Source: Idiomarina seosinensis (GTDB lineage: Bacteria; Pseudomonadota; Gammaproteobacteria; Enterobacterales; Alteromonadaceae). Taken from it: DNA of 64,000 nucleotides. Shown here in pieces: positions 1 through 64,000 of the stretch (its first letter is position 1; each line of letters starts with the position of its first letter). The notes below the pieces were generated by a model, which saw nothing but the letters and a program-made list of their open reading frames with translations, ran no database searches and was not told the DNA's origin. The stretch spans positions 1 through 64,000 of the forward strand of contig NZ_PIQF01000002.1 of assembly GCF_003987275.1 (NCBI RefSeq), read 5' to 3'. A program made the translations under genes and the position numbers.

Positions 1-3000
1 TGGCATCCGTGATGACAACCGTTACCGTTGCACCCTCTTCATCCGAGGTTCCACTGATACTTGGCGTCGCGTCACTCCCGCTTTCTGTATTAACCGTTAG
101 CGTCGGTGCGGTGGTATCTAATTCTGTTGTGCTTGTCACCGTACCCTGGTTACCTGAGCTATCCGTGACGGTCATGGTCACGGTTAACGTGCCATCGTTA
201 AGACCTGCTAATGATTGACCGTTGATAGTAATATTGCCGTTCGCATCAACATTGATCGCTGTACCCGCTACTGTGACCGTATTACCATCTTCGTCAGTAA
301 TGACGATACTGTCGACCGTGGCATCCTCTTCAACCGCACCCGTCAGTTCAACACCCGTACTTTCAGCCGCGTTGATAAGAGCGTCTGCAAAACCAATGCT
401 GTTGCCATCGCCGGACTCGTCGCCGGGGGCGGTGGTGTCTAATACTGATTCTGTTGAGTTGGATACTGTATTTTCATTATTGTCAATTGCACTGACGTTC
501 ACCGTAATATCTCCGTCTGTCAGACTCGAGATATCCACACCTTCTATGCTGTAGTTGCCATTGCCGTCGACCGTCGCGGTTACTGTAACCGCAGGCGTTG
601 CTTCATCGTTATCATTGATAGTAACCGTAACTATGCTGTCCGGCTCGACATCGTTGGTTGAACCGCTGATGTCGATAGTACCGTCAGTTACCGCGCTGCT
701 GACGGTGATACTCCCGGCGATATTGTCTAATTCAATCGAATCTATTCCAGTAACGGTGTTGCCGTTGTTATCAATTGTCGTTGCTTTCAGTGTTAACTCA
801 CCATCCGCTAACGTTGAGATATCGACGCTAGGTAAGCTGTATGTGCCATTCGCGGAGACTTCAGTAGTTACAGTTAGGGAAACACCAAATTGGTCGGTTA
901 TGGTAATCGTAACCTCTTCACCTTCTGCTACGTCTTGAGTGTTCCCAAATACGAATAGATCTCCTTGGTTGTTAACATACCCATCGACATTCACCCTGCC
1001 ATTGACAAGATCAAGTGTGATGTTGTCGGTATCCGTTACTTCATTATCGTTCCGGTCCTGGCCTACAACCGACACACTAACGCTACCATCCGTCAAAGAC
1101 GAAATATCAATATTATTGAGTTCGTAAGAGCCATCTGCATCAATATTCGTATATACGGTAATAGTAACGCCGGCTGAATCAGTAATATTGATTTCAACTT
1201 CTGTGCCTGGGGTTAGATCTTCAGAAGAACCAATAATATTGAGTTGCTTAGCCGCCTTATTAACAAATCCATCTATAGAAATTTCGCCTTCGACAAGATC
1301 TAAAGTCACTGAATCGTTGGCATCTAGATCATTGCCGTTGTTGTCACTTGCGGTTGCTTGGATAGTCAGCGGACCATCGACTAAATCGTCAACTTCTGTA
1401 TCAACGCTATAGGTTCCATCTGCTGCTACGGTTGCGGTGATAGTTACCTCGTTACCGTCCTGGTCGGTAATGCTGATGTTGACCGTATCGTTTTCTTCTA
1501 AATCAGCAGAAGTACCTGTCAGTGTTAAGGTTGAACCGTCCAGCTCGCCAGCATCCTGGTCGGTAATAGTGATGTTGACCGTGTCACCTTCTTCGAGATC
1601 CTGGGTCGTACCAGAGACAGCTAAGGTCGAGCCGTCCAGCTCGCCGGATACGGTTAATGCCCCTTCGACAACATCCAGCACAACGGAATCATTAGCAGAC
1701 AGATCATTGCCGTTGTTGTCACTTGCGGTTGCTACGATAGTCAGCGGACCATCGACTAAACCTGAAACATCTTCGGTGATTGTATAAGAACCATCCGCTG
1801 CAACAGTGGCAGTCGTCGTAACGATATTGCCATCCTGGTCAGTAATGGTGATGTTAACCGTATCACCTTCTTCGAGATCCTGGGTTGTACCAGAGACAGC
1901 TAAGGTCGAGCCGTCCAGCTCGCCAGAAACGGTCAATGCACCATCGACAAGATCTAAAGTCACTGAATCGTCGGCGGCTAAATCATTGCCATTATTGTCC
2001 GTCGCCGTTGCATCAATCGTTAGCGGGCCATCAACAAGTCCGGTTACATCGGCGTCAATGGTGTAGGAACCATCCGCTGCAACCGTTGCGGTGGTAGTGA
2101 CGGTGTTTCCGTCCTGGTCGGTAATGGTGATGTTGACCGTGTCGCCAGATTCAACATCGGCAGTGAGTCCGGAAATCGACAATGTCTCTCCGTTTAACTC
2201 TCCACTCACCGTTAATTCGCCTTGGACAGCATCCAACATTTCGATGTCTGTTGCCGTTAACGTATTACCGCTATTATCTTGAGTCGCCGCACTAATAGAT
2301 AGTATGCCATCGGCAAGTGAGCTGATATCGACACCCGTGGTATTGTACGAGCCATCAGCGTTTACTGTGGCTGTAACTGTGACGGAGACACCGCTTTGAT
2401 CGGTAATGGTTAACGTAACCGTTGATCCTTCAGCCACATCCTCAGTGTTGCCGGAAATTGACATCGTTGCTGAGGCATTATCAATAACACCATCAACTGT
2501 TACATTGCCATTGATGGCATCCAGCGCCTCGATATCAGTATCTGTTACCGTTTCATCATTGTTGTCTACCGTACTTGCTTCAATGATCAGATTACCATCG
2601 GTTAGTCCACTAACGTCGACATTATCAAGGTTATAACTGCCATCCGCAGCGACAGTCGCTGTTACCGTTATAACCTGACTGTTTTGGTCTGTAATCGTTA
2701 GGGTCACTGTTGCACCCTCCGCCACATCAGTCGTACTGCCGCTGATGTCGACGGTTGAATCACCATTATTGACTATTGCATCGACACTAATGGACCCTGA
2801 AACAGCATCAAGCACAACCGCGTCATCTGCCGATACACTATCGCCATTGAAATCAACTCCAGTAGCTTCTACGGTAATGGTGCCATCAGTTAGCTGACCA
2901 TTATTTTGAATCTGAGTTGAGTAGGAGCCGTCGGCCTGAATAGCAACATTGACTGTTACTTGATTACCGTTGCTGTCGGTCAAAATTAGCGTGACGTTAC

Positions 3001-3574
3001 TTCCCGGCACCAAATTAGTGGTTTGCCCAGTCACTATAACTGAGTCGTCGACCACTTGAGCTGTAACAGTTATCGCACCGGTATCGTCAGTTTGGTTCGC
3101 AGTAGACCGTTGCTGGGTATCGTCTGGGAGAATAGTATTTTCTACGGTAATGGGGTTGAATCCAATAGGCGTGTCATAAACTTCCTCAACTATCCGAGAC
3201 AGTCGAATAAAGTCATTTCCTGCGGTATCAAAGCCGCCTTCTATGCCAGCGGCTGTTTCTTCGAACTGATCCAGTAAGTCTGTGTCGTCTTGCTCTAAAA
3301 GGCTTAGAACATCTTCTGCGGATTGCTCGGACGTTTCCGAACCAGTTCGGCTTGGTGGGTCTTGATTGTCCTGCTCGTTGTTTAGAGCGAGGGAGGTGTT
3401 TTCTGTAACAAGTAACTCATCACCATTTTCATAGGTAATTGTTGCCTGAGCACCATTTTCGGTGACCAGGGTATCGCCTAGGTTCAGTTCGTCGCCAGGT
3501 TGCAGAGGCTCAACCTCACCGTTACTGCGCTGAACATAGGCAGTGCCTACTACTGAAACAACCGTTGCAATCAT
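1..3574 (-). CDS. Giant LapA/Bap-type surface adhesin, N-terminal part (3' end outside window)
   Basis: The frame is open from the ATG at 3574 to the window edge (1,191 codons, no stop), so the gene is incomplete. Residues 1-65 resemble the retention module of LapA-type biofilm adhesins (starts MIATVVSVVGTAYVQ, then GDTLVTENGAQA). An acidic linker follows with TAAG at residues 107-110, the signature cut by LapG-type periplasmic proteases. From about residue 175 there are roughly ten Ig-like repeats of about 93 residues with the motifs ITDQDGN, ADGSYT and DNNGN. By family knowledge such proteins are exported by a type I system, held in the outer membrane by the retention module, and released when LapG cuts. 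No lapD, lapG or type I exporter gene is in the window. AGGG lies about 8 bases before the ATG, and TTGACC/TAATAT with a short 15-base spacer (3605-3631) is a possible promoter. Confidence 0.88.
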   Translation of the reverse strand, partial: MIATVVSVVGTAYVQRSNGEVEPLQPGDELNLGDTLVTENGAQATITYENGDELLVTENTSLALNNEQDNQDPPSRTGSETSEQSAEDVLSLLEQDDTDLLDQFEETAAGIEGGFDTAGNDFIRLSRIVEEVYDTPIGFNPITVENTILPDDTQQRSTANQTDDTGAITVTAQVVDDSVIVTGQTTNLVPGSNVTLILTDSNGNQVTVNVAIQADGSYSTQIQNNGQLTDGTITVEATGVDFNGDSVSADDAVVLDAVSGSISVDAIVNNGDSTVDISGSTTDVAEGATVTLTITDQNSQVITVTATVAADGSYNLDNVDVSGLTDGNLIIEASTVDNNDETVTDTDIEALDAINGNVTVDGVIDNASATMSISGNTEDVAEGSTVTLTITDQSGVSVTVTATVNADGSYNTTGVDISSLADGILSISAATQDNSGNTLTATDIEMLDAVQGELTVSGELNGETLSISGLTADVESGDTVNITITDQDGNTVTTTATVAADGSYTIDADVTGLVDGPLTIDATATDNNGNDLAADDSVTLDLVDGALTVSGELDGSTLAVSGTTQDLEEGDTVNITITDQDGNIVTTTATVAADGSYTITEDVSGLVDGPLTIVATASDNNGNDLSANDSVVLDVVEGALTVSGELDGSTLAVSGTTQDLEEGDTVNITITDQDAGELDGSTLTLTGTSADLEENDTVNISITDQDGNEVTITATVAADGTYSVDTEVDDLVDGPLTIQATASDNNGNDLDANDSVTLDLVEGEISIDGFVNKAAKQLNIIGSSEDLTPGTEVEINITDSAGVTITVYTNIDADGSYELNNIDISSLTDGSVSVSVVGQDRNDNEVTDTDNITLDLVNGRVNVDGYVNNQGDLFVFGNTQDVAEGEEVTITITDQFGVSLTVTTEVSANGTYSLPSVDISTLADGELTLKATTIDNNGNTVTGIDSIELDNIAGSITVSSAVTDGTIDISGSTNDVEPDSIVTVTINDNDEATPAVTVTATVDGNGNYSIEGVDISSLTDGDITVNVSAIDNNENTVSNSTESVLDTTAPGDESGDGNSIGFADALINAAESTGVELTGAVEEDATVDSIVITDEDGNTVTVAGTAINVDANGNITINGQSLAGLNDGTLTVTMTVTDSSGNQGTVTSTTELDTTAPTLTVNTESGSDATPSISGTSDEEGATVTVVITDA
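1459..2140 (-). repeat. Near-identical adhesin repeat units, one truncated
   Basis: The segment that reads ITDQD on the minus strand recurs at about 2113, 1834, 1555 and 1459. The first two intervals are exactly 279 bases (93 codons); the last is only 96 bases (32 codons). All stay in the adhesin frame. The truncated unit jumps from ITDQD directly to AGELDGSTL, which looks like an in-frame recombination between two GELDGSTL segments. Confidence 0.8.
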
Positions 3575-3694
3575 AACTTGACCCTAATTTCGACAAAAAT
3601 ACTGATATTAGAGTATCTTTTCTCAGGTCAATTAGTATTGTACGGAAGTCCAGTTTTTAGCTTTTAGCGTTAACTAACGCCGTAACGCCCGCCC

Positions 3695-6600
3695 CTAAAA
3701 CCGAGTGCGAGCGTTGCGGAAGAGGCGCATCCACGGGCTGTCTTCGCTCCACTCGTCTGGGTGCCAGCTGTTGGCGACGGTGCGGAAGACGCGTTCCGGG
3801 TGCGGCATCATTGCGGTGAAGCGGCCGTCGTCGTTGGTGACTGCGGTGATACCGTTGGGGCTGCCGTTTGGATTGCATGGGTAGCTTTCGGTGACTTCGC
3901 CCCAGTTATTGATATAACGCAGTGCCACTTGTCCGGCATTTTCTAAGCGACTTTGCTGAGCCGGATGCTGAAACTCGGCGCGGCCTTCGCCGTGCGATAC
4001 GGCGATTGGCATGCGTGAGCCGGCCATGCCGCTAAAGAACGCAGAATTGGATTCTGGTACTTCGACCAGGCTAAAGCGCGCTTCAAACCGCTCGCTGCGG
4101 TTGGTCACAAACCGTGGCCAGTGTTCGGTGCCCGGAATTAACTCTTTTAACGCGGTGAGCATTTGGCAGCCGTTACAGACGCCAAGCGCCAGCGTGTCGT
4201 TGCGGTCGAAGAAGCGTTGGAACTGCTCTCGGGCGCGCTGATTAAACAGAATCGACTTAGCCCAGCCCTCACCGGCGCCTAATACGTCGCCGTAGGAGAA
4301 ACCACCACAGGCGGCCAGTGCCTGCATATCGTTCAGTTCAACACGGCCGGCAAGAATATCACTCATGTGCACGTCGATGGCTTCGAATCCTGCCCGATCC
4401 CAGGCAGCGGCCATCTCGTAATGAGAGTTGACGCCCTGCTCGCGCAGAATGGCGACTTTCGGTGCTACGCCTTTGCTGATGTAAGGCGCTGCCACGTCTT
4501 CGTTAAGATCGAAGGTTAAATCGGCTTGCAGCCCCGGGTTATCGGCGCGCTGTTTAAGTTTGAACTCTTCGTCGGCGGATACTGGGTTGTCACGCAAGCG
4601 CTGCATTTGATGGGTGGTTTCGGCCCATAATGTGCGGAAGTGAGTGCGTGAACCAGTAAGTACTTGCTTACCGTTTAAGCTAAAGCTTAACTCGTCTTTT
4701 TCTGTCGGCTGACCGATGTTATGGACGATATTGCCAAGTCCGGCTTCTTGATACGCGTTAGTCACATGCTCCAGCTGCTCGTCGGTTATTTGTAATACCG
4801 CGCCGAGTTCTTCGGAGAACAGACCAGCAAGTGCGTCACCACCAACTTTATCCAATGTAACCTCTGCCCCGCAATGACCGGCGAAGGCCATTTCGGCGAC
4901 GGTGGTGAATAAGCCGCCGTCGGAGCGATCGTGATAGGCGACAATGCGACCCTCGGCGATCAGCCGCTGGGTGGTTTCGAAGAACGCTTTAAATTGTGCG
5001 GCATCGTCCAGGTCTGGTGTTTCGGTACCGAACTGCTGGAACACCTGCGCCAGCGACGATGCGCCTAACCGGTTTTTACCGTTACCTAGATCCACCAGCA
5101 GTAGTTGCGTACTTCCCTTATCAAGGCGTAGCTGCGGGGTTAAGGTGTTGCGGATGTCATTGACCCGGGCAAACGAGGTGATCACCAGCGACATGGGAGC
5201 GGTTACTGCTTTGTCTTCGCCGTCATCCTGCCACTGAGTTTTCATCGACATTGAATCTTTGCCGACCGGAATGGTAATACCCAGCGCCGGGCAGAGCTCT
5301 TCGCCAACCGCTTTAACGGCCTCGTACAAGCCCGCGTCTTCACCCGGGTGACCGGCAGCAGCCATCCAGTTAGCCGACATTTTAATACGCTTAAGTTCGC
5401 CAACATCGGCGGCGGCCAGGTTAGTCAGTGCTTCACCTACGGCCATCCGCGCGGATGCGCCATAGTTTAATAATGCCAATGGCGTGCGTTCGCCCATGGC
5501 CATCGCTTCGCCGTGATAGGTGTCGTAGCTCTGTGCGGTAACTGCAACATCTGCCACCGGGATCTGCCACGGGCCAACCATCTGATCGCGATTGACCAAG
5601 CCGGTTACCGAACGGTCGCCAATGGTAATTAAGAAGGTTTTTTCGGCGATGCTCGGCAAGCGCATTAAACGCTCAGCCGCTTCCATAGCATCAACGCCGG
5701 CAAAATTGATTGCTTCGCCCTCAGCTTTTTTGCTCTGCACGTCACGATGCATTTTCGGTGGTTTACCCAGCAGCACATCCAACGGCATATCGATTGGCTG
5801 ATTACTGAACTTCGCATCGTTCAGCAATATCGTCAGCTCTTCTGTCGCCTCGCCGATAACCGCGTACTCGGCGCGTTCGCGGGCACAGATTTGTTCAAAA
5901 GTTTGCAGATTTTCCGGCGCAATCGCCATCACGTAACGTTCTTGCGATTCGTTACACCAGATTTCCAGCGGGGTCATGCCCGGTTCGTCGTTTGGAATGT
6001 CGCGCAGCTCAAAGCGACCACCACGGCCGCCATCACCGACTAGTTCCGGCATCGCGTTGGACAAACCACCGGCACCGACGTCGTGAATAAAGGCAATCGG
6101 ATTATCAGCACCAAGCTGCCAGCAGCGGTCGATAACTTCCTGACAGCGACGCTCCATTTCCGGGTTATCCCGCTGCACCGAGGCAAAATCCAGATCTTCA
6201 GCAGACTCACCGCTGGCCATGGATGAAGCGGCACTGCCGCCAAGACCAATGTTCATTGCCGGTCCGCCCAGTACCACAAGTTTGGCGCCGACCGGGATAT
6301 CACTTTTTTGCACATGGGCTTCGCGGATATTACCTAAGCCACCGGCAATCATAATGGGTTTGTGATAACCGCGCATTTCGCGGCCATTGTGACTGTTCAC
6401 GGTTTGTTCAAAGGTACGGAAATAACCGGTCAGGGCCGGACGACCAAACTCGTTGTTAAACGCAGCGCCACCTAAGGGTCCGTCGAGCATGATGTCGAGT
6501 GCGGTCACAATGCGTGATGGTTTGCCGTAGTTTTCTTCCCACGGCTGTTTGAAGCCCGGGATATTCAGGTTAGACACGCTGAAGCCAACAAGACCTGCTT

Positions 6601-7690
6601 TAGGCTTAGAACCAACACCGGTTGCACCTTCGTCACGAATTTCGCCGCCGGAGCCGGTTGCAGCCCCGGGATACGGGGAGATCGCCGTCGGATGGTTGTG
6701 CGTCTCGACTTTCATCAGGATGTGGATGGGTTCATGACTATAAGAGTAGGTGTAGGCTCCGCCTTCGGCTTCGCGGTTTGGGCCCTGCGGGCGGTCTGGG
6801 CTCGCGCTTTGCGCTTGCGGTTTGGGGGCTACGCCCGGTACAGGTGCGGGATAAAAACGGCCGGCGTCGAAGCCTTCCATAACCGCAGCGTTGTCTTTGT
6901 AGGCCGACAACACATAGTCCGGCGTGGTTTCGTAGGTGTTTTTGATCATCTTAAACAGCGATTTTGGCTGTTTTTCGCCGTCGATGGTCCAGTCGGCGTT
7001 AAAGATTTTATGCCGGCAATGCTCTGAGTTGGCCTGCGCAAACATGTAAAGCTCGATGTCGTTGGGGTTGCGATCCAGCTTGTTAAAATTCTCGACCAGA
7101 TAGTCAATTTCATCATCGGCTAGCGCCAGACCGAGTTTGATATTGGCGTCGGCCAGTGCGGCGCGCCCACCGGCGAGGATATCGACACTGGATAATGGCT
7201 TCGGCTGATGCTTTTCAAACAGCTTTTCCGCGTCGGCCTGGTGATACAACACGCTCTCGGTCATGCGGTCGTGCAATAGCGCGGCGGCTTGTTTTAATTC
7301 GTCACCGGATAAATCACCCTGCAGCGAGTAGGCAATACCACGCTCGATGCGGTGCACGTTGGTGAGATCGCAGTTATGAGCAATATCGGTGGCTTTCGAT
7401 GCCCACGGGCTGATAGTACCCAAGCGCGGGGTAACCAGGATGTAGCGTGCGTCCTCGGTGGAGGATTCAGGCGCATCGGATTTTGCGTCCCCAGCAGTTG
7501 AATCGGGCCCATAAGTCAGCAACTTCTCGAGCACCTGGCGTTGTTGGTCAGAAAGTGGCGAATGCAAATCGACAAAGTGCCGGTATTCGGCGCTGAGCCC
7601 TTTAACGGGTATCCCCGCTTGCTTGAGTTGCTCTAACTTTTTAGTCGTTTTAAAGGCTGATAAAGCCGGTGCGCCACGAAAAATTTCCAC
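3695..7690 (-). CDS. purL: Phosphoribosylformylglycinamidine synthase (FGAM synthase), large single-chain form
   Basis: Purine biosynthesis: converts FGAR plus glutamine and ATP to FGAM. The protein is collinear with E. coli PurL: N-terminal domain starting [13 protein letters not shown], two AIRS-type synthetase halves ([13 protein letters not shown] near residue 325; [11 protein letters not shown]), and a C-terminal class I glutaminase with Cys in GVCNGCQML and the His of PHPERVF. The frame opens at TTG 7705, but homology starts at GTG 7690, with GGAG nine bases upstream, so GTG 7690 is chosen (1,331 residues; E. coli 1,295). The excess is mainly about 27 residues at 283-312, between GRFY and HEPIHILMK, encoded by a GC-rich repeat copy (see 6757-6845). 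Confidence 0.97.
6757..6845 (-). repeat. GC-rich repeat copy inside the purL coding sequence
   Basis: This stretch of purL carries the same mini-hairpin units (GCCTTCGGC, GGCTTCGCGGTTTGGG, GGGCCCTGCGGGC) as the intergenic arrays. Bases 6757-6783 are the exact reverse complement of 8005-8031 (27 of 27) in the purL-rfaH intergenic array. In the purL frame it encodes a Pro/Gln/Arg-rich segment ([17 protein letters not shown], then PNREAEGGA). E. coli PurL has only about 12 residues between the flanking conserved blocks, against 39 here. Confidence 0.85.
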
Positions 7691-7767
7691 GTTCCTGATC
7701 TCCAACGCTCGGGGGGATTTTTGCGTGCGAAGTATACAGTAAAGCTCGTGCTAATGGAATATGGCTA

Positions 7768-8036
7768 GCTGCGCCTTCGGCGGGGGTAGGCTCGCTTCGC
7801 TCGCGGGATGGGACCTTCGGTCGGTTTGGGCGCTTCGCGCGGTGTGGGCTTGCCTTCGGCTTCGCGGTGTGGGTTCGCTTCGCTCACGTAAAACACGAGC
7901 GCAGCGAGTCTACCCCGGCCGCAGGCCCCACACCGCGCGAAGCGCCCAAACCGCGAAGCCGAAGGCGAGCCCAAACCGACCGGAAGTCCCATCCCGCGCG
8001 AAGCGCCCAAACCGCGAAGCCGAAGGCGGAGTCTAA
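7768..8036. repeat. GC-rich mini-hairpin array between rfaH and purL
   Basis: The 342-base gap between rfaH and purL is filled mostly by this array. The left half has GCCTTCGGC, GCTCGCTTCGCTCGCG and GCTTCGCG separated by GGTTTGGG or GGTGTGGG. The right half has the complementary units (CCCAAACCGCGAAGC), so the whole can fold as a long imperfect inverted repeat with its turn near 7890-7912. The array begins directly at the TAG stop of rfaH. Apparent reading frames through it are low-complexity Arg/Pro/Ala and are not called as genes. Confidence 0.85.
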
Positions 8037-8518
8037 ATAGAAAGGTCGTTGTAGCTAAAGTGGGCGGTGATTTCTTTTTGCATCCATTCGAGCATGACGA
8101 AGCAGCGGGATTCACCGTCCAGTTTTACAACTTTGGCCAGGAAGCCTTTGAACGGGCCGGTTTTTATTTCCACTTCATCGCCAATACTGGGGGCTTGATC
8201 TTCTTCGTGGTTATCCAAGTTCTTCAGTTGCTGAATAAAACTGTCGGGGATTTGCGGGATGTTGTCGCCAAAGCGCACGACCGAGGCTATGCCGTAAGTA
8301 CTGCGTAATTTATAAAACTGCTCGATTAGATTGTCGGGGTGCACAAATACATACCCCGGAAACATGGGTTCGACCACTTTTTTGCGACTGCCACGGCGGA
8401 TCTTTTCGACCACAAGTTGCGGGCAATAGCCCTCAAAGCCCTGGTTTTCAAGGTTTTGAACGGCTCTAACTTCCTGTTTGGGCTTGGTTTTTAGTACGTA
8501 CCAGGCATTAGCTTCCAT
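8033..8518 (-). CDS. rfaH: Transcription antitermination factor RfaH
   Basis: A 161-residue NusG-family specialised elongation factor. The N-terminal NGN domain begins with AWYVLKTKPKQEVRA and has the VEPMFPGYVFV core. The C-terminal KOW-type domain includes GDEVEIKTGPFKGFLAKVVKL. RfaH rather than NusG is favoured by the length, the PQLVVEKIRRGSRKKVVEPMFPGY region and the isolated location. Family members load at ops sites and suppress pausing in long envelope and polysaccharide operons. The start has GGAG about 11 bases upstream. The stop TAG abuts the GC-rich array. Confidence 0.9.
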   Translation of the reverse strand: MEANAWYVLKTKPKQEVRAVQNLENQGFEGYCPQLVVEKIRRGSRKKVVEPMFPGYVFVHPDNLIEQFYKLRSTYGIASVVRFGDNIPQIPDSFIQQLKNLDNHEEDQAPSIGDEVEIKTGPFKGFLAKVVKLDGESRCFVMLEWMQKEITAHFSYNDLSI

Positions 8519-8552
8519 TTAATGCGTTACTCCGTTTGGGTCCGAACTGTTA

Positions 8553-8574
8553 CTTGCGTCAAGGACGCAAGCTA
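8553..8574. repeat. TAG-linked palindrome between rfaH and the 44-residue gene
   Basis: CTTGCGTC (8553-8560), loop AAG, GACGCAAG (8564-8571), followed by CTAC. Read on the minus strand the palindrome directly follows the TAG stop of the small basic protein. Probable 3'-end hairpin (REP-like or weak terminator). Confidence 0.8.
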
Positions 8575-8706
8575 CTCGCACTTGGCGGTGCCGTCCTTTT
8601 GCACTATGCGGAACCATTTTTCGCGGCGCTCGATGATGCGTTGTTTGCGTTTACGGACGACTGCTCGACGGCGAGCGTCATTGGCGGTTTTACGGATTCG
8701 ACGCAT
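8572..8706 (-). CDS. Small basic protein, 44 residues, unknown
   Basis: A short frame in the rfaH-mltF gap: MRRIRKTANDARRRAVVRKR, then KQRIIERREKWFRIVQKDG and a TAKCE end. TAGGAAACCGCT precedes the ATG, giving an AGGA Shine-Dalgarno with 7-8 base spacing. Over a third of residues are Arg or Lys; no signal peptide or membrane segment is visible. The composition suggests nucleic-acid binding, perhaps ribosome-associated, but I recognise no family. The TAG stop at 8572 is the outer end of a palindromic repeat. It is flanked on both sides by palindromes, so it may be an independently transcribed unit. Confidence 0.6.
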   Translation of the reverse strand: MRRIRKTANDARRRAVVRKRKQRIIERREKWFRIVQKDGTAKCE

Positions 8707-8748
8707 AGCGGTTTCCTATCTAGTGTGCCTAGTGTCATTGTGCCGTAG

Positions 8749-8800
8749 CTTGCGTCTTTGACGCAAGTCGAAATTATTGTCGCGTCAGGGACGCGACCTA
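8749..8800. repeat. Double palindrome between the 44-residue gene and mltF
   Basis: Two 19-base palindromes 11 bases apart: CTTGCGTC-TTT-GACGCAAG (8749-8767) and GTCGCGTC-AGG-GACGCGAC (8779-8797). The CTA at 8798-8800 is the TAG stop of mltF. The same paired arrangement recurs at 22946-22998. Confidence 0.85.
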
Positions 8801-10162
8801 CAGTCGCCCTTGTTCATCCAGCCATTTTAGGGTGTCGTAAAAGCGGCGGATATTGCCGACGTAGGTAACCGGTTCGTTACCGCGGGCGAAACCAAAACGG
8901 GTTTGCCGATAAAATTGTTTTTGCCGTAGCAGCGGCAGGCGCTGTTTTACATCCAGCCAGCGATCCGGATTTCCGCCCTGCTTTTCGGTTAAAATACGCG
9001 CGTCTTCCAGATGCCCGAAGCCAATGTTATAGGCGGCCAGTGCAAACCAGGTACGATCCGGCTCGGGAATACGCGCTGGCACCCGCCGCAGCATGCGCTC
9101 GAGGTACCGGGCACCGCCGCGAATACTCTGCTCGGCATTTAAACGACTTTTAACGCCCATGGCTTTAGCGGTCGGTAGCGTCAGCATCATCATGCCGCGC
9201 ACACCTGTAGGCGAAACGGCCCTGGGATTCCACAAAGATTCTTGATAAGAGATGGCCGCCAGCAGTCGCCAGTCGAGAGTTCCAGCGTGCTCTTTGAACA
9301 TCGCTTCATACTCCGGTAGCTTATTGTTGACGGCTTCGATAAATAAGCTGGTCGTCACATAGTTAAATTGTTTTACGTGACCAAAGTGACGCTCTTTAAT
9401 GTACGCGAGGCGGCCACTGCTGCGTATTTCGCCAAAGTACTGCACCACCGCGCTAAATAACGAATCGTCGGTGCCCTGCGGCAGCGCCCAGGCTACCGGT
9501 TGATCGTGTTTGACCGTAAAAGCCACACTCAAACCGGGGTTACCGCGGCGCTGAACCTCTAACTGGTTACTATCGGCAATGGTGTAATCTATTTCATTGC
9601 GAGCCACCATCCGTAATAGTTCGACCGCGTCGTAATCCCGAGTTGCCCGCCATTTCAGCGTTGGAATACTCTCGCCCAGACTTTTTAGATACTCATGATG
9701 AGAACTGCCCTCTACGACAACAATTTCGCCGTCGGTAACCTGTTGCAAGTCGCGGGGGCGTTGTCGTGAGCCTTGTTTAAACACCAGCTTTTGGCTAATG
9801 ATGTCGTAGGGTGGTCCAAAACGGTAGAGAGTGCTGCGTGACCGGGTGCGGTCCAGGCCCGCTGCAATGACATCGACTTCGCCACGGCGCAGCATAGTAA
9901 ACAGATCGTTGACGTCAAACCGAGGTACCATTTGTAACTCGACGCCCAGACGGCCGGCAAAGCGTTTGGCCAAATCGTACTCAAAGCCTTGCTCCCGATC
10001 ATGATCGAAATAATAACTGGTGGGATTCATCAAAGTACCAACGCGCAGCACTTCGCGTTCTTTGATAATGCTTAGATGATCAGGCCGCGGCTGCGGGCTA
10101 CAGCCCGCAAGCATTGCGGCAACAACCAATAATAGTAGGTAGCGCACGAGCAAATTTGGCAT
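8798..10162 (-). CDS. mltF: Membrane-bound lytic murein transglycosylase F
   Basis: A 454-residue lipoprotein with a lipobox at LAGC (Cys21). Residues 35-265 are a periplasmic solute-binding type domain (SBP_bac_3; VLRVGTLMNPTSYYF start). Residues 290-454 are a lysozyme-like SLT domain with the catalytic Glu in AISYQESLWNP and the following VRGMMMLT motif. It cleaves peptidoglycan glycan strands to 1,6-anhydromuramyl products at the outer membrane. mltF next to purL and near tadA matches enterobacterial order. The 60-base gap to the upstream eight-gene cluster holds only a half palindrome, so read-through from the cluster is possible. AGAG serves as a weak ribosome site. Confidence 0.95.
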   Translation of the reverse strand: MPNLLVRYLLLLVVAAMLAGCSPQPRPDHLSIIKEREVLRVGTLMNPTSYYFDHDREQGFEYDLAKRFAGRLGVELQMVPRFDVNDLFTMLRRGEVDVIAAGLDRTRSRSTLYRFGPPYDIISQKLVFKQGSRQRPRDLQQVTDGEIVVVEGSSHHEYLKSLGESIPTLKWRATRDYDAVELLRMVARNEIDYTIADSNQLEVQRRGNPGLSVAFTVKHDQPVAWALPQGTDDSLFSAVVQYFGEIRSSGRLAYIKERHFGHVKQFNYVTTSLFIEAVNNKLPEYEAMFKEHAGTLDWRLLAAISYQESLWNPRAVSPTGVRGMMMLTLPTAKAMGVKSRLNAEQSIRGGARYLERMLRRVPARIPEPDRTWFALAAYNIGFGHLEDARILTEKQGGNPDRWLDVKQRLPLLRQKQFYRQTRFGFARGNEPVTYVGNIRRFYDTLKWLDEQGRL

Positions 10163-10214
10163 TCAGCTCTCTTTATTATTTCGACCCGCTTATTCTACGT
10201 TGGCTGGTAGCACA

Positions 10215-10225
10215 GACGCAAGCTA
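10215..10225 (-). repeat. Degenerate half-palindrome at the end of the eight-gene cluster
   Basis: GACGCAAG (10215-10222) followed by CTA, the TAG stop of the LPP20 lipoprotein gene. The other arm is degenerate, leaving a half element of the TAG-linked family. Confidence 0.55.
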
Positions 10226-10825
10226 CTGTAATTCGGCTTCCAATTCTTTCATTGCTTTTTGGGCACGGAACTCCTCGTACATGGCCGCTTTGGACTGTGG
10301 GTCGATAGTGCGTTTTGATGCATCGACCAATGCCTCGAAAGTATCACGAGTTTGGTCTAAGACGACCATTGAACAAAAGTATTTTTTGCCATCAATACGA
10401 GCTAACGACATTTTCTCAGCAGTTGAACCAACCAATGTTTCGCTGGCTACTTGTTTAGAAACCTGTTCGAAACTTGCACCGACCGAACTGCCACCTTCAG
10501 CTTGAAGCTTGCGATTATACATCTTATCCAGAACGCTAGCTTTAACCTGTATTTGTTGAGCCAAATCGGCTCGTGCCGCAGCTATTGACTGAGGTTTATC
10601 AACCGCCATATTCCCCGACCAGTCCACACAGGAGGATGCTGCCAGGCCTTTGTTTGATTGGGGCGAAAAGACCCAAGCGGGGGTTGAGTCCTTTAAGTTA
10701 CCCGTTATTTGTTGCACTGATTGATTAGTTTCTGCCTGTTGCTGTTGCTGTGATGTTATCTCAGGCTGTGATGAACAAGCCGTTAAACCGGCACACACGC
10801 AAGCCGTTATTATTGCTTTTTTCAT
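10223..10825 (-). CDS. LPP20-like lipoprotein, last gene of eight-gene envelope cluster
   Basis: 200 residues. The N-terminus is a lipoprotein signal with lipobox LTAC (Cys17). A Gln-rich linker (residues 25-45) leads to an LPP20-like core: TPAWVFSP, then ASSCVDWSGN, then SIAAARADLAQQIQVKASVLDKM. This is the pattern of the LPP20 family, to which the Vibrio flagellar lipoprotein FlgP also belongs. The C-terminus is a charged helix. Start and the preceding gene's stop overlap as TAATG, so translation is probably coupled. Exact function is unknown; an outer-membrane-associated structural or assembly role is the likely guess. Confidence 0.72.
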   Translation of the reverse strand: MKKAIITACVCAGLTACSSQPEITSQQQQQAETNQSVQQITGNLKDSTPAWVFSPQSNKGLAASSCVDWSGNMAVDKPQSIAAARADLAQQIQVKASVLDKMYNRKLQAEGGSSVGASFEQVSKQVASETLVGSTAEKMSLARIDGKKYFCSMVVLDQTRDTFEALVDASKRTIDPQSKAAMYEEFRAQKAMKELEAELQ

Positions 10826-11955
10826 TAGGATGCATCCAATAGTTGTTGATAATATTTTTTTCGCTTAAGTACTTTCGTTAAATAATTTTTTGTTTCCTGA
10901 GCTGGCAAATAGGTCATTAAATGTTGCTTTAGCTGGTCACTTGTCATTTGGTTAGCTTGAAGACTAGCCTCGGTCAGCGAAGTACCAACGCCAAAAGTAT
11001 TTGCAACATTACCCGGCCCAGTATTATAAGCTGCGATAGCCATTAGTTCGCGCTTAGTATCATCGCTAATATTTTTAAAGTAACGACGGGTCAACAGGTA
11101 AAAATAGACACTTCCAGCCTCTAGATTGTTATCTTGATCAAATAAATAGGCAGGCGCAAATAATCGCTGTTCACCGTAGAGAAACTGACTAACATCTTTG
11201 CCCGCCGAGGTTGGTACAATTTGCATTAAACCAAACGCCGGTATATGTGAGCGCGCTAGCGGGTTAAAGCTCGATTCAGTATGTATTATGGCCAGCATTA
11301 ACGGGACCGATAAGCCATGCTTTTGAGCGTAGGTTTGCGCTGAAGGGAGGACTCGCTGAACTCTTTCTTGATAACTACTGTCCGGTAGTTTAACGGTAAT
11401 TTTAGTGGTCCGCTTAGTATTTTTCTCGGTCACTAAGTGTTCCACTATTTCCTTCTTTGTCAGCTGACCGACGCCGTCAATTAAGCGGGTGTTATTGTCA
11501 CGTCCGACGTTAATAGCTATTGGCTTAGGTAATCTTTTTACCACCGGATCGTTGGCTATCGCTTGCCCCACCGTGGTATTTCGCAGCTGGTCAATTCGTC
11601 GATTCAGTCGTTGCAACAACTGTTGTTGGTTAACTTGCCCCTGCACTTCTACCGTAACTGTATTGTCTTGGTAATCGATTACCGTTTTCTGATGAGCATC
11701 GTCCGAATAACTCACCCAGCGCTTCTTACTAGCCAACTCTGGTTGTTCCCAGGTTTTTGAAAGCTGTTTTGCGTAAGCTTGTTCAGCAGCACGCCATTGT
11801 TTAACAAATTCTTCAAACTCTGTTTGCCGCTGTGCTTCAAAATTCTCAAACTCCGCTTGCTGTTTAGCAGTAAACTGTTCAAATTCCGTTTGTTGCGCGG
11901 AACCAACGGAGCTAACCGCTAAAATAGTTGCCGAGATCAAAGGCTTTATTAGCAT
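10825..11955 (-). CDS. MltC-like periplasmic lytic transglycosylase
   Basis: 376 residues. A signal peptide ends near SSVGSA, without the lipobox usual in MltC. Residues 22-55 are a Phe/Glu/Gln heptad-like repeat (TEFEQF, AEFENF, TEFEEF), probably a short coiled coil. Residues 75-205 look like the MltC N-terminal domain (DUF3393-like; VIDYQDNTVTVEVQG). The rest is an SLT domain with catalytic Glu in AIIHTESSFNP, then FGLMQIVP and AAYNTGPGNV. It should cut glycan strands, perhaps opening the wall for the cluster's own structure. The start overlaps the upstream gene by 44 bases. Confidence 0.8.
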   Translation of the reverse strand: MLIKPLISATILAVSSVGSAQQTEFEQFTAKQQAEFENFEAQRQTEFEEFVKQWRAAEQAYAKQLSKTWEQPELASKKRWVSYSDDAHQKTVIDYQDNTVTVEVQGQVNQQQLLQRLNRRIDQLRNTTVGQAIANDPVVKRLPKPIAINVGRDNNTRLIDGVGQLTKKEIVEHLVTEKNTKRTTKITVKLPDSSYQERVQRVLPSAQTYAQKHGLSVPLMLAIIHTESSFNPLARSHIPAFGLMQIVPTSAGKDVSQFLYGEQRLFAPAYLFDQDNNLEAGSVYFYLLTRRYFKNISDDTKRELMAIAAYNTGPGNVANTFGVGTSLTEASLQANQMTSDQLKQHLMTYLPAQETKNYLTKVLKRKKYYQQLLDAS

Positions 11956-12640
11956 CTTGCTTTTCCTTTTCTTGCTCTGCCTGTAATTGCAAACGACGGC
12001 ACTCGAGCGTTGAGCAATGTTTCAAAATCGTTAATGTAGTTTGCCAGCGTTGCGCGTCAAAATAGATTTTTGCCGCTGCCAATTGGGCTACATTTAACGT
12101 CAAATGCTCTGGTTTTAGGTTGTTATCTAGGTAAGTCAACTGACGTTCGGAAGGTGCTAAAAACGCTATTAATGACACTGCGTCAGCGCTACTACCTTGA
12201 TGTGATAAGCTCAATCTTAATAAGCTTTTTAACTGAACCTGGTCTAAATCAGACGCCATCGTCCAGGCAGCCCGAACCGCTAGATTGGCTAGATTAGCAG
12301 GCTCATCCGTTAAAGTGACTTTACCACGGCAATATTGCCAATCGTCATCACGCCACATTTGCTCGCCGTTAATCTCTCCTTGAAAATAACTTACTGAATC
12401 AGCAATTGGGAAGCCCACTTGATCGGCCAGTTGTTGTCTTAGTTTCCCGCGTTGCGGCGAACTAAGCTGCAAGCGACAGGCCTTTTTTTGTAGCGATTGT
12501 GGTAACTCTTGGCGGGCTCTAACGGCTGCCGTCTCTTCGTCTTGCCAACGTACCTCAAAACGTTCAAGTAATGACATTTCATCAGCCATTATGCCCTGGC
12601 TGAAAACAGCCAGGGCAACGATTAAGAGCAGCTTTTTCAT
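11912..12640 (-). CDS. Exported protein of unknown function
   Basis: 242 residues with a Sec signal peptide (MKKLLLIVALAVFSQGIMA). No family is recognised. It contains four Cys after the signal (KKACRL, QYCRGK, HCSTLECRR), which fits disulfide bonding in the periplasm, and a helical C-terminal part resembling TPR-type helices (VAQLAAAKIYFDAQRWQTT). The Glu/Lys/Gln-rich end overlaps the next gene by 44 bases. Its ATG overlaps the upstream stop as ATGA. Strict coupling on both sides says it works with its neighbours. Confidence 0.7.
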   Translation of the reverse strand: MKKLLLIVALAVFSQGIMADEMSLLERFEVRWQDEETAAVRARQELPQSLQKKACRLQLSSPQRGKLRQQLADQVGFPIADSVSYFQGEINGEQMWRDDDWQYCRGKVTLTDEPANLANLAVRAAWTMASDLDQVQLKSLLRLSLSHQGSSADAVSLIAFLAPSERQLTYLDNNLKPEHLTLNVAQLAAAKIYFDAQRWQTTLTILKHCSTLECRRLQLQAEQEKEKQDANKAFDLGNYFSG

Positions 12641-13923
12641 AAGTTATCGTCGTCTGATACCTTACCAGAGGCCCCTTGTGGGTTCTCTGCCTGGTCATTC
12701 TGACCACCGTACACGTTAATCGACCGGCCTGAACTGTCTTTCTGTGAGCTACCCCGGCCCTCCATTTCACGTTTAGCTTGGTTAGCCGTGGCTTCGAGGC
12801 TTGGTGAGTAAACCGCAACGGTGTAGTGCCAGTTGCCATCATCACTTAAAAAGTTATTACTGTTTACCCCTGCAGGCAGTTGCCCGCGCGTTACAGACTG
12901 ATATTCATCAGTGGCTTTTACCTGATTTAAAAATTGTACCCGATCGTTATCCAGCTTCTTCACTTGCTCTGGATCCTCGAGATTCGGATCGGTATATTCA
13001 AATTGCTGCGTGCTTTCAAATTGGTCTTCACTAAAGCTACCCTGCCAATATACTTCTTCACCTTGTAAAGTTCCAAGAAGTGCAGCGCGTGCTCGAGTTT
13101 CAGACTGACGTTTGGCCACATCTTTTAGTCTCTTACTCATCCGCGGGTTGTCATTTTTACGCACGATAGATGAGCCATAACCCATTACGTAGACTTCGTC
13201 GGTTTCTGGATGCGTTAAGACTTTTGCGCCCATTGGTGGTAACACACCAGTTTTTACATCTTGCAGTACCTGTCTAAAAATATCATTAGGATCGGTTGTT
13301 ACTGCCACCGCGCCGGTGTTCTGGCGAATCTGCGAACGTGTTTTCGGTGTTGAAATAAAACTGATACGAACCATGTTTTCGTCAACTTGATCGTACACAT
13401 CATAGGTAACATAACCCGCGATTGAACCGTTAACAGACTCGACACAACGCTCACGCATCTGTGAACTTTCATTGCCAACACTATCGGTTCCGGTATCAAT
13501 ATAATCCATAGTGACTTTAGCCAAATTATCACACATGACATCGGAGCCTTTCATGTTGCTTACCAATTGACGCTTTGCAATTAACGCCGCTTGGTTGTAA
13601 GCGGCACGTTTGGATAGCAGTGTGGCATTTAGATTGTCGTAAGTTTGATAAAAAGCACTTCCGATTGACAGAATTCCGGTTCCACTACCGACTTGTATTA
13701 GGCGAATACCGTCTTCGTTATTGTCTACTAGTTGCTGATGAGCTACTGCAACCGCTTGGTTCTCATTGCTTCCGACCACGACATTACCGTCTGTAACTGT
13801 GTCACCGCTGTCAACTGACTGTCCCGGGCGCGCTGGTGCCATATCAGTTAAATCAAAATCTTGTGCCTGTACTTGAGTACTTAAGCCAAGGAGTACTGCC
13901 ATTCCTATCATCGTGCGTTTCAT
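12637..13923 (-). CDS. Exported protein of unknown function
   Basis: 428 residues with signal peptide ending at VQA (residue 20). The mature N-terminus is low complexity; the core (residues 85-330) is mixed alpha/beta with a segment RAAYNQAALIAKRQLVSNMKG that resembles the helix of LPP20/FlgT-type domains. Two Cys (DVMCDN, RERCVES) could form a disulfide. The C-terminal 45 residues (SSQKDSSGRSINVYGGQND onward) look disordered and polar. I cannot name a family. It lies 26 bases downstream of the previous cluster gene and overlaps the next as ATGA. Confidence 0.7.
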   Translation of the reverse strand: MKRTMIGMAVLLGLSTQVQAQDFDLTDMAPARPGQSVDSGDTVTDGNVVVGSNENQAVAVAHQQLVDNNEDGIRLIQVGSGTGILSIGSAFYQTYDNLNATLLSKRAAYNQAALIAKRQLVSNMKGSDVMCDNLAKVTMDYIDTGTDSVGNESSQMRERCVESVNGSIAGYVTYDVYDQVDENMVRISFISTPKTRSQIRQNTGAVAVTTDPNDIFRQVLQDVKTGVLPPMGAKVLTHPETDEVYVMGYGSSIVRKNDNPRMSKRLKDVAKRQSETRARAALLGTLQGEEVYWQGSFSEDQFESTQQFEYTDPNLEDPEQVKKLDNDRVQFLNQVKATDEYQSVTRGQLPAGVNSNNFLSDDGNWHYTVAVYSPSLEATANQAKREMEGRGSSQKDSSGRSINVYGGQNDQAENPQGASGKVSDDDNL

Positions 13924-13949
13924 AGTAATTCCCTTATTTATTAGAACGC

Positions 13950-15326
13950 TTAGTTAAAGCGGATCGAAAATTCGTTAGCCACTGTCGCTTTGGGTAAATC
14001 GACGGCAATAATCGGTTTCAGAGATTGCCTTAGAGCAGCGACCAAATCGCCTGTTTTACCGCTGAAGCGCAATTGTGCCTTGTAAAATTGACCATCGTGG
14101 GCGACGCTGACATCTTTTGCCCCTCCTAGCGTTGATAAAACGCTGGAGAGCCTATCGGGTTGTGCTAGGTAATCGCTGTTGATCCAGATATCATGCAATA
14201 AGCCACCTTCCTGGACCACTCGTACGAACGCATCGCCGAGTTGCTTACGTAAGCCTTTGCTTTGTTCCTCGAGCGACAAGTGAACGTCAATCAGGTCATA
14301 CAACACAGTGTCTGAACTTGGCAGCGCAATCAGGCTCGAGTCATTACGCCAGCTGCCATACTGATTACCCGCGCGATCATTGACCGTCACTCTCAAATCC
14401 AGTCGTGAGGTTCCATTTCGTTCAATCATCCGGGGTTCAGCGACCAGTAATAAATTGGCCTTGTCGCTTAACTCAACACCTTGCTTGGATAACCACTGTT
14501 TAAGCTCATTGTCTAATGGTGATGGCGCAGTTACTGATACTCGTGGGGAACCAATTTGCTGCATTATATTCGCCGTAGCGAGCGCAATTTTTTGTTTTTC
14601 TACATCCGCTCTAATAGTGACCTCGACACCGTTATTGGGCAGGGCTTTAGAGTCCACCAGTCGCCATTGTTTCACCATTCCCGACGATTTGGTTTGCAGT
14701 TGCTGCGCGACAAAATCACTCATCGCCATGCTGTTCTGGGTTTCTGACGTGTAGGCTGCGCTATTGGAATACTGAGTCCGTTGTTCCGTTAACCAGACGC
14801 CGACAACTTGTGAAATAGCCCGCCGCAAGGCATCTAACTCTGCGTTCTCACGCGCACTGATGCCCTGTTTATTGTCTCGCCAACCTTCGCCAACAACGGT
14901 TACCGATACGGTTGTTTCAGCATTATCCCAAGCTGTTGCTGAGCTATTTTTTGATACCGGTTGTTTGACTAAGGTCACTGTCACGCACGTATCGCTTCCC
15001 ATTAATTCTGGCGTCGAGACCTGCGTGCGCAACCCCCGCAGATCTATACCTTCTTGTTGTAGCGTGGTTAATTGCTGCAGCCACTCCATCGTCGCCGATG
15101 ACAACTCTTCTCGTGTCGTTGCAACACTTAGCACCTTACTGGAACTGACAACACGAGAAATTTCTGCCAATGCGCTTGCTTTGGCTTGTTCGATAGCCGG
15201 GGCGCCGCGCCCATATGCGCAGCGGTTAACGGAGATATCCCCGTTACCGCTTAAACTAAAATCTTGCGCGACTGTTGCCCAGGTTGGTAATAACAACGCC
15301 AGCCCAACCGCCGATGCTTTTATCAT
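13950..15326 (-). CDS. Exported protein with FlgT/LPP20-like repeated domain
   Basis: 458 residues, signal peptide ending near TVAQ. The mature protein has a first domain with SLSGNGDISVNRCAYG and ASALAEISRVV and a second with TVVGEGWRDNKQG and AELDALRRAISQVVG. Both show the pattern of a beta strand, then an Ala-rich helix that marks LPP20 and FlgT N-terminal domains. The C-terminal half has further alternating helix and strand (LRLDLRVTVNDRAGNQ). FlgT is part of the Vibrio flagellar H ring, but no flagellar gene is present here, so I call only the fold. ATGA overlap with the upstream gene. Confidence 0.65.
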   Translation of the reverse strand: MIKASAVGLALLLPTWATVAQDFSLSGNGDISVNRCAYGRGAPAIEQAKASALAEISRVVSSSKVLSVATTREELSSATMEWLQQLTTLQQEGIDLRGLRTQVSTPELMGSDTCVTVTLVKQPVSKNSSATAWDNAETTVSVTVVGEGWRDNKQGISARENAELDALRRAISQVVGVWLTEQRTQYSNSAAYTSETQNSMAMSDFVAQQLQTKSSGMVKQWRLVDSKALPNNGVEVTIRADVEKQKIALATANIMQQIGSPRVSVTAPSPLDNELKQWLSKQGVELSDKANLLLVAEPRMIERNGTSRLDLRVTVNDRAGNQYGSWRNDSSLIALPSSDTVLYDLIDVHLSLEEQSKGLRKQLGDAFVRVVQEGGLLHDIWINSDYLAQPDRLSSVLSTLGGAKDVSVAHDGQFYKAQLRFSGKTGDLVAALRQSLKPIIAVDLPKATVANEFSIRFN

Positions 15327-16453
15327 GTACGGTTCTCCAGGAAGTTTGCTGGCGTGCCCACCGATACGGCGAAAATTTTTCCTTGGCTTGATGGACGGTA
15401 AATTCCTGCCGCAGCCTGGGCCTCAATAGATTCGGCACGTTGTGTATTTTTCCATAAGGTGATTTCGCCGGTCGCGCTATTGCGCGAAGGGTTTACATTA
15501 GCAACCCCAATAGGCTCAACAAAGCCCGCACTGTATTCAAAAATGATCATCGTTTCATTAGCCAGCACTCCGGCATTTTGACCGCGATCTAAACTCACTT
15601 GGTTACCTTTTATACCCAGCACCTGAGCCGTTGCTGGCATTTCCGATAACATCCGCGTGAGCAGAATATCGATACCGCGCGAGGCCATATCGTTGATAAC
15701 CGCATTAACGTGAGCGCTGTCAAAATACCGGTAACCACTTACGTAACGGTTATTCGCCATAACGTATTTGAGTTCATTGCGCTCACGGACATCCTCTGAC
15801 TTAACCCGAATTTTTCCTAAGTTGGGGTAAGGCATAAGCTCTCTGGTATAAGGGTCAATTATGGCCGACGTAATTTCCAAGGTGTAATCCATCCAACCAG
15901 TAATGCTGCCTTCATTCTTTACCGTTCTCAGAGTATCGAGTTTGACAATATAATCGGGCTGCAATGTTCGACGCTCTGCTGCGCGGCGGGCAACATTTTT
16001 GGCTCCTTGTTGTTCAAGCTGGATCTGCTGCTCCTGCGAGACTGTCTCGTCATCACGAGTAACGATACGAAAACGGTTGATACCGGCAAATTGATTTTCG
16101 AGCATCATCAATAACTGATGGTCGTCGTATTCACGCAGGGCATCCACCCCTTGCCCTTGTCCCCCAACGTCAGTGCCTCCAAAGTACATTCTGACGATAG
16201 GTTTTTTTAATGGGCAATTGTCATTTTCGTCAGCGCGATCAAAGTTACAGTTAGACAAACCTTGCGTGTCAAAAAACGCAGGAACTTTTATATCGTCCTG
16301 CTCAAAACTATAGGCACTCTTCGCGATTATCGCATTAGACGCCCGGTTACTGACTTTTCCTGCTTCTGTTTGCTGCGCCGGTCCAGTGCTTTGACAGGCA
16401 CTAAGAACACAGAGGGCGACAGCTGATAGGGTGACTTTGAAAGAGGTTTTCAT
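15323..16453 (-). CDS. CsgG/FlgT-like lipoprotein
   Basis: 376 residues with lipobox LSAC (Cys20). The middle part reads like the CsgG superfamily fold: MLENQFAGINRFRIVTRDD, then LQPDYIVKLDTLRTV, then GWMDYTLEITSAIIDPYTRE and SAHVNAVINDMASRGI. The C-terminal segment NQVSLDRGQNAGVLANETM resembles the small beta domain at the end of FlgT-like proteins. CsgG proper forms an outer-membrane curli secretion pore; many relatives do not, so pore formation is only a possibility. It is the third gene in the run and may be the outer-membrane anchor of the cluster. Confidence 0.66.
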   Translation of the reverse strand: MKTSFKVTLSAVALCVLSACQSTGPAQQTEAGKVSNRASNAIIAKSAYSFEQDDIKVPAFFDTQGLSNCNFDRADENDNCPLKKPIVRMYFGGTDVGGQGQGVDALREYDDHQLLMMLENQFAGINRFRIVTRDDETVSQEQQIQLEQQGAKNVARRAAERRTLQPDYIVKLDTLRTVKNEGSITGWMDYTLEITSAIIDPYTRELMPYPNLGKIRVKSEDVRERNELKYVMANNRYVSGYRYFDSAHVNAVINDMASRGIDILLTRMLSEMPATAQVLGIKGNQVSLDRGQNAGVLANETMIIFEYSAGFVEPIGVANVNPSRNSATGEITLWKNTQRAESIEAQAAAGIYRPSSQGKIFAVSVGTPANFLENRT

Positions 16454-16471
16454 CGAATTTATTCCTACGTT

Positions 16472-17398
16472 TTAATTTGATTGAAACAACCAATCACTGA
16501 AAGGGCGATTAAGTTTTACGATTAATTGCTGTTCCGCATTCTGAGCCGCCTGTTGGCTTGTCCTACCCTTACCAATGACTTCTAATGTCATCCCGTGATA
16601 CTCGCGAAATGGCGATTTTGGTGAGGTTAAAGATACGGATAATTGACGGCGTTGCTGGAAGCTATTACCGGTATTTCGGTGTTGAGTCTGTTGCTCTAAT
16701 TGCAGCCATAAATCAGCCTGTGCTGCATTTGGAAGTTGTTGAGCAATACTATTGGCAAGCGGTTGTAACTCGCGACTGGCGATCACTCGCACACCCAGGT
16801 TTTGTTCTGCTGCTAAAAGGTTCTCAAGCTGACTGTTTATGCTACTAAACGCGCTGACATCGGTATCAAGTTGCTGTAATGCGAGTTTATAGGCTGCCGC
16901 TTGTTTCAAGGTTCCTTTATACCGCAATACCCATAACAACTGTTCTGGTGGTTGACTTGTCTCAGGAAACTGTAACTGGTTGGCCAATCGCAGTTGGTCG
17001 ATTAAGAAATTTCGCACCTGCTGCTTGGGTACTTTCACTAATACTGAAACTTTAGGGCTATTCTGATGCTGATACTGCCTAATAACCTCAGCATTTGAAA
17101 ATTGAAGCGGTAAAGATTGGCCGTTAACCTGTAAGACAAACTGACTGTTGCTTTCGCCGCTGGCTTTTTGCAATCGCTGAGTCGTCCTGGACTGTAGGTT
17201 TACCGCTACTTGTTGAGCAACCTCAGCAAGCGCTGATTGCCGTGCCCGAACTATTGACTCGCCGGTAGCAACGGCAAAATAGTCATCGGTAGTTGCGACC
17301 GGAGGCTGCGCTAACCATGATGGCGGTTGTGCCGACGCACCACCGCTACATAGCAAAGCGACCGTAAATAAGGCCGCAGCTAATCCTGCTGTACGCAT
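16472..17398 (-). CDS. Exported LPP20-like protein
   Basis: 308 residues with a Sec signal peptide (ending GGASA). The mature start PPSWLAQPP, then DYFAVATGESIVRARQSALAEVAQQVAVNL, is the classical LPP20 opening (W, then Gly-containing strand, then Ala-rich helix). It lacks the lipid-attachment Cys of LPP20 lipoproteins. The remainder (residues 150-300) is Gln-rich and resembles a second strand-helix domain with FREYHGMTLEVIGKG near the end. The start overlaps the upstream stop as TAATG. Confidence 0.68.
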   Translation of the reverse strand: MRTAGLAAALFTVALLCSGGASAQPPSWLAQPPVATTDDYFAVATGESIVRARQSALAEVAQQVAVNLQSRTTQRLQKASGESNSQFVLQVNGQSLPLQFSNAEVIRQYQHQNSPKVSVLVKVPKQQVRNFLIDQLRLANQLQFPETSQPPEQLLWVLRYKGTLKQAAAYKLALQQLDTDVSAFSSINSQLENLLAAEQNLGVRVIASRELQPLANSIAQQLPNAAQADLWLQLEQQTQHRNTGNSFQQRRQLSVSLTSPKSPFREYHGMTLEVIGKGRTSQQAAQNAEQQLIVKLNRPFSDWLFQSN

Positions 17399-18096
17399 TA
17401 GCTTTTTGCGTCAAGTTCTGCTTGTAAGCCGTCAATCGCTTCGATGGTTTCTTGCTCTAAAGTGATCAACTTATTCGCATCACGCGCTAACATAATCTGA
17501 TCTTTTGCGCGGACGATGGCTTTTACTAAATCATTATCTGCAGTTTTCTCGTCTTCTGAGCCAAACATACTTTTTAATGTATTAGCAGCAGTCATTTGAG
17601 CAATTTGAGGGCCGTATTCGGTGGTCAGGTAGCCCACTTGAACTAAGTGCTTACCTATTTCAATCGCTAGCTCAGCATTTTGATCAGCGACTTCATCAAT
17701 TGCCGCTTGATAGGCATTAATTTTTGGACCTATTTTTTCGTCTTCTTTTGTCGCTCCTGCATCAAATTCAGCGATAGCAAGCTTCAACTGTTCTGGTTTT
17801 TTGTCTTTATGCGCAAATAGGAAAGCCTGAACGTCAGCATGATTCTCGGCCTGAGTACGATATTGTTCCATTACACTGTATTGACGCTCCAATACTGATG
17901 CGCAGATATTCAAAACGTCGTCGACACCCGGTTGAATTTCAACTTTGTTAAAACCTAACTCTTCCATTTCGGTGGACAAAGACGCAATAGCCTGATTACG
18001 GTCCATTGTTGCCGCTTGTTGATCATTTCCTGTAGACATACAGCCGGAAGTCGCGAGGATTGCAGCAAATGTTGGTGCCAAGATCCATTTGTTCAT
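17398..18096 (-). CDS. Lipoprotein, first gene of the eight-gene envelope cluster
   Basis: 232 residues from the ATG at 18096 (MNKWILAP). A longer frame reaches 18132, but the lipoprotein signal with lipobox ATSGC (Cys19) begins at 18096. The mature protein is almost wholly helical and charged (MEELGFNKVEIQPG, LERQYSVMEQYRTQAEN, VQVGYLTTEYGPQIAQM) with one Cys besides the lipidated one (VLNICASV). No known family is recognised. An AT-rich 130-base region upstream (18097-18229) probably carries the cluster promoter, though I could not fix clear boxes. Confidence 0.7.
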   Translation of the reverse strand: MNKWILAPTFAAILATSGCMSTGNDQQAATMDRNQAIASLSTEMEELGFNKVEIQPGVDDVLNICASVLERQYSVMEQYRTQAENHADVQAFLFAHKDKKPEQLKLAIAEFDAGATKEDEKIGPKINAYQAAIDEVADQNAELAIEIGKHLVQVGYLTTEYGPQIAQMTAANTLKSMFGSEDEKTADNDLVKAIVRAKDQIMLARDANKLITLEQETIEAIDGLQAELDAKS

Positions 18097-18213
18097 TTTA
18101 ATACCCTTAAATAGATTACAATTTAGTAACATGTTCTTATGATTAAGAATGTGAGTAATGTAAAGTTTGTGTAAATAAAAATCAAATTATTTTGACAAAT
18201 AATTTAATCTTAC

Positions 18214-18240
18214 AGTTAGCAGTAAGCAGTTAGCAGTAAG
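18214..18240. repeat. Direct repeat at the end of the EAL gene
   Basis: The unit GTTAGCAGTAAGC occurs twice in tandem just after the EAL gene and supplies its last two codons and TAA stop. It is distinct from the two main repeat families. Confidence 0.6.
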
Positions 18241-19876
18241 TTTCGGGTTGATGAATGTGGAACCCCTGTAAAAAATCGATATTCAGCGGCTTTAAGCGCG
18301 TAAGTATTTGCTCACTACTGACAAATTCGGCAATGGTTTTTACCTTTAAGTTGCGCGCCATATCGACAATGCTTTGGGTAACCAGGTAGCTTTGTTCACT
18401 GTCCACAATAGAATTGATAATAGAGCCATCAATTTTTATAAATTCGGGTTTTAATTGCACCAAATACACAAAGTTGGAGTAGCCACTGCCAAAATCATCG
18501 ATCGCGATAGTGGCGCCTAAGTCACGCACTTTTTTAATAAAACCACTGACCTGGTCAAAGTCGTTAACCGCTTCTGATTCGGTTATTTCAAAAATCACCG
18601 AACTGCCACCCTGTTGTTTTAACTGTTGCATAATAAACTCGACGGTGTCTTGGTCCAGAATGTCCTGAATCGAGAGGTTAACCGCTACCCGGCAATGCCG
18701 TTGCCAGGCAAAGTTAAGCGCCAGAGTCAGTATGGTTTTAGTCAGTTCGGAGTAGTAACGTGTTTTTTTAAGAGGACCTAAAAAATCAGCCGGCGAGACA
18801 ACACGGCCGTTTTTTAACTTAAGCCGGGCTAGCGCCTCGTATTTGAGCGCTCCGGAGGTGGTCGATTTTATCTGCTGGAAACAGGCGATGACCCGCCCCT
18901 CTTTTAACGCTTCTTTTATTTGTTCAACCCAGTAGAAGGTATCGTCACGACTGTTTACGTCGTCTTTAATCACAATTGAACGCCCGTAGAATTTTTCTTT
19001 AGAGTCAGCTATCGCGCTCTCTGCGTAAGCCAATGCTCTGTTTTCAGAAACACCCACACCCACGGTTAGCTGAATATCACAGTCAATATCGTTAAACACC
19101 ATGTCAAAGTGTTCTAACTGGTATTTTAGTTGCTCTGCCATTAAGCAGAACTGCTCTGTGCTCATTGAGTAATTGGGTCGTATCGCGAAACAGGCACCGC
19201 CTAAACGGTACAACTTAAAACTGAACTCTCGCTGGCACTCTGCTATTACCTGCGCCAACTTTTTAATATAGACATCACCAATATCAATGCCCCAGTAGTC
19301 ATTAAAAATTTTAAAGTTGCGCAGGTCTAACACCGCCGTGGTATTAATTTGCAGCTTTTTTAAATCTTTTAATAACGCTAACCGATTAGGCAAGCCGGTG
19401 AGTTCGTCGGTTAGCTGTTCACGCACTCGGTTTTTGGCCTCGACAATATCGGTAACGTCGTTACGAATACTCAGAAACTGACTGATGTTTCCCTGACTAT
19501 CTGTGACCGGCAGAATAACACTTTTAACGTAGTAAGCTCGGCCGTCTTTGCGGCGGTTTTTTATCAACCCGCGCCACGGTTGCTTATCGGTAATGGTTTT
19601 CCAAAGATTCGAAAATACTTGTTCGGACATATCCGGGTGACGAACAATATTGTGCTTTTTGCCGATTAATTCGTGTTTCGAGTAGCCACTAGTGCGCTCA
19701 AAGTGTTCGTTAACGTAAGTAATCACTCCGTTGGCATCGGTTATTGAGACGATAGCGCTTAAATTCAGTGCCATCAAAAATTGCTGCATCACTTCGACCG
19801 AGCAGCCGTCTTGCGGCTGCTGAATAAATTCGGTGAGTGATGTCAGGCTATCTCTGCACTCAGCCAGCTGTTTCAT
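18230..19876 (-). CDS. PAS-GGDEF-EAL protein, probable c-di-GMP phosphodiesterase
   Basis: 548 residues. Residues 28-150 are a PAS domain with the Aer-type motif HNIVRHPDM. Residues 155-300 are a GGDEF-type domain whose signature is LGGACFAI, so cyclase activity is unlikely. Residues 310-548 are an EAL domain with [37 protein letters not shown] and AEFVSSEQ, so catalytic residues look intact. It should hydrolyse c-di-GMP in response to a PAS-bound signal (redox or FAD, by analogy with Aer). ATG 19876 is preferred over 19897 because AGGGA lies eight bases before it. It overlaps the chemoreceptor by 17 bases, and the two PAS domains are paralogous. Confidence 0.9.
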
Positions 19877-21458
19877 CACTTGATCCCTGCTGTGCATGCC
19901 AGAACTGAACCGTCAGCTTATCTAGCTGATTGGCAATATCGACGGTGGTATGACTGACCTGACGGCTTAACTTAACCGCATCCAGGTTTTCTTGAGCACT
20001 GTGTTTAATGCCGTCGATACTAGATTTGACGCTTTCGCAGGCCTGTTGTTGCTGCGATGCGGAGCTGACGATCTGATCAGTCATTACGGCGACACGCTCA
20101 ATCGCTTGTACGATAGTTTGCAGGTTATCCGCCGCCTGCTTGCTTTTGGTGACACTATTGTCGGCCATTGTTTCACCCTGCTGCATGGTTTGTACTGCCT
20201 GCTTAACCGAGTCCTGCAGCTGGTCGATAACGTTGTGGATTTCTTCGGTCGATTGCTGAGTACGAGTGGCCAACGATCGCACTTCATCAGCTACCACGGC
20301 AAAGCCGCGCCCGGTTTCACCGGCCCGGGCAGCCTCAATCGCCGCGTTTAAGGCTAATAGATTGGTTTGCTCGGCAATGCCTAAAATAACATCCAGGATT
20401 TTTTCGATGTCCTGACTGCGTTGTGATACCGCACCAATAACCTGCGAGGCGGTCTGTATTTGTGCGGTCAGCTGACCGATTGACTGTGCCGTCTCGCCAA
20501 TCAAGGCTTTACCGGCTGTTGCTGTTTGCAGTCCTTGTTGAGTAGCAGAAGAGGTTTCGCGGGTGCTTTGCGCGACTTCATCGACTCCCTGCGTCATCTG
20601 TGAGATAGCCGATGCTACCGAATCGGTTTGCTGAAATTGAGTATTGGTGCCGGTTTCTGATTGCATGACCGCACTGCTCAAACTCGAGGCACTGTCGGAC
20701 AATGACAAGGCGGTATCGTGAATGCGACCAATCAGCGCTGAATTTTCTGACTCCAGTTTTTTCATTGCCAGCAACAGCGCTCCGGCCTCGTTATTTTTGC
20801 CGGTATAGACGTAGCGCGCGACTGGATCGTTTATCACTCGTTTGGCCTTAGTAATCGCCTGCTGGTAAGGCTGCCAGATCGCGCTCAACGTTGCTGCCGA
20901 CAGGATCGCAGCTACCACCAGACTGGCTATCAGCGTCGCGGTGCCGAAACCGGCGAGTAATATTATAAGGGGCAATAAATAAGGCAGTAACGCACACAGC
21001 AGCAGAGTATAGCGAGTCGACAACGCCGGCTTCAGTTTTCTCAGCGGTTTATTCTGGTTAATTGAGCGATAGGCTTTTGTCGCCCGCTGTACAAACTGTT
21101 TGCTCGGTTTGCGCCGCACCGACTGATACTCGACGACTTTACCTTCGTGCTTGATCGGTGTGACATAAGCGTCGACCCAATAGTGATCGCCGTTCTTACA
21201 TCGATTTTTAACCATTCCCATCCAGGAACGTTCGGCTTTAAGGTCGTCCCACAGCATTTTAAAGGCTGTTGCCGGCATATCCGGATGCCGGACCATATTG
21301 TGCCCGTGGCCGAGTAGTTCATCACGAGTAAACCCACTGATATCGACAAAGTCTTGGTTTACGTAGGTGATATGCCCTTTTAAATTTGTTGTCGACAGAA
21401 TATTAGCGCGCTCATCGTAGTTCTGCTCGACATCTGTCACCGGAAGATTTTTCTTCAT
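19860..21458 (-). CDS. PAS-containing methyl-accepting chemotaxis protein (Aer-like)
   Basis: 532 residues. The N-terminal cytoplasmic PAS domain (residues 10-125) has [19 protein letters not shown], the Aer-type sequence. Two hydrophobic segments at about 148-170 and 172-195 anchor it. A HAMP-like linker follows, then a methyl-accepting domain with the hairpin tip [19 protein letters not shown]. It should sense redox or energy state and signal to CheA/CheW. No che genes are in the window. The start ATG has only a weak GGAT upstream. The next gene overlaps its 3' end, so the receptor and the phosphodiesterase are probably co-expressed. Confidence 0.92.
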
Positions 21459-21557
21459 GCAGGCTTTAATCCTATGAGTAATCCATACGGTTTGTAGGGA
21501 CTTGTTAATTTACTTGAGGATTAAAGTTAAAAAAACGTTATATTGAGAGGTAATTAA

Positions 21558-21590
21558 GAGGAATTTGACGTGCGTCAAACTCCTCTTTTT
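21558..21590. terminator. Rho-independent terminator after the M20 peptidase gene
   Basis: Arms GAGGAATTTGACG (21558-21570) and CGTCAAACTCCTC (21573-21585) pair with one mismatch, followed on the plus strand by TTTTT. On the minus strand the 3' side reads TTAATT, so it may work both ways. It lies in the 150-base gap downstream of the M20 gene and upstream of the chemoreceptor. Confidence 0.7.
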
Positions 21591-21608
21591 ATGAGTGTTA
21601 CGTGACGT

Positions 21609-22907
21609 CTATTTGAACGATTCTAACGCCCAGTTGACGTAAAGGTTGACGCCAGTGCGCAATGCATCTTCGTCTGCGAAAAAGTGCGGTGAGTGATTCG
21701 ACGGTGCTTGGTCCATATCCTGATCCGGCGGCGTTACCCCTAGAAATACAAACATACCGGGCACTTCTAATGCGTAATATGAAAAGTCTTCGGCACCTGT
21801 TACAAGCGGAACCTCTTTTACCGCTTTGTCACCAGCAACCGCTTTGGTTATCGGCAGCATTTGATCCACCAGATCCGGGTTATTGACGGTTACCGGATAG
21901 CCCAGGTCAATCTCGACATCGGCTTCGGCACCATTGGCCTGTGCTACATGCTTGGCGGTGTGCTCTAACTTATCGTGAATGTCAGCCCGGATATCCATAT
22001 CGAAGTTACGAATCGTTCCGATTAGGGTAACCTCATCCGGAATAATATTATTACGCACGCCACCTTCAACAATACCAAACGACAGTACCGCCGGGGCTTT
22101 GGTTATGTTGGTCTGACGGCTGATGATGGTCTGCGCGCTGTTAATAATTTGCGCTGACGTGACAATAGGATCGACCCCGCCCCAAGGGCGTGAGCCATGG
22201 GTTTGACGACCTTTTACGGTAATTTCAAATTGATCGGAAGAAGCCATTAGCGGGCCTTTACGATAACCGATATGGCCGGTTGGCATGCCCGCCCACACGT
22301 GAATACCGAACACTCGTTCTGGGGTATAGCCCGGGAATACATCGCTAAACAGACCTTCTTCAAGCATCAGCTCTGCACCGCCTTCTTCACCTCCCGGAGC
22401 GCCCTCTTCGGCTGGCTGGAAAATAAACAGTACATTACCATTCAGTTCGTCTTGCATGGCGACCAATTGTTCGGCTGCCCCCATTAACATGGCGACGTGA
22501 GTATCGTGACCACAGGCATGCATAACGCCCACTTCGTTGCCGCGGTAGGTCGAGGTCACTGTTGATTTAAAGGGCACATCGGTTTGCTCGGTCACCGGCA
22601 ACGCGTCGATATCGGCACGCAGTGCCACTGTAGGACCATCGCCGTTACCCTTCAATAGCGCTGCAACGCCGGTATGGGCAATGCCGGTTTTTACTTCTAG
22701 CCCCAGTGATTCAAGGTGCTGGGTAATATACTTGGCGGTTTCGTACTCGCGGTTACTGAGTTCTGGGTTGGCGTGCACATGTCGACGCCACTCGATGACT
22801 TTACTTTCTAAGTTGTCGTCTATGGCTACAGGGGATTGCTGCGCATGAGCCGCAGGCAGTGCAAATGCGCTGGCACCCACCGCCAACGCGATTAATAATT
22901 TTTTCAT
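21609..22907 (-). CDS. Exported M20-family amidohydrolase/peptidase
   Basis: 432 residues from ATG 22907. A frame from 22919 exists, but GGAG lies six bases before 22907 and nothing comparable before 22919. A signal peptide (KKLLIALAVGASAFALPAAHA) sends it to the periplasm. Metal ligands and catalytic residues of the M20D group are present: HACGHDTHVAM, PAEEG and GAEDFSYY. Family members hydrolyse N-acyl amino acids, hippurate-type amides or dipeptides; the substrate cannot be told. It stands alone between tadA and a terminator. Confidence 0.9.
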   Translation of the reverse strand: MKKLLIALAVGASAFALPAAHAQQSPVAIDDNLESKVIEWRRHVHANPELSNREYETAKYITQHLESLGLEVKTGIAHTGVAALLKGNGDGPTVALRADIDALPVTEQTDVPFKSTVTSTYRGNEVGVMHACGHDTHVAMLMGAAEQLVAMQDELNGNVLFIFQPAEEGAPGGEEGGAELMLEEGLFSDVFPGYTPERVFGIHVWAGMPTGHIGYRKGPLMASSDQFEITVKGRQTHGSRPWGGVDPIVTSAQIINSAQTIISRQTNITKAPAVLSFGIVEGGVRNNIIPDEVTLIGTIRNFDMDIRADIHDKLEHTAKHVAQANGAEADVEIDLGYPVTVNNPDLVDQMLPITKAVAGDKAVKEVPLVTGAEDFSYYALEVPGMFVFLGVTPPDQDMDQAPSNHSPHFFADEDALRTGVNLYVNWALESFK

Positions 22908-22945
22908 CGGATTCTCCATGGAGGTTTTTTAACCATAGTATGTAG

Positions 22946-22998
22946 CTTGCGTCTTTGACGCAAGTTATGTCGCAATGTCGCGTCAGGGACGCGAGCTA
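22946..22998. repeat. Double palindrome between the M20 gene and tadA
   Basis: CTTGCGTC-TTT-GACGCAAG (22946-22964) and GTCGCGTC-AGG-GACGCGAG (22977-22995). CTA at 22996-22998 is the TAG stop of tadA. Same two-part design as 8749-8800. Confidence 0.85.
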
Positions 22999-23445
22999 GC
23001 GGCGGGCGCGGAAGAACTGGCGGAGGATGTCGCCGCATTGCTCGGCGAGAACGCCACTCTGCACCTCGACTTTATGGTTCATGGTGCCATGATTGAGCAC
23101 CTCGATAGCAGTACCAGTAGCGCCGGTGCGTGGATCGGTAGCGCCAAACACCAGCCGCTTTACCCGAGCATGGGTGATCAGCCCGGCACACATCGCACAG
23201 GGCTCCAGCGTTACATAGAGGGTGGAGTCGACCAGCCGATAGTTATTTAATGACCTGCCGGCGGCGCGAATCGCCTGCGCCTCGGCATGCGCCGAGGCAT
23301 CGGACAAGGTAATCACCTGATTATAGCCCTCGCCGATTATCTCATCGTTGAGCACCAGCACTGCGCCAACCGGCACTTCGTCGTCAGCTGCCGCCTGCGC
23401 TGCAAGCTCCAGCGCCCGTTGCATGTAATAGTCGTCTTGCTGCAT
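22996..23445 (-). CDS. tadA: tRNA-specific adenosine-34 deaminase
   Basis: Converts A34 to inosine in tRNA-Arg(ACG). 149 residues from the ATG at 23445 (MQQDDYYMQRALELA), preceded by GGAAAG at a good distance. The frame extends upstream to 23481, but the extra residues (MRLRRKLRLERK) are encoded by a palindromic repeat and are not conserved protein. Zinc and catalytic motifs: HAEAQAI and LEPCAMCAG. Further family motifs: DEVPVGAVLV and ATDPRTGATGTA. The C-terminal RQFFRARR runs into a TAG that is part of the downstream palindrome. Confidence 0.95.
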   Translation of the reverse strand: MQQDDYYMQRALELAAQAAADDEVPVGAVLVLNDEIIGEGYNQVITLSDASAHAEAQAIRAAGRSLNNYRLVDSTLYVTLEPCAMCAGLITHARVKRLVFGATDPRTGATGTAIEVLNHGTMNHKVEVQSGVLAEQCGDILRQFFRARR

Positions 23446-23463
23446 TTTTCTTTCCAGCCGTAA

Positions 23464-23485
23464 CTTGCGTCTAAGACGCAAGCTA
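23464..23485. repeat. TAG-linked palindrome between tadA and the antiporter gene
   Basis: CTTGCGTC-TAA-GACGCAAG (23464-23482) followed by CTA at 23483-23485, the TAG stop of the antiporter gene. Confidence 0.85.
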
Positions 23486-24871
23486 CAGCATTGTTCCGGT
23501 TATTGCGTAGCCGATGGTTGCGGCTACACCTGCTAACAGGGCATAGGGTAGCTGCGTGCGCACATGGTCAATATGCTCAGTACCACTGGCCATCGAGGCT
23601 ATGATCGTGGTGTCAGAAATCGGCGATGCATGATCGCCAAAAATACCGCCGGAAATCGCAGCGGCAATAAACGGTGCCGCCGGCAGCCCTAACGTCATAG
23701 CAATCGGAATTGCCAACGGCAGCATAATTGCAAAAGTTCCCCAACTGGAACCGATAGAAAAACCAGTGATTGCCGACAAGATAAAAATCAGCGGCAGTAA
23801 CATCCACAAGCTAACCGTACCATCCAGCGCTGCGGCTAAGAATTCACCGGTACCGAGATCGCGGGTAAGCCCACCCAGGGTAATCGAAAGCCATAATATA
23901 ATGGCCAGCGGCAGGATATTCCAGGCACCCAGCAAGGCACTTTTGAGCACCTTCACCAGTCCTGCTGAGCCGGTAACCAGTGTACCGACAATAGCGATAG
24001 CCAGCGCAATATAAATGGCTATAAACACGCTCAGCGTTCCGTTACCTTCAACCAGTACACCGTTACCGGTAATTAACAAGATCACCGGTACCATAACCAC
24101 CAACGAGCATAAGCTGAGCAGCACCACCGCCGTGCCTTTACCAAAGGAAACGTCCTCGTTAGGGCCATCGCTCCAGGTATTTTGGGAGACCCGATTCGGT
24201 TTCGCGTTTTGTTCAAACTTGCGCATTGGTCCGATATTCCAGTCGAACCAGGCGACAATCAGCGCCAGCAGTACCGAAAAAATGGCATAAAAGTTAAAGG
24301 CCAGCGACTGAATAAAGGTTAATAAAGGCTGCTCGACACCCTGGTTAGAGATTAAGGTTAAATTGAAAGCGCCCCAGGCGTTTAATGGAATTAAGATACA
24401 AATAGCCGCACAAGTCGAGTCGACAATGTAGGCCAGTTTTTCTCGCGAGATACCCAACCGATCATAAATCGGCCTTGAGGTAGTTCCGGAGATCATAATG
24501 GTGACGTTGGACTCGATAAACACGATAACGCCGAGTACCCAGGTCATTACCCGCGCTCGACGCTTGGATTCGACCCACTGTTTTTGCTCCAGCTTAAGCA
24601 CAAATTGCTTAAAGGTACCGCCTTTTTCTAAGACTCCAAATAAGGCACCGATGCCGAGCGTGAAAAACCACACCAACATATTGCTGGGATCGACCAGCGT
24701 ACTCCAGCTACTTAACCAGACGCCTTCTGCGATATTGGCAGAGGACGGTAAAAACAGCAGTACATTGGCTAAGATAATACCGCCAATCAGTGCCAGTAAC
24801 ACTTTGCGGGTAATTATCGCAAAAATAATGGCCAGTAACGACGGCAGTAAGCTGGTCCAGCTAAGTTCCAT
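23483..24871 (-). CDS. NhaC-type Na+/H+ antiporter family protein
   Basis: About 462 residues from ATG 24871 (MELSWTSLLPSLLAIIFAI), a polytopic inner-membrane protein with some eleven hydrophobic helices. The frame extends to 24931, but its first residues (MRRRRKLRYS) come from a palindromic repeat, so the internal Met is preferred even though no clear Shine-Dalgarno precedes it. Conserved elements: FIESNVTIMISGTTSRPIYDRLGIS, ending with GGIFGDHASPISDTTIIASM, typical of the NhaC/ion transporter superfamily. Likely exchanges Na+ or an organic ion with protons, fitting a marine or saline habitat. The exact substrate is unclear. Confidence 0.85.
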   Translation of the reverse strand: MELSWTSLLPSLLAIIFAIITRKVLLALIGGIILANVLLFLPSSANIAEGVWLSSWSTLVDPSNMLVWFFTLGIGALFGVLEKGGTFKQFVLKLEQKQWVESKRRARVMTWVLGVIVFIESNVTIMISGTTSRPIYDRLGISREKLAYIVDSTCAAICILIPLNAWGAFNLTLISNQGVEQPLLTFIQSLAFNFYAIFSVLLALIVAWFDWNIGPMRKFEQNAKPNRVSQNTWSDGPNEDVSFGKGTAVVLLSLCSLVVMVPVILLITGNGVLVEGNGTLSVFIAIYIALAIAIVGTLVTGSAGLVKVLKSALLGAWNILPLAIILWLSITLGGLTRDLGTGEFLAAALDGTVSLWMLLPLIFILSAITGFSIGSSWGTFAIMLPLAIPIAMTLGLPAAPFIAAAISGGIFGDHASPISDTTIIASMASGTEHIDHVRTQLPYALLAGVAATIGYAITGTML

Positions 24872-24913
24872 GGGGCTTGTGATGTTCGGAGTGATGTGCA
24901 AAGAGTACCGTAG

Positions 24914-25008
24914 CTTGCGTCTTCGACGCAAGTAATCTCCGCCGCAAGACCGATTGCTTGCGTCGGAGATATAAGGCAGAGCACTTGCGTCAGAGACGCA
25001 AGCTACTA
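24914..25008. repeat. Composite palindrome block between antiporter and TonB receptor genes
   Basis: Two 19-base palindromes, CTTGCGTC-TTC-GACGCAAG (24914-24932) and CTTGCGTC-AGA-GACGCAAG (24984-25002), with a related half unit near 24956-24966. CTA appears twice in tandem (25003-25008), giving the upstream receptor gene two successive TAG codons. Confidence 0.85.
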
Positions 25009-28000
25009 GAATTTATATTCAAAGCCAATGCGTGCTTCCCACAAAGACGCGTTAGTCACACGGCTCTGACCGGCAGGTTCAAAGAACTCGGAGAACACGT
25101 AACGGCCTTGAGCATCCACCGTGGCTTCGACCACTTCCTGATACTGCGGGAATCCGGCTTGATACAACACACCCCAGTCGTCGTTTAACATGTTGGTGAA
25201 GTTATCAATAACAAAGAACAAGCTAGCTTTATGACCGTCCATTAAGCCCGGCAATTCCTGCTCTACGCGGATATCGACTTTATGCCACCAGTCACTGTAA
25301 AACTCGTTTCTGGGTGCTATGCGGCCGGAAAATTCGTCCAGCCCTGATTGCTCAACAAAGCTAAAGAATGCCTGCTGATTAAAACCATCTTCAAATACAA
25401 CATTACTGTCATCAGCACCGGTTGGGATGTACATTAGCTGACGACCGTCGGTGATATCAGCGCCACCGATGCTGGTGCCACGAGGTTCGGCGAAAGTAAA
25501 GCTGTAAGGCCGGCCTTTGTTAGCTGAACCGAACAGGCTAATAGTGGTGTCGTAGCCGTCAAAGAACTCCTTTTTATAGGTTGCGCGGAACGTGAAACGA
25601 TGAGGAATCTCATAATTTGACGTGGCCGGACGCGGGTCATTCAAATCTGACAAAGCAACATTGGTGTAGTTTGAATAAGCTACTGAGCTGGTCATTGGGT
25701 GAGAGTCTTCTGCGTCCGCATAAGCATAAGCCAGCGTTGCATCCAGTCCGAAGTCGTAGGACTTACTGACTGCAAACGAGGCTGATAGAACATTAGAGTC
25801 CTCACTGGCATTGGTCAGCAGTAAATCTTCGCCACGATCCGGGTCTCTGCGCTCATAGATCACGCGGCCATCATCTAGGGTGCGGACCGGTTCAATGGCG
25901 ATGTTTTTGATCATCGGCTCGTCCTGCTTAACCGTATACATTAAATCGGTTTGCAGAATGTAGTCCGCCGGCAGTCTGTAAGTAGCACCTAATGCATACT
26001 TCCATTCGCTCGGAATCTCAAAGTTTGGATCTAGTGCATTCACCGCTGAATCACCGTCAGCATTCGCTACCTGGTCAAACAACTCTTGCGGTACGTCATA
26101 GCCCGGGCGGCCTTCGCCGGTTAGCGCCGTATTAAACAAGTCGACGTTATCTAGCCGCACCTGCGCCTGCGAGATACCGTTATTTTGAAAGTTATTCGCT
26201 AGCCAGACGTTTGGATTACCGCCCGAATAAAGACCAAAACCACCGCGAACCTCAAGCTCTGGTGATACCACCCAGTTAATACCTAAACGCGGCTGTATCA
26301 GCCCTTCACCGTCAAAAGTATTGGTATTGGCGTAACCATAACGCTGCTGAAATTTCGGGTTTAAGGTTGGCTGATCGCTGCTGGTATACCAGTCATACCG
26401 TAAACCGGCAGTGATGGTCATATCCATGTCTGCGTAATAATACTCATCCTGCAAATAAGCAGTGTTAACGGCATAACCGAACTCGCCGGCAGCATCACGT
26501 GGGTCGTTCGTATTGGCACCGGAACCATAATAAAGACGGTCGATAATACCGTTACGGAAGTTATCGATACCGGTTACGTCGTACTCACCGCCGCGTGAGT
26601 GCTGCACGAACATGTTAAAAACGTCCAGGTCTTCGCGTTCAAAACCACCGGAGATCACGTGATCGCCGAAGAAGTAGGTACCACGAATTTTATAGAACAG
26701 ATTGTCGTAGTACAGGTCGTTCGCCTGACGCGAGTCATCCGCCCCCAGATAAACCGTGGCTCGTGAGTCAACGCCATCGCCGTCGGGGTCGTTCAGGGTT
26801 ACAATTTGAAAGTCGCCAAAACCTTTAGGCCCGACGGTTTCCTGAGTATTGTCTAACTCAGAATAGCCAACCCGCACTTCGGTAGAAAAGTTATCGGTCC
26901 AGTCTGAGAACAGCTGACCAACGTAAGAGGTAGATTCTGCGCCGCGGAAATAGCGGTGGTTAGAAAACTCATACTCATCATTATCACCGTCTGAATTTGA
27001 CAGATTACCGCCATCATTCCAGTTGTAGGTTAATGAAGCCCGGTGGGCGTCGGTAATAACCCAATCCAACTTAAGCAATAATTTTTCGTCTTCAACAGGT
27101 GCTGAGCTGATCGGTGAGCCAACATCGTAGTTATAAATATCCTGGGCGATTTGGCGAATTTCATCTAACTGTGCCTGCGAGACACCCTGTACTGGAGTAC
27201 CTGCATTAGAATCGGCCGGACCGCGGGTGAAGTTGGTAACCCCTTCAAACTTCTCATAAGCGGCAAAAAAGAACAGCTTATCTTTTAAAATTGCCCCACC
27301 GACATTAAAGCCGTACCGGTCTTCGGAATAATCGCCGTTATCCAGCTGGACACCTTCGAGTTCGTCGCCGCGAAAGCTATCACTGGTGTAATCGTAAAAG
27401 AAACCACCTTTGAGTTCATTACTGCCTGACTTAGTCACCGCGTTGATATTACAAGCAGTAAAGCCGCCGTATTGCACATCAAACGGAGCGAATTCGACCG
27501 CCACTTGTTCAATCGCGTCGTAAGAAAATGGCATTTGTTGGGTCGGGTAACCGTTTGAGTTAAGACCAAAGTTATCGTTTAACCGAACACCATCAACGGT
27601 CAGGCTGTTAAAGCGTGGACTACCACCCACACACTGCACGCCATCACCAAAGCTACGATCTACGTATATGCGTGGGTCGGCGCGGATGACGTCTTTTAAA
27701 TCGCGGTTAATCGCTGGTGCATCTTGCAAGTCAGACAAATTAAAATTGGCGGCCGGACTATTACTGCCATACATTGAATTGGCCATGGAGCTGCCGGTCA
27801 CCTGAATCGTTTCGATATCGGCGCGAACCGTCAATGACACAGACTCCAGGTCACCTAAGGTTAAGTAGACATTCTGCGCAACATCGCGGCGTCCGTTAGG
27901 GCCTTCAGCGATTATTGTATAGGGACCACCCACACTAAGGCCGCGAGCGGAAAACGCGCCCTCTTCGTTGGTGGTATAGGTGCGGGTTGAGCCAGTACGT

Positions 28001-28161
28001 TCATCACGTACCTGTACTTTTGCATTGCTAACCACCTCGCCTGACTCAGTCGCCACGCTCCCGCGTAAGGCCGACGAGGTATCCTGCGCGATGGCAGTAC
28101 CGGACAAAGTAACAGCGACTGCTGCAGCAATAGCAGTGCGCTTGAAAGTTAAATTCAACAT
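25006..28161 (-). CDS. TonB-dependent receptor, Oar-like, with N-terminal carboxypeptidase-regulatory-like domain
   Basis: 1,051 residues. A signal peptide ends at AIAQ (residue 26). Residues 28-115 form a CarboxypepD_reg-like beta domain (SALRGSVATESGEVVSNAKV). The plug domain follows (residues 120-245; RFNSLTVDGVRLNDNFGL, then FTACNINAVTKSGSNE), then a large beta barrel that ends WEARIGFEYKF with a terminal aromatic residue, as outer-membrane barrels do. Such Oar-like receptors are linked to peptide or protein uptake or adhesion; the ligand is not known. GGGGAA lies before the ATG. A second receptor gene of the same type is directly upstream, separated by a terminator. Confidence 0.92.
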   Translation of the reverse strand: MLNLTFKRTAIAAAVAVTLSGTAIAQDTSSALRGSVATESGEVVSNAKVQVRDERTGSTRTYTTNEEGAFSARGLSVGGPYTIIAEGPNGRRDVAQNVYLTLGDLESVSLTVRADIETIQVTGSSMANSMYGSNSPAANFNLSDLQDAPAINRDLKDVIRADPRIYVDRSFGDGVQCVGGSPRFNSLTVDGVRLNDNFGLNSNGYPTQQMPFSYDAIEQVAVEFAPFDVQYGGFTACNINAVTKSGSNELKGGFFYDYTSDSFRGDELEGVQLDNGDYSEDRYGFNVGGAILKDKLFFFAAYEKFEGVTNFTRGPADSNAGTPVQGVSQAQLDEIRQIAQDIYNYDVGSPISSAPVEDEKLLLKLDWVITDAHRASLTYNWNDGGNLSNSDGDNDEYEFSNHRYFRGAESTSYVGQLFSDWTDNFSTEVRVGYSELDNTQETVGPKGFGDFQIVTLNDPDGDGVDSRATVYLGADDSRQANDLYYDNLFYKIRGTYFFGDHVISGGFEREDLDVFNMFVQHSRGGEYDVTGIDNFRNGIIDRLYYGSGANTNDPRDAAGEFGYAVNTAYLQDEYYYADMDMTITAGLRYDWYTSSDQPTLNPKFQQRYGYANTNTFDGEGLIQPRLGINWVVSPELEVRGGFGLYSGGNPNVWLANNFQNNGISQAQVRLDNVDLFNTALTGEGRPGYDVPQELFDQVANADGDSAVNALDPNFEIPSEWKYALGATYRLPADYILQTDLMYTVKQDEPMIKNIAIEPVRTLDDGRVIYERRDPDRGEDLLLTNASEDSNVLSASFAVSKSYDFGLDATLAYAYADAEDSHPMTSSVAYSNYTNVALSDLNDPRPATSNYEIPHRFTFRATYKKEFFDGYDTTISLFGSANKGRPYSFTFAEPRGTSIGGADITDGRQLMYIPTGADDSNVVFEDGFNQQAFFSFVEQSGLDEFSGRIAPRNEFYSDWWHKVDIRVEQELPGLMDGHKASLFFVIDNFTNMLNDDWGVLYQAGFPQYQEVVEATVDAQGRYVFSEFFEPAGQSRVTNASLWEARIGFEYKF

Positions 28162-28233
28162 GATGTTCTTCCCCAGTGTTGTTGTTTTTTTGTACTCCTC
28201 TTAATCCTATAGTCTATTTATGACAATTATGTG

Positions 28234-28277
28234 AAAAAAAAGCCTGATTTCGGTGAATTACCGAAATCAGGCTTTTA
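28234..28277 (-). terminator. Strong terminator between the two TonB receptor genes
   Basis: Perfect 14-base stem AGCCTGATTTCGGT / ACCGAAATCAGGCT (28241-28254 and 28260-28273) with a 5-base loop. On the minus strand it is followed by seven T; on the plus strand by TTTT. It lies just after the upstream receptor gene (stop at 28329), so that gene is terminated before the next one. Confidence 0.92.
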
Positions 28278-28328
28278 TATTCGTTTAACCAAAGTGTCCA
28301 GTTTTATGGAGTCCCTTCAGGATGCTGT

Positions 28329-31300
28329 TTAGAAGGTGTAACGAATACCGATTTTCGCGCTCCAGGATGAACTACCCAATTCAACCCTATTGTAGTTGTT
28401 CGGATAATATCCTTGGTACACCGGATCTATCTGGTATTGTCCTGTGTCAGATAGACCACCTAAGTCATATAGGTTGATTTGTGGATACGATAACCGACGC
28501 TCAACACCCCAGTCCTCGTTTAACAGGTTCGCAAAGTTATCGATGGTTAAGTACAAGATGCCTTTGTGTTCATCCATAAATCCAGGCACTTCTTGCTGGA
28601 TACTCAAATCCAAATCCGTGACCCACGGCTGGTTGTGGGTATTGCGATCAAGGATGTAGCCTTCACCACCATACGAAATACCAGCGTTGTCCAGCAACAT
28701 CTTTAACTCGTCCCAAGAAATTGAGTTATCCCAGTCAACATTCGGATCGCTCGCACCTGAAGGAATATAAGGCAGGTAGGCTGACTGACTAAAGAAATTA
28801 TCGCCTCCGGCTTTATTATCCCCAAAGTCATCGTCTTCATACATACCCATTGCATAACTAAATGGACGACCTGAACGGCGTTCGTAGAACAGATTGAAGC
28901 GCGTTTCATAGTCAGCGAAGAACTCAGTTTCGTAACCTAGGGTTACCTTTAAGCTATGCTCAATTTCAAAGTTACCCGTTGCACTAAAGGCCTGGTTACG
29001 ACTCTTAGCGACGTAGTGCTTATAGTTACTTGCCGCTTGCGAAGAAGAGCCAGCACCATTGTTCTCGATGTCTTGGTGAGTATAGCTTGCAGTAAAGCTA
29101 ACGCCGTTTTCCCACTGTTTGGCCACCGACTGGGAGAAAATAAAGCTGCGTCCATCTTCTGGCGCATTGGTTAGCATGATGTCATAGTTTTGAGCACCAT
29201 CACCGTCGTAGCGAGATTCGTAGATAATACGCTCTCCGTCCGCGGCACGACCATCTTCTATCAGTGCAGTATTATACCAAACCGGTTCATCTTGCTTGCG
29301 AATATACAATAGTGATGAAGTTGCCCGGAAGTCATCCCCTACCATCGGAATGGCAAACTCGTAATCAAGCGCTAACTGAGCGCGCCAGTCATTTGGCAAT
29401 TCGAAGTTTGGATCGGTGTAGTTAGTACTACCGTTACCTCGTTCCATTGCTGCCTGAATTTCTTCAGGAACATCGCTAATATCAACGTCAGTGCGGCCAT
29501 CATAGTAATCTACGATAACACTTTTAGGGGCCTGAACTAAGGTAACACCGTCTTTAGTGAATGGGTTGGTGTACCAAACGTTTGGAATACCACCATAGAA
29601 GCGGCCCAGACCTCCACGTACTACCAAGCTGCTGTCGGTGTAATATTTAAAACCAATACGCGGCAATATAATGTCCAAACCATCTAAGTTTTCCTGGTTT
29701 GTTATTCCATTGTACGCTTCCTGGAAGTTAGTATTCAGTGTCGGAGTATCCGAAGAATATAAACGTTCATAGCGCAAGCCGGCGTTAATTTCTAAGTTAG
29801 GCGTCGCATAGAAGGTATCACCAACATACAGCGCTAATGTCGTACGTTCCACTTCATAAGCAGCGTCTTCTGAATTATTGGTGTACGCGTTTTGGTAGAC
29901 GAAGTCCCAGTTACCGCGGAAGTTTCCGACAATGCCCTGCTCGAAACCTTCAAAACTATCAAATTCCCAGTTACCACGTGAGTCGGGAACGAATTTATTG
30001 TAAAGGTTAAGCTGCTCAATCTCTGTGCCGAACACAATTTCGTGATCACCGGTTAAATAGGTTGCATCGTAATTGAACGTAAGGTTATCGTTTTTAGCAA
30101 CGTTCGAATGACGGTAGCGGTCTCTTCCAATTGCGAAAGTTGGGCCACGGAAGTACTGGTCGACGCTTACCGCACCAATGTCGGAATTGGTTAGAGAATT
30201 CGACTCAACGTCTTTATAAGTTAAGCCCATCTCTGTGACAAAGTTTGAAGACCAATCACTGTATAAACGCAGACTGATGTTGTTCATACGAGTGTGGTAT
30301 TCGTACCGGCGCGAGTTTAACGCAATGTAATCACCGCCAGTGGCGTAATTACGCTGATCACCGTTATCCTGCCACTGATAGGTTAAATCAAGGCGCTGGT
30401 CCTGGTTGATGTTCCAGCTTAGTTTGGTTAACCATTTACGATCGCTGTCTTCTGGATCGCCTCCTAGCGAGTCCGTCATGCCGTATTGTTCGTCGAGAAT
30501 ACGCAAAAACTCGTTATAGTCAGCTTCGGAAATGAAAAACTCATTCGCCGCGCCGCTGCCTTCAAATCCGTAGTCTAAATCAAGCTCACTGCTCCACTCT
30601 TCATAGCTAGTGAAAAAGAACAGTTTATCTTCAATAATGGGACCACCCAGCGATAAGCCGAGAGTAGACATGGTTTGAATCGGCTCAACTTCTTCTGTGC
30701 GATAAGTCCTGTAACCGTTATCATCTAGTTCACCACGATTTTCTACTAGGTTATCAACATCACCCTTCATACTTGGACCGGAGTATTCGTAGAAAAGCTC
30801 ACCTGAAAAGTCATTAGTACCTGACTTTGTTATGGCGTTAATAGTACCACCGGAGAAATCACCTTTTTTGACTGAAAAAGGTGCTGCGTCAACAGAAATC
30901 TGTTCAATCGCACTTAACGAAACTGGTGCTTGCTCGGTCGGATAGCCGCCGTAGTTCAGACCAAAATCATCATTTTGGCCAATACCGTCAACGGTGATAC
31001 TGTTCATCCGCGGATCACCACCGGCGATAGTCATTTCACCCGCACCGTTGATAGTCACTAGTGGGTTTATACGCGCGATGTCTTTCAGGTCGCGGGTCAT
31101 GCTCGGCATGTTATCGATGGTATCTTCACCAAAGCTGCTGCTGGCACCACCTGTTTCAGTTAACAACACTGAACCTGAAACGACCAAACGCTCCATATCG
31201 GCCGCTTCAAGTTCACGCGACAGACGGTAGGTATCCCCTAGATTTAAATAAAGATCTTCTAACACCGCATCGCGATACTGATCCGAGTCTAGGATGACTT

Positions 31301-31547
31301 GATAAGGGCCGCCAACTCGCAGACCTTTAGCTGAGAACTGACCCGCTTCGTTAGTGACAAACTCACTAACAGTACCCGTAGGCTGGTGAATCAAAATAAC
31401 TTTGGTGTTAGCTGCCGGATTACCTTCCGGACCGGTGATAACACCGCGCATTGAAGACGATGTCTCTTGCGAATAAGCAACGCTAGACATTCCAATAGCT
31501 ACAGAGATAGCTGCCGAGAGCAGGCTCATCTTGGCATTAAATTTCAT
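28329..31547 (-). CDS. TonB-dependent receptor, Oar-like, second paralogue
   Basis: 1,072 residues, same architecture as the next gene downstream: signal peptide (ends VAYSQ), a carboxypeptidase-regulatory-like domain with SSMRGVITGPEGNPAANTKV, plug with RMNSITVDGIGQNDDFGL and GGTINAITKSGTND, and a long barrel ending SAKIGIRYTF. Identity with the neighbour is clear in the N-terminal 250 residues and scattered in the barrel, so this is an old tandem duplication with divergent extracellular loops. AGGAAATAAAGC precedes the ATG. A 20-base palindrome (31595-31614) lies about 50 bases upstream. Confidence 0.92.
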   Translation of the reverse strand: MKFNAKMSLLSAAISVAIGMSSVAYSQETSSSMRGVITGPEGNPAANTKVILIHQPTGTVSEFVTNEAGQFSAKGLRVGGPYQVILDSDQYRDAVLEDLYLNLGDTYRLSRELEAADMERLVVSGSVLLTETGGASSSFGEDTIDNMPSMTRDLKDIARINPLVTINGAGEMTIAGGDPRMNSITVDGIGQNDDFGLNYGGYPTEQAPVSLSAIEQISVDAAPFSVKKGDFSGGTINAITKSGTNDFSGELFYEYSGPSMKGDVDNLVENRGELDDNGYRTYRTEEVEPIQTMSTLGLSLGGPIIEDKLFFFTSYEEWSSELDLDYGFEGSGAANEFFISEADYNEFLRILDEQYGMTDSLGGDPEDSDRKWLTKLSWNINQDQRLDLTYQWQDNGDQRNYATGGDYIALNSRRYEYHTRMNNISLRLYSDWSSNFVTEMGLTYKDVESNSLTNSDIGAVSVDQYFRGPTFAIGRDRYRHSNVAKNDNLTFNYDATYLTGDHEIVFGTEIEQLNLYNKFVPDSRGNWEFDSFEGFEQGIVGNFRGNWDFVYQNAYTNNSEDAAYEVERTTLALYVGDTFYATPNLEINAGLRYERLYSSDTPTLNTNFQEAYNGITNQENLDGLDIILPRIGFKYYTDSSLVVRGGLGRFYGGIPNVWYTNPFTKDGVTLVQAPKSVIVDYYDGRTDVDISDVPEEIQAAMERGNGSTNYTDPNFELPNDWRAQLALDYEFAIPMVGDDFRATSSLLYIRKQDEPVWYNTALIEDGRAADGERIIYESRYDGDGAQNYDIMLTNAPEDGRSFIFSQSVAKQWENGVSFTASYTHQDIENNGAGSSSQAASNYKHYVAKSRNQAFSATGNFEIEHSLKVTLGYETEFFADYETRFNLFYERRSGRPFSYAMGMYEDDDFGDNKAGGDNFFSQSAYLPYIPSGASDPNVDWDNSISWDELKMLLDNAGISYGGEGYILDRNTHNQPWVTDLDLSIQQEVPGFMDEHKGILYLTIDNFANLLNEDWGVERRLSYPQINLYDLGGLSDTGQYQIDPVYQGYYPNNYNRVELGSSSWSAKIGIRYTF

Positions 31548-31953
31548 GCTTTATTTCCTGATTTTCGAGTGACGATTGAAAGAAATCTGTGTTGACGATA
31601 AAAGGTTTTATCGTAGAAAGATGACAATTTGATGAAATATTGAAAAAAGAGGGAACTTTTTCTGAAGGAAGCGAGTTTTGATACGACAAGAGAGCAAGAA
31701 AATGGTCGCTTTCGATCCGATGAAGACCCGCGACACAAAAGCTGATTAATCACCGGGAAGCTCATAACGAGACAGGCTTCGCGCGTGCGATAACTGGTAG
31801 GAGCTGTGTGAGATGCCATTGATATCATTACGCTTCTAGGACATTTTGTGTCAGATATGTGACATATTTTAATCAATTAATGAGCACTTGCCTAGAGTCA
31901 ATAGAACCTTTATTGTAAAAAATTGTCTTAGCGGTTCCTCAAAAGGCGTAACG
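31548..31953. other. Divergent intergenic region, 406 bases
   Basis: AT-rich gap between a minus-strand TonB receptor gene and a plus-strand exonuclease-fold gene. It holds the palindrome at 31595-31614 and must carry both promoters, which I could not place with confidence. A minus frame through it (31544-31876) overlaps the receptor start and has no protein-like features, so it is not called. Confidence 0.5.
31595..31614. promoter_or_regulatory. 20-base palindrome upstream of the TonB receptor gene
   Basis: ACGATAAAA-GG-TTTTATCGT, perfect 9-base arms with a two-base centre, 48 bases before the receptor ATG. It may be a repressor operator or a 5'-leader hairpin; no T-run follows to make it a normal terminator. 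Confidence 0.45.
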
Positions 31954-33138
31954 ATGGGCTTTATGCGTTCATTTCTTCTTAGTTTAGCGATTTTTTTAAT
32001 GACTTCTAACTCGAGCTTTGCATCCGATCGCATCCGGATCGCAACTTTTAACGTCAGTATGGATGCCAGTAACTATGTCGAGTACGAGCAACTACCGAAG
32101 GTAACCGAGTCGCCGGTACCGGCAAAGCTAGCCGACGGTCACCCGCAGATTGCCGGTATTGCCGAAATTCTGCAGCGCGTGCGTCCCGATATTGTACTGC
32201 TTAATGAATTTGATTATGTTGACGCCGAACGCGGCATTAACGTGTTTATCCGTGATTACCTGAGGCAGTCGCAAAACGGCCTCGACCCGATTAATTACCC
32301 GCATGTTTATATGGCACCGGTGAACACCGGATTGCCCTCGCCCTTCGATCTGAACCGTGACGGCGAAGCAACCGGCCGTGGTAACGATGCCTGGGGCTTT
32401 GGCTGGTATCCAGGCCAGTATGGCATGGTCATTTTGTCGCGTTACCCGTTACTGACCGAGCAAGCACGAACCTTCCAACACTTTTTGTGGAAGGATATGC
32501 CGGGGCACCACGTGCCAAAAGTACCTGACGAAAACGGCGAACTAACCGAACAGCACTGGTACTCCGACGAGGTCATGGGTCAGTTTCCGTTAAGCTCAAA
32601 ATCACATTGGGATGTACCGGTAAAAGTAGGTAACAAAGTCATTCATTTGTTAGCAGCCCATCCGACTCCGCCTGGGTTTGACGGCCCGGAAAACCGGAAT
32701 GGCATGAAGAACTACGACGAAATTCGGTTATTACGTGACTATCTGACACCAGGGCTGAACCACTATCTATACGACGATAAAGGCGTGCGTGGTGGTTTGC
32801 AGAAAGATGCATCTTTCGTGGTGCTGGGTGACTTAAATGCCGCGCCCGATTCAGGTGGTATCGACGGTGCTATTGAACAATTGCTAGAGCACCCTCGGGT
32901 TAATGACGTTAAACCGATGAGTAAAGGCGGCAAACGGCACTCTCCGGATCACGACAATTCAGAATACCATACCGCCGCATGGCGCAAGCGTGTCGACTAC
33001 GTGTTACCGTCTGACGACTTGATCGTAAAAGACGCCGGTGTCTTTTGGCCAATTAAAGGACAGCAGGGCTATCGGTTAATGGCTGAGCGTGGCGCCTCTT
33101 CGGACCACCGCCTGGTGTGGATTGATATTAGGTTGTAG
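31954..33138 (+). CDS. Secreted endonuclease/exonuclease/phosphatase-family protein
   Basis: 394 residues from ATG 31954, with AAGG about nine bases upstream; a longer frame from 31888 lacks one. A signal peptide (FMRSFLLSLAIFLMTSNSSFA) is followed by the EEP fold: IRIATFNVSMDA, then DIVLLNEFDYVD with the metal-binding Glu, VVLGDLNAAPDSGG and the closing SSDHRLVWIDI. Substrate may be nucleic acid, phosphoester or lipid. The combination of a large domain and the GNDAWGFGWYPGQYGMVILSR motif matches exported EEP proteins of marine bacteria, here seen from memory only. The TAG stop abuts a GC-rich repeat array. Confidence 0.88.
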   Translation: MGFMRSFLLSLAIFLMTSNSSFASDRIRIATFNVSMDASNYVEYEQLPKVTESPVPAKLADGHPQIAGIAEILQRVRPDIVLLNEFDYVDAERGINVFIRDYLRQSQNGLDPINYPHVYMAPVNTGLPSPFDLNRDGEATGRGNDAWGFGWYPGQYGMVILSRYPLLTEQARTFQHFLWKDMPGHHVPKVPDENGELTEQHWYSDEVMGQFPLSSKSHWDVPVKVGNKVIHLLAAHPTPPGFDGPENRNGMKNYDEIRLLRDYLTPGLNHYLYDDKGVRGGLQKDASFVVLGDLNAAPDSGGIDGAIEQLLEHPRVNDVKPMSKGGKRHSPDHDNSEYHTAAWRKRVDYVLPSDDLIVKDAGVFWPIKGQQGYRLMAERGASSDHRLVWIDIRL

Positions 33139-33300
33139 AGCCTTCGGCTGGGATGGGCTTCGCGGGTTGGGCCTGCGGCGGTGTGGGGCTTCGTCGAAGG
33201 CAGCAAGTTACGCCGCGAGCGAAGCGAGCCCAAACCGGCGCAGCCCCACACCACGCGCAGCGTCCAAACCAAGCGCATTGTCTAAACCACGAACAAAGTG
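33139..33300. repeat. GC-rich mini-hairpin array before xseA
   Basis: Units GCCTTCGGC, GGGCTTCGCGGGTTGGGCC and later GAGCGAAGCGAGCCCAAACC give an inverted-repeat layout filling the gap from the EEP gene stop to xseA. The xseA promoter and ribosome site must lie in or beyond it. Confidence 0.8.
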
Positions 33301-33307
33301 AGTACCC

Positions 33308-34621
33308 ATGGATATCTATTCGGTCTCTAAGCTTAACAACGATATACGGCTGCTGCTGGAGCAGGGCTTTGGCAATATCTGGCTGATGGGTGAGGTATCA
33401 AACTTTGCAGCGCCGGGCTCCGGGCACTGGTACTTTACCCTAAAAGACGACAAAGCCCAAATTCGTTGCGCCATGTTCCGTGGTAACAACCAACGCGCTA
33501 AAATTAGGCCCCAGAACGGTGTGCAGGTGATGGTTCGGGCGCGGGTAACAGTTTATGCGCCACGCGGCGACTACCAGCTAATTATCGAACATATCGAGGA
33601 TGCTGGTCAGGGACTCCTGCAGCAACAGTTTGAACAGTTAAAAGTAAAACTTGCCGCCGAAGGTCTATTTGCCAACGAGCGCAAGCGCCCGCTTCCCGAT
33701 GATATTCGCCGGGTTGGGGTTATCACCTCGCCGACCGGTGCCGCTATTCAGGATATTCTAGCGGTGATGAAACGTCGCGACCCGCAGGTCGAAGTGATTA
33801 TTTATCCCAGCGTTGTACAGGGTGAAGCGGCTATCCCCCAATTAAAGCAAATGCTGACAAATGCCTATCAGCGCAACGAAGTGGATGTGCTGCTGGTAAG
33901 CCGTGGCGGCGGTTCGATTGAAGACCTCTGGTGTTTTAACGACGAATCTGTTGCCCGTTTATTATTGGACGCGCCGATGCCGGTGATCAGCGCTGTCGGC
34001 CACGAGGTGGACTTTACCATTTGTGATTTCGTCGCCGACTTGCGTGCTCCCACACCATCCGCAGCGGCTGAACTGGTTACTAAAGATCGTGCGCAAACCC
34101 GGCAGCAGTTGCAGTCTCTGCAACAACGCCTGGTGTTAGCGCAACAACGCAGGCTGCAACAGTCCCGGCAGCAACACCAGTTTTTAGCGGCACGATTGCA
34201 ACAACAACATCCGCAAAGACAATTGCTACAACAATCGCAGCGTGCGGATGAATTACAAGCACGGGCAATGCGCGCGATCAGCAGCCAGCTGCAACGTGTA
34301 AGTCAGCGCCAAAGCTATGTGAAAAGCCGGCTGCAGGCACTGCATCCGCAAAAGGATATTGACCGTTACCAACAGCGCCTCGTTGATGCTCAGGAGCGGT
34401 TAAACCCAGCGGTGACGCGACTGTTAAAGCAGAAGTCAGAAAGGCAGCGGGCGTTAATGCAGGCACTTAACATCGTCAGTCCACTGAACACTTTAGAGCG
34501 CGGCTACGCCATCGTGCGCGACCAGCAAGGCAAGGTTATCCACGCCGCCGAAGAGGCCCCGTCCGGAACCGGGCTATCGATTAAACTGGCCAAAGGCGAG
34601 ATTAAAGCAAGAACGGTTTAG
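33308..34621 (+). CDS. xseA: Exodeoxyribonuclease VII large subunit
   Basis: 437 residues, close to E. coli XseA. N-terminal OB-fold (YSVSKLNNDIRLLLEQGF, then SGHWYFTLKDD), then the catalytic region with GVITSPTGAAIQDIL, RGGGSIEDLW and VGHEVDFTICDFVADLRAPTPSAAAE, followed by a long Gln-rich coiled coil and the closing LERGYAIV. It degrades single-stranded DNA with XseB, which is not in this window. The Shine-Dalgarno is weak because the upstream gap is a repeat array. Unlike E. coli, where xseA diverges from guaB, here it is convergent with guaA. Confidence 0.96.
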   Translation: MDIYSVSKLNNDIRLLLEQGFGNIWLMGEVSNFAAPGSGHWYFTLKDDKAQIRCAMFRGNNQRAKIRPQNGVQVMVRARVTVYAPRGDYQLIIEHIEDAGQGLLQQQFEQLKVKLAAEGLFANERKRPLPDDIRRVGVITSPTGAAIQDILAVMKRRDPQVEVIIYPSVVQGEAAIPQLKQMLTNAYQRNEVDVLLVSRGGGSIEDLWCFNDESVARLLLDAPMPVISAVGHEVDFTICDFVADLRAPTPSAAAELVTKDRAQTRQQLQSLQQRLVLAQQRRLQQSRQQHQFLAARLQQQHPQRQLLQQSQRADELQARAMRAISSQLQRVSQRQSYVKSRLQALHPQKDIDRYQQRLVDAQERLNPAVTRLLKQKSERQRALMQALNIVSPLNTLERGYAIVRDQQGKVIHAAEEAPSGTGLSIKLAKGEIKARTV

Positions 34622-34722
34622 GCTCGCTTTGCTCGCGGTTTATCATGAGCGCAGCGAATCCAAACCGCGAAGCCCGGAGGGCAAGCCTAAACCGCGAAGC
34701 CCAAACCGCCCGCAGGGCCTAC
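34620..34722. repeat. GC-rich array between convergent xseA and guaA
   Basis: Starts at the TAG stop of xseA and ends at the TAG stop of guaA. Contains GCTCGCTTTGCTCGCGG, then TTATCATGAGCGCAGCG, then GCGAAGCCCGGAGGGC. The middle part is nearly the same as at 40370-40412. Confidence 0.8.
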
Positions 34723-36296
34723 TCCCACTCAATAGTAGCTGGTGGTTTGCCGGAAATGTCGTAGGTGACGCGGGAGATGCCGCTGACTTCGTTAATGATC
34801 CGGTTCGACACTTTTTCTAATAACTCGTACGGCAGGTGCGCCCAGCGTGCGGTCATAAAGTCGATGGTTTCGACGGCACGCAGTGAAACAACCCAGTCAT
34901 ACTTACGCTGATCGCCCATAACACCGACCGAGCGCACTGGTAAGAACACCGCAAAAGCCTGACTGACTTTATTATACCAATCAGCTTTGTGCAGCTCTTC
35001 AATGAAGATCGCATCGGCACGACGCAGTAAGTCGCAGTACTCTTTCTTAATTTCGCCCAGCACACGCACGCCAAGACCTGGCCCCGGGAATGGATGGCGA
35101 TACAGCATGTTGTAGGGTAAACCCAGCTCAAGCCCAATTTTACGCACTTCGTCTTTGAACAACTCGCGCAGCGGTTCGACCAGACCAAGCTTCATGTCTT
35201 CCGGCAGACCACCGACATTGTGGTGCGATTTGATTACATGTGCTTTACCGGTTTTTGAACCTGCCGATTCAATCACATCTGGATAGATTGTGCCCTGAGC
35301 TAACCAGTCAACTTCGGTCAGCTTAGCGGCTTCTTCATCAAAAATATGAATGAAGGTGTTACCAATGATTTTACGCTTTTTCTCTGGATCGTTTTCGCCC
35401 TGTAAAGCATCTAAGAAGCGATCTTCGGCGCGAATCGGTAGGATGTTCAGACCATAGTGATCACCGAACATTTCCATCACCTGCTCGGCTTCGTTTAGGC
35501 GTAATAAGCCATTGTCGACGAAAATACAAGTCAGCTGCTCGCCGATAGCGCGATGCAGTAACATGGCGGTCACTGACGAATCGACCCCGCCAGACAAGCC
35601 TAAGATAACTTTATCGCTACCAACTTGCTCACGAATGCGCTCTATTGCGTCATCGATAATTTTTGCCGGAGTCCATTGCTTTTCACAACCACAAATATTA
35701 CTTACAAAGTGTTCGAGCATGCGCATGCCCTGGCGCGTGTGAGTCACTTCCGGGTGAAACTGAACACCGTAAAACTGACGACGCTCGTCAGCCATTGCCG
35801 CGTAAGGGCAATAGGAGGTCTTAGCGACCGTGTGGAAACCCTCGGGGATAGTCTCTACTTTATCACCGTGACTCATCCATACATCAAGCAATGGAGCACC
35901 ATCGTCACTGACTGCGTCTTCAATAGCTTCGAATAATGGGCTGCTCTCGACCAATTCGATTTGCGCATAGCCAAATTCACGCTCTAACGAGCATTGCACT
36001 GAACCACCTAGCTGGTGAGCCATGGTTTGCATGCCATAGCACACACCAAATACCGGTACGCCGGCTTCAAACACATAATCCGGCGCACGCGGCGAGTTCT
36101 CTTCAGCGACACTTTCCGGCCCACCTGAGAGGATAATCCCCTTCGGTGCAAAGTCCTTAATATCTTGTTCATCAACGTCCCAGGCCCAGAGTTCGCAATA
36201 CACGCCGATTTCGCGGATACGGCGGGCAATTAACTGGGTGTACTGCGACCCGAAGTCTAAAATAAGGATTCGGTGGTCGTGAATATCTCTAGTCAT
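34719..36296 (-). CDS. guaA: GMP synthase (glutamine-hydrolysing)
   Basis: Final step from XMP to GMP. 525 residues, the normal length. An N-terminal class I glutaminase domain has catalytic Cys in [10 protein letters not shown] and the His of FHPEVTHT. The ATP pyrophosphatase domain has the PP-loop [13 protein letters not shown], and the dimerisation domain has [11 protein letters not shown] and ends PPATIEWE. It lies 33 bases downstream of guaB in the usual guaBA operon and shares its promoter. The TAG stop borders the GC-rich array. Confidence 0.98.
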
Positions 36297-36329
36297 TGGT
36301 TATAAGTTCCGTTATTCGATTAAAAAGGC

Positions 36330-37799
36330 TTAAGAGCTACGGTAGTTAGGCGCTTCTTTGGTAATTTGCACATCATGAACATGAGACTCACCCATGCCAG
36401 CTGCCGTTACTTTGACAAACTGAGGCTTAGTGCGCATTTCGTCGATATCAGCACAGCCAGTCAGCCCCATTGCTGAACGGACGCCACCCATCTGCTGGTG
36501 AATAATCGCCGAAATCGGACCTTTGTAAGCAATCCGCCCTTCGATACCTTCAGGTACCAGTTTTTCCGCTTCGTTGGAGCTTTGGAAATAACGATCCGAA
36601 GACCCGTTACGTTGTCCCATAGCACCTAAGCTGCCCATGCCACGGTACGATTTGTAGTAACGCCCCTGGTACAGCTCGACTTCTCCCGGAGACTCTTCGG
36701 TACCGGCTAACATGCTGCCAACCATGACACAGTTAGCGCCAGCCGCGATGGCTTTGGCGATGTCACCGGAAAAACGGATGCCGCCGTCGGCAATAACTGG
36801 AATACCCGAGCCTTTTAGCGCATCAACGGCTTCGCTGATAGCGGTAATCTGCGGAACACCACAGCCAGTTACGATACGCGTGGTACAAATTGAGCCTGGG
36901 CCGATACCAACTTTAACGGCGTCAACACCGGCGTCAGCCAGTGCTTTAGCACCAGAGGCCGTAGCTACGTTACCGGCAATAATTTGCAACTTAGGGAAGT
37001 CTTTGCGGGTTTGCGAAACACGTTCGATCACGCCTTGCGAATGGCCGTGCGAGGTATCGATTAGCAACACATCAACGCCGGCTTCTACCAACAACTGAAT
37101 GCGTTCTTCGGTGCCCGGGCCCACACCAACGGCAGCACCTACTCGCAAAGAACCCAATTCGTCTTTGCAGGCATTTGGTTTGTTTTCGGCTTTTTCAAAG
37201 TCTTTAAGAGTGATCATGCCTTTTAGCTTGTAGGCATCATCGACCACCAATATTTTTTCGATGCGGTGTTGATGCATCAACTGCAGGATTTCTTCGCTTT
37301 CCGCGGTTTCGTGCACGGTTACCAGGCGGTCTTTGCCGGTCATAATTTCGGTAATTTGCTTGCTGTCGTCGTCTTCAAAACGCGTATCACGGCCGGTAAC
37401 AATACCGACTAAGTCGCCATTTTTCTCGATGACAGGAAAGCCCTGGAAGCCGTGTTCAGCGGTCAAAGCTTTGATTTCGCCGATGGTGGTATCCGGATGA
37501 ATGGTTACCGGATCGGCCACAATGCCGCTTTCGTATTTTTTCACTTTACGGACGTGCGCGGCTTGCTGTTCTGCGGTCATGTTTTTATGAATAAAACCAA
37601 TTCCGCCCTCTTGCGCCAGCGCTATCGCTAACGGAGCTTCGGTAACGGTGTCCATAGCGGCCGAGATTAACGGAATATTCAAGCGAATATCGCGCGTTAA
37701 CTGAGTACGTAAATCGGCTTGATGGGGTAGGACAGTTGAATGTCCGGGGACGAGTAAAACGTCGTCAAAGGTAAGGGCTTCTTGGGCGATTCGCAGCAT
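36330..37799 (-). CDS. guaB: Inosine-5'-monophosphate dehydrogenase
   Basis: Oxidises IMP to XMP with NAD+, committing purines to guanine. 489 residues with the TIM barrel start [12 protein letters not shown], a tandem CBS module (residues 90-205; [15 protein letters not shown]-like segment), the active-site loop [17 protein letters not shown] with catalytic Cys, and the flap [15 protein letters not shown]. First gene of guaBA; the promoter at 37836-37864 fits its 5' side. Confidence 0.98.
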
Positions 37800-37835
37800 T
37801 GCAACACTCCGTGACTGGATTCATGTTGCGCGTGG

Positions 37836-37864
37836 ATTATACATAGGAATGTTATTTCGCGCAA
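37836..37864 (-). promoter_or_regulatory. Probable guaBA promoter
   Basis: On the minus strand, TTGCGC (37859-37864), a 17-base spacer and a perfect TATAAT (37836-37841), some 37 bases before the guaB ATG. The -35 box matches TTGACA at three of six bases. I see no clear PurR box. Confidence 0.65.
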
Positions 37865-37865
37865 G

Positions 37866-38020
37866 CTTTTTTAGGCTCGCTGCGCTCGCGGTATGGGGGC
37901 TTCGCCCGCTTTAGCGAACGGCCTTCGGCGTTCGGGTTTGGAGCTTCGCTGGTCTGGGGGCTAAACCACGCGTAGCGTCTACACCGGCAATGCCCAAAAC
38001 CGTGAGCGTAGCGAACCCAT
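37866..38020. repeat. GC-rich array between the divergent guaB and metX genes
   Basis: Left units GGCTCGCTGCGCTCGCGG and GGGGCTTCGCCCGC, right units ACCACGCGTAGCG and GTGAGCGTAGCGAACCC. This array lies between two 5' ends, unlike most others, and separates the guaB promoter from the metX operator. Confidence 0.75.
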
Positions 38021-38024
38021 TTTT

Positions 38025-38069
38025 AGACGTCTAAATGTCTTGACGGCTTACATGCTGGACTGCTATGTT
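38025..38069 (+). promoter_or_regulatory. MetJ-type operator overlapping the metX promoter
   Basis: Tandem 8-base met boxes: AGACGTCT (38025-38032, perfect consensus), AAATGTCT (38033-38040) and TGACGGCT (38041-38048, six of eight). They overlap TTGACG (38040-38045), which with an 18-base spacer faces TATGTT (38064-38069). MetJ with S-adenosylmethionine would block this promoter. The metX Shine-Dalgarno follows within about 20 bases. Confidence 0.78.
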
Positions 38070-38095
38070 CCGTGAATAGCGTTTTGGAGGTGTTT

Positions 38096-39022
38096 ATGGT
38101 TTTGCCGGTAGGTCGTTCTTTTTATGTCACAACCGATTATGGTCGGGTAAAAGGCTTTCGCTATGCGGCGGATAATGGTCGGCCGGATGCTCCAGTGGTC
38201 GTGGTGCAAGGTGGCATTAGTGGCACCGGGCAGCTGTGGCGGCTGGATGGCAGCGGTTGGTGGCAATCTCTGTATGACGCATTTGCTGAGACCGAAGATT
38301 TGCAAGTGATTAGCTTCGACTATTTGGGCGGGCTTGGCGGCTCTACTACGCCGGAGCAGCCGTTAACGGTTGAGCAGCATGCCCTTGCCTACTTGCAGGC
38401 ACTAGAAAAACTTGGGGTGGATCGAATTCATGGCTGGGTTGGTGGCTCCTTTGGTGGAGTGCTCGGGCTGCAAGCTGCAAGTCTTAAACAAGGGCCGCCG
38501 ATCGATCGGCTAACAGTCATCGGCGCGGCCCATAAACCGTCCATTCAGTCATCCTTACTGCGTTCGTTCCAGCAGTTACTGCTACAGAACTGCGACTGCG
38601 AACAGCAAGGTGTGGTGCTAGCCCGCGCTTTGGCCATGCTGAGTTATCGCAACGCAGACGAATTTGAGCGTCGCTTTGAGCACCCCGATGACGCACTGGA
38701 GTATCTGCTGGCACAAGGCGAGCGGTTATTGCAGCGGCATGGCAAGCAGGCGAATAAGTTATTTACCCACCTGACGCCAATATTAAATGACTACCACATT
38801 GATGTGCGACAAATAACCTGTCCGGTGCAACTGGTGAGTTTTAGTTCGGACACTATAGCACCACCAGCGCTGGTGAGTGAGCTGGAGGCGCTGCTGCCCG
38901 ACTGCGATAGTTACGTCAGTATCGAAACGCCGTTTGGCCATGACGGGTTTATCAAGAACGTGGCCGATTATCAAACCTCGTTAAGCCAATATCTTCCTCA
39001 ACTTGCGGAGACCCATGTATGA
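38096..39022 (+). CDS. metX: MetX-type homoserine O-acyltransferase
   Basis: 308 residues from ATG 38096, which has GGAGG five bases upstream; a GTG at 38072 is less likely. Alpha/beta hydrolase fold with the nucleophile Ser in GWVGGSFGGVLGLQ, an Asp in FSSDTIAPP and His in FGHDGF. It activates homoserine with an acetyl or succinyl group. The protein is shorter than typical MetX (about 350-380 residues), and acyl-CoA preference cannot be read from sequence. It overlaps metY by four bases and lies behind met boxes, which supports the methionine role. A general hydrolase is the less likely alternative. Confidence 0.83.
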   Translation: MVLPVGRSFYVTTDYGRVKGFRYAADNGRPDAPVVVVQGGISGTGQLWRLDGSGWWQSLYDAFAETEDLQVISFDYLGGLGGSTTPEQPLTVEQHALAYLQALEKLGVDRIHGWVGGSFGGVLGLQAASLKQGPPIDRLTVIGAAHKPSIQSSLLRSFQQLLLQNCDCEQQGVVLARALAMLSYRNADEFERRFEHPDDALEYLLAQGERLLQRHGKQANKLFTHLTPILNDYHIDVRQITCPVQLVSFSSDTIAPPALVSELEALLPDCDSYVSIETPFGHDGFIKNVADYQTSLSQYLPQLAETHV

Positions 39023-40284
39023 AAGATGAGACGCTGGCCATTCATCACGGCTACCAAACCGACCCCACCACAAAAGCGGTCGCTACTCCTATTTATCAAT
39101 CAGTAGCCTTTGAATTTGACGACGCACAGCACGGCGCTGACTTGTTTGATTTGTCGGTTCCCGGAAATATCTACTCGCGCATTATGAACCCGACCAATGA
39201 TGTGCTTGAGCAGCGCATTGCAGAACTTGAGCATGGCGTGGCTGCTCTGGCGGTAGCGTCCGGCATGGCGGCCATTGAATATGCAATTATTACGCTTGCC
39301 TCGCAAGGCGATAATATTGTTACTACCCCTCAACTATACGGCGGCACTTACACGCTCTTCCGACATATGTTGCCGTCATTTGGTATCGAGGTTCGGTTTG
39401 CCGACGGTGACAAACCGGAGGATCTGGCACACCTAATTGATGATAAAACCAAAGCGCTTTACTGCGAAACGATTGGTAATCCAGCTGGCAATATTGCTGA
39501 CCTGGAAGGGCTGGCAAAAGTTGCCCATCAAGCCGGTGTACCGCTAGTGGTGGATAATACCGTGGCAAGTCCAGTGCTTTGCAAACCTATCGACTTTGGT
39601 GCCGACATTGTGGTGCATTCGCTGACCAAGTATATCGGCGGGCACGGTAACTCGGTGGGTGGCCTTATCGTTGACTCTGGGCGGTTCGACTGGCTTCAAC
39701 ATAAACAGCGTTTTCCTCAGTTCAGCAGTCCGGAACCCGCTTATCACGGTGTTGTATACACGGAGGCATTTGAAGCTGCGGCTTTTATTGCCCGAGTAAG
39801 AACCGTAGCCTTGCGTAACACCGGCGCCGCGTTGTCGCCATTTAATGCATTTTTGCTGTTACAGGGCCTGGAAACGTTATCGCTGCGTTTAGAACGGCAT
39901 TGCCAGAATGCTGAAAAAGTGGTGGATTACTTACAACAGCACCCTCAGGTGGAATGGGTTAATTTTGCCGGATTACCACAACACCCAGATTATCAACGGG
40001 CTCAACATTATCTTAAAGGCGGAATACCGGCCTCGCTGTTAACCTTTGGTATCAAGGGAGGTTTTGCAGCCGGTGTCGCGTTTTACGATAAATTAAAGCT
40101 GTTTAAAAGACTGGTTAATATCGGGGACGCAAAAAGTCTGGCCTGTCATCCTGCGTCGACGACGCACCGGCAGCTAACCGTGGACGAGCAGATTCAGGTT
40201 GGCGTTAAGCCCGAAGCTATCCGCCTGTGCGTGGGCATTGAACATATCGACGATATTATCGCTGATTTGGAGCAGGCGCTTTGA
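39019..40284 (+). CDS. metY: O-acylhomoserine sulfhydrylase (MetY-type)
   Basis: 421 residues of the Cys/Met-metabolism PLP family. Conserved: [49 protein letters not shown] and the PLP Lys in [11 protein letters not shown]. Length and the long insertion [20 protein letters not shown] fit MetY rather than MetB. It makes homocysteine from O-acylhomoserine and sulfide, bypassing cystathionine. The ATG overlaps the metX stop (ATGA). Sharing the met-box promoter suggests repression by methionine excess. Confidence 0.9.
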
Positions 40285-40473
40285 AGGGATTGGGCTCCCG
40301 TTGGTCGCGGTTTAGGCTCTCTGCGCTCGCGGTATGGGTGCTGCGCACGGTCTGGGATCGCGTTGCTCGCGATTTATCATGAGCGTAGCGAATCCATCCC
40401 GCGAAGCCCGGAGGGCAATCCCACTCCGCGAACGCTAGTGAGTCTAAACCGCGACCAACGGGAGCCCAAACCC
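40285..40473. repeat. GC-rich array between convergent metY and mscS
   Basis: From the metY stop to the mscS stop. Left units GTTGGTCGCGGTTTAGGC and GCTCTCTGCGCTCGCGG, a TTTATCATGAGCGTAGCG turn, right units CGCGAAGCCCGGAGGGC and CGGGAGCCCAAACC. The outer ends (GGGCTCCCGTTGGTCGCGG, 40290-40310, and its complement at 40452-40471) pair to make a long stem. Confidence 0.82.
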
Positions 40474-40475
40474 TG

Positions 40476-41294
40476 TTACTGGTCCTTCTTCATGTGCACA
40501 TCCATTTGTGGGAATGGAATGCCGATGCCTTCTTCGTCTAAACGGTCTTTAATACGCTCCAGCAGATCCCAGCGGGTTGGCCAGTGATCTTCGGTCTTGG
40601 TCCATGGACGTACGTTAAAGTCGACTGACGAGCTGTTCAACGCAGTAACCGTTACCACCGGTGCGGGATCCTCCAGAATCCGTTCATCCTTTTCTAATTC
40701 TTCCATCAGCACCTTTTTGGTGTGCTGTAAGTTCGCTGAATAGCTAACGCCGATCACCAGATCGATACGACGCAACGGCTCACGATTATAGTTAACAATA
40801 GCGCTACCAATCACTTGTGAGTTCGGTACATACACCACTTTACGATCCGGGGTCATTAGTATGGTCTGGAAGATATTAATCTCTTCCACAGTACCCGCAG
40901 TACCGCCACACTCAACGTATTCACCCGCCCGCAATGGCCGGAACATAATTAACAATACGCCTGACGCGATATTGGATAACGACCCCTGTAAGGCCAGGCC
41001 AATGGCTAAACCGGCTGCACCTAAAATAGCGATAAACGAGGTTGTCTGAACGCCAATCTGGCTTAATGCAACCAATAGTGCGGTAATGAAAATAATCGAT
41101 TTAACGATCGCCGATAAAAAGCTAATCACGGCGCCGTCGACTTCTTTCTTCTCCATGCCTCTGCGCATGATGCCGGTAACGATCTTGGACGCGATACGGG
41201 AAGCGATCAAAATGACGATCGCAATAATTACTTTGATACTGTACTCGATCAACATGTCTTGGTTATTGTTGATCCAATCAAGAATCGTCTGCAT
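40476..41294 (-). CDS. mscS: Small-conductance mechanosensitive channel
   Basis: 272 residues. Three N-terminal membrane helices, with the Gly/Ala-rich pore helix TM3 (LGAAGLAIGLALQGSLSNIASG), then the cytoplasmic beta domain (GEYVECGGTAGTVEEINIF, VYVPNSQVIGSAIVNY) and alpha/beta vestibule. It releases osmolytes on hypo-osmotic shock. It appears monocistronic, between the GC-rich array and gspN, and is close to E. coli MscS (286 residues). Confidence 0.95.
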   Translation of the reverse strand: MQTILDWINNNQDMLIEYSIKVIIAIVILIASRIASKIVTGIMRRGMEKKEVDGAVISFLSAIVKSIIFITALLVALSQIGVQTTSFIAILGAAGLAIGLALQGSLSNIASGVLLIMFRPLRAGEYVECGGTAGTVEEINIFQTILMTPDRKVVYVPNSQVIGSAIVNYNREPLRRIDLVIGVSYSANLQHTKKVLMEELEKDERILEDPAPVVTVTALNSSSVDFNVRPWTKTEDHWPTRWDLLERIKDRLDEEGIGIPFPQMDVHMKKDQ

Positions 41295-41361
41295 TGGAAG
41301 AATTCCTTATTTAACAGCGTGTTTTTAAAAGACTATCCCAGCGTACGCTAGATTAGCAAGC

Positions 41362-42099
41362 TCAAATGCTAAATCGATAGCGACCCTGACTATCAGCTTG
41401 CCCCAAGTAAGTGAACATTTCTGCCAACCCTTCAGGAGTGCGCGGATTTGGCCGCACTGTACCTGAAATAGACACATCGTTGCTATCGATAGTGCCATTA
41501 AAGTTTAGCCCCAGGCTATTATTGCCTGCCATTGCGAGCTTTATTGCCCCCTGTTCGGAGCAGCCTAATTGCAACGGAAACTCACCCAATGACAACCATT
41601 GGTTATTAACCAGCACTTCTATGTTTTGTCCCTCGGCTGATCCGGTGAGCTGTTCGCACCAACGTTGCTCTAAGGGAAGCTGAAGCTGGTACTCTTTTAA
41701 AGTGAGCTGCCAGTTACCTCGTGTCTCGATTGGCATAGCGACATCGGTCAGAGCTAACAGCGGTGCTAACTGGCCCGCCACCTCGAGTTCATTAAGCTTT
41801 AAGCCTGCCGTCGAATAGGTCAATTCACCCTGTCCGGCTATGTCATTTTCGGTTGCTGGCACGTTAAGCTGCAATGCGACACGCCCGGCTAGTAGTTGAG
41901 TCGGACTTAATGACCAACTAACATCGTAAAACCATTGTTGGTTAACTTTTAGCTGTCCGGCAGAACCGTTCCAGAGCGAGCCAGATACTTGATTAAGCGA
42001 TATACCAGCGGGTAATTGTACCCAATACAAAGCTCTTGCAGGCGCGTACACAACCAGTAATACCAGCGTAATTATTATCCAAAGTATCCAACGCTTCAT
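41362..42099 (-). CDS. gspN: Type II secretion protein N
   Basis: 245 residues, N-terminal membrane anchor (WILWIIITLVLLVVYAPARALYWVQLPAGI) and a beta-rich periplasmic domain with SGSLWNGSAGQLKV and WSLSPTQLLAGRVAL, typical of GspN. The ATG overlaps gspM (ATGA). Last gene of the gspC-N operon; the role in the secreton is peripheral and some systems lack it. Confidence 0.9.
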   Translation of the reverse strand: MKRWILWIIITLVLLVVYAPARALYWVQLPAGISLNQVSGSLWNGSAGQLKVNQQWFYDVSWSLSPTQLLAGRVALQLNVPATENDIAGQGELTYSTAGLKLNELEVAGQLAPLLALTDVAMPIETRGNWQLTLKEYQLQLPLEQRWCEQLTGSAEGQNIEVLVNNQWLSLGEFPLQLGCSEQGAIKLAMAGNNSLGLNFNGTIDSNDVSISGTVRPNPRTPEGLAEMFTYLGQADSQGRYRFSI

Positions 42100-42629
42100 A
42101 GGGCTTCCGTTACCAATAATTGCCGTACTCGCACTTGTCCGGGACTGTCCAGTTTAGCGATATCGGCGGTTTCTACTTGCAGCTGAAAACGGCTTTCGAG
42201 CTGCGCAATAAGTTCTAAAACTTGTTTAAAGTCAGCATCGTCAATACTGACCAGAACGCTATCCTGCTGTGGCTGCAAGCGGGCGATATCAAGCTCTAAA
42301 GCGCGCGCGGCTGAATTTATCCGCTGACTCACCGACTCATCGTTACGCGTTCGCTGCGGCGCCCTGTCTTTTGCTGCCTGATAGCGTGCCAATGTTTGCT
42401 GGACCCAGCTTAGCTGCTGCTGCTGAGCTGCAACTCGTTGGTTGGCTTGTTGAAGGGCACTAACACTGGGTTGCCAGATAACAAAATAAAGTACGGCGAT
42501 GCCTAACACAATGGTCAATACACGCAGCAGCCGTTGCTCGCGCTCATTTAAAGCCAACCAGCGCTGCTGGGCTTGCTGATAAAACGAGTGATTCTGTAGT
42601 CGCTGCTGCAGCTGGTTTATTACGCTCAC
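42096..42629 (-). CDS. gspM: Type II secretion inner-membrane protein M
   Basis: 177 residues. Short cytoplasmic N-terminus (WLALNEREQRLLRVLTIV), one membrane helix, coiled segment, then a ferredoxin-like periplasmic domain (VLVSIDDADFKQVLELIAQL). Binds GspL in the inner-membrane platform. Overlaps gspL and gspN by four bases each. Confidence 0.93.
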   Translation of the reverse strand: MSVINQLQQRLQNHSFYQQAQQRWLALNEREQRLLRVLTIVLGIAVLYFVIWQPSVSALQQANQRVAAQQQQLSWVQQTLARYQAAKDRAPQRTRNDESVSQRINSAARALELDIARLQPQQDSVLVSIDDADFKQVLELIAQLESRFQLQVETADIAKLDSPGQVRVRQLLVTEAL

Positions 42630-43834
42630 GATCGTTCCTCCAGACTCACTGTTATAGTACCCGCAACTTGCGACCCACGATTGCTTAGGGTGCCCTGCTC
42701 AACCACTAAGCCCGAATCCTTGGCGCTTTGCTGAAATGTTTCCAGTTCGGCAAACGACTTCGCTATAGCATGTAAGCGCAGTTCGCCACGCTGGAATTTG
42801 AGTAGCTCCAAGGTTAACGAGGGAGCGCTACTAAATGCAGCGCCCAACTGGTCAAGTGTGCGCAGCATTGAGGCTTGCTGCCCCTCATTCAGGCCTAACT
42901 GATCAATTTGGCGTTGTAACTGCACCCGCAAATTGACCACCCGCTGCTGCGCTGGAAACTGTTCTTGATACAGCGCTAATGCCTGTTGCTGCATCGCGTC
43001 CGCCTGACTATTTAAGCTAACCGCGCGCAGCCAGTTATAGCTGACCGCGACCACAAAGCAACACGCGGCCGCCACAGCCAAAGGACGCCAGTTTAGATTC
43101 AATGTTTTACGTGGGGTCTTCGGTCTAAATTCTCGCTGACGAATATCAAATCCACCGGTACCCTTCGCCAACGCAGTAACAGGCAGCTCGATATCGGCGG
43201 CTTCTGTTAGTACCGTTGGCTCTAGCCAGCCAAGCTCGCCGTAATGAACCAACTTCATTGGGGTTTCACGTTCTACCGCAGAAGCGCTAAGCACCTCACC
43301 AAACAAGTCATTTTCCAGGGTAAAACCGTGCCAATGAGAGACTCTAACAATGGTATCGTTGCCCAAAGTTAAGCAATGCCATTCACCTTCTGCATACGGC
43401 AGTAAAAGATAATCAGGAATCCACTCATCGGCGCTAATTTGTGCTTTATTTAAGACCGATTGCCATTGCTGCATATGGCGGCGTTCTGTTACAACCACGG
43501 GCAATGGCAGCGACGACTTACCGGGCTTAGACCAGGCAAAATGCAATTTTTCAATATCGCTGGCGAGCTCCTCTTCGAGCGCGAACGGGATTACTTTGTC
43601 AAGATGACGACGGGCGCCGCTTGGCAGCGTCACATGCTGTAACACTGCGTCCTGTCCCGGAATAGCCACGGTTACAAAACAACGTTCGGCTTGAGCTGCT
43701 AGTTGCTTAAGGTCATCGAGCGAATTTAACTCACCACTTGCTATAGTCTCGTTTAATTCAGTGTTAACGATAAACCAGTGAACTTTTTGCTCTTGCATTG
43801 ACGCGGGTAAACGGAGAATCAGCCGTTCCTGCAT
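42626..43834 (-). CDS. gspL: Type II secretion inner-membrane protein L
   Basis: 402 residues. N-terminal actin-like cytoplasmic domain (ERLILRLP start, VLQHVTLPSGARRHLDKVIPFALEEELA) that docks GspE, one membrane helix near residue 255 (LAVAAACCFVVAVSYNW), periplasmic ferredoxin-like domain. Two bases downstream of gspK. Confidence 0.94.
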   Translation of the reverse strand: MQERLILRLPASMQEQKVHWFIVNTELNETIASGELNSLDDLKQLAAQAERCFVTVAIPGQDAVLQHVTLPSGARRHLDKVIPFALEEELASDIEKLHFAWSKPGKSSLPLPVVVTERRHMQQWQSVLNKAQISADEWIPDYLLLPYAEGEWHCLTLGNDTIVRVSHWHGFTLENDLFGEVLSASAVERETPMKLVHYGELGWLEPTVLTEAADIELPVTALAKGTGGFDIRQREFRPKTPRKTLNLNWRPLAVAAACCFVVAVSYNWLRAVSLNSQADAMQQQALALYQEQFPAQQRVVNLRVQLQRQIDQLGLNEGQQASMLRTLDQLGAAFSSAPSLTLELLKFQRGELRLHAIAKSFAELETFQQSAKDSGLVVEQGTLSNRGSQVAGTITVSLEERS

Positions 43835-43836
43835 AT

Positions 43837-44820
43837 TTAGTCTCCCATCGCTCGGTAAATTACTGTTGTATGTTTGCCGTCCAGTTGTAGTACCGAGCGA
43901 GCTTGTATTTCACTGTCTTTCCATTTTAAAAAAGCGGTTAGCTGAAAGAATTGACTATTTACAGTCAACTCCGACAAACCGCCTTCAGTTTCTGTCTTTA
44001 ACGAACCCAGACTGCCTTCCGATAAAACCGTCGAAATTTCTTCATACCCTTTTTCAGGGCGTCCTCGGAGTACATCTTCAGCGGCTGAAACAGACATGTT
44101 GCCCTGAGTCATACCCACCAGCAGCTCAGCGTTATCCAAATCAATCGTATTTATATTGATGGTTAGCTCTTGGTTGTTTGGTATCACACAAACCAGGGGC
44201 CGAATCTTATCTACTATCTCAGCAGAAAAGCCTCTAATCAACCGTAACTCACTAATATCAAGTAGCCCGCTATTAGCTGTCTGATAAGGTAACGGTAGCG
44301 ATTCATAATCGGCATCCTCGGCTCCCTGAGCCGATAATTTAAGGTCCGAATCGACAAAGTCACTCAGCGCGTGAGCCAGCCTCTGAGCTTGGTAAGCATC
44401 AATATCTAACGCGACCATTAACGCTGTAAACTGCTTTATGCGCAGTTCTTTTAAGCTTTCGTCCTGTTCGCCACCGGCCAGACTGTTGGCGTTAAAACAA
44501 CTGTGCAGATCTCTCACTGCTGCCGACAACTGTCCACCGCCGGCTAATTGGAACGGACCCGTTTCTGTCGCCCAAGCCTGCTTTAGATGAGGAATCCCAT
44601 CGTTTGCATCGAGCTCTTGGGTTAACACCTCGCTCAGCACCTCTTCTGCACTGAGCCACATCCAGTAGCTTTGTTCCGCCTGATAGGCGCTGCTGCTTCG
44701 ACTGACATGGTTTTGTAATTGGGTCCCCAGCTGCACAGCAACCACGGATACAATAGCTACGACCAGTAGCACTGTTATAAGAGCCGCGCCATGCTGTTTA
44801 TGTTGCTTAGCTTTCATCAT
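43837..44820 (-). CDS. gspK: Type II secretion minor pseudopilin K
   Basis: 327 residues from ATG 44820 (MMKAKQHKQHG), with AGGG upstream; a frame from 44850 lacks one. Class III prepilin signal with cleavage after KQHG before AALITVLLVVAIV. As is usual for GspK, the position-5 Glu of the mature pilin is absent. The large alpha domain (DANDGIPHLKQAW, HALSDFVDSD) and ELTININTIDLDNAELLVG identify it. Caps the pseudopilus tip with GspI and GspJ. Overlaps gspJ by 14 bases. Confidence 0.93.
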   Translation of the reverse strand: MMKAKQHKQHGAALITVLLVVAIVSVVAVQLGTQLQNHVSRSSSAYQAEQSYWMWLSAEEVLSEVLTQELDANDGIPHLKQAWATETGPFQLAGGGQLSAAVRDLHSCFNANSLAGGEQDESLKELRIKQFTALMVALDIDAYQAQRLAHALSDFVDSDLKLSAQGAEDADYESLPLPYQTANSGLLDISELRLIRGFSAEIVDKIRPLVCVIPNNQELTININTIDLDNAELLVGMTQGNMSVSAAEDVLRGRPEKGYEEISTVLSEGSLGSLKTETEGGLSELTVNSQFFQLTAFLKWKDSEIQARSVLQLDGKHTTVIYRAMGD

Positions 44821-45469
44821 CAGAGCCCTTGCCTGATGAAGCAACGCCACTGGTTAAAAATACTCGATACATTTCACCAAAAACCCGGGATATAATGGTG
44901 ACTTCTATTGCAGCGGGCATATCTCCCGTCGTCGACCAGTTGCTATTCCAACCTTGCTGCATCCCACTATTATCATCCGCTTGACCTGACTGCCGATAAA
45001 ACCGAACCTGAAAACTCTCGATGTCTGTCAGCAATGTCTGTACCTGAGGCTCGCCTGACGTGTCGTTAACGAAGGTAAAGCTAAGCCGTTGTAACTCCCC
45101 ATCCCTTACTCGATACACAATTGGCTGCAATTCGCTGCGTGGCAATCGCAACCCGGGGTTATCAAAGCCACTGCGTACAAAAGCTAATACACCGCTTTCC
45201 GAGTCAATATTATCGACATTATTAGTCACGTACTGATGGATGACCTCGCCCATATTGGGTCGAGTTGGCTTAGCAACTGCCTGCCGTACATCCTGCTCTA
45301 TTAATAGCCAACTAAACTGTAGCTGTTCAATTTTTTCAAAACGTTGTTCCGATTGTTTTTTAGTACTTAACACCTGGTCCAGAATAGAAAAGCTGCCGAG
45401 CCCGAGCAATGCGAAAATTGCTATTGTGACCAGTACTTCTACCAGGGTAAAACCGCCGTTATTTTTCAT
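44807..45469 (-). CDS. gspJ: Type II secretion minor pseudopilin J
   Basis: 220 residues. Prepilin signal with cleavage after NNGG before FTLVEVLVTIAIFALLGL, keeping the conserved Glu. Family motifs include QLQFSWLLIEQDVRQAV and LPRSELQPIVYRV. Part of the tip complex. Overlaps gspI by four bases. Confidence 0.94.
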   Translation of the reverse strand: MKNNGGFTLVEVLVTIAIFALLGLGSFSILDQVLSTKKQSEQRFEKIEQLQFSWLLIEQDVRQAVAKPTRPNMGEVIHQYVTNNVDNIDSESGVLAFVRSGFDNPGLRLPRSELQPIVYRVRDGELQRLSFTFVNDTSGEPQVQTLLTDIESFQVRFYRQSGQADDNSGMQQGWNSNWSTTGDMPAAIEVTIISRVFGEMYRVFLTSGVASSGKGSDDES

Positions 45470-45879
45470 TGCGGTGCTACCGAAGATTCTGTTTTGCTGA
45501 CCGGTTTACGCAGGTAACTGACTAATTGAATGGCTTCGCCTTCGTCACCCGCCCTGCCGACGCTCACCGTTACCGCCACTACATTCGGCGTCACCGTTTC
45601 CGTCACTTGCTGCTGCCAGCGCCAGCGCTGATCCCCCATCATCGCTTCACCGGTCTTATTGTCACTAATCGGCCAGCTACGCTGTAACGCGAGTTCTGCT
45701 AAACGGTTAGAAGCAACATACTGCGCATAGGTCTTATCCTGCAACGAGCTAAGCCCACTAATATGGCCACTTGCGGCTTGTAACGCAGCCACGGCAGCCA
45801 GTGCAAATATCGCTAAAGCGACCATCACCTCAATTAAGGTAAAACCTGATTGCGGGGGACTTTTAAGCGCCATTGCCAT
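45466..45879 (-). CDS. gspI: Type II secretion minor pseudopilin I
   Basis: 137 residues. Prepilin cleavage after PQSG before FTLIEVMVALAIFALAAVA. The ASGHISGLSSLQDKTYAQYVASNRLAEL helix and WQQQVTETVTPNV are typical of GspI. Overlaps gspH by 17 bases. Confidence 0.94.
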   Translation of the reverse strand: MAMALKSPPQSGFTLIEVMVALAIFALAAVAALQAASGHISGLSSLQDKTYAQYVASNRLAELALQRSWPISDNKTGEAMMGDQRWRWQQQVTETVTPNVVAVTVSVGRAGDEGEAIQLVSYLRKPVSKTESSVAPQ

Positions 45880-46432
45880 CTCCCTCAGTCACATTTATCT
45901 GCCATGCTGTTTCAGTTTCTAACTGCACCGACCTAAGCCCGCCAATAACTCGAAACGTCAGTGAAAAATCAGCGATTTCTCCGCTTGGCAAAATCATAAC
46001 CTGAGGCTGTTTTAACTCGTCTTCCTGCTCATCAGAATCATCGGACTCTGCCAATAAAAAGTCATCGTTTTGTTGTTCATTAGCTTGAACAGCAAAGCCT
46101 AAATTGCGATTAAAATTCCACTCATAATCATCCAGTGACTGTGGTTTTAGGCCGCGCTGTCTCAGTGGCTGCCATTGTTGTTGCTGCCATTGTAAAAACT
46201 CATAACGTCTGTTTTCTGAGTCTAAAAACAACCCGACTGGCCGTTGCCTTAACATCGCATACTGTCGCGCGATATCTAGCTGCAGCTTTAAGCGGCCGGC
46301 CAGCTCGCGTGCCTGATTATCATTGTCTTTAGACGACGGTAAAGTCATTACCACGGCGCTGGCCATAATGGCGATAATAGCCATTACCAGTAATATTTCT
46401 ATTAAGGTAAAACCACGCGCGCGTGCCATCAT
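45863..46432 (-). CDS. gspH: Type II secretion pseudopilin H
   Basis: 189 residues. Cleavage after RARG before FTLIEILLVMAIIAIMAS. The following ARELAGRLKLQLDIARQYAML region and the Gln/Asp-rich insert fit GspH. Ends overlap gspI; starts directly after the gspG stop. Confidence 0.93.
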   Translation of the reverse strand: MMARARGFTLIEILLVMAIIAIMASAVVMTLPSSKDNDNQARELAGRLKLQLDIARQYAMLRQRPVGLFLDSENRRYEFLQWQQQQWQPLRQRGLKPQSLDDYEWNFNRNLGFAVQANEQQNDDFLLAESDDSDEQEDELKQPQVMILPSGEIADFSLTFRVIGGLRSVQLETETAWQINVTEGDGNGA

Positions 46433-46867
46433 TTAGTTACTGTTTTGTTCTCCAATCATCCAGCTACCAAAGTCATCATCGGTACCCGGCTGCCCATCTG
46501 GCCCGGGCGAAAAAATATCGATATCGCTGTATTCACCTGGGTTCAACAGTAAGTAGTCGTTACCATAAGGGTCTTGTGGCAAACGCCGAATGTAACCGCC
46601 CTGGCGATAGTTGCGAGGTTGCGGGTCCAGGTTGGGACGTTCCACCAATGCTTCCAGGCCTTGCTCGGTGGTTGGATAAGAAGAGTTATCAAGATGATAC
46701 TGCGCTAACGCGTTTTCTAACGCGACAATATCGGCAATGACTTTTTGCTCGTTAGCGCGCTGCTGGTTACCCAAAACATTGGGTAATACCATGGTCGCCA
46801 GAATGCCAATAATGGCGATTACCACCATCACTTCTACCAGTGAAAAACCTTGTGATTTACCTTTCAT
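46433..46867 (-). CDS. gspG: Type II secretion major pseudopilin G
   Basis: 144 residues. Cleavage after KSQG before FSLVEVMVVIAIIGILATMV; mature part has VLGNQQRANEQKVIADI, the SYPTTEQGLEALVERP motif and the calcium-site loop DPYGNDYLLLNPGEYSDIDI. Principal subunit of the pseudopilus. Confidence 0.97.
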   Translation of the reverse strand: MKGKSQGFSLVEVMVVIAIIGILATMVLPNVLGNQQRANEQKVIADIVALENALAQYHLDNSSYPTTEQGLEALVERPNLDPQPRNYRQGGYIRRLPQDPYGNDYLLLNPGEYSDIDIFSPGPDGQPGTDDDFGSWMIGEQNSN

Positions 46868-46869
46868 AA

Positions 46870-48093
46870 CTACAACCCTACGCTATTATTTAACTGAAGT
46901 ATTGGCTGGATAATCGCCAATACAATAAAGAACACAATACCCGCCATAGTGACAATTAATGCGGGCTCGAAGACTTTCAAAGATACTTGTACCAAGCCTT
47001 CAAATTCGCGGTCCTGATTGTCCGCTGTGCGGCGCAACATTTGCTCCAGCTCACCTGATTTTTCGCCAGCGGCAATCATATGTAGCATCATCGGCGGAAA
47101 TAGTCCCGTTTGCTGTAACGCTGCCCTTAAAGACGAGCCTTCTTTTACGTGTGTTGCGGCCGTTTCAATGGCTTCTCGAATCGCAAGATTACCAATCACT
47201 TTCGCTGTAATTTGTAACCCCGTTAGCAGTGGTACCGCGGAAGACGTCAATATACTGAGTGTGCGTGCAAAGCGAGCGGTGCTTACGCCTCTAATAATCT
47301 TCCCCAAAAACGGCAAGCGCAATAACATTAAATGATATCTGTACTTGTTCTTATCCACTCTAAGCCATTGTTTAAAGATAACCATCGCTACTGCCAATAT
47401 GACCAGCATCCAAAGCCCATAGTTCTGCAAAAATTCAGAAATACTGAGCATCGCGGTAGTTGTCGGTGGCAACGACTGTCCCATCGTTGAAAAGTTGTCA
47501 ACGATCTGTGGCACAATTGACACCAGTAAGAATATGACAATACCTATCGCTACCAGGGTTAACATCAGTGGATAAACTGAGGCCTGGGTTAACTGACTGC
47601 GCATATGTTGGCGCTGTTCGGTATAATCGGCCAATTCGGTCAATACCTGATCCAGATGGCCAGACTTCTCGCCAGCCGCGACCATTGCCGTGTACAGATT
47701 GTCGAATACATGGGAGTAGTCGCGCATTGCTTCGGCAAGGCTATAACCTTCCACCACCTTGCTGCGAACTGACATGAGCAGGTTTTTTAAACGAGTTTTT
47801 TCTGTCTGATCGGCCACCGCCAACAACGCTTGTTCAATTGGCAACGCCGAGCCGACCAGTGTTGATAGTTGTCGGGTAAGTAATGCTAAGTCTTGTGCTT
47901 TTACTTTGCGTTTAAAGCTCCAGCGGGTGGTTTTTTGATTACTTTTTTCTTGCTGTGAGGCTATTTCTACCGATAACGGCATTAACCCCTGTTCGCGCAA
48001 CTGTTGTCGAACTTGTCGTATCGTGTCCGCTTCCAGTACCCCACGCTTCTTTCGTCCATTGGCGGTGACTGCTTGATACTCAAAGGCTGCCAC
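46870..48093 (-). CDS. gspF: Type II secretion inner-membrane platform protein F
   Basis: 407 residues with two GspF repeats (LTRQLSTLVGSALPIEQAL and FARTLSILTSSAVPLLTGL) and three main membrane helices. Central platform that couples GspE to pseudopilus growth. Two bases from gspE and gspG on either side. Confidence 0.97.
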   Translation of the reverse strand: MAAFEYQAVTANGRKKRGVLEADTIRQVRQQLREQGLMPLSVEIASQQEKSNQKTTRWSFKRKVKAQDLALLTRQLSTLVGSALPIEQALLAVADQTEKTRLKNLLMSVRSKVVEGYSLAEAMRDYSHVFDNLYTAMVAAGEKSGHLDQVLTELADYTEQRQHMRSQLTQASVYPLMLTLVAIGIVIFLLVSIVPQIVDNFSTMGQSLPPTTTAMLSISEFLQNYGLWMLVILAVAMVIFKQWLRVDKNKYRYHLMLLRLPFLGKIIRGVSTARFARTLSILTSSAVPLLTGLQITAKVIGNLAIREAIETAATHVKEGSSLRAALQQTGLFPPMMLHMIAAGEKSGELEQMLRRTADNQDREFEGLVQVSLKVFEPALIVTMAGIVFFIVLAIIQPILQLNNSVGL

Positions 48094-48095
48094 AA

Positions 48096-49583
48096 TTACT
48101 CCTCGCGCGTTACGCGCACTACTTCTTCGAGTGTTGTCTTACCTTTCAACACTTTATCTAAGCCGTCACGACGGATGCCCGGGTGAGCTTTGCGCGCGTG
48201 CTTTTCTATGGCTTGTTCGCCGTGGCCATTGTGGATAAGTTCGCGAACATGATCATCGACCACCAGCAACTCGTGAATACCGGTACGGCCACGATAGCCA
48301 CTCTGGTTACAATGTTCACATCCGGCGGCCCGGTATATAACACTTTCCTGATCCTCGGCAGGCAGTCCCAGTAGCTGTTTTTCCTCAGCATCTGGATGTC
48401 TGCTTTGTTTACAATGATGACATAAGGTTCGAACCAATCGTTGCGATACAACGGCCAGCAGACTCGAAGACAATAGGAAGGATTCAACCCCCATATCTTC
48501 CAGCCGGGTAATAGCACCGGACGCTGTATTAGTGTGCAACGTGGATAATACTAAGTGACCGGTCAACGAGGCCTGAACTGCAATCTGCGCGGTCTCGACG
48601 TCACGAATTTCACCGACCATAACGACATCCGGGTCCTGTCGAAGGATCGCTCTTAAGCCACGCGCAAAAGTCATATCAACCCGCGGGTTGACCTGAGTTT
48701 GACCAATACCATCTATGGCGTATTCGATCGGGTCTTCAACCGTCAGGATATTGCGATCTTTGGAGTTTATTTCGGTTAGCCCGGCATATAACGTTGTCGA
48801 CTTACCGGACCCGGTAGGGCCGGTTACCAAAATAATGCCATGCGGCTTGTGGATAAGTTGCTCAAAAATTGCGCGATTAGCGTCTGTCATCCCCAGCTGT
48901 TCAAGGCTCAGCCGCGCGTTGTTTTTATCTAATAAACGCAATACCACCCGTTCGCCATGGTTAGAGGGCATTGTTGAAACACGAACATCCACTGCCCGCC
49001 CCGCAATCAGCAAGGAAATACGGCCATCCTGAGGGACACGTTTTTCGGCGATGTCGAGCTGCGCCATAACTTTTATTCGAGAAATTAATAATGACGACAG
49101 TTTGCGGTTTGGCTTTAACACTTCCTGTAACACGCCATCAATTCGAAACCGAATTAACAACTCTTTCTCAAACGTCTCGATATGAATGTCAGAGGCGCCT
49201 TCTTTGATCGCTTCACTCAGCATCGCGTTAATTAACTTGATGATTGGCGCATCATCTTCACTTTCCAGCAAATCTTCTGTCTGCGGTAGTTCGTCGGCCA
49301 ATGAGAACAAATCAGACTCATTACCAATATCTTCCATCAACTGCTTGGCTTCGGACGAATCGCGTTGGTACGACTTAGCTAACAAACTTTCGAATTCGGC
49401 AGGACTATGCTCGGTGAGAGTAAATCCGCTGCCGAGCTTACGCCGAACTTCGCGCAAGCTGTTTAGTGAGACACCTTCTCTGACATGTAGGCTCGGGTAC
49501 TCGCCCTGCTCCACAACAATGCCATGGCGCTTGGCGAAACTAAACGGCAGCCGTTGAGTTGCTATCTCAGGTGTACTAGTCAT
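48096..49583 (-). CDS. gspE: Type II secretion ATPase E
   Basis: 495 residues from ATG 49583 ([12 protein letters not shown]), overlapping the gspD stop by eight bases; a longer frame to 49643 lies wholly within gspD. Walker [10 protein letters not shown], Walker B with [15 protein letters not shown], His box and the four-Cys zinc module (CHHC and CEHC). Powers pseudopilus assembly from the cytoplasm. Confidence 0.97.
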
Positions 49584-51660
49584 CTTTAGATGACTCCTGC
49601 TGCGACTTTTTATCGGGTTGACGCTCGTCCATATATTCATCAAAGCTTGGTGGTAACGTCAATTCACCATCCCATTCTGGCATTACCGGAGTGTCTTTAG
49701 TTGGCATTAAATCAACGCCTCGAGCACGTTCATCTAACTGTAAAGCTCGCATGTAATTGTATTTCTGCTTGCTAATTTGTCCCAATTTAGAGCCGTCGCG
49801 GACGATAGTTGGCCGCAAAAACACCATCAGATTACGCTTTTGCGTTGACGTCGACGTAGAGCTAAACAATTTACCCAAGAACGGAATATCACCTAATAAC
49901 GGGATTTTTTGTACCGACTCTTGAACGTCTTCGTCAATTAAACCACCAAGCACGATGGTTTCGCCATCATTCGCCATAACGGTGGTTTTTAATTCACGTT
50001 TGTTGACGATGATATCGACTGAAGTCGCACCACTTAAACTAGAGACCTCTTGTTCAATGGTCATCTGTACGGCATCGCCTTCGTTAATCTGCGGGGTGAC
50101 TTTTAACTTAATACCGACTTCCTGCCGGTCAACCGTTTGAAACGGATTATCGTTGTTATTGCCGACGGTTGAGCCAGTTATAGTCGGCACTTCCTGGCCA
50201 ACCAGGAAGCTCGCCTCTTCGTTATCAACAGTTACGATACTCGGTGTTGCCAAAATATTTGAGTTGGTGTCCTGAGATACCGCTTGCACCACAGCGGCCC
50301 AATCATTTTTGATGGTACCGAACATCATACCGTTAACACTGCCTAATAAATTAGCCAACAAGCTAACATCACCGGGTTGATCGGGGTTCTGAGTTTCCGC
50401 CCCATTCTCGGAAATGACTGTCGAGCCTTCTCTGGGTCGAGCCTGGTAAGCCGCTGCTGCGAGACCGCCAATCGGCACATTGTTGCCATTGTTATATTGC
50501 ACCAGGCCACCGTCTTCGCTAATCCACTGAATACCAAAGTTAACATTATCACCTTCCATAACCTCGACGATGATTGCTTCGACCTGGACCTGGGCGCGAC
50601 GAATATCGAGATCCCGAATAACATTTGCCAACGATGCCAACATATCCGGTTCTGCAGTTATCACCACGGTATTAGTTGATTCATGCGCACTGATGCTGAC
50701 GGTATCACCTGATCGTGATCTTCTGCTCTGAGAAGCTGTGCCAGTTTGCTGTTCAGTTTCTGCCTGAATGGAACGGCTGACATTCTCCAGTACCCCTACC
50801 AGCTCTTCAGATTTGGCGTACTTAAGATAGAAAACCCGAGTGTTACCCTCAGTTTTTAAGTCTTGGTCGAGCTGACGAATAAGCTTTTTAACCCGTTCAC
50901 GGGCGCGCGGCTCGCCACTAATGACAACACTATTGCTACGCTCATCGGCGACAATCTTCGGGATTAATAACTGTGGGGTACCGTCATTCGCTTTTTCAAA
51001 AATTGACTGAGCAATACGAACCAGCTCGCTTGCAGACGCATAATCCAGCTTGATCATATCAACATCCTGATCACCTGCACGGTCGACACGCTCAATAATT
51101 TCGACCAGCCGCGAGATAGTTTCTGAACGACCTGTCATCATAATCACATTAGACGGATCGTAGCTGACCACCATGCCACCACCCGTTTGGTCATTTAACT
51201 GACGTAACAGCGGAGCCAACTCGCGTACCGAAACATTTTCGACCGGCACCACGCGCGTTATCATGACATCACCGCGAGAAGCCGCCTCTCCTGAAACAAC
51301 CGGCAATGGCGAATGCTGGGCGTCTTTATCGCGAATAACCTTGATCACCCCAGAGTCCATTTCGATGGCTGCAAAGCCATAGACTTCCAGTACATTTTGG
51401 AAAAACTGGTAATACTGTTCGGTATTCATCACGTCGTAGCTACGGACGTCAATCTTACCGCGCACATTAGGATCGATAATGATTGTGCGACCCAAGTTAC
51501 GACCGACTACCTGAATAAACTCTGTTATGTCAGTATTCTTAAAGCTTGCGGCGTATTCTTCTGCTACAGCTTGTTGCTGTATCAATGGGATGGTCGTTAA
51601 ACTTACTCCAAAGAACGCGGCCAAAAGCCAACGTCTTAACGAATTCTGCTTCGCTGCCAT
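49576..51660 (-). CDS. gspD: Type II secretion outer-membrane secretin D
   Basis: 694 residues from ATG 51660 with AGGT nine bases before; a frame to 51690 overlaps gspC. Signal peptide, then N0 ([20 protein letters not shown]), N1-N3 repeats ([19 protein letters not shown]), and the secretin core with [14 protein letters not shown]. It forms the outer-membrane exit channel. C-terminal tail is charged ([14 protein letters not shown]). Confidence 0.97.
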
Positions 51661-51679
51661 GGTATTACCTATTGTTTTA

Positions 51680-52558
51680 TTAGAGCTCAATGTCTAGCTC
51701 CATTTGTTCGTCATTGCGCAGGATCGTCACTGTTAGTTGACGCGCGTTTTGAAGCAGCTGCCCTGCTTCCATCGCTTGTTGCATGTTGGTCAAATCTAAG
51801 CCGTTGATAGAGACAGCAATGTCTCCGCTTTGAAAGCCAGCTTGATTGAACAATTCTGGTTGATTGCCCGGGCGTAACCGATAGCCTTTAAGAGACCCAT
51901 TGACCACAATCGGCGAGATCTCGACATAATCCAACATCGACTCAGGATTGGCGGTCAGTTTTTCGCGAGCTTCGCTAACATTGTCAGGACTAAGCTCTGC
52001 GGCTTCAGAGTCTGACCCACCAATTTTTAGTGATAGAGCGGGTCGACTTTCACCAATATCTTCCAGCTTGAGAACTTCTAACGAGCCTGAGTTATCCAAA
52101 ATAACGCGATCTGCGTAGATATCTTCGATAGTCACATTGGAATTTGCTAGCTCCTCGCCGACAATATAGGTTTGCTGTTGGCCGCGCTGTTCAATAATCG
52201 CTGCGGAGCGCAATGGGTTGCTGCTGGCTGAAACACCAATTAATCTTACATTAAGCTGCGTCTCGGGAGCCGACTCTATACGGCTACGGCTTCGCTGCTC
52301 TGCGGCCGTACCAAATATATTATGAGACTTAATCTGGGTAAGATTTACACGATTCTCGGCCCGGCCAGATACGTGATAAGCTGGTAACTCAAGCGTATCA
52401 GAATTATTACTTACCGGTGTTATTAACCACCAAATTAATTGCACCGCTAAAGCAGCCACCAGCAGCCAGGCGACAGTGGTAGCAATATTAAGAGCGATAG
52501 AAATAAGTTGACTGTTCGCTACTGAGCGTATTTGAAGTTTTGACAATTCGCGCGCCAC
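51680..52558 (-). CDS. gspC: Type II secretion protein C
   Basis: 292 residues. One N-terminal membrane helix (ALNIATTVAWLLVAALAVQLIWWL), a periplasmic HR domain (NLTQIKSHNIFGTA, VRLIGVSASSNPLRSAAII) and a C-terminal PDZ domain with GYRLRPGNQPELFNQAGFQSGD. Links the inner-membrane platform to the secretin. First gene of the operon. gspO, the prepilin peptidase, is not in the window. Confidence 0.95.
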   Translation of the reverse strand: MARELSKLQIRSVANSQLISIALNIATTVAWLLVAALAVQLIWWLITPVSNNSDTLELPAYHVSGRAENRVNLTQIKSHNIFGTAAEQRSRSRIESAPETQLNVRLIGVSASSNPLRSAAIIEQRGQQQTYIVGEELANSNVTIEDIYADRVILDNSGSLEVLKLEDIGESRPALSLKIGGSDSEAAELSPDNVSEAREKLTANPESMLDYVEISPIVVNGSLKGYRLRPGNQPELFNQAGFQSGDIAVSINGLDLTNMQQAMEAGQLLQNARQLTVTILRNDEQMELDIEL

Positions 52559-52605
52559 TTTTTTATTGTTTTAATAGAGTCATGGGCCCACAGGCATTTT
52601 AACTT

Positions 52606-52634
52606 ATCATACCCTAGGGTTCATTTTTCAACAA
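52606..52634 (-). promoter_or_regulatory. Probable gspC-N operon promoter
   Basis: Minus strand TTGTTG (52629-52634), 17-base spacer, TATGAT (52606-52611), about 48 bases upstream of the gspC ATG in the hslR-gspC divergent gap. Confidence 0.6.
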
Positions 52635-52674
52635 TCCATTAACAGACATTTTATGATATTAGCATGACAAACTT

Positions 52675-53070
52675 ATGACAACTTCTAACGCAGTAAGATT
52701 AGACAAATGGCTTTGGGCGGCGCGCTTTTATAAGACGCGGGCGATTGCCCGGCAAATGATCCAGTCGGGTAAGGTACACTACGACGGACAGCGGGCTAAG
52801 CCAGCCAAGATGGTACAAGTTGGGGCGATGCTAAAGCTGCGGCAGGGCTTCGACAGCAAAGAGGTCGAGGTATTGGCGTTAAGCGAACAGCGGCGCGGTG
52901 CACCAGATGCACAACAGCTATACCGGGAAACTGATGCCAGTGTGGAAAAGCGTGAAGAAAACGCTCAAGCGCGAAAGCTAAATGCCATGTATAATCCGCA
53001 CCCTAAAGGGCGCCCGGACAAAAAGCAGCGGCGTCAGCTGATCAAATTTAAAGACGGTGGAGAGTCATGA
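52675..53070 (+). CDS. hslR: Heat shock protein 15, ribosome-associated RNA-binding protein
   Basis: 131 residues with an S4 RNA-binding domain (RLDKWLWAARFYKTRAIARQM) and a basic C-terminus (HPKGRPDKKQRRQLIKF). It binds 50S subunits carrying stalled peptidyl-tRNA. The start ATG has no visible Shine-Dalgarno. It overlaps hslO by four bases, the usual hslRO arrangement. Confidence 0.95.
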   Translation: MTTSNAVRLDKWLWAARFYKTRAIARQMIQSGKVHYDGQRAKPAKMVQVGAMLKLRQGFDSKEVEVLALSEQRRGAPDAQQLYRETDASVEKREENAQARKLNAMYNPHPKGRPDKKQRRQLIKFKDGGES

Positions 53071-53906
53071 CACAACAGGCAATCGAATACCCGACCGATC
53101 AATTGGTTCGCTATACCTTTGCTGACCAGGATGTGCGCGGCGAATTAGTGCAGTTGACCAGTAGTTACCAAAGTTTAATTCGCGGCCACCAATACCCACC
53201 GTTAGTGCAACAGGCGTTGGGTGAAATGATGGCGGCAGTATCACTGTTAACGGCAACGCTAAAGTTCGAAGGGCATATTGCGGTTCAGCTGCAGGGCGAC
53301 GGCCCATTAAACTTCATTGCTGTTAATGGTAATCATCAGCAGCAATTGCGTGGCATTGCCCGGATTCGGGACGAGATTAAATCGACCAATATTCGTGACA
53401 TGATTGGCAAAGGCCAATTAGTTATCACGCTGGAGCCGGAACAGGGTGAACGTTACCAGGGCGTAACCAGTGCCGATGCCGATTCTATTGCAGAGATGTT
53501 AGAAAACTATTTTATGCAGTCCGAACAACTTGCCACCAAGATTTGGCTTAACGCTGATGGTGAACATGCCGCTGGCATGCTATTGCAGCGTATGCCTGCC
53601 TCTGGTAAAGATATGACCGGCTTTGAGCATTTAACGACGCTAACAGAAACTATCACCGAGCAGGAACTATATACCTTGCCGGCAGAACAACTGCTACATC
53701 GTTTATACCATGAAGAGACCGTTCATATTTATCCACCACAGTCAGTCTCGTTTGTCTGCGGCTGTTCCCGTGAACGCACCCTTGAAGCATTAGCCAGCGT
53801 GCCGGTGGAGCAAATAAAAGAAATTTTAGAACAAGATGGGGAAATTGTTATGACCTGCGATTACTGTCTGACAGAGTATCGGTTTAGCCAAGAAGATTTT
53901 GGTTAA
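53067..53906 (+). CDS. hslO: Redox-regulated chaperone Hsp33
   Basis: 279 residues. The C-terminal zinc-binding redox switch CGCSRERT ... CDYC is intact, as are the VRYTFADQDVRGELVQL start and EMMAAVSLLTATLKFEG. Holdase chaperone activated by oxidation. Overlap with hslR suggests co-translation. The TAA stop is followed at once by a palindrome. Confidence 0.97.
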   Translation: MTQQAIEYPTDQLVRYTFADQDVRGELVQLTSSYQSLIRGHQYPPLVQQALGEMMAAVSLLTATLKFEGHIAVQLQGDGPLNFIAVNGNHQQQLRGIARIRDEIKSTNIRDMIGKGQLVITLEPEQGERYQGVTSADADSIAEMLENYFMQSEQLATKIWLNADGEHAAGMLLQRMPASGKDMTGFEHLTTLTETITEQELYTLPAEQLLHRLYHEETVHIYPPQSVSFVCGCSRERTLEALASVPVEQIKEILEQDGEIVMTCDYCLTEYRFSQEDFG

Positions 53907-53925
53907 CGTGCGTCAAAGACGCACG
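53907..53925. terminator. Palindrome between convergent hslO and der
   Basis: CGTGCGTC-AAA-GACGCACG between the two TAA stops. It is a variant of the TAG-linked palindrome and, placed between two convergent genes, could act as a bidirectional terminator, although no long T-run follows. Confidence 0.6.
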
Positions 53926-53932
53926 CTACCGA

Positions 53933-55378
53933 TTACTTCTTGTTCTTAATAAACTTCATCAGGCGGCGGCGTTTGCGCTGCTGCGACAGAGTCAGTTGGT
54001 TTTTCTTGCCTTCGTACGGGTTGGTCGGTTCGCGGAACTCAACTTTTATCGGTGTCCCCATCACTCCTAATGCTTTGCGGAAGTAATTGATCAAATAGCG
54101 CTGATAGGAGCCAGGTAACTTTGTCACCTGACTGCCGTGGATAACAATCCGTGGAGGGTTGTAACCACCGGCGTGGGCGTATTTAAGTTTTACCCGACGA
54201 CCACTGACTAGGGGCGGTTGATGTTCTTCCTGCGCCATTTCCATAATTTGGGTCAGCTTGGCCGTACTTACCCGACGAGTGGCACTGGCGTAAGCTTCTT
54301 CGACACTTTCAAACAAATGTCCAACGCCGGTTCCATGTAGCGCAGAAATAAAGTGCAAGCGTGCAAAATCGACAAAACCTAAGCGTCGATCCAGTTCGCG
54401 CTTTATTTCTTCTTTATGGTCATTGCTTAAGCCATCCCACTTATTCACCGCTATTACGATTGAGCGTCCGGCGTTAAGGGCAAAACCAATCAAGTTTAAA
54501 TCCTGATCAGTGATGGTTTCCCGTGCATCAATGATAATTAATACGACGTTAGCTTCTTCGATAGCCTGCAGCGTTTTTACTACCGAGTATTTTTCGATGG
54601 ATTCGTCGATACGTCCGCGACGCCGCACACCGGCGGTATCAATTAGAATATACTCGCGTTCATCGCGCTGCATCGGGATATAAACCGAGTCGCGGGTAGT
54701 TCCCGGCAAATCATATACAACCACCCGTTCTTCACCCAAAATACGGTTAGTGAGTGTGGACTTACCTACGTTAGGACGACCAACGATGGCCAACTTAAGT
54801 GGCAACGCATCGTAATCAATTTCGTCATGGGCAAGGTCTTCGGAAACCTCCCCCTGCCCAACAATCACCTCTGGGTAGTCATCGGCTAATGGCTTAAAAC
54901 AACTTTCCAGCAGCTGTTCAACACCTCGGCCATGAGCGGCCGCAATACCATATAAGCTACCGAGAGCAATGGAGTAAAAGTCTGCCATAGCGGATTGCGA
55001 ATCGATGCCGTCAATTTTATTACAAACCATGTAGACTTTTTTCTGCTGCTGTTGCTTGCGCAGATGTTCAGCAATGGCCTGATCACCGACAGTCACTCCG
55101 TCGCGGGCATCGACTAAAAATAACACCACATCGGCTTCTTCGATGGCCTGCAATGACTGCTTAGCCATCACCTCGTCAATGCCTTCTTCGTCACCATGAA
55201 TACCACCGGTGTCGACGACAATGAATTGATAACCATCGTAATTAGCCTGACCATATTTACGATCGCGGGTCAGGCCTGGGAAGTCTGCTACCAGTGCATC
55301 ACGGCTACGGGTTAAACGATTGAACAGTGTGGATTTACCCACATTCGGGCGCCCAACTAAGGCGACGACTGGTAACAT
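53933..55378 (-). CDS. der: Ribosome-associated GTPase Der (EngA)
   Basis: 481 residues with two GTPase domains, each with GRPNVGKST (residues 8 and about 200), DTGG or DTAG switch motifs and NKxD, and a KH-like C-terminal domain ([14 protein letters not shown]). Needed for 50S assembly. It is followed upstream by bamB at 5 bases and lies in the classical der-bamB-yfgM-hisS run. Confidence 0.98.
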
Positions 55379-55383
55379 GCTAT

Positions 55384-56631
55384 TTAATTTCCTGCAGTCA
55401 ATTCAATAGCGACTAAATCGCCATCTCGAGTTTGAGTATAAAGTGTGTTGCCATCCACAATCGGCTGCGCATAAATGCCGTCGCCGCCAATTTCGTAGCG
55501 ACCTTCGATATTTCCACTAGCTGGGTCTATCCAATGCAGGTAGCCTTCTAAATCGCCTAACGCAATAAAGCCATCGTGCCAAACCGGGCCGGTGAGCTTG
55601 CGCCCGAACATTTGGTTGTTACTCCAAAGCTCAATACCACCTTGTTGGTTCAGTGCATAAATATGGCTTTCGTGGTTTGTTAAGTAGATACGCCCACCGT
55701 GCACCAGTAAGTTTTCGAAAGCACTGTAGTCTCGCTTCCAGCGCACTTCGCCGCTGCGCAATTCGAGCGCTGCCAGCTCGCCATTATATGCAATCATATA
55801 CACTACCGAACCGACGAGTACCGGGTTAGCATCGATATCGGCTAAAGCTTCTAGTTCGGTCGATCCGGTCGGCTGCCCAACTCGCTGGCTCCAAGCCTGT
55901 TGACCATTTTTGGCAATCAGCACCGTTGCAGAGCCATTGTCATCACCGACCATAACACCACCGTTCGCGATGGTCGGGGCTGATGAGCCTCGTATACTCA
56001 GCATGGGTGTCTGATATTCATAGAACCACTGCTGTTCGCCGCTGGCCGCATCAAAACTAATAACTTTACCGCCTGTGGTATGAACAACTACCCGATTCTC
56101 GCCCACGGCCGGATCAGAGTTAATCTCATTACCCACTTCGGTGTGCCATGCCAGTTCGCCAGTTTCCGCTTCCAAGGCTATCAGGTCACCGTTCTCGGTG
56201 CCCAAATAGAGTTTGTCATAAGAGGCAACCAAGCCACCGGAAATACGCGCTGAGAATGTTTGCGAAAAAATACCGCTGAACCAACTCTCTTCGGTCGCTT
56301 CATTAACATTGATTAAGCTGTGTAGATCTTGTGTCCAGATCGTTTTGCCGTTGTTCTTGTTAAATGCCTTAATACGCCCCTGCCGGTCAGCGGCAAAAAT
56401 TGTGTCACCGTAGACGACCGGGTTCAGGCGTGAAAAGTAATCGCCGACCCCATCACCAACACTGCGCTGCCACTTAACTTTGGCAGCAACGCTTTGATTA
56501 ATTGGCTGTAACGGCGCAATTTTGATTTCTTCGTCGTCATCACTAAAAATCGAACAACCACTCAAGGTAACGGTCATTAGACCTACCGTGAGCATTGATG
56601 CCGCTTTTTTAAGCTGCTTAAATACCTGCAT
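55384..56631 (-). CDS. bamB: Outer membrane assembly lipoprotein BamB
   Basis: 415 residues. Lipobox LSGC near residue 26, then eight-bladed PQQ propeller repeats ([37 protein letters not shown] and others). Accessory part of the BAM complex. Starts overlap the yfgM stop. Confidence 0.96.
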
Positions 56632-57248
56632 TATGATGTCGCCAGACTGTTGAGTTTAAGTTCCAGAGCCGGTGTTAATGCCTCTCCGTCGGCAGCCAGT
56701 GCCCGTTGGTAAGCTTCACGAGCCTGCTGGTTATTACCCTGCGCACCGTAAATATCTCCTTCTAGCTCAGCTGCCGCGGCCTGATAGGCACTTGGCACTT
56801 CTGCCTGAACATTCGCTAAGGCAGCATCGTACTGCTGCTGCGCCAATAACACCCGCGCTAAACGGATACGTGCGACCGCCTTCAAGTTGTTATCATCGCT
56901 GCCATCAACAACTTGCTGTAGCGCAGTTACTGCAGTCGCCAGATCAGCTTCGGAAGCAGCGTACTGAGCCAACTGCAATGACGCCAAATGAGCGTACTGC
57001 GATCCCTGGTGCTCACTAATAAACTGTTGTGTATTAGCCAGCGCATTTTCGGAACCTTGCTGCAACTGATTCGCCACTTGCTGATAGCCGGCAGAAGCCG
57101 CATTTTGTGCACTAATTTGTGCACTATCGTAGTAGCGCCAACCAAAAAACAGACCAAAACCGATTACTGCACCAGCAATGATGCCTTTGCCATGCTCCGC
57201 CCAAAAATCTTTAATTCGCTCAACTTGTTGTTCTTCTGTCTGATCCAC
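56631..57248 (-). CDS. yfgM: YfgM family ancillary translocon protein
   Basis: 205 residues. Short cytoplasmic start, one membrane helix (KGIIAGAVIGFGLFFGWRYY), then periplasmic TPR-like helices (YQQVANQLQQGSENALAN, ARIRLARVLLAQQQYDAAL). In E. coli it attaches to SecYEG and works with periplasmic chaperones. It lies between hisS and bamB as in E. coli. Confidence 0.93.
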   Translation of the reverse strand: MDQTEEQQVERIKDFWAEHGKGIIAGAVIGFGLFFGWRYYDSAQISAQNAASAGYQQVANQLQQGSENALANTQQFISEHQGSQYAHLASLQLAQYAASEADLATAVTALQQVVDGSDDNNLKAVARIRLARVLLAQQQYDAALANVQAEVPSAYQAAAAELEGDIYGAQGNNQQAREAYQRALAADGEALTPALELKLNSLATS

Positions 57249-57259
57249 AGGGTCACCTC

Positions 57260-58537
57260 TTACGCTTCTGTCAGTGGCCGCAAATATTCTATCAATTCTG
57301 CGTGTCCTAAGGTTTTTTGTTCAGCATCACTGCGTAACGGTTTCACCGTAACCTGCTGCTCTGCTAGCTCGTTTTCACCGATAATCAGCGCCACTTCAGC
57401 ACCGGATTTATCCGCTTTTTTAATTTGTTTTTTCATCGCCCCGCCGCCACAATGCACGACCAGCCGCAACTCCGGCAAGGCATCTCTCAGCTGTTCGGCA
57501 ATTGCCTGCGCTTTAAGTTCCGTTTGCTCACCTAACGGCATTAAGTAGGCATCGACCACCCGCCGCGGAGATAGCTTTTCTTGTTCTTGTAACAGCAACA
57601 CAAAACGTTCCATGCCCATCGCAAATCCCACAGCTGGCGTTGACTTACCACCTAACTGTTCGACTAATCCGTCGTAACGGCCACCGGCACAGACTGTACC
57701 CTGAGCACCTAAAGCTGTAGTTACCCACTCAAACACGGTCCGATTGTAATAATCAAGGCCACGGACTAGGCGCTCATTTAAGCTATACTCGATGCCAGCT
57801 TCCCGCAAGCGCGCACATAGTTGATCAAAATGCTCACGCGACTCGTCGTCCCAGTACTCCGACAGTTTGGGTGCGTCCACTAATAACGCCTGTGTGGCAG
57901 CGTCTTTACTGTCCAATATCCGCAGAGGATTGGTCTCTAATCGACGTTTGCTGTCTTCGTCCAATTGATCCTGGTACTGCAGCAAGTAGTCATGCAAAGC
58001 GTCGCGGTAGTTTGCCCGAGCTTGGTTAGAGCCTAGAGAGTTAAGCTGTAACTCAACCTGATCGGCAATGCCAAAGGCTTTCCATAAACGCGCTGACAGC
58101 AAAATAACTTCTGCATCGGCATCAGCACCTTCCAACCCAAAGGTTTCGATACCAAACTGGTGGAACTGGCGATAGCGACCTTTTTGCGGGCGTTCATAGC
58201 GAAACATTGGTCCCATGTACCAAAGTCGCTGGATTTGATTATAGAGTAAGCCGTGTTGATTGCCCGCCCGCACACAACTAGCAGTCCCTTCTGGGCGCAG
58301 CGTAACACTGTCACCATTGCGGTCATCAAAAGTGTACATTTCCTTTTCGACAATATCGGTAACTTCGCCAATAGAGCGCTTAAATAGTGCTGTGCTTTCC
58401 AGCACCGGCATACGGATTTCACTATAGCCATAACTGGCTGCTACTTGACGGATAACCGATTCGACTTGCTGCCAGGCCGGACTTTGGTCTGGTAACAGGT
58501 CATTCATGCCTCGGATTGCCTGGATGGATTTTGCCAC
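57260..58537 (-). CDS. hisS: Histidyl-tRNA synthetase
   Basis: 425 residues from the GTG at 58537 ([16 protein letters not shown]), which matches E. coli [16 protein letters not shown] and has GGAAG eight bases upstream. An ATG at 58552 would add five residues and is less likely. Class II core motifs: [45 protein letters not shown] and [13 protein letters not shown]. Has its own promoter. Confidence 0.97.
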
Positions 58538-58584
58538 GGGTGGTACTTCCATTATCTGTTTGCTAGCTTACAAAATGAGCGCGT

Positions 58585-58613
58585 ATTATAGGGACTTTAC
58601 AACCACGGGTAAA
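58585..58613 (-). promoter_or_regulatory. Probable hisS promoter
   Basis: Minus strand TTTACC (58608-58613), 17-base spacer, perfect TATAAT (58585-58590), about 47 bases before the hisS GTG. Probably drives hisS-yfgM-bamB-der. Confidence 0.72.
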
Positions 58614-58621
58614 ACGCGTTG

Positions 58622-59734
58622 CTAAATTTCTTTTACATCAATTTGATGTTTTTTCACAAATTCGACGCGTTCACGGATTTGTTGCTCTAGTTGATCAACC
58701 AGATTTTTGTTATCCAGCCGCAATTTTTGACGCTCGCCTCCAATATAAAGCCCGCTTTTATTTTTTGCCCCAGCCAAACCCACTTCGGCGATTAACGCTT
58801 CGCCAGGACCATTAACCACACAACCAATCACGGAAACATCCATCGGCACAGTAATATCTTCCAGTCGCTGTTCCAGCTCATTAACCGTACTAATAACGTC
58901 GAACTCTTGCCGCGAGCAGCTAGGGCAAGCAATAAAGTTAATACCGCGGGCCCGGATGCGCAGCGACTTGAGAATATCAAAGCCTACTTTAATTTCTTCC
59001 ACCGGGTCGGCGGCCAGAGAGACTCGCAACGTATCGCCGATACCTTCGGCTAACAACATGCCCAAACCGATTGACGACTTAACAGCGCCGCTGCGTTTTC
59101 CTCCGGCTTCAGTAATGCCAAGGTGCAGGGGTTGCTCAATCTTGTCGGCCAACAACCGATACGATTCGACAGCTAAAAATACATCCGAGGCTTTAACACT
59201 CACCTTAAAGTCGTGAAAGTCTAGTCGTTGCAATATTTCGACATGACGCATTGCTGACTCTACCAACGCCTCAGCTGTCGGCTCGCCATATTTTTCCTGC
59301 AGGTCTTTTTCCAGTGAGCCGCCATTAACGCCAATTCGAATGGGAATGTTTTTATCGCGAGCGGCATCTACTACGGCGCGAATACGATCTTCACGGCCGA
59401 TATTCCCAGGATTAATACGCAAACAATCAGCACCGTACTCAGCCACTTTTAAGGCGATTCGATAATCAAAATGGATATCGGTAACTAATGGGACTGGGCT
59501 TTTTTGTTTAATTAATTTGAACGCTTCTGCGGCGTCCATAGTCGGCACCGACACGCGGACAATGTCTGCACCTGCCGCAGCCAACTGCTCTATTTGAGCC
59601 ACCGTTGCCGCCACATCTGTGGTTTCGGTATTGGTCATTGATTGCACGGCGATTGGCGCGCTATCACCAATTGGCACATCACCGACATAAATACGACGTG
59701 ACGGTCTACGCTTAATTGGAGTGTCGTGCATCAT
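58622..59734 (-). CDS. ispG: 4-hydroxy-3-methylbut-2-enyl diphosphate synthase (flavodoxin/ferredoxin)
   Basis: 370 residues. MEP isoprenoid pathway. TIM-barrel start [21 protein letters not shown], 4Fe-4S ligands in [14 protein letters not shown] and [11 protein letters not shown], and [16 protein letters not shown]. Close to E. coli IspG (372 residues). 19 bases downstream of rodZ, same operon. Confidence 0.98.
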
Positions 59735-59753
59735 AACAGGTACTTCCTACAAC

Positions 59754-60884
59754 TTAATTACTTAAAGGAATGGTAAATCGAGCAACGCGTGCTTGTCTGA
59801 AACTACTCAAATCGACCGTTTCACCCTGATAACTGATAGAAACGGCTTCTGGTTTGCAGACCGTAACAGAGAACGGCGCTTCGCCCGGCACTGGCATTTG
59901 GTACCCCTGAGCTTTAACACCAACTGCCTGAGTTTCACCGGCTGCATCATCAACTTTTACCCAGCACTCCTCGTTAAACTCAAAAACTAACTGTGGCTCA
60001 ACTGCTGGCGAGGGCTCAGCCACCGGTTCGTTAACTTCGGCTAACTCGCTTTCCGTCGCGGCAGCATCGGTAACTGTTGTGGCCGAATCTTGTCCCGAGG
60101 TTTGCTGTTCGGGCTCTTGGTCTTCAGCTACTGGTTGATTGACCGACTCCAGAGCAGTATCAACTTGCTCAGTATCAGTAACCGTCATCGGTTGGTCGGA
60201 TTGTTGTGGTTGTTCCGACCGCGTCTCAGGATCGTTCGCGGATAAGGAGGTACTGGTGTCACTGCTATCGACTTCGGACTCCAACAATGGCTCTGCTCTC
60301 TCTTGCGGCTGCTGCTCACCGCTGGATTGTTCAGTTACCGGTTGGTTAATTGTTGTGTTGGTACTGGACTGCGGCTGTTCAACAGCATCCTGAACATCGT
60401 CGCTCAATTGGTTAAAGCTTAAATCACTGTCTTGCCACCACCAAATTACCAGAGCAATAACGACCACGATGACGGCATAAGTGATCAGCATCAGTCGATT
60501 GTCGCTTTCTTGATGCTTAACTCGGCGGGAAAAACTTTGCATAGCCGTTGTATCGGGTTCTTTGATCCCTAGCTGCCGGTATGCGGCAAAGATTTTTTCA
60601 TCATCAGCATCTAACAGTTTTGCGTAAGAGCGAAGGTAGCCCTTGATAAAAGTTGGGGTGGAGAATGAATCGTACTCATCGGCTTCGAGCAACTCGATAA
60701 TTTGCAGTCGCAAACGCAGGCGGTCAGCTACTTCTCGCTGACTTAAGTTCTTCGCTTCCCTAGCTTCTTTTAAAAGATGACCGGGTCCTTTGACAGGTTC
60801 CTTCTGCTGTTGTGCGGTGGCTTCTTGATTGGTGTTATCTACCGCGTTTTCCTCAGTCTCATTCGATTGGTTATCAGCAGTCAT
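59754..60884 (-). CDS. rodZ: Cytoskeleton protein RodZ
   Basis: 376 residues. N-terminal Xre-type HTH (LLKEAREAKNLSQREVADRL) that binds MreB, one membrane helix (LMLITYAVIVVVIALVIWWW, about residues 132-152), a long acidic Gln/Ser/Thr periplasmic linker and a C-terminal DUF4115-like beta domain (EECWVKVDDAAGETQAVG). Connects MreB to wall synthesis. Upstream of ispG as in E. coli. Confidence 0.96.
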   Translation of the reverse strand: MTADNQSNETEENAVDNTNQEATAQQQKEPVKGPGHLLKEAREAKNLSQREVADRLRLRLQIIELLEADEYDSFSTPTFIKGYLRSYAKLLDADDEKIFAAYRQLGIKEPDTTAMQSFSRRVKHQESDNRLMLITYAVIVVVIALVIWWWQDSDLSFNQLSDDVQDAVEQPQSSTNTTINQPVTEQSSGEQQPQERAEPLLESEVDSSDTSTSLSANDPETRSEQPQQSDQPMTVTDTEQVDTALESVNQPVAEDQEPEQQTSGQDSATTVTDAAATESELAEVNEPVAEPSPAVEPQLVFEFNEECWVKVDDAAGETQAVGVKAQGYQMPVPGEAPFSVTVCKPEAVSISYQGETVDLSSFRQARVARFTIPLSN

Positions 60885-60932
60885 GTTAATTGGGTATTTC
60901 CCTGTTAGTTCGCTACCCCCTTTCGCCTTGGC

Positions 60933-61349
60933 TTAGCGATGGGAAAGGCACTGTGCGCGGTTAGCTGCAACGGTCTGCTGGAAACGTTCTGCCTGATCAA
61001 ACATAGCCAGCGCCTGTTGCGTATCACCGGACAAGCACAGCGCGATAGCGTAATTGTTATACAATGCGCCACTCTTAGGTTGCCATGATAACGCTTGTTG
61101 GTAAAGTAGCAACGCAGATTTGACGTTTTCTTTGCGTAAATACCACTGCCCTAAGGCTATTATAACGCTTTCTGCGCGCGGCGCATCGCTATAGGCTTTA
61201 TCAAGATGAGTGCGCGCCCGCTCTAATTGGTCGCGCTTCATATATTCAATTGCCAGCTGCAGCCGGCTTTCTCCGGCTTCGCTAAGCTGCGCGTTTGGGG
61301 AACCCGCGCAACCAGCCACTAGCAGGCTCACCACGATAAACTTTTTCAT
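60933..61349 (-). CDS. Short PilW/PilF-like TPR lipoprotein
   Basis: 138 residues: lipobox VAGC at Cys14, then about three TPR units (SRLQLAIEYMKRDQLERARTHLDKAY, SVIIALGQWYLRKENVKSALLLYQQAL, ALYNNYAIALCLSGDTQQAL). Position between rlmN and rodZ matches pilW/pilF, which assists type IV pilus secretin assembly. It is only about half the usual 250 residues: the C-terminal half of the TPR superhelix is missing. The frame ends cleanly and the next 48 bases show no continuation in another frame, so it may be a naturally short form. Confidence 0.75.
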   Translation of the reverse strand: MKKFIVVSLLVAGCAGSPNAQLSEAGESRLQLAIEYMKRDQLERARTHLDKAYSDAPRAESVIIALGQWYLRKENVKSALLLYQQALSWQPKSGALYNNYAIALCLSGDTQQALAMFDQAERFQQTVAANRAQCLSHR

Positions 61350-61403
61350 TCAAACAATCCTTGTTCAAATTAAACGGCACCAATTAGAGCACTAGTATAG
61401 CTG

Positions 61404-62537
61404 TTAGGCGCTTTTCACGCCTATTTCGTCGCCGCGGGCAGCCTGCTGACGTTTTAAAATACGCTTGGTCCGGTCGATAACGTCGCCGACCAGTTGACCG
61501 CAGGCAGCATCGATATCGTCGCCGCGTGTTTTACGAACCATGACGGTAAAGCCATACTCCATTAAAACCTTGGCAAAACGGTCAATCCGCGAGTTACTGG
61601 AACGACCATAGCCGGAACCCGGAAACGGATTAAAAGGGATAAGATTAATCTTGCTGGGCGTGTCTTTTAAAGTGCGCGCTAATGCGTGCGCTTGATCGGT
61701 CGAGTCGTTGACATGATCCAACATGACGTACTCGATCGTCACTTTATGTTGCGCTTTTGACTGCTCAACGTAGCGCCGGCTAGACGCCAGAAATTCTTCA
61801 ATATTATACTTTTTATTAATCGGTACGATTTCATTACGCAATTCATCGTCCGGTGCATGCAGCGATATCGCTAACATCACATCAATTTGTTCACGCAGTT
61901 TATCCAGAGCAGGAACTACGCCGGAAGTACTGACTGTAACCCTGCGTTTGGACAGGCCAAAACCGTAATCATCCAGCATAAGTTGCATCGCCGGAACCAC
62001 ATTGTTCAGATTAAGCAAGGGTTCACCCATGCCCATCATCACCACATTGGTTACCGGTTTAATTCCTGTCTTGCCGTAAGCACCAAGTAACTGGTTAACA
62101 CGCCAAACCTGACCGATAATTTCAGCCACGTTCAGGTTACGGTTAAAGCCCTGTGCACCGGTTGAGCAAAATGTACATTCGAGTGCGCAACCAACCTGTG
62201 ATGAAACACACAACGTGGCACGATCGCGTTCAGGAATCCACACTGTCTCAACGTCTTGCCCGTCAAATAGAGTCATTACAAACTTAATGGTACCATCAGA
62301 GGACTGCTGCTGTTCTCTAATTTCAGGCGCCCTAATCTCTGCAACTTGCTGTAACTTTTGACGCAATGCTTTGTTCAAGTTGGTCATTTCGTCAAAGTCG
62401 TCGACACAAAAATGGTACAGCCACTTCATGACCTGGTCGGCACGAAATGGTTTCTCACCGATGTCGCTGAAAAACTCTTTCAGTCCCTCGCGGTTTAGGT
62501 TGAGAAGATTCACTTTTTTGTCGATGGTATTGGTCAT
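61404..62537 (-). CDS. rlmN: 23S rRNA (A2503)/tRNA (A37) C2-methyltransferase
   Basis: 377 residues. Radical-SAM cluster motif CALECTFCS, catalytic second Cys in AACGQLVG, plus the N-terminal [21 protein letters not shown]. Methylates rRNA and tRNA adenine C2. Conserved place upstream of pilW and rodZ. Confidence 0.98.
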
Positions 62538-62539
62538 AT

Positions 62540-62758
62540 AAATCCTGTTGTGGGCCTGCGGCGGTGTAGACTCACGCTTTGCGCTTGCGGTATGGGCTCC
62601 GGCTATGCCGTCGCGGCGTGGCGTGCCGCCTTTCGGCGCACGGGTTTAGGGGCTTCGCCCGTCAATAATTAAACACGAGCGTAGCGAGTCTATACCCGCG
62701 AAGCGCCACACCGCGAGGGCGCAGCCGGAGCCCACCCCGCGAACGAAGCGGGCCTATC
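62540..62758. repeat. GC-rich array between rlmN and ndk
   Basis: About 220 bases holding left units GGGCCTGCGGCGGTGTAGAC, GCTTTGCGCTTGCGG, GGGGCTTCGCCCG and a turn with TAATTAAACACGAGCGTAGCG, then right units CGCGAAGCGCCACACCGCG and GCGAACGAAGCGGGCC. It ends at the ndk TAA stop and leaves no room for an rlmN promoter outside it. Confidence 0.8.
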
Positions 62759-62760
62759 TT

Positions 62761-63192
62761 TTAGCGTGTACGTGGGCAGATTTCTTCGTCGCTGAAGAAG
62801 TAAGCAATTTCACGTGCTGCTGATTCAACGGCATCTGAGCCGTGGACTGCGTTTTCGTCAATAGTTTCAGCATAGTCTGCGCGTAGCGTTCCTGCCAGTG
62901 CTTCTGCTGGGTTAGTAGCACCCATAATTTCACGATTTTTTAATACCGCGTCTTCGCCTTCCAGCACTTGTACAACGATTGGGCCAGACGTCATAAACTC
63001 AACTAGCGCGCCGAAGAAAGGACGCTCTTTGTGTTCTGCGTAAAAACCTTCTGCTTGCTCTTTGCTCAGGTGCATCATTTTAGCTGCAACAATGCGAAGA
63101 CCCGCGCTTTCAAAACGAGTATAGATAGCGCCAACTAAGTTTTTAGCAACTGCGTCGGGCTTGATGATTGATAAAGTGCGCTCTAAAGCCAT
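62761..63192 (-). CDS. ndk: Nucleoside diphosphate kinase
   Basis: 143 residues. Transfers the gamma phosphate between nucleotides via the active His in [12 protein letters not shown]. Opening [18 protein letters not shown] and the [17 protein letters not shown] motif are conserved. An ndk-rlmN order is typical. A TATAAT (63242-63247, minus strand) lies 50 bases upstream of its start. Confidence 0.98.
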
Positions 63193-63241
63193 TTTCTTAC
63201 TCCAAAAAAGGTTTTAACCTGTGATTAAATTTTCCGCGCGA

Positions 63242-63247
63242 ATTATA
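63242..63247 (-). promoter_or_regulatory. Probable ndk -10 box
   Basis: Perfect TATAAT on the minus strand about 50 bases before the ndk ATG; no convincing -35 box at 16-18 bases. Confidence 0.5.
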
Positions 63248-63331
63248 CGGGATATTTGTTTAAAAATCGACTACCGATTGATTGTTTCCAACTGCTTTCT
63301 GAGTTAGGATGACATTATTATATAGCCATAT

Positions 63332-63339
63332 AGACGTCC
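63332..63339 (+). promoter_or_regulatory. Met-box-like sequence upstream of msrA
   Basis: AGACGTCC matches the MetJ box at seven of eight bases, preceded by AGCCATAT (five of eight). It lies 24 bases before the msrA ATG. Weak evidence for MetJ control. Confidence 0.3.
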
Positions 63340-63362
63340 ATTTGACGTAAGGAGTTGTAAAC

Positions 63363-63890
63363 ATGGCCCAGGCAACATTAGGTGGCGGTTGTTTTTGGTG
63401 TATAGAATCAGCCTTTCTACAGGTTAAAGGCATTGAGAAAGTTCAGTCGGGATATACCGGTGGAGATACTGAGAACCCAACTTACAAACTGGTATGTACC
63501 GGCACCACCGGACATGCAGAAGTCGCTCAGCTAACCTATAACCCGGAGGTAATTTCTTACCGCCAAATCTTAGAAATTTTCTTTACCCTGCATGATCCGA
63601 CACAGCTGAATCGACAAGGTAATGATGTTGGTACTCAGTACCGCAGCTCGATTTTTTACCACGACGACGAACAAAAGCATGAGGCTGAGCAAGTTATAAA
63701 AGAACTTGAAGAAGACGATGCGTTCGCTGATCCGATCGTGACAGAAGTATCAACGTTAGAAACGTTTTGGGCAGCTGAGGACTATCACGAAAACTATTTT
63801 AATCGTAATCCTGAAAACCCCTACTGTCAGGCGGTTATATCACCGAAGCTGGCGAAGTTTCGGAAAACGTTTTCCAGTTTGCTGAAATAG
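63363..63890 (+). CDS. msrA: Peptide methionine (S)-S-oxide reductase
   Basis: 175 residues. Reduces methionine-S-sulfoxide. Active-site GGGCFWCIESAF, GYTGGDTENPTYKLVCTGTTGHAE and YHENYFNRNPENPYC; the Cys in NPYCQ is the likely resolving residue. AAGGAG lies nine bases before the ATG. The stop is TAG, followed at once by a palindrome. Confidence 0.97.
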   Translation: MAQATLGGGCFWCIESAFLQVKGIEKVQSGYTGGDTENPTYKLVCTGTTGHAEVAQLTYNPEVISYRQILEIFFTLHDPTQLNRQGNDVGTQYRSSIFYHDDEQKHEAEQVIKELEEDDAFADPIVTEVSTLETFWAAEDYHENYFNRNPENPYCQAVISPKLAKFRKTFSSLLK

Positions 63891-63909
63891 CTTGCGTCGC
63901 TGACGCAAG
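63888..63909. repeat. TAG-linked palindrome after msrA
   Basis: TAG stop (63888-63890), then CTTGCGTC-GCT-GACGCAAG (63891-63909). Confidence 0.85.
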
Positions 63910-63915
63910 TCAACA

Positions 63916-63952
63916 CTCAAGGCAGTTACGTCTATGACGCGACTGCCTTGAG
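63916..63952. terminator. Hairpin at the end of the right-edge gene
   Basis: CTCAAGGCAGT (63916-63926) pairs with ACTGCCTTGAG (63942-63952), 11 of 11, with a 15-base loop that contains the TAG stop of the minus-strand gene. On the plus strand it is followed by CTTATTATAAA, so it may terminate msrA. Confidence 0.5.
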
Positions 63953-64000
63953 CTTATTATAAACCTGCAAAATATGTTCTATGGCGTGCTCGACGTCTGC
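63932..64000 (-). CDS. C-terminal 22 residues of an unidentified protein (5' end outside window)
   Basis: Reads ADVEHAIEHILQVYNKLKAVAS and a TAG stop, on the minus strand, convergent with msrA. Too short to identify. The frame is open to the window edge and its stop lies in a GCGTC-AT-AGACG-type element like other gene ends here. Confidence 0.4.
   Translation of the reverse strand, partial: ADVEHAIEHILQVYNKLKAVAS

Follow-up and report, generated by a model that had tools for sequence, protein, structure and literature searches.

An in-frame, lineage-specific repeat insertion is present in an essential enzyme of Idiomarina seosinensis, the FGAM synthase PurL. The insert comprises four units of a mini-hairpin array family that is dispersed between the genes of the same genome. 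It occurs in three sister species of the genus and most simply reflects, as judged from the compared sequences, a single insertion before these species parted. Similar arrays flank small genes of the 23S rRNA-intervening sequence protein family (S23) in this genus.

The insert within PurL

The DNA analysed here (the window) is a stretch of 64,000 nt, positions C2:1-64000 of the 2.69 Mb, six-contig genome of I. seosinensis (G000). The gene purL occupies 3695-7705 on the minus strand as an open reading frame of 1336 residues, which contains the Pfam GATase_5 and FGAR-AT domains and matches Salmonella PurL (1t3t). Alignment to 1t3t and comparison with congeners locate the insert region at 6752-6847 on the minus strand, corresponding to PurL residues 287-318. 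These 32 residues lie opposite the five residues 282-286 of the Salmonella protein, a difference of 27. The first-pass annotation, made from the sequence alone, had set 39 residues against 12 in E. coli PurL, which is the same 27-residue excess as counted here on the Salmonella protein rather than on that of E. coli. The net size of the insert is 54-81 nt across the three species, and the encoded loop is hydrophilic and rich in proline, alanine and serine. In an AlphaFold model of PurL residues 1-560, which is poor (mean pLDDT 52.6), residues 289-317 form a coil between two strands. That the segment may be tolerated as a surface loop is suggested by the variation of loop length and by this poor model.

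The plus strand of 6749-6844 reads linker-L-linker-S-linker-L-linker-S-linker, each linker being GGTNTRGG with at most one mismatch, and all four units share a single orientation (one-sided). The first L-type hairpin unit, CTCCGCCTTCGGCTTCGC (6757-6774, plus strand), lies at the end of the insert that matches 8005-8031. It is followed by the S-type unit CCCTGCGGGC (6783-6792, plus strand), which has a GCA loop on the coding strand and whose associated six residues, PDRPQG, are missing in the two other insert-bearing species, G003 and G005. The second L-type unit (6801-6818, plus strand), reading GCAAGCGCAAAGCGCGAG on the coding strand, is identical in G000, G003 and G005, and its loop is AAA, not GNA. 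The fourth unit is the S-type unit GGCTACGCCC (6827-6836, plus strand), with a GTA loop on the coding strand. The L hairpin conserved in the three species recurs only once elsewhere in the loci examined when up to two mismatches are allowed, with one mismatch at window position 62571.

As noted in the first-pass annotation and checked on the sequence, the reverse complement of bases 6757-6783 recurs without a mismatch as the 27 bases 8005-8031, in the purL-rfaH intergenic array. Among 300 random 102-base pieces of the window, the longest inverted match to the rest of the window is 10-15 bases in 298 cases and 18 and 26 bases in the remaining two. The 27 bases of the insert exceed all of them, and the reservation that such a match might be frequent by chance is not borne out. 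In addition, a 22-base core with up to two mismatches has eight matches in the 2.69 Mb genome (one in purL, three in the purL-rfaH array and four in an array at C1:15 kb), of which only the purL match is coding, and the reversed control pattern has none. These two controls, together with the two-linker pattern counts given below, reject a chance or low-complexity match. As isolated DNA, the insert (106 nt) folds no more stably than shuffled versions of itself (z +0.96). The purL-rfaH array (281 nt) does surpass its shuffled versions in stability (z -11), and its best structure pairs both arms together.

Distribution and history of the insert

PurL is matched in 75 of the 78 genomes searched, the own genome included. 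Within the genus, the insert is found in three of 19 genomes, G000, G003 and G005, with 27, 19 and 18 extra residues, respectively. The other 16 congeners lack it, so that an insert common to all relatives is rejected. Letter-by-letter reading of the loops covered 110 PurL loci, 30 from genomes and 80 named, with some organisms in both sets. The insert is absent from 107 of these loci, three of which are four residues longer than most; its absence in the remaining genomes is judged from the split alignment. The insert-bearing genomes are the same three of 19 that bear the arrays. The first-pass annotation had named array-free relatives with the segment as evidence against its own reading; since insert genomes and array genomes coincide, this test does not refute it.

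The peptide PKPQAQSAS is common to all three inserts, while that of G000 has an additional 18-nt unit (PDRPQG) and a last unit differing from that of G003 and G005. Given the three-species-only distribution and the common PKPQAQSAS, these sequences are most simply explained by one insertion before the three species parted, with units apparently gained or lost in frame since. Neither an insertion boundary nor a target duplication nor any recent movement was found. The insert had been expected to offer a direct handle on how the repeat moves; this handle is weaker than hoped, as the insert already dates from the ancestor of the three species and neither a fresh insertion nor a definable target duplication was seen.

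The GGTNTRGG mini-hairpin array family

The unit of the family consists of the linker GGTNTRGG and a tiny hairpin. A pattern of two such linkers 8-24 bases apart, searched in the 78 genomes, is matched 15 times in G000, 54 times in G003 and 28 times in G005. The other 75 genomes have 0-3 matches each, and the reversed control has 0-6 per genome. A wider draw of 369 genomes of the class, which includes the own genome (15 matches) and leaves G003 and G005 aside, has nine matches in the next highest genome, G426. These nine are a 12-base repeat without hairpins, and G426 was rejected as a further carrier. In G003, 47 of the 51 listed matches (54 in all) lie within C1:624-1001 kb.

The hairpins were characterized in 114 spacers between two perfect linkers, taken from array stretches with no hairpin condition and including copies that are not independent of each other. 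Seventy of them are 8 or 10 bases long and have stems of 3-4 bp, in which nearly all pairs are complementary and both G-C and C-G types occur. On the CCYANACC strand, the loop of these short spacers is GNA in 60 of 70 and purine-N-A in 67 of 70, with a C-G closing pair in 67 of 70; the GNA loop is also found in 14 of the 18 distinct 10-base spacers. The longer spacers mostly read GC-GA-stem-loop-stem-GA-G, which we take to be a tandem G-A mismatch design. In the sequence stretches around array matches, all 33 two-sided arrays have plus units followed by minus units (convergent) and none has the other order, the remaining 19 being of single orientation. A looser, hairpin-only criterion gives 33 convergent clusters among 37 mixed ones and mixed order in four.

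Six intergenic arrays, none assigned to a strand, are located in the window. The two-sided purL-rfaH array (7765-8031) has plus units followed by minus units. The others are found at 33130-33300, upstream of a gene named by eye as xseA-like; at 34610-34725; at 37868-38015; at 40285-40475, with outer arms of 38 nt; and at 62547-62650, directly upstream of an rlmN-like gene (also named by eye) and containing the conserved L unit of purL with one mismatch. As read by eye, G005 has an array at the matching place for all six and G003 for five of them. The spread of the arrays may be old, because they occupy the same sites in G000, G003 and G005. Tandem periods of 40 and 58 occur within the intergenic arrays.

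Copies of another array unit, of the type found in the congener G018, occur singly at G000:C1:137306 (two mismatches) and G005:C3:186707 (no mismatch), and several array types therefore coexist in the genus. A plasmid or phage origin of the purL-rfaH array was rejected, with no match in 72,556 plasmid or 50,697 phage records (E 1e-5). A known RNA family was likewise rejected, as the Rfam matches of 6500-8700 are far below the gathering scores (MIR918, 46 of 268 bits; MIR3454, 33.6 of 142); these sub-threshold matches fall on the array at 7814-7958 and are taken as a likeness to long hairpins. Clustering at the replication terminus was also dismissed, since the dif-like sites of the single-contig congeners G002 and G004 are 0.79 and 0.75 Mb away from purL. 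Repeats of about 279 nt that are 74-78% alike stand in tandem at the start of the contig (window 1287-2163) and probably belong to a large repeat protein.

A second coding case is provided by a CheW-domain protein (PF01584), for which 18 of the 19 congener loci were read. Its linker is acidic or EP-rich and has no array in 16 of them, the own genome included. In G003 the linker is an in-frame array with a period of 39 nt, and in G005 one with a period of 60 nt; both periods are multiples of three, whereas those of the intergenic arrays include 40 and 58. The same position, a disordered linker, is filled with units that differ in sequence between two sister species. The peptides are PKP/PTP repeats, unlike those of the purL insert. 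Apart from purL and this gene, long open frames over arrays were set aside by eye as chance frames or sequence upstream of starts.

S23 genes within hairpin arrays

A small gene with a PF05635 (23S rRNA-intervening sequence protein) domain lies within array stretches of G000 and G003. The nearest solved structure to S23 by sequence is XCC0516 (2gsc), and we take this S23/IVP four-helix-bundle gene to be Avd-like. PF05635 is found above cut-off in four of the 19 congeners, with two copies in G000, three in G003 and one each in G005 and G018, and once below cut-off in G010. It is thus present in all three array genomes against one of the 16 other congeners; S23 and arrays are not independent observations here, because the three array species are sisters, and the association is weak as statistics.

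Five of the seven S23 copies in the genus have mini-hairpin arrays on both sides (G000:C1:14744, G003:C1:892759, G003:C1:643123, G005:C2:86604 and G018:C9:44827). The gene lies mid-way in one convergent array in G005 and at G003:643123, and between two arrays in the other three. The copy at G003:C1:914988 has an array on one side and a partial Y1 transposase match 1.4 kb beyond the other, and that at G000:C1:150295 is accompanied by a plain 35-base inverted repeat. The GGTNTRGG family itself is found at G000:C1:14744 and G003:C1:892759, which are situated in matching stretches, while the other array-flanked copies have other linkers with the same GNA loops. G005 has 28 array matches, yet its sole S23 copy carries arrays with a different linker, and G018 has S23 with arrays but without the GGTNTRGG family. 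The copy at G003:C1:892759 has its end roughly 2.8 kb away from the stop codon of purL in that genome. It shares 80 of 114 residues with that at G000:C1:14744, with 42 further codons silently different, and the S23 gene therefore looks maintained.

Outside the genus, S23 was studied in 30 loci, the best of 77 matching genomes. Flanking inverted repeats score above 17 in 21 of these 30 best loci, against none of 22 windows 900 bases away (p 4e-9); among 301 other gene pairs, 17 marks the 99th percentile and two pairs score above 26. At the stricter threshold of 26, the repeats are retained in nine of the same 30. None of nine short 23S motifs was found in these 30 best-of-77 loci. GNA hairpins are not enriched at outside-genus S23 loci, where their density is 0.174 per kb and that of three controls 0.149, 0.302 and 0.33, and mini-hairpin arrays as a general S23 rule are unsupported there. 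S23 genes are thus often located in stem-loops, and arms built as mini-hairpin arrays are seen in this genus only.

We favour the reading that the purL insert is a tolerated fragment of this lineage-specific family, and that the arrays are related to S23 stem-loop elements but carry no gene and spread in the form of hairpin DNA. As a whole we regard it as plausible, though short of probable.

Y1 transposase genes and GTAG hairpins

Alternatively, the arrays could belong to the REP/BIME type, in which short palindromes follow a tetranucleotide and are spread by a RAYT (TnpA-REP); the purL insert would then be an intragenic REP. PMC3733652 and PMC8266576 describe REP/BIME elements as a tetranucleotide with a small hairpin, in opposite orientations and with intragenic copies in several species. 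The arrays share the tetranucleotide-like linker, the small hairpin, the opposite orientations and the intragenic copies. The unit, NTRG followed by a hairpin, is similar to a hairpin behind GTAG; a unit GTAGC-TTGC-TGCCTTCGGC-GCAAG occurs in some of the G003 and G005 arrays, and Y1 transposase genes are present in all three array genomes. However, they are also present in eight of the 16 array-free congeners, and the distribution of the arrays does not follow them. Among nine Y1 loci examined, seven have their own GTAG hairpins, unlike the array units, and none has a GGTNTRGG array. The linker is mostly not GTAG, which falls within GGTNTRGG only where N is G and R is A, and the hairpin differs from a REP in its 3-4 bp stem and its GNA loop on one strand. 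We therefore consider a RAYT-spread family unlikely.

The S23/array and Y1/GTAG systems replace one another at two sites. At one matching site, S23 with arrays is present in G000 (L275 14579-15330) and in G003, while G005 has a Y1 transposase gene (L100 8940-9784). At an intergenic site, the own genome has a GTAG REP pair (window 24875-25006, with the hairpin pair at 24905-25006), against S23 with hairpin arrays in G003 (L277 12092-14603) and G005 (L278 6169-7305).

GTAG-tagged REP-like hairpins, separate from the mini-hairpin arrays, are located in the window at 8552-8575, 8745-8800, 22942-22998, 23463-23490, 24905-25006, 53906-53929 and 63882-63910. They are of two types, GTAGCTTGCGTC...GACGCAAG and GTAGGTCGCGTC...GACGCGAC, and several form opposite pairs. 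The latter type resembles the hairpins around a Y1 gene of G005.

Possible growth in place and codon conservation

The arrays could also do without a dedicated protein and grow in place by slippage, quasi-palindrome template switching and gene conversion, the purL insert having grown from, or been copied into, a chance hairpin. The tandem periods of the arrays, stems that vary yet remain complementary, array sites identical in the three species and the gain and loss of units in purL all agree with such growth. It accounts less well for the many separate sites with the same linker in a family limited to three of 78 genomes, which together mean that dispersal was needed at some time, and it leaves the S23 association unexplained. 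Growth in place is thus, in our estimation, distinctly unlikely.

Codon usage was compared across G000, G003 and G005, in which 421 of 1139 conserved PurL residues use an identical codon. With Met and Trp excluded, there are 428 windows made up of seven conserved residues, and PQAQSAS in the insert is the sole one with all codons identical in the three species; this is also the longest identical-codon run in purL and is located in the insert hairpin. The identity is consistent both with retention of the hairpin itself, as DNA or RNA, and with copy-correction between the hairpin arms. Although this unique window could speak for a segment retained as a useful peptide or RNA/DNA hairpin (in regulation, folding or partner binding), the rest of the loop differs in length and sequence among the three species and the CheW-domain case encodes unrelated peptides, which makes such retention highly improbable.

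Discussion

The insert is of a known kind, that of in-frame palindromic inserts; intragenic REPs and S23 genes in intervening-sequence (IVS) stem-loops are known as well. Rickettsia palindromic elements are described in PMC10969869 as dispersed palindromic repeats that lie in frame in unrelated genes and are tolerated. The family studied here shares with them a palindromic repeat that occurs in intergenic DNA as well as in frame inside genes. It differs in having units of 16-26 nt, two host genes and no conserved peptide, against about 150 bp, a conserved peptide and many genic copies. The first-pass annotation had likened the insert to these elements; it is of the same kind and not a member. 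Overall, the in-frame, lineage-specific repeat insertion in an essential enzyme proposed there stands, and the surface loop, the likeness to Rickettsia palindromic elements and the handle on movement are less well supported or have to be qualified.

PMC4990558 describes the IVS of 23S rRNA as an S23 open reading frame within inverted repeats that form a stem-loop, and calls it selfish. Among the S23-family genes of this genus, five of seven copies have such a layout with arrays on both sides and one with a plain inverted repeat. In contrast to the IVS, which sits in rRNA and is cut out by RNase III, the genus loci are not in rRNA, the window arrays being intergenic and the insert in purL; their arms are mini-hairpin arrays, and the purL insert and most dispersed arrays carry no gene. 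The hairpin unit, in turn, corresponds to the DNA mini-hairpin d(GCGAAGC), which is called 'extraordinarily stable' (Tm 78 C) in PMC4686876 and has a GNA loop on a G-C rich stem of at least two pairs. By sequence, the C(GNA)G form with at least two G-C pairs is found here as well, as a genomic array unit rather than an isolated motif, although the loop of the conserved L unit in purL is AAA. Neither the array family nor its S23 link is described in the literature searched on Idiomarina palindromes, genomic GNA mini-hairpins and S23/IVP inverted repeats, a search of titles and abstract starts that included few subscription papers.

If the arrays are gene-less relatives of S23 elements, PurL would have received a one-sided fragment of a convergent mini-hairpin array at one of its turns, in a single event that predates the split of the three species. 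The frame and orientation of entry would have given the hydrophilic, proline/alanine/serine-rich loop, with whole units gained or lost later. On one of its strands, each unit can fold into a mini-hairpin of the C(GNA)G type. Because the units would form on one strand and the halves of two-sided arrays run oppositely, the family would most likely act as single-stranded hairpin DNA in replication or recombination. The dispersed arrays would then be related to stem-loop elements bearing the S23/23S-IVP four-helix-bundle gene, whose protein may help, or may once have helped, the hairpins to spread. TnpA-REP is thought to help REPs spread in a like manner. The folding of the insert alone, no better than that of its shuffles, and the AAA loop of the conserved purL hairpin argue against this model, as do the missing insertion boundary and recent movement, the lack of GNA enrichment at S23 loci outside the genus, the S23 and array types of G005 and G018, and the four clusters of mixed order.

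Our analysis provides a clean, dated instance of repeat-born sequence in an essential enzyme, with 16 congeners empty, three filled and unit turnover visible. It also establishes a family of repeats in which the unit corresponds to an ultra-stable hairpin already described for DNA, and gives a lead on the role of orphan S23/IVP genes, because such genes tend to sit inside inverted repeats or hairpin arrays. A tentative extension, which we hold to be unlikely as it stands, is a minimal mobile element in which the S23/IVP gene would propagate convergent C(GNA)G arrays. Gene-less arrays would be its non-autonomous form and the IVSs of 23S rRNA an outlying one, and in-frame entry into essential genes would supply loops.
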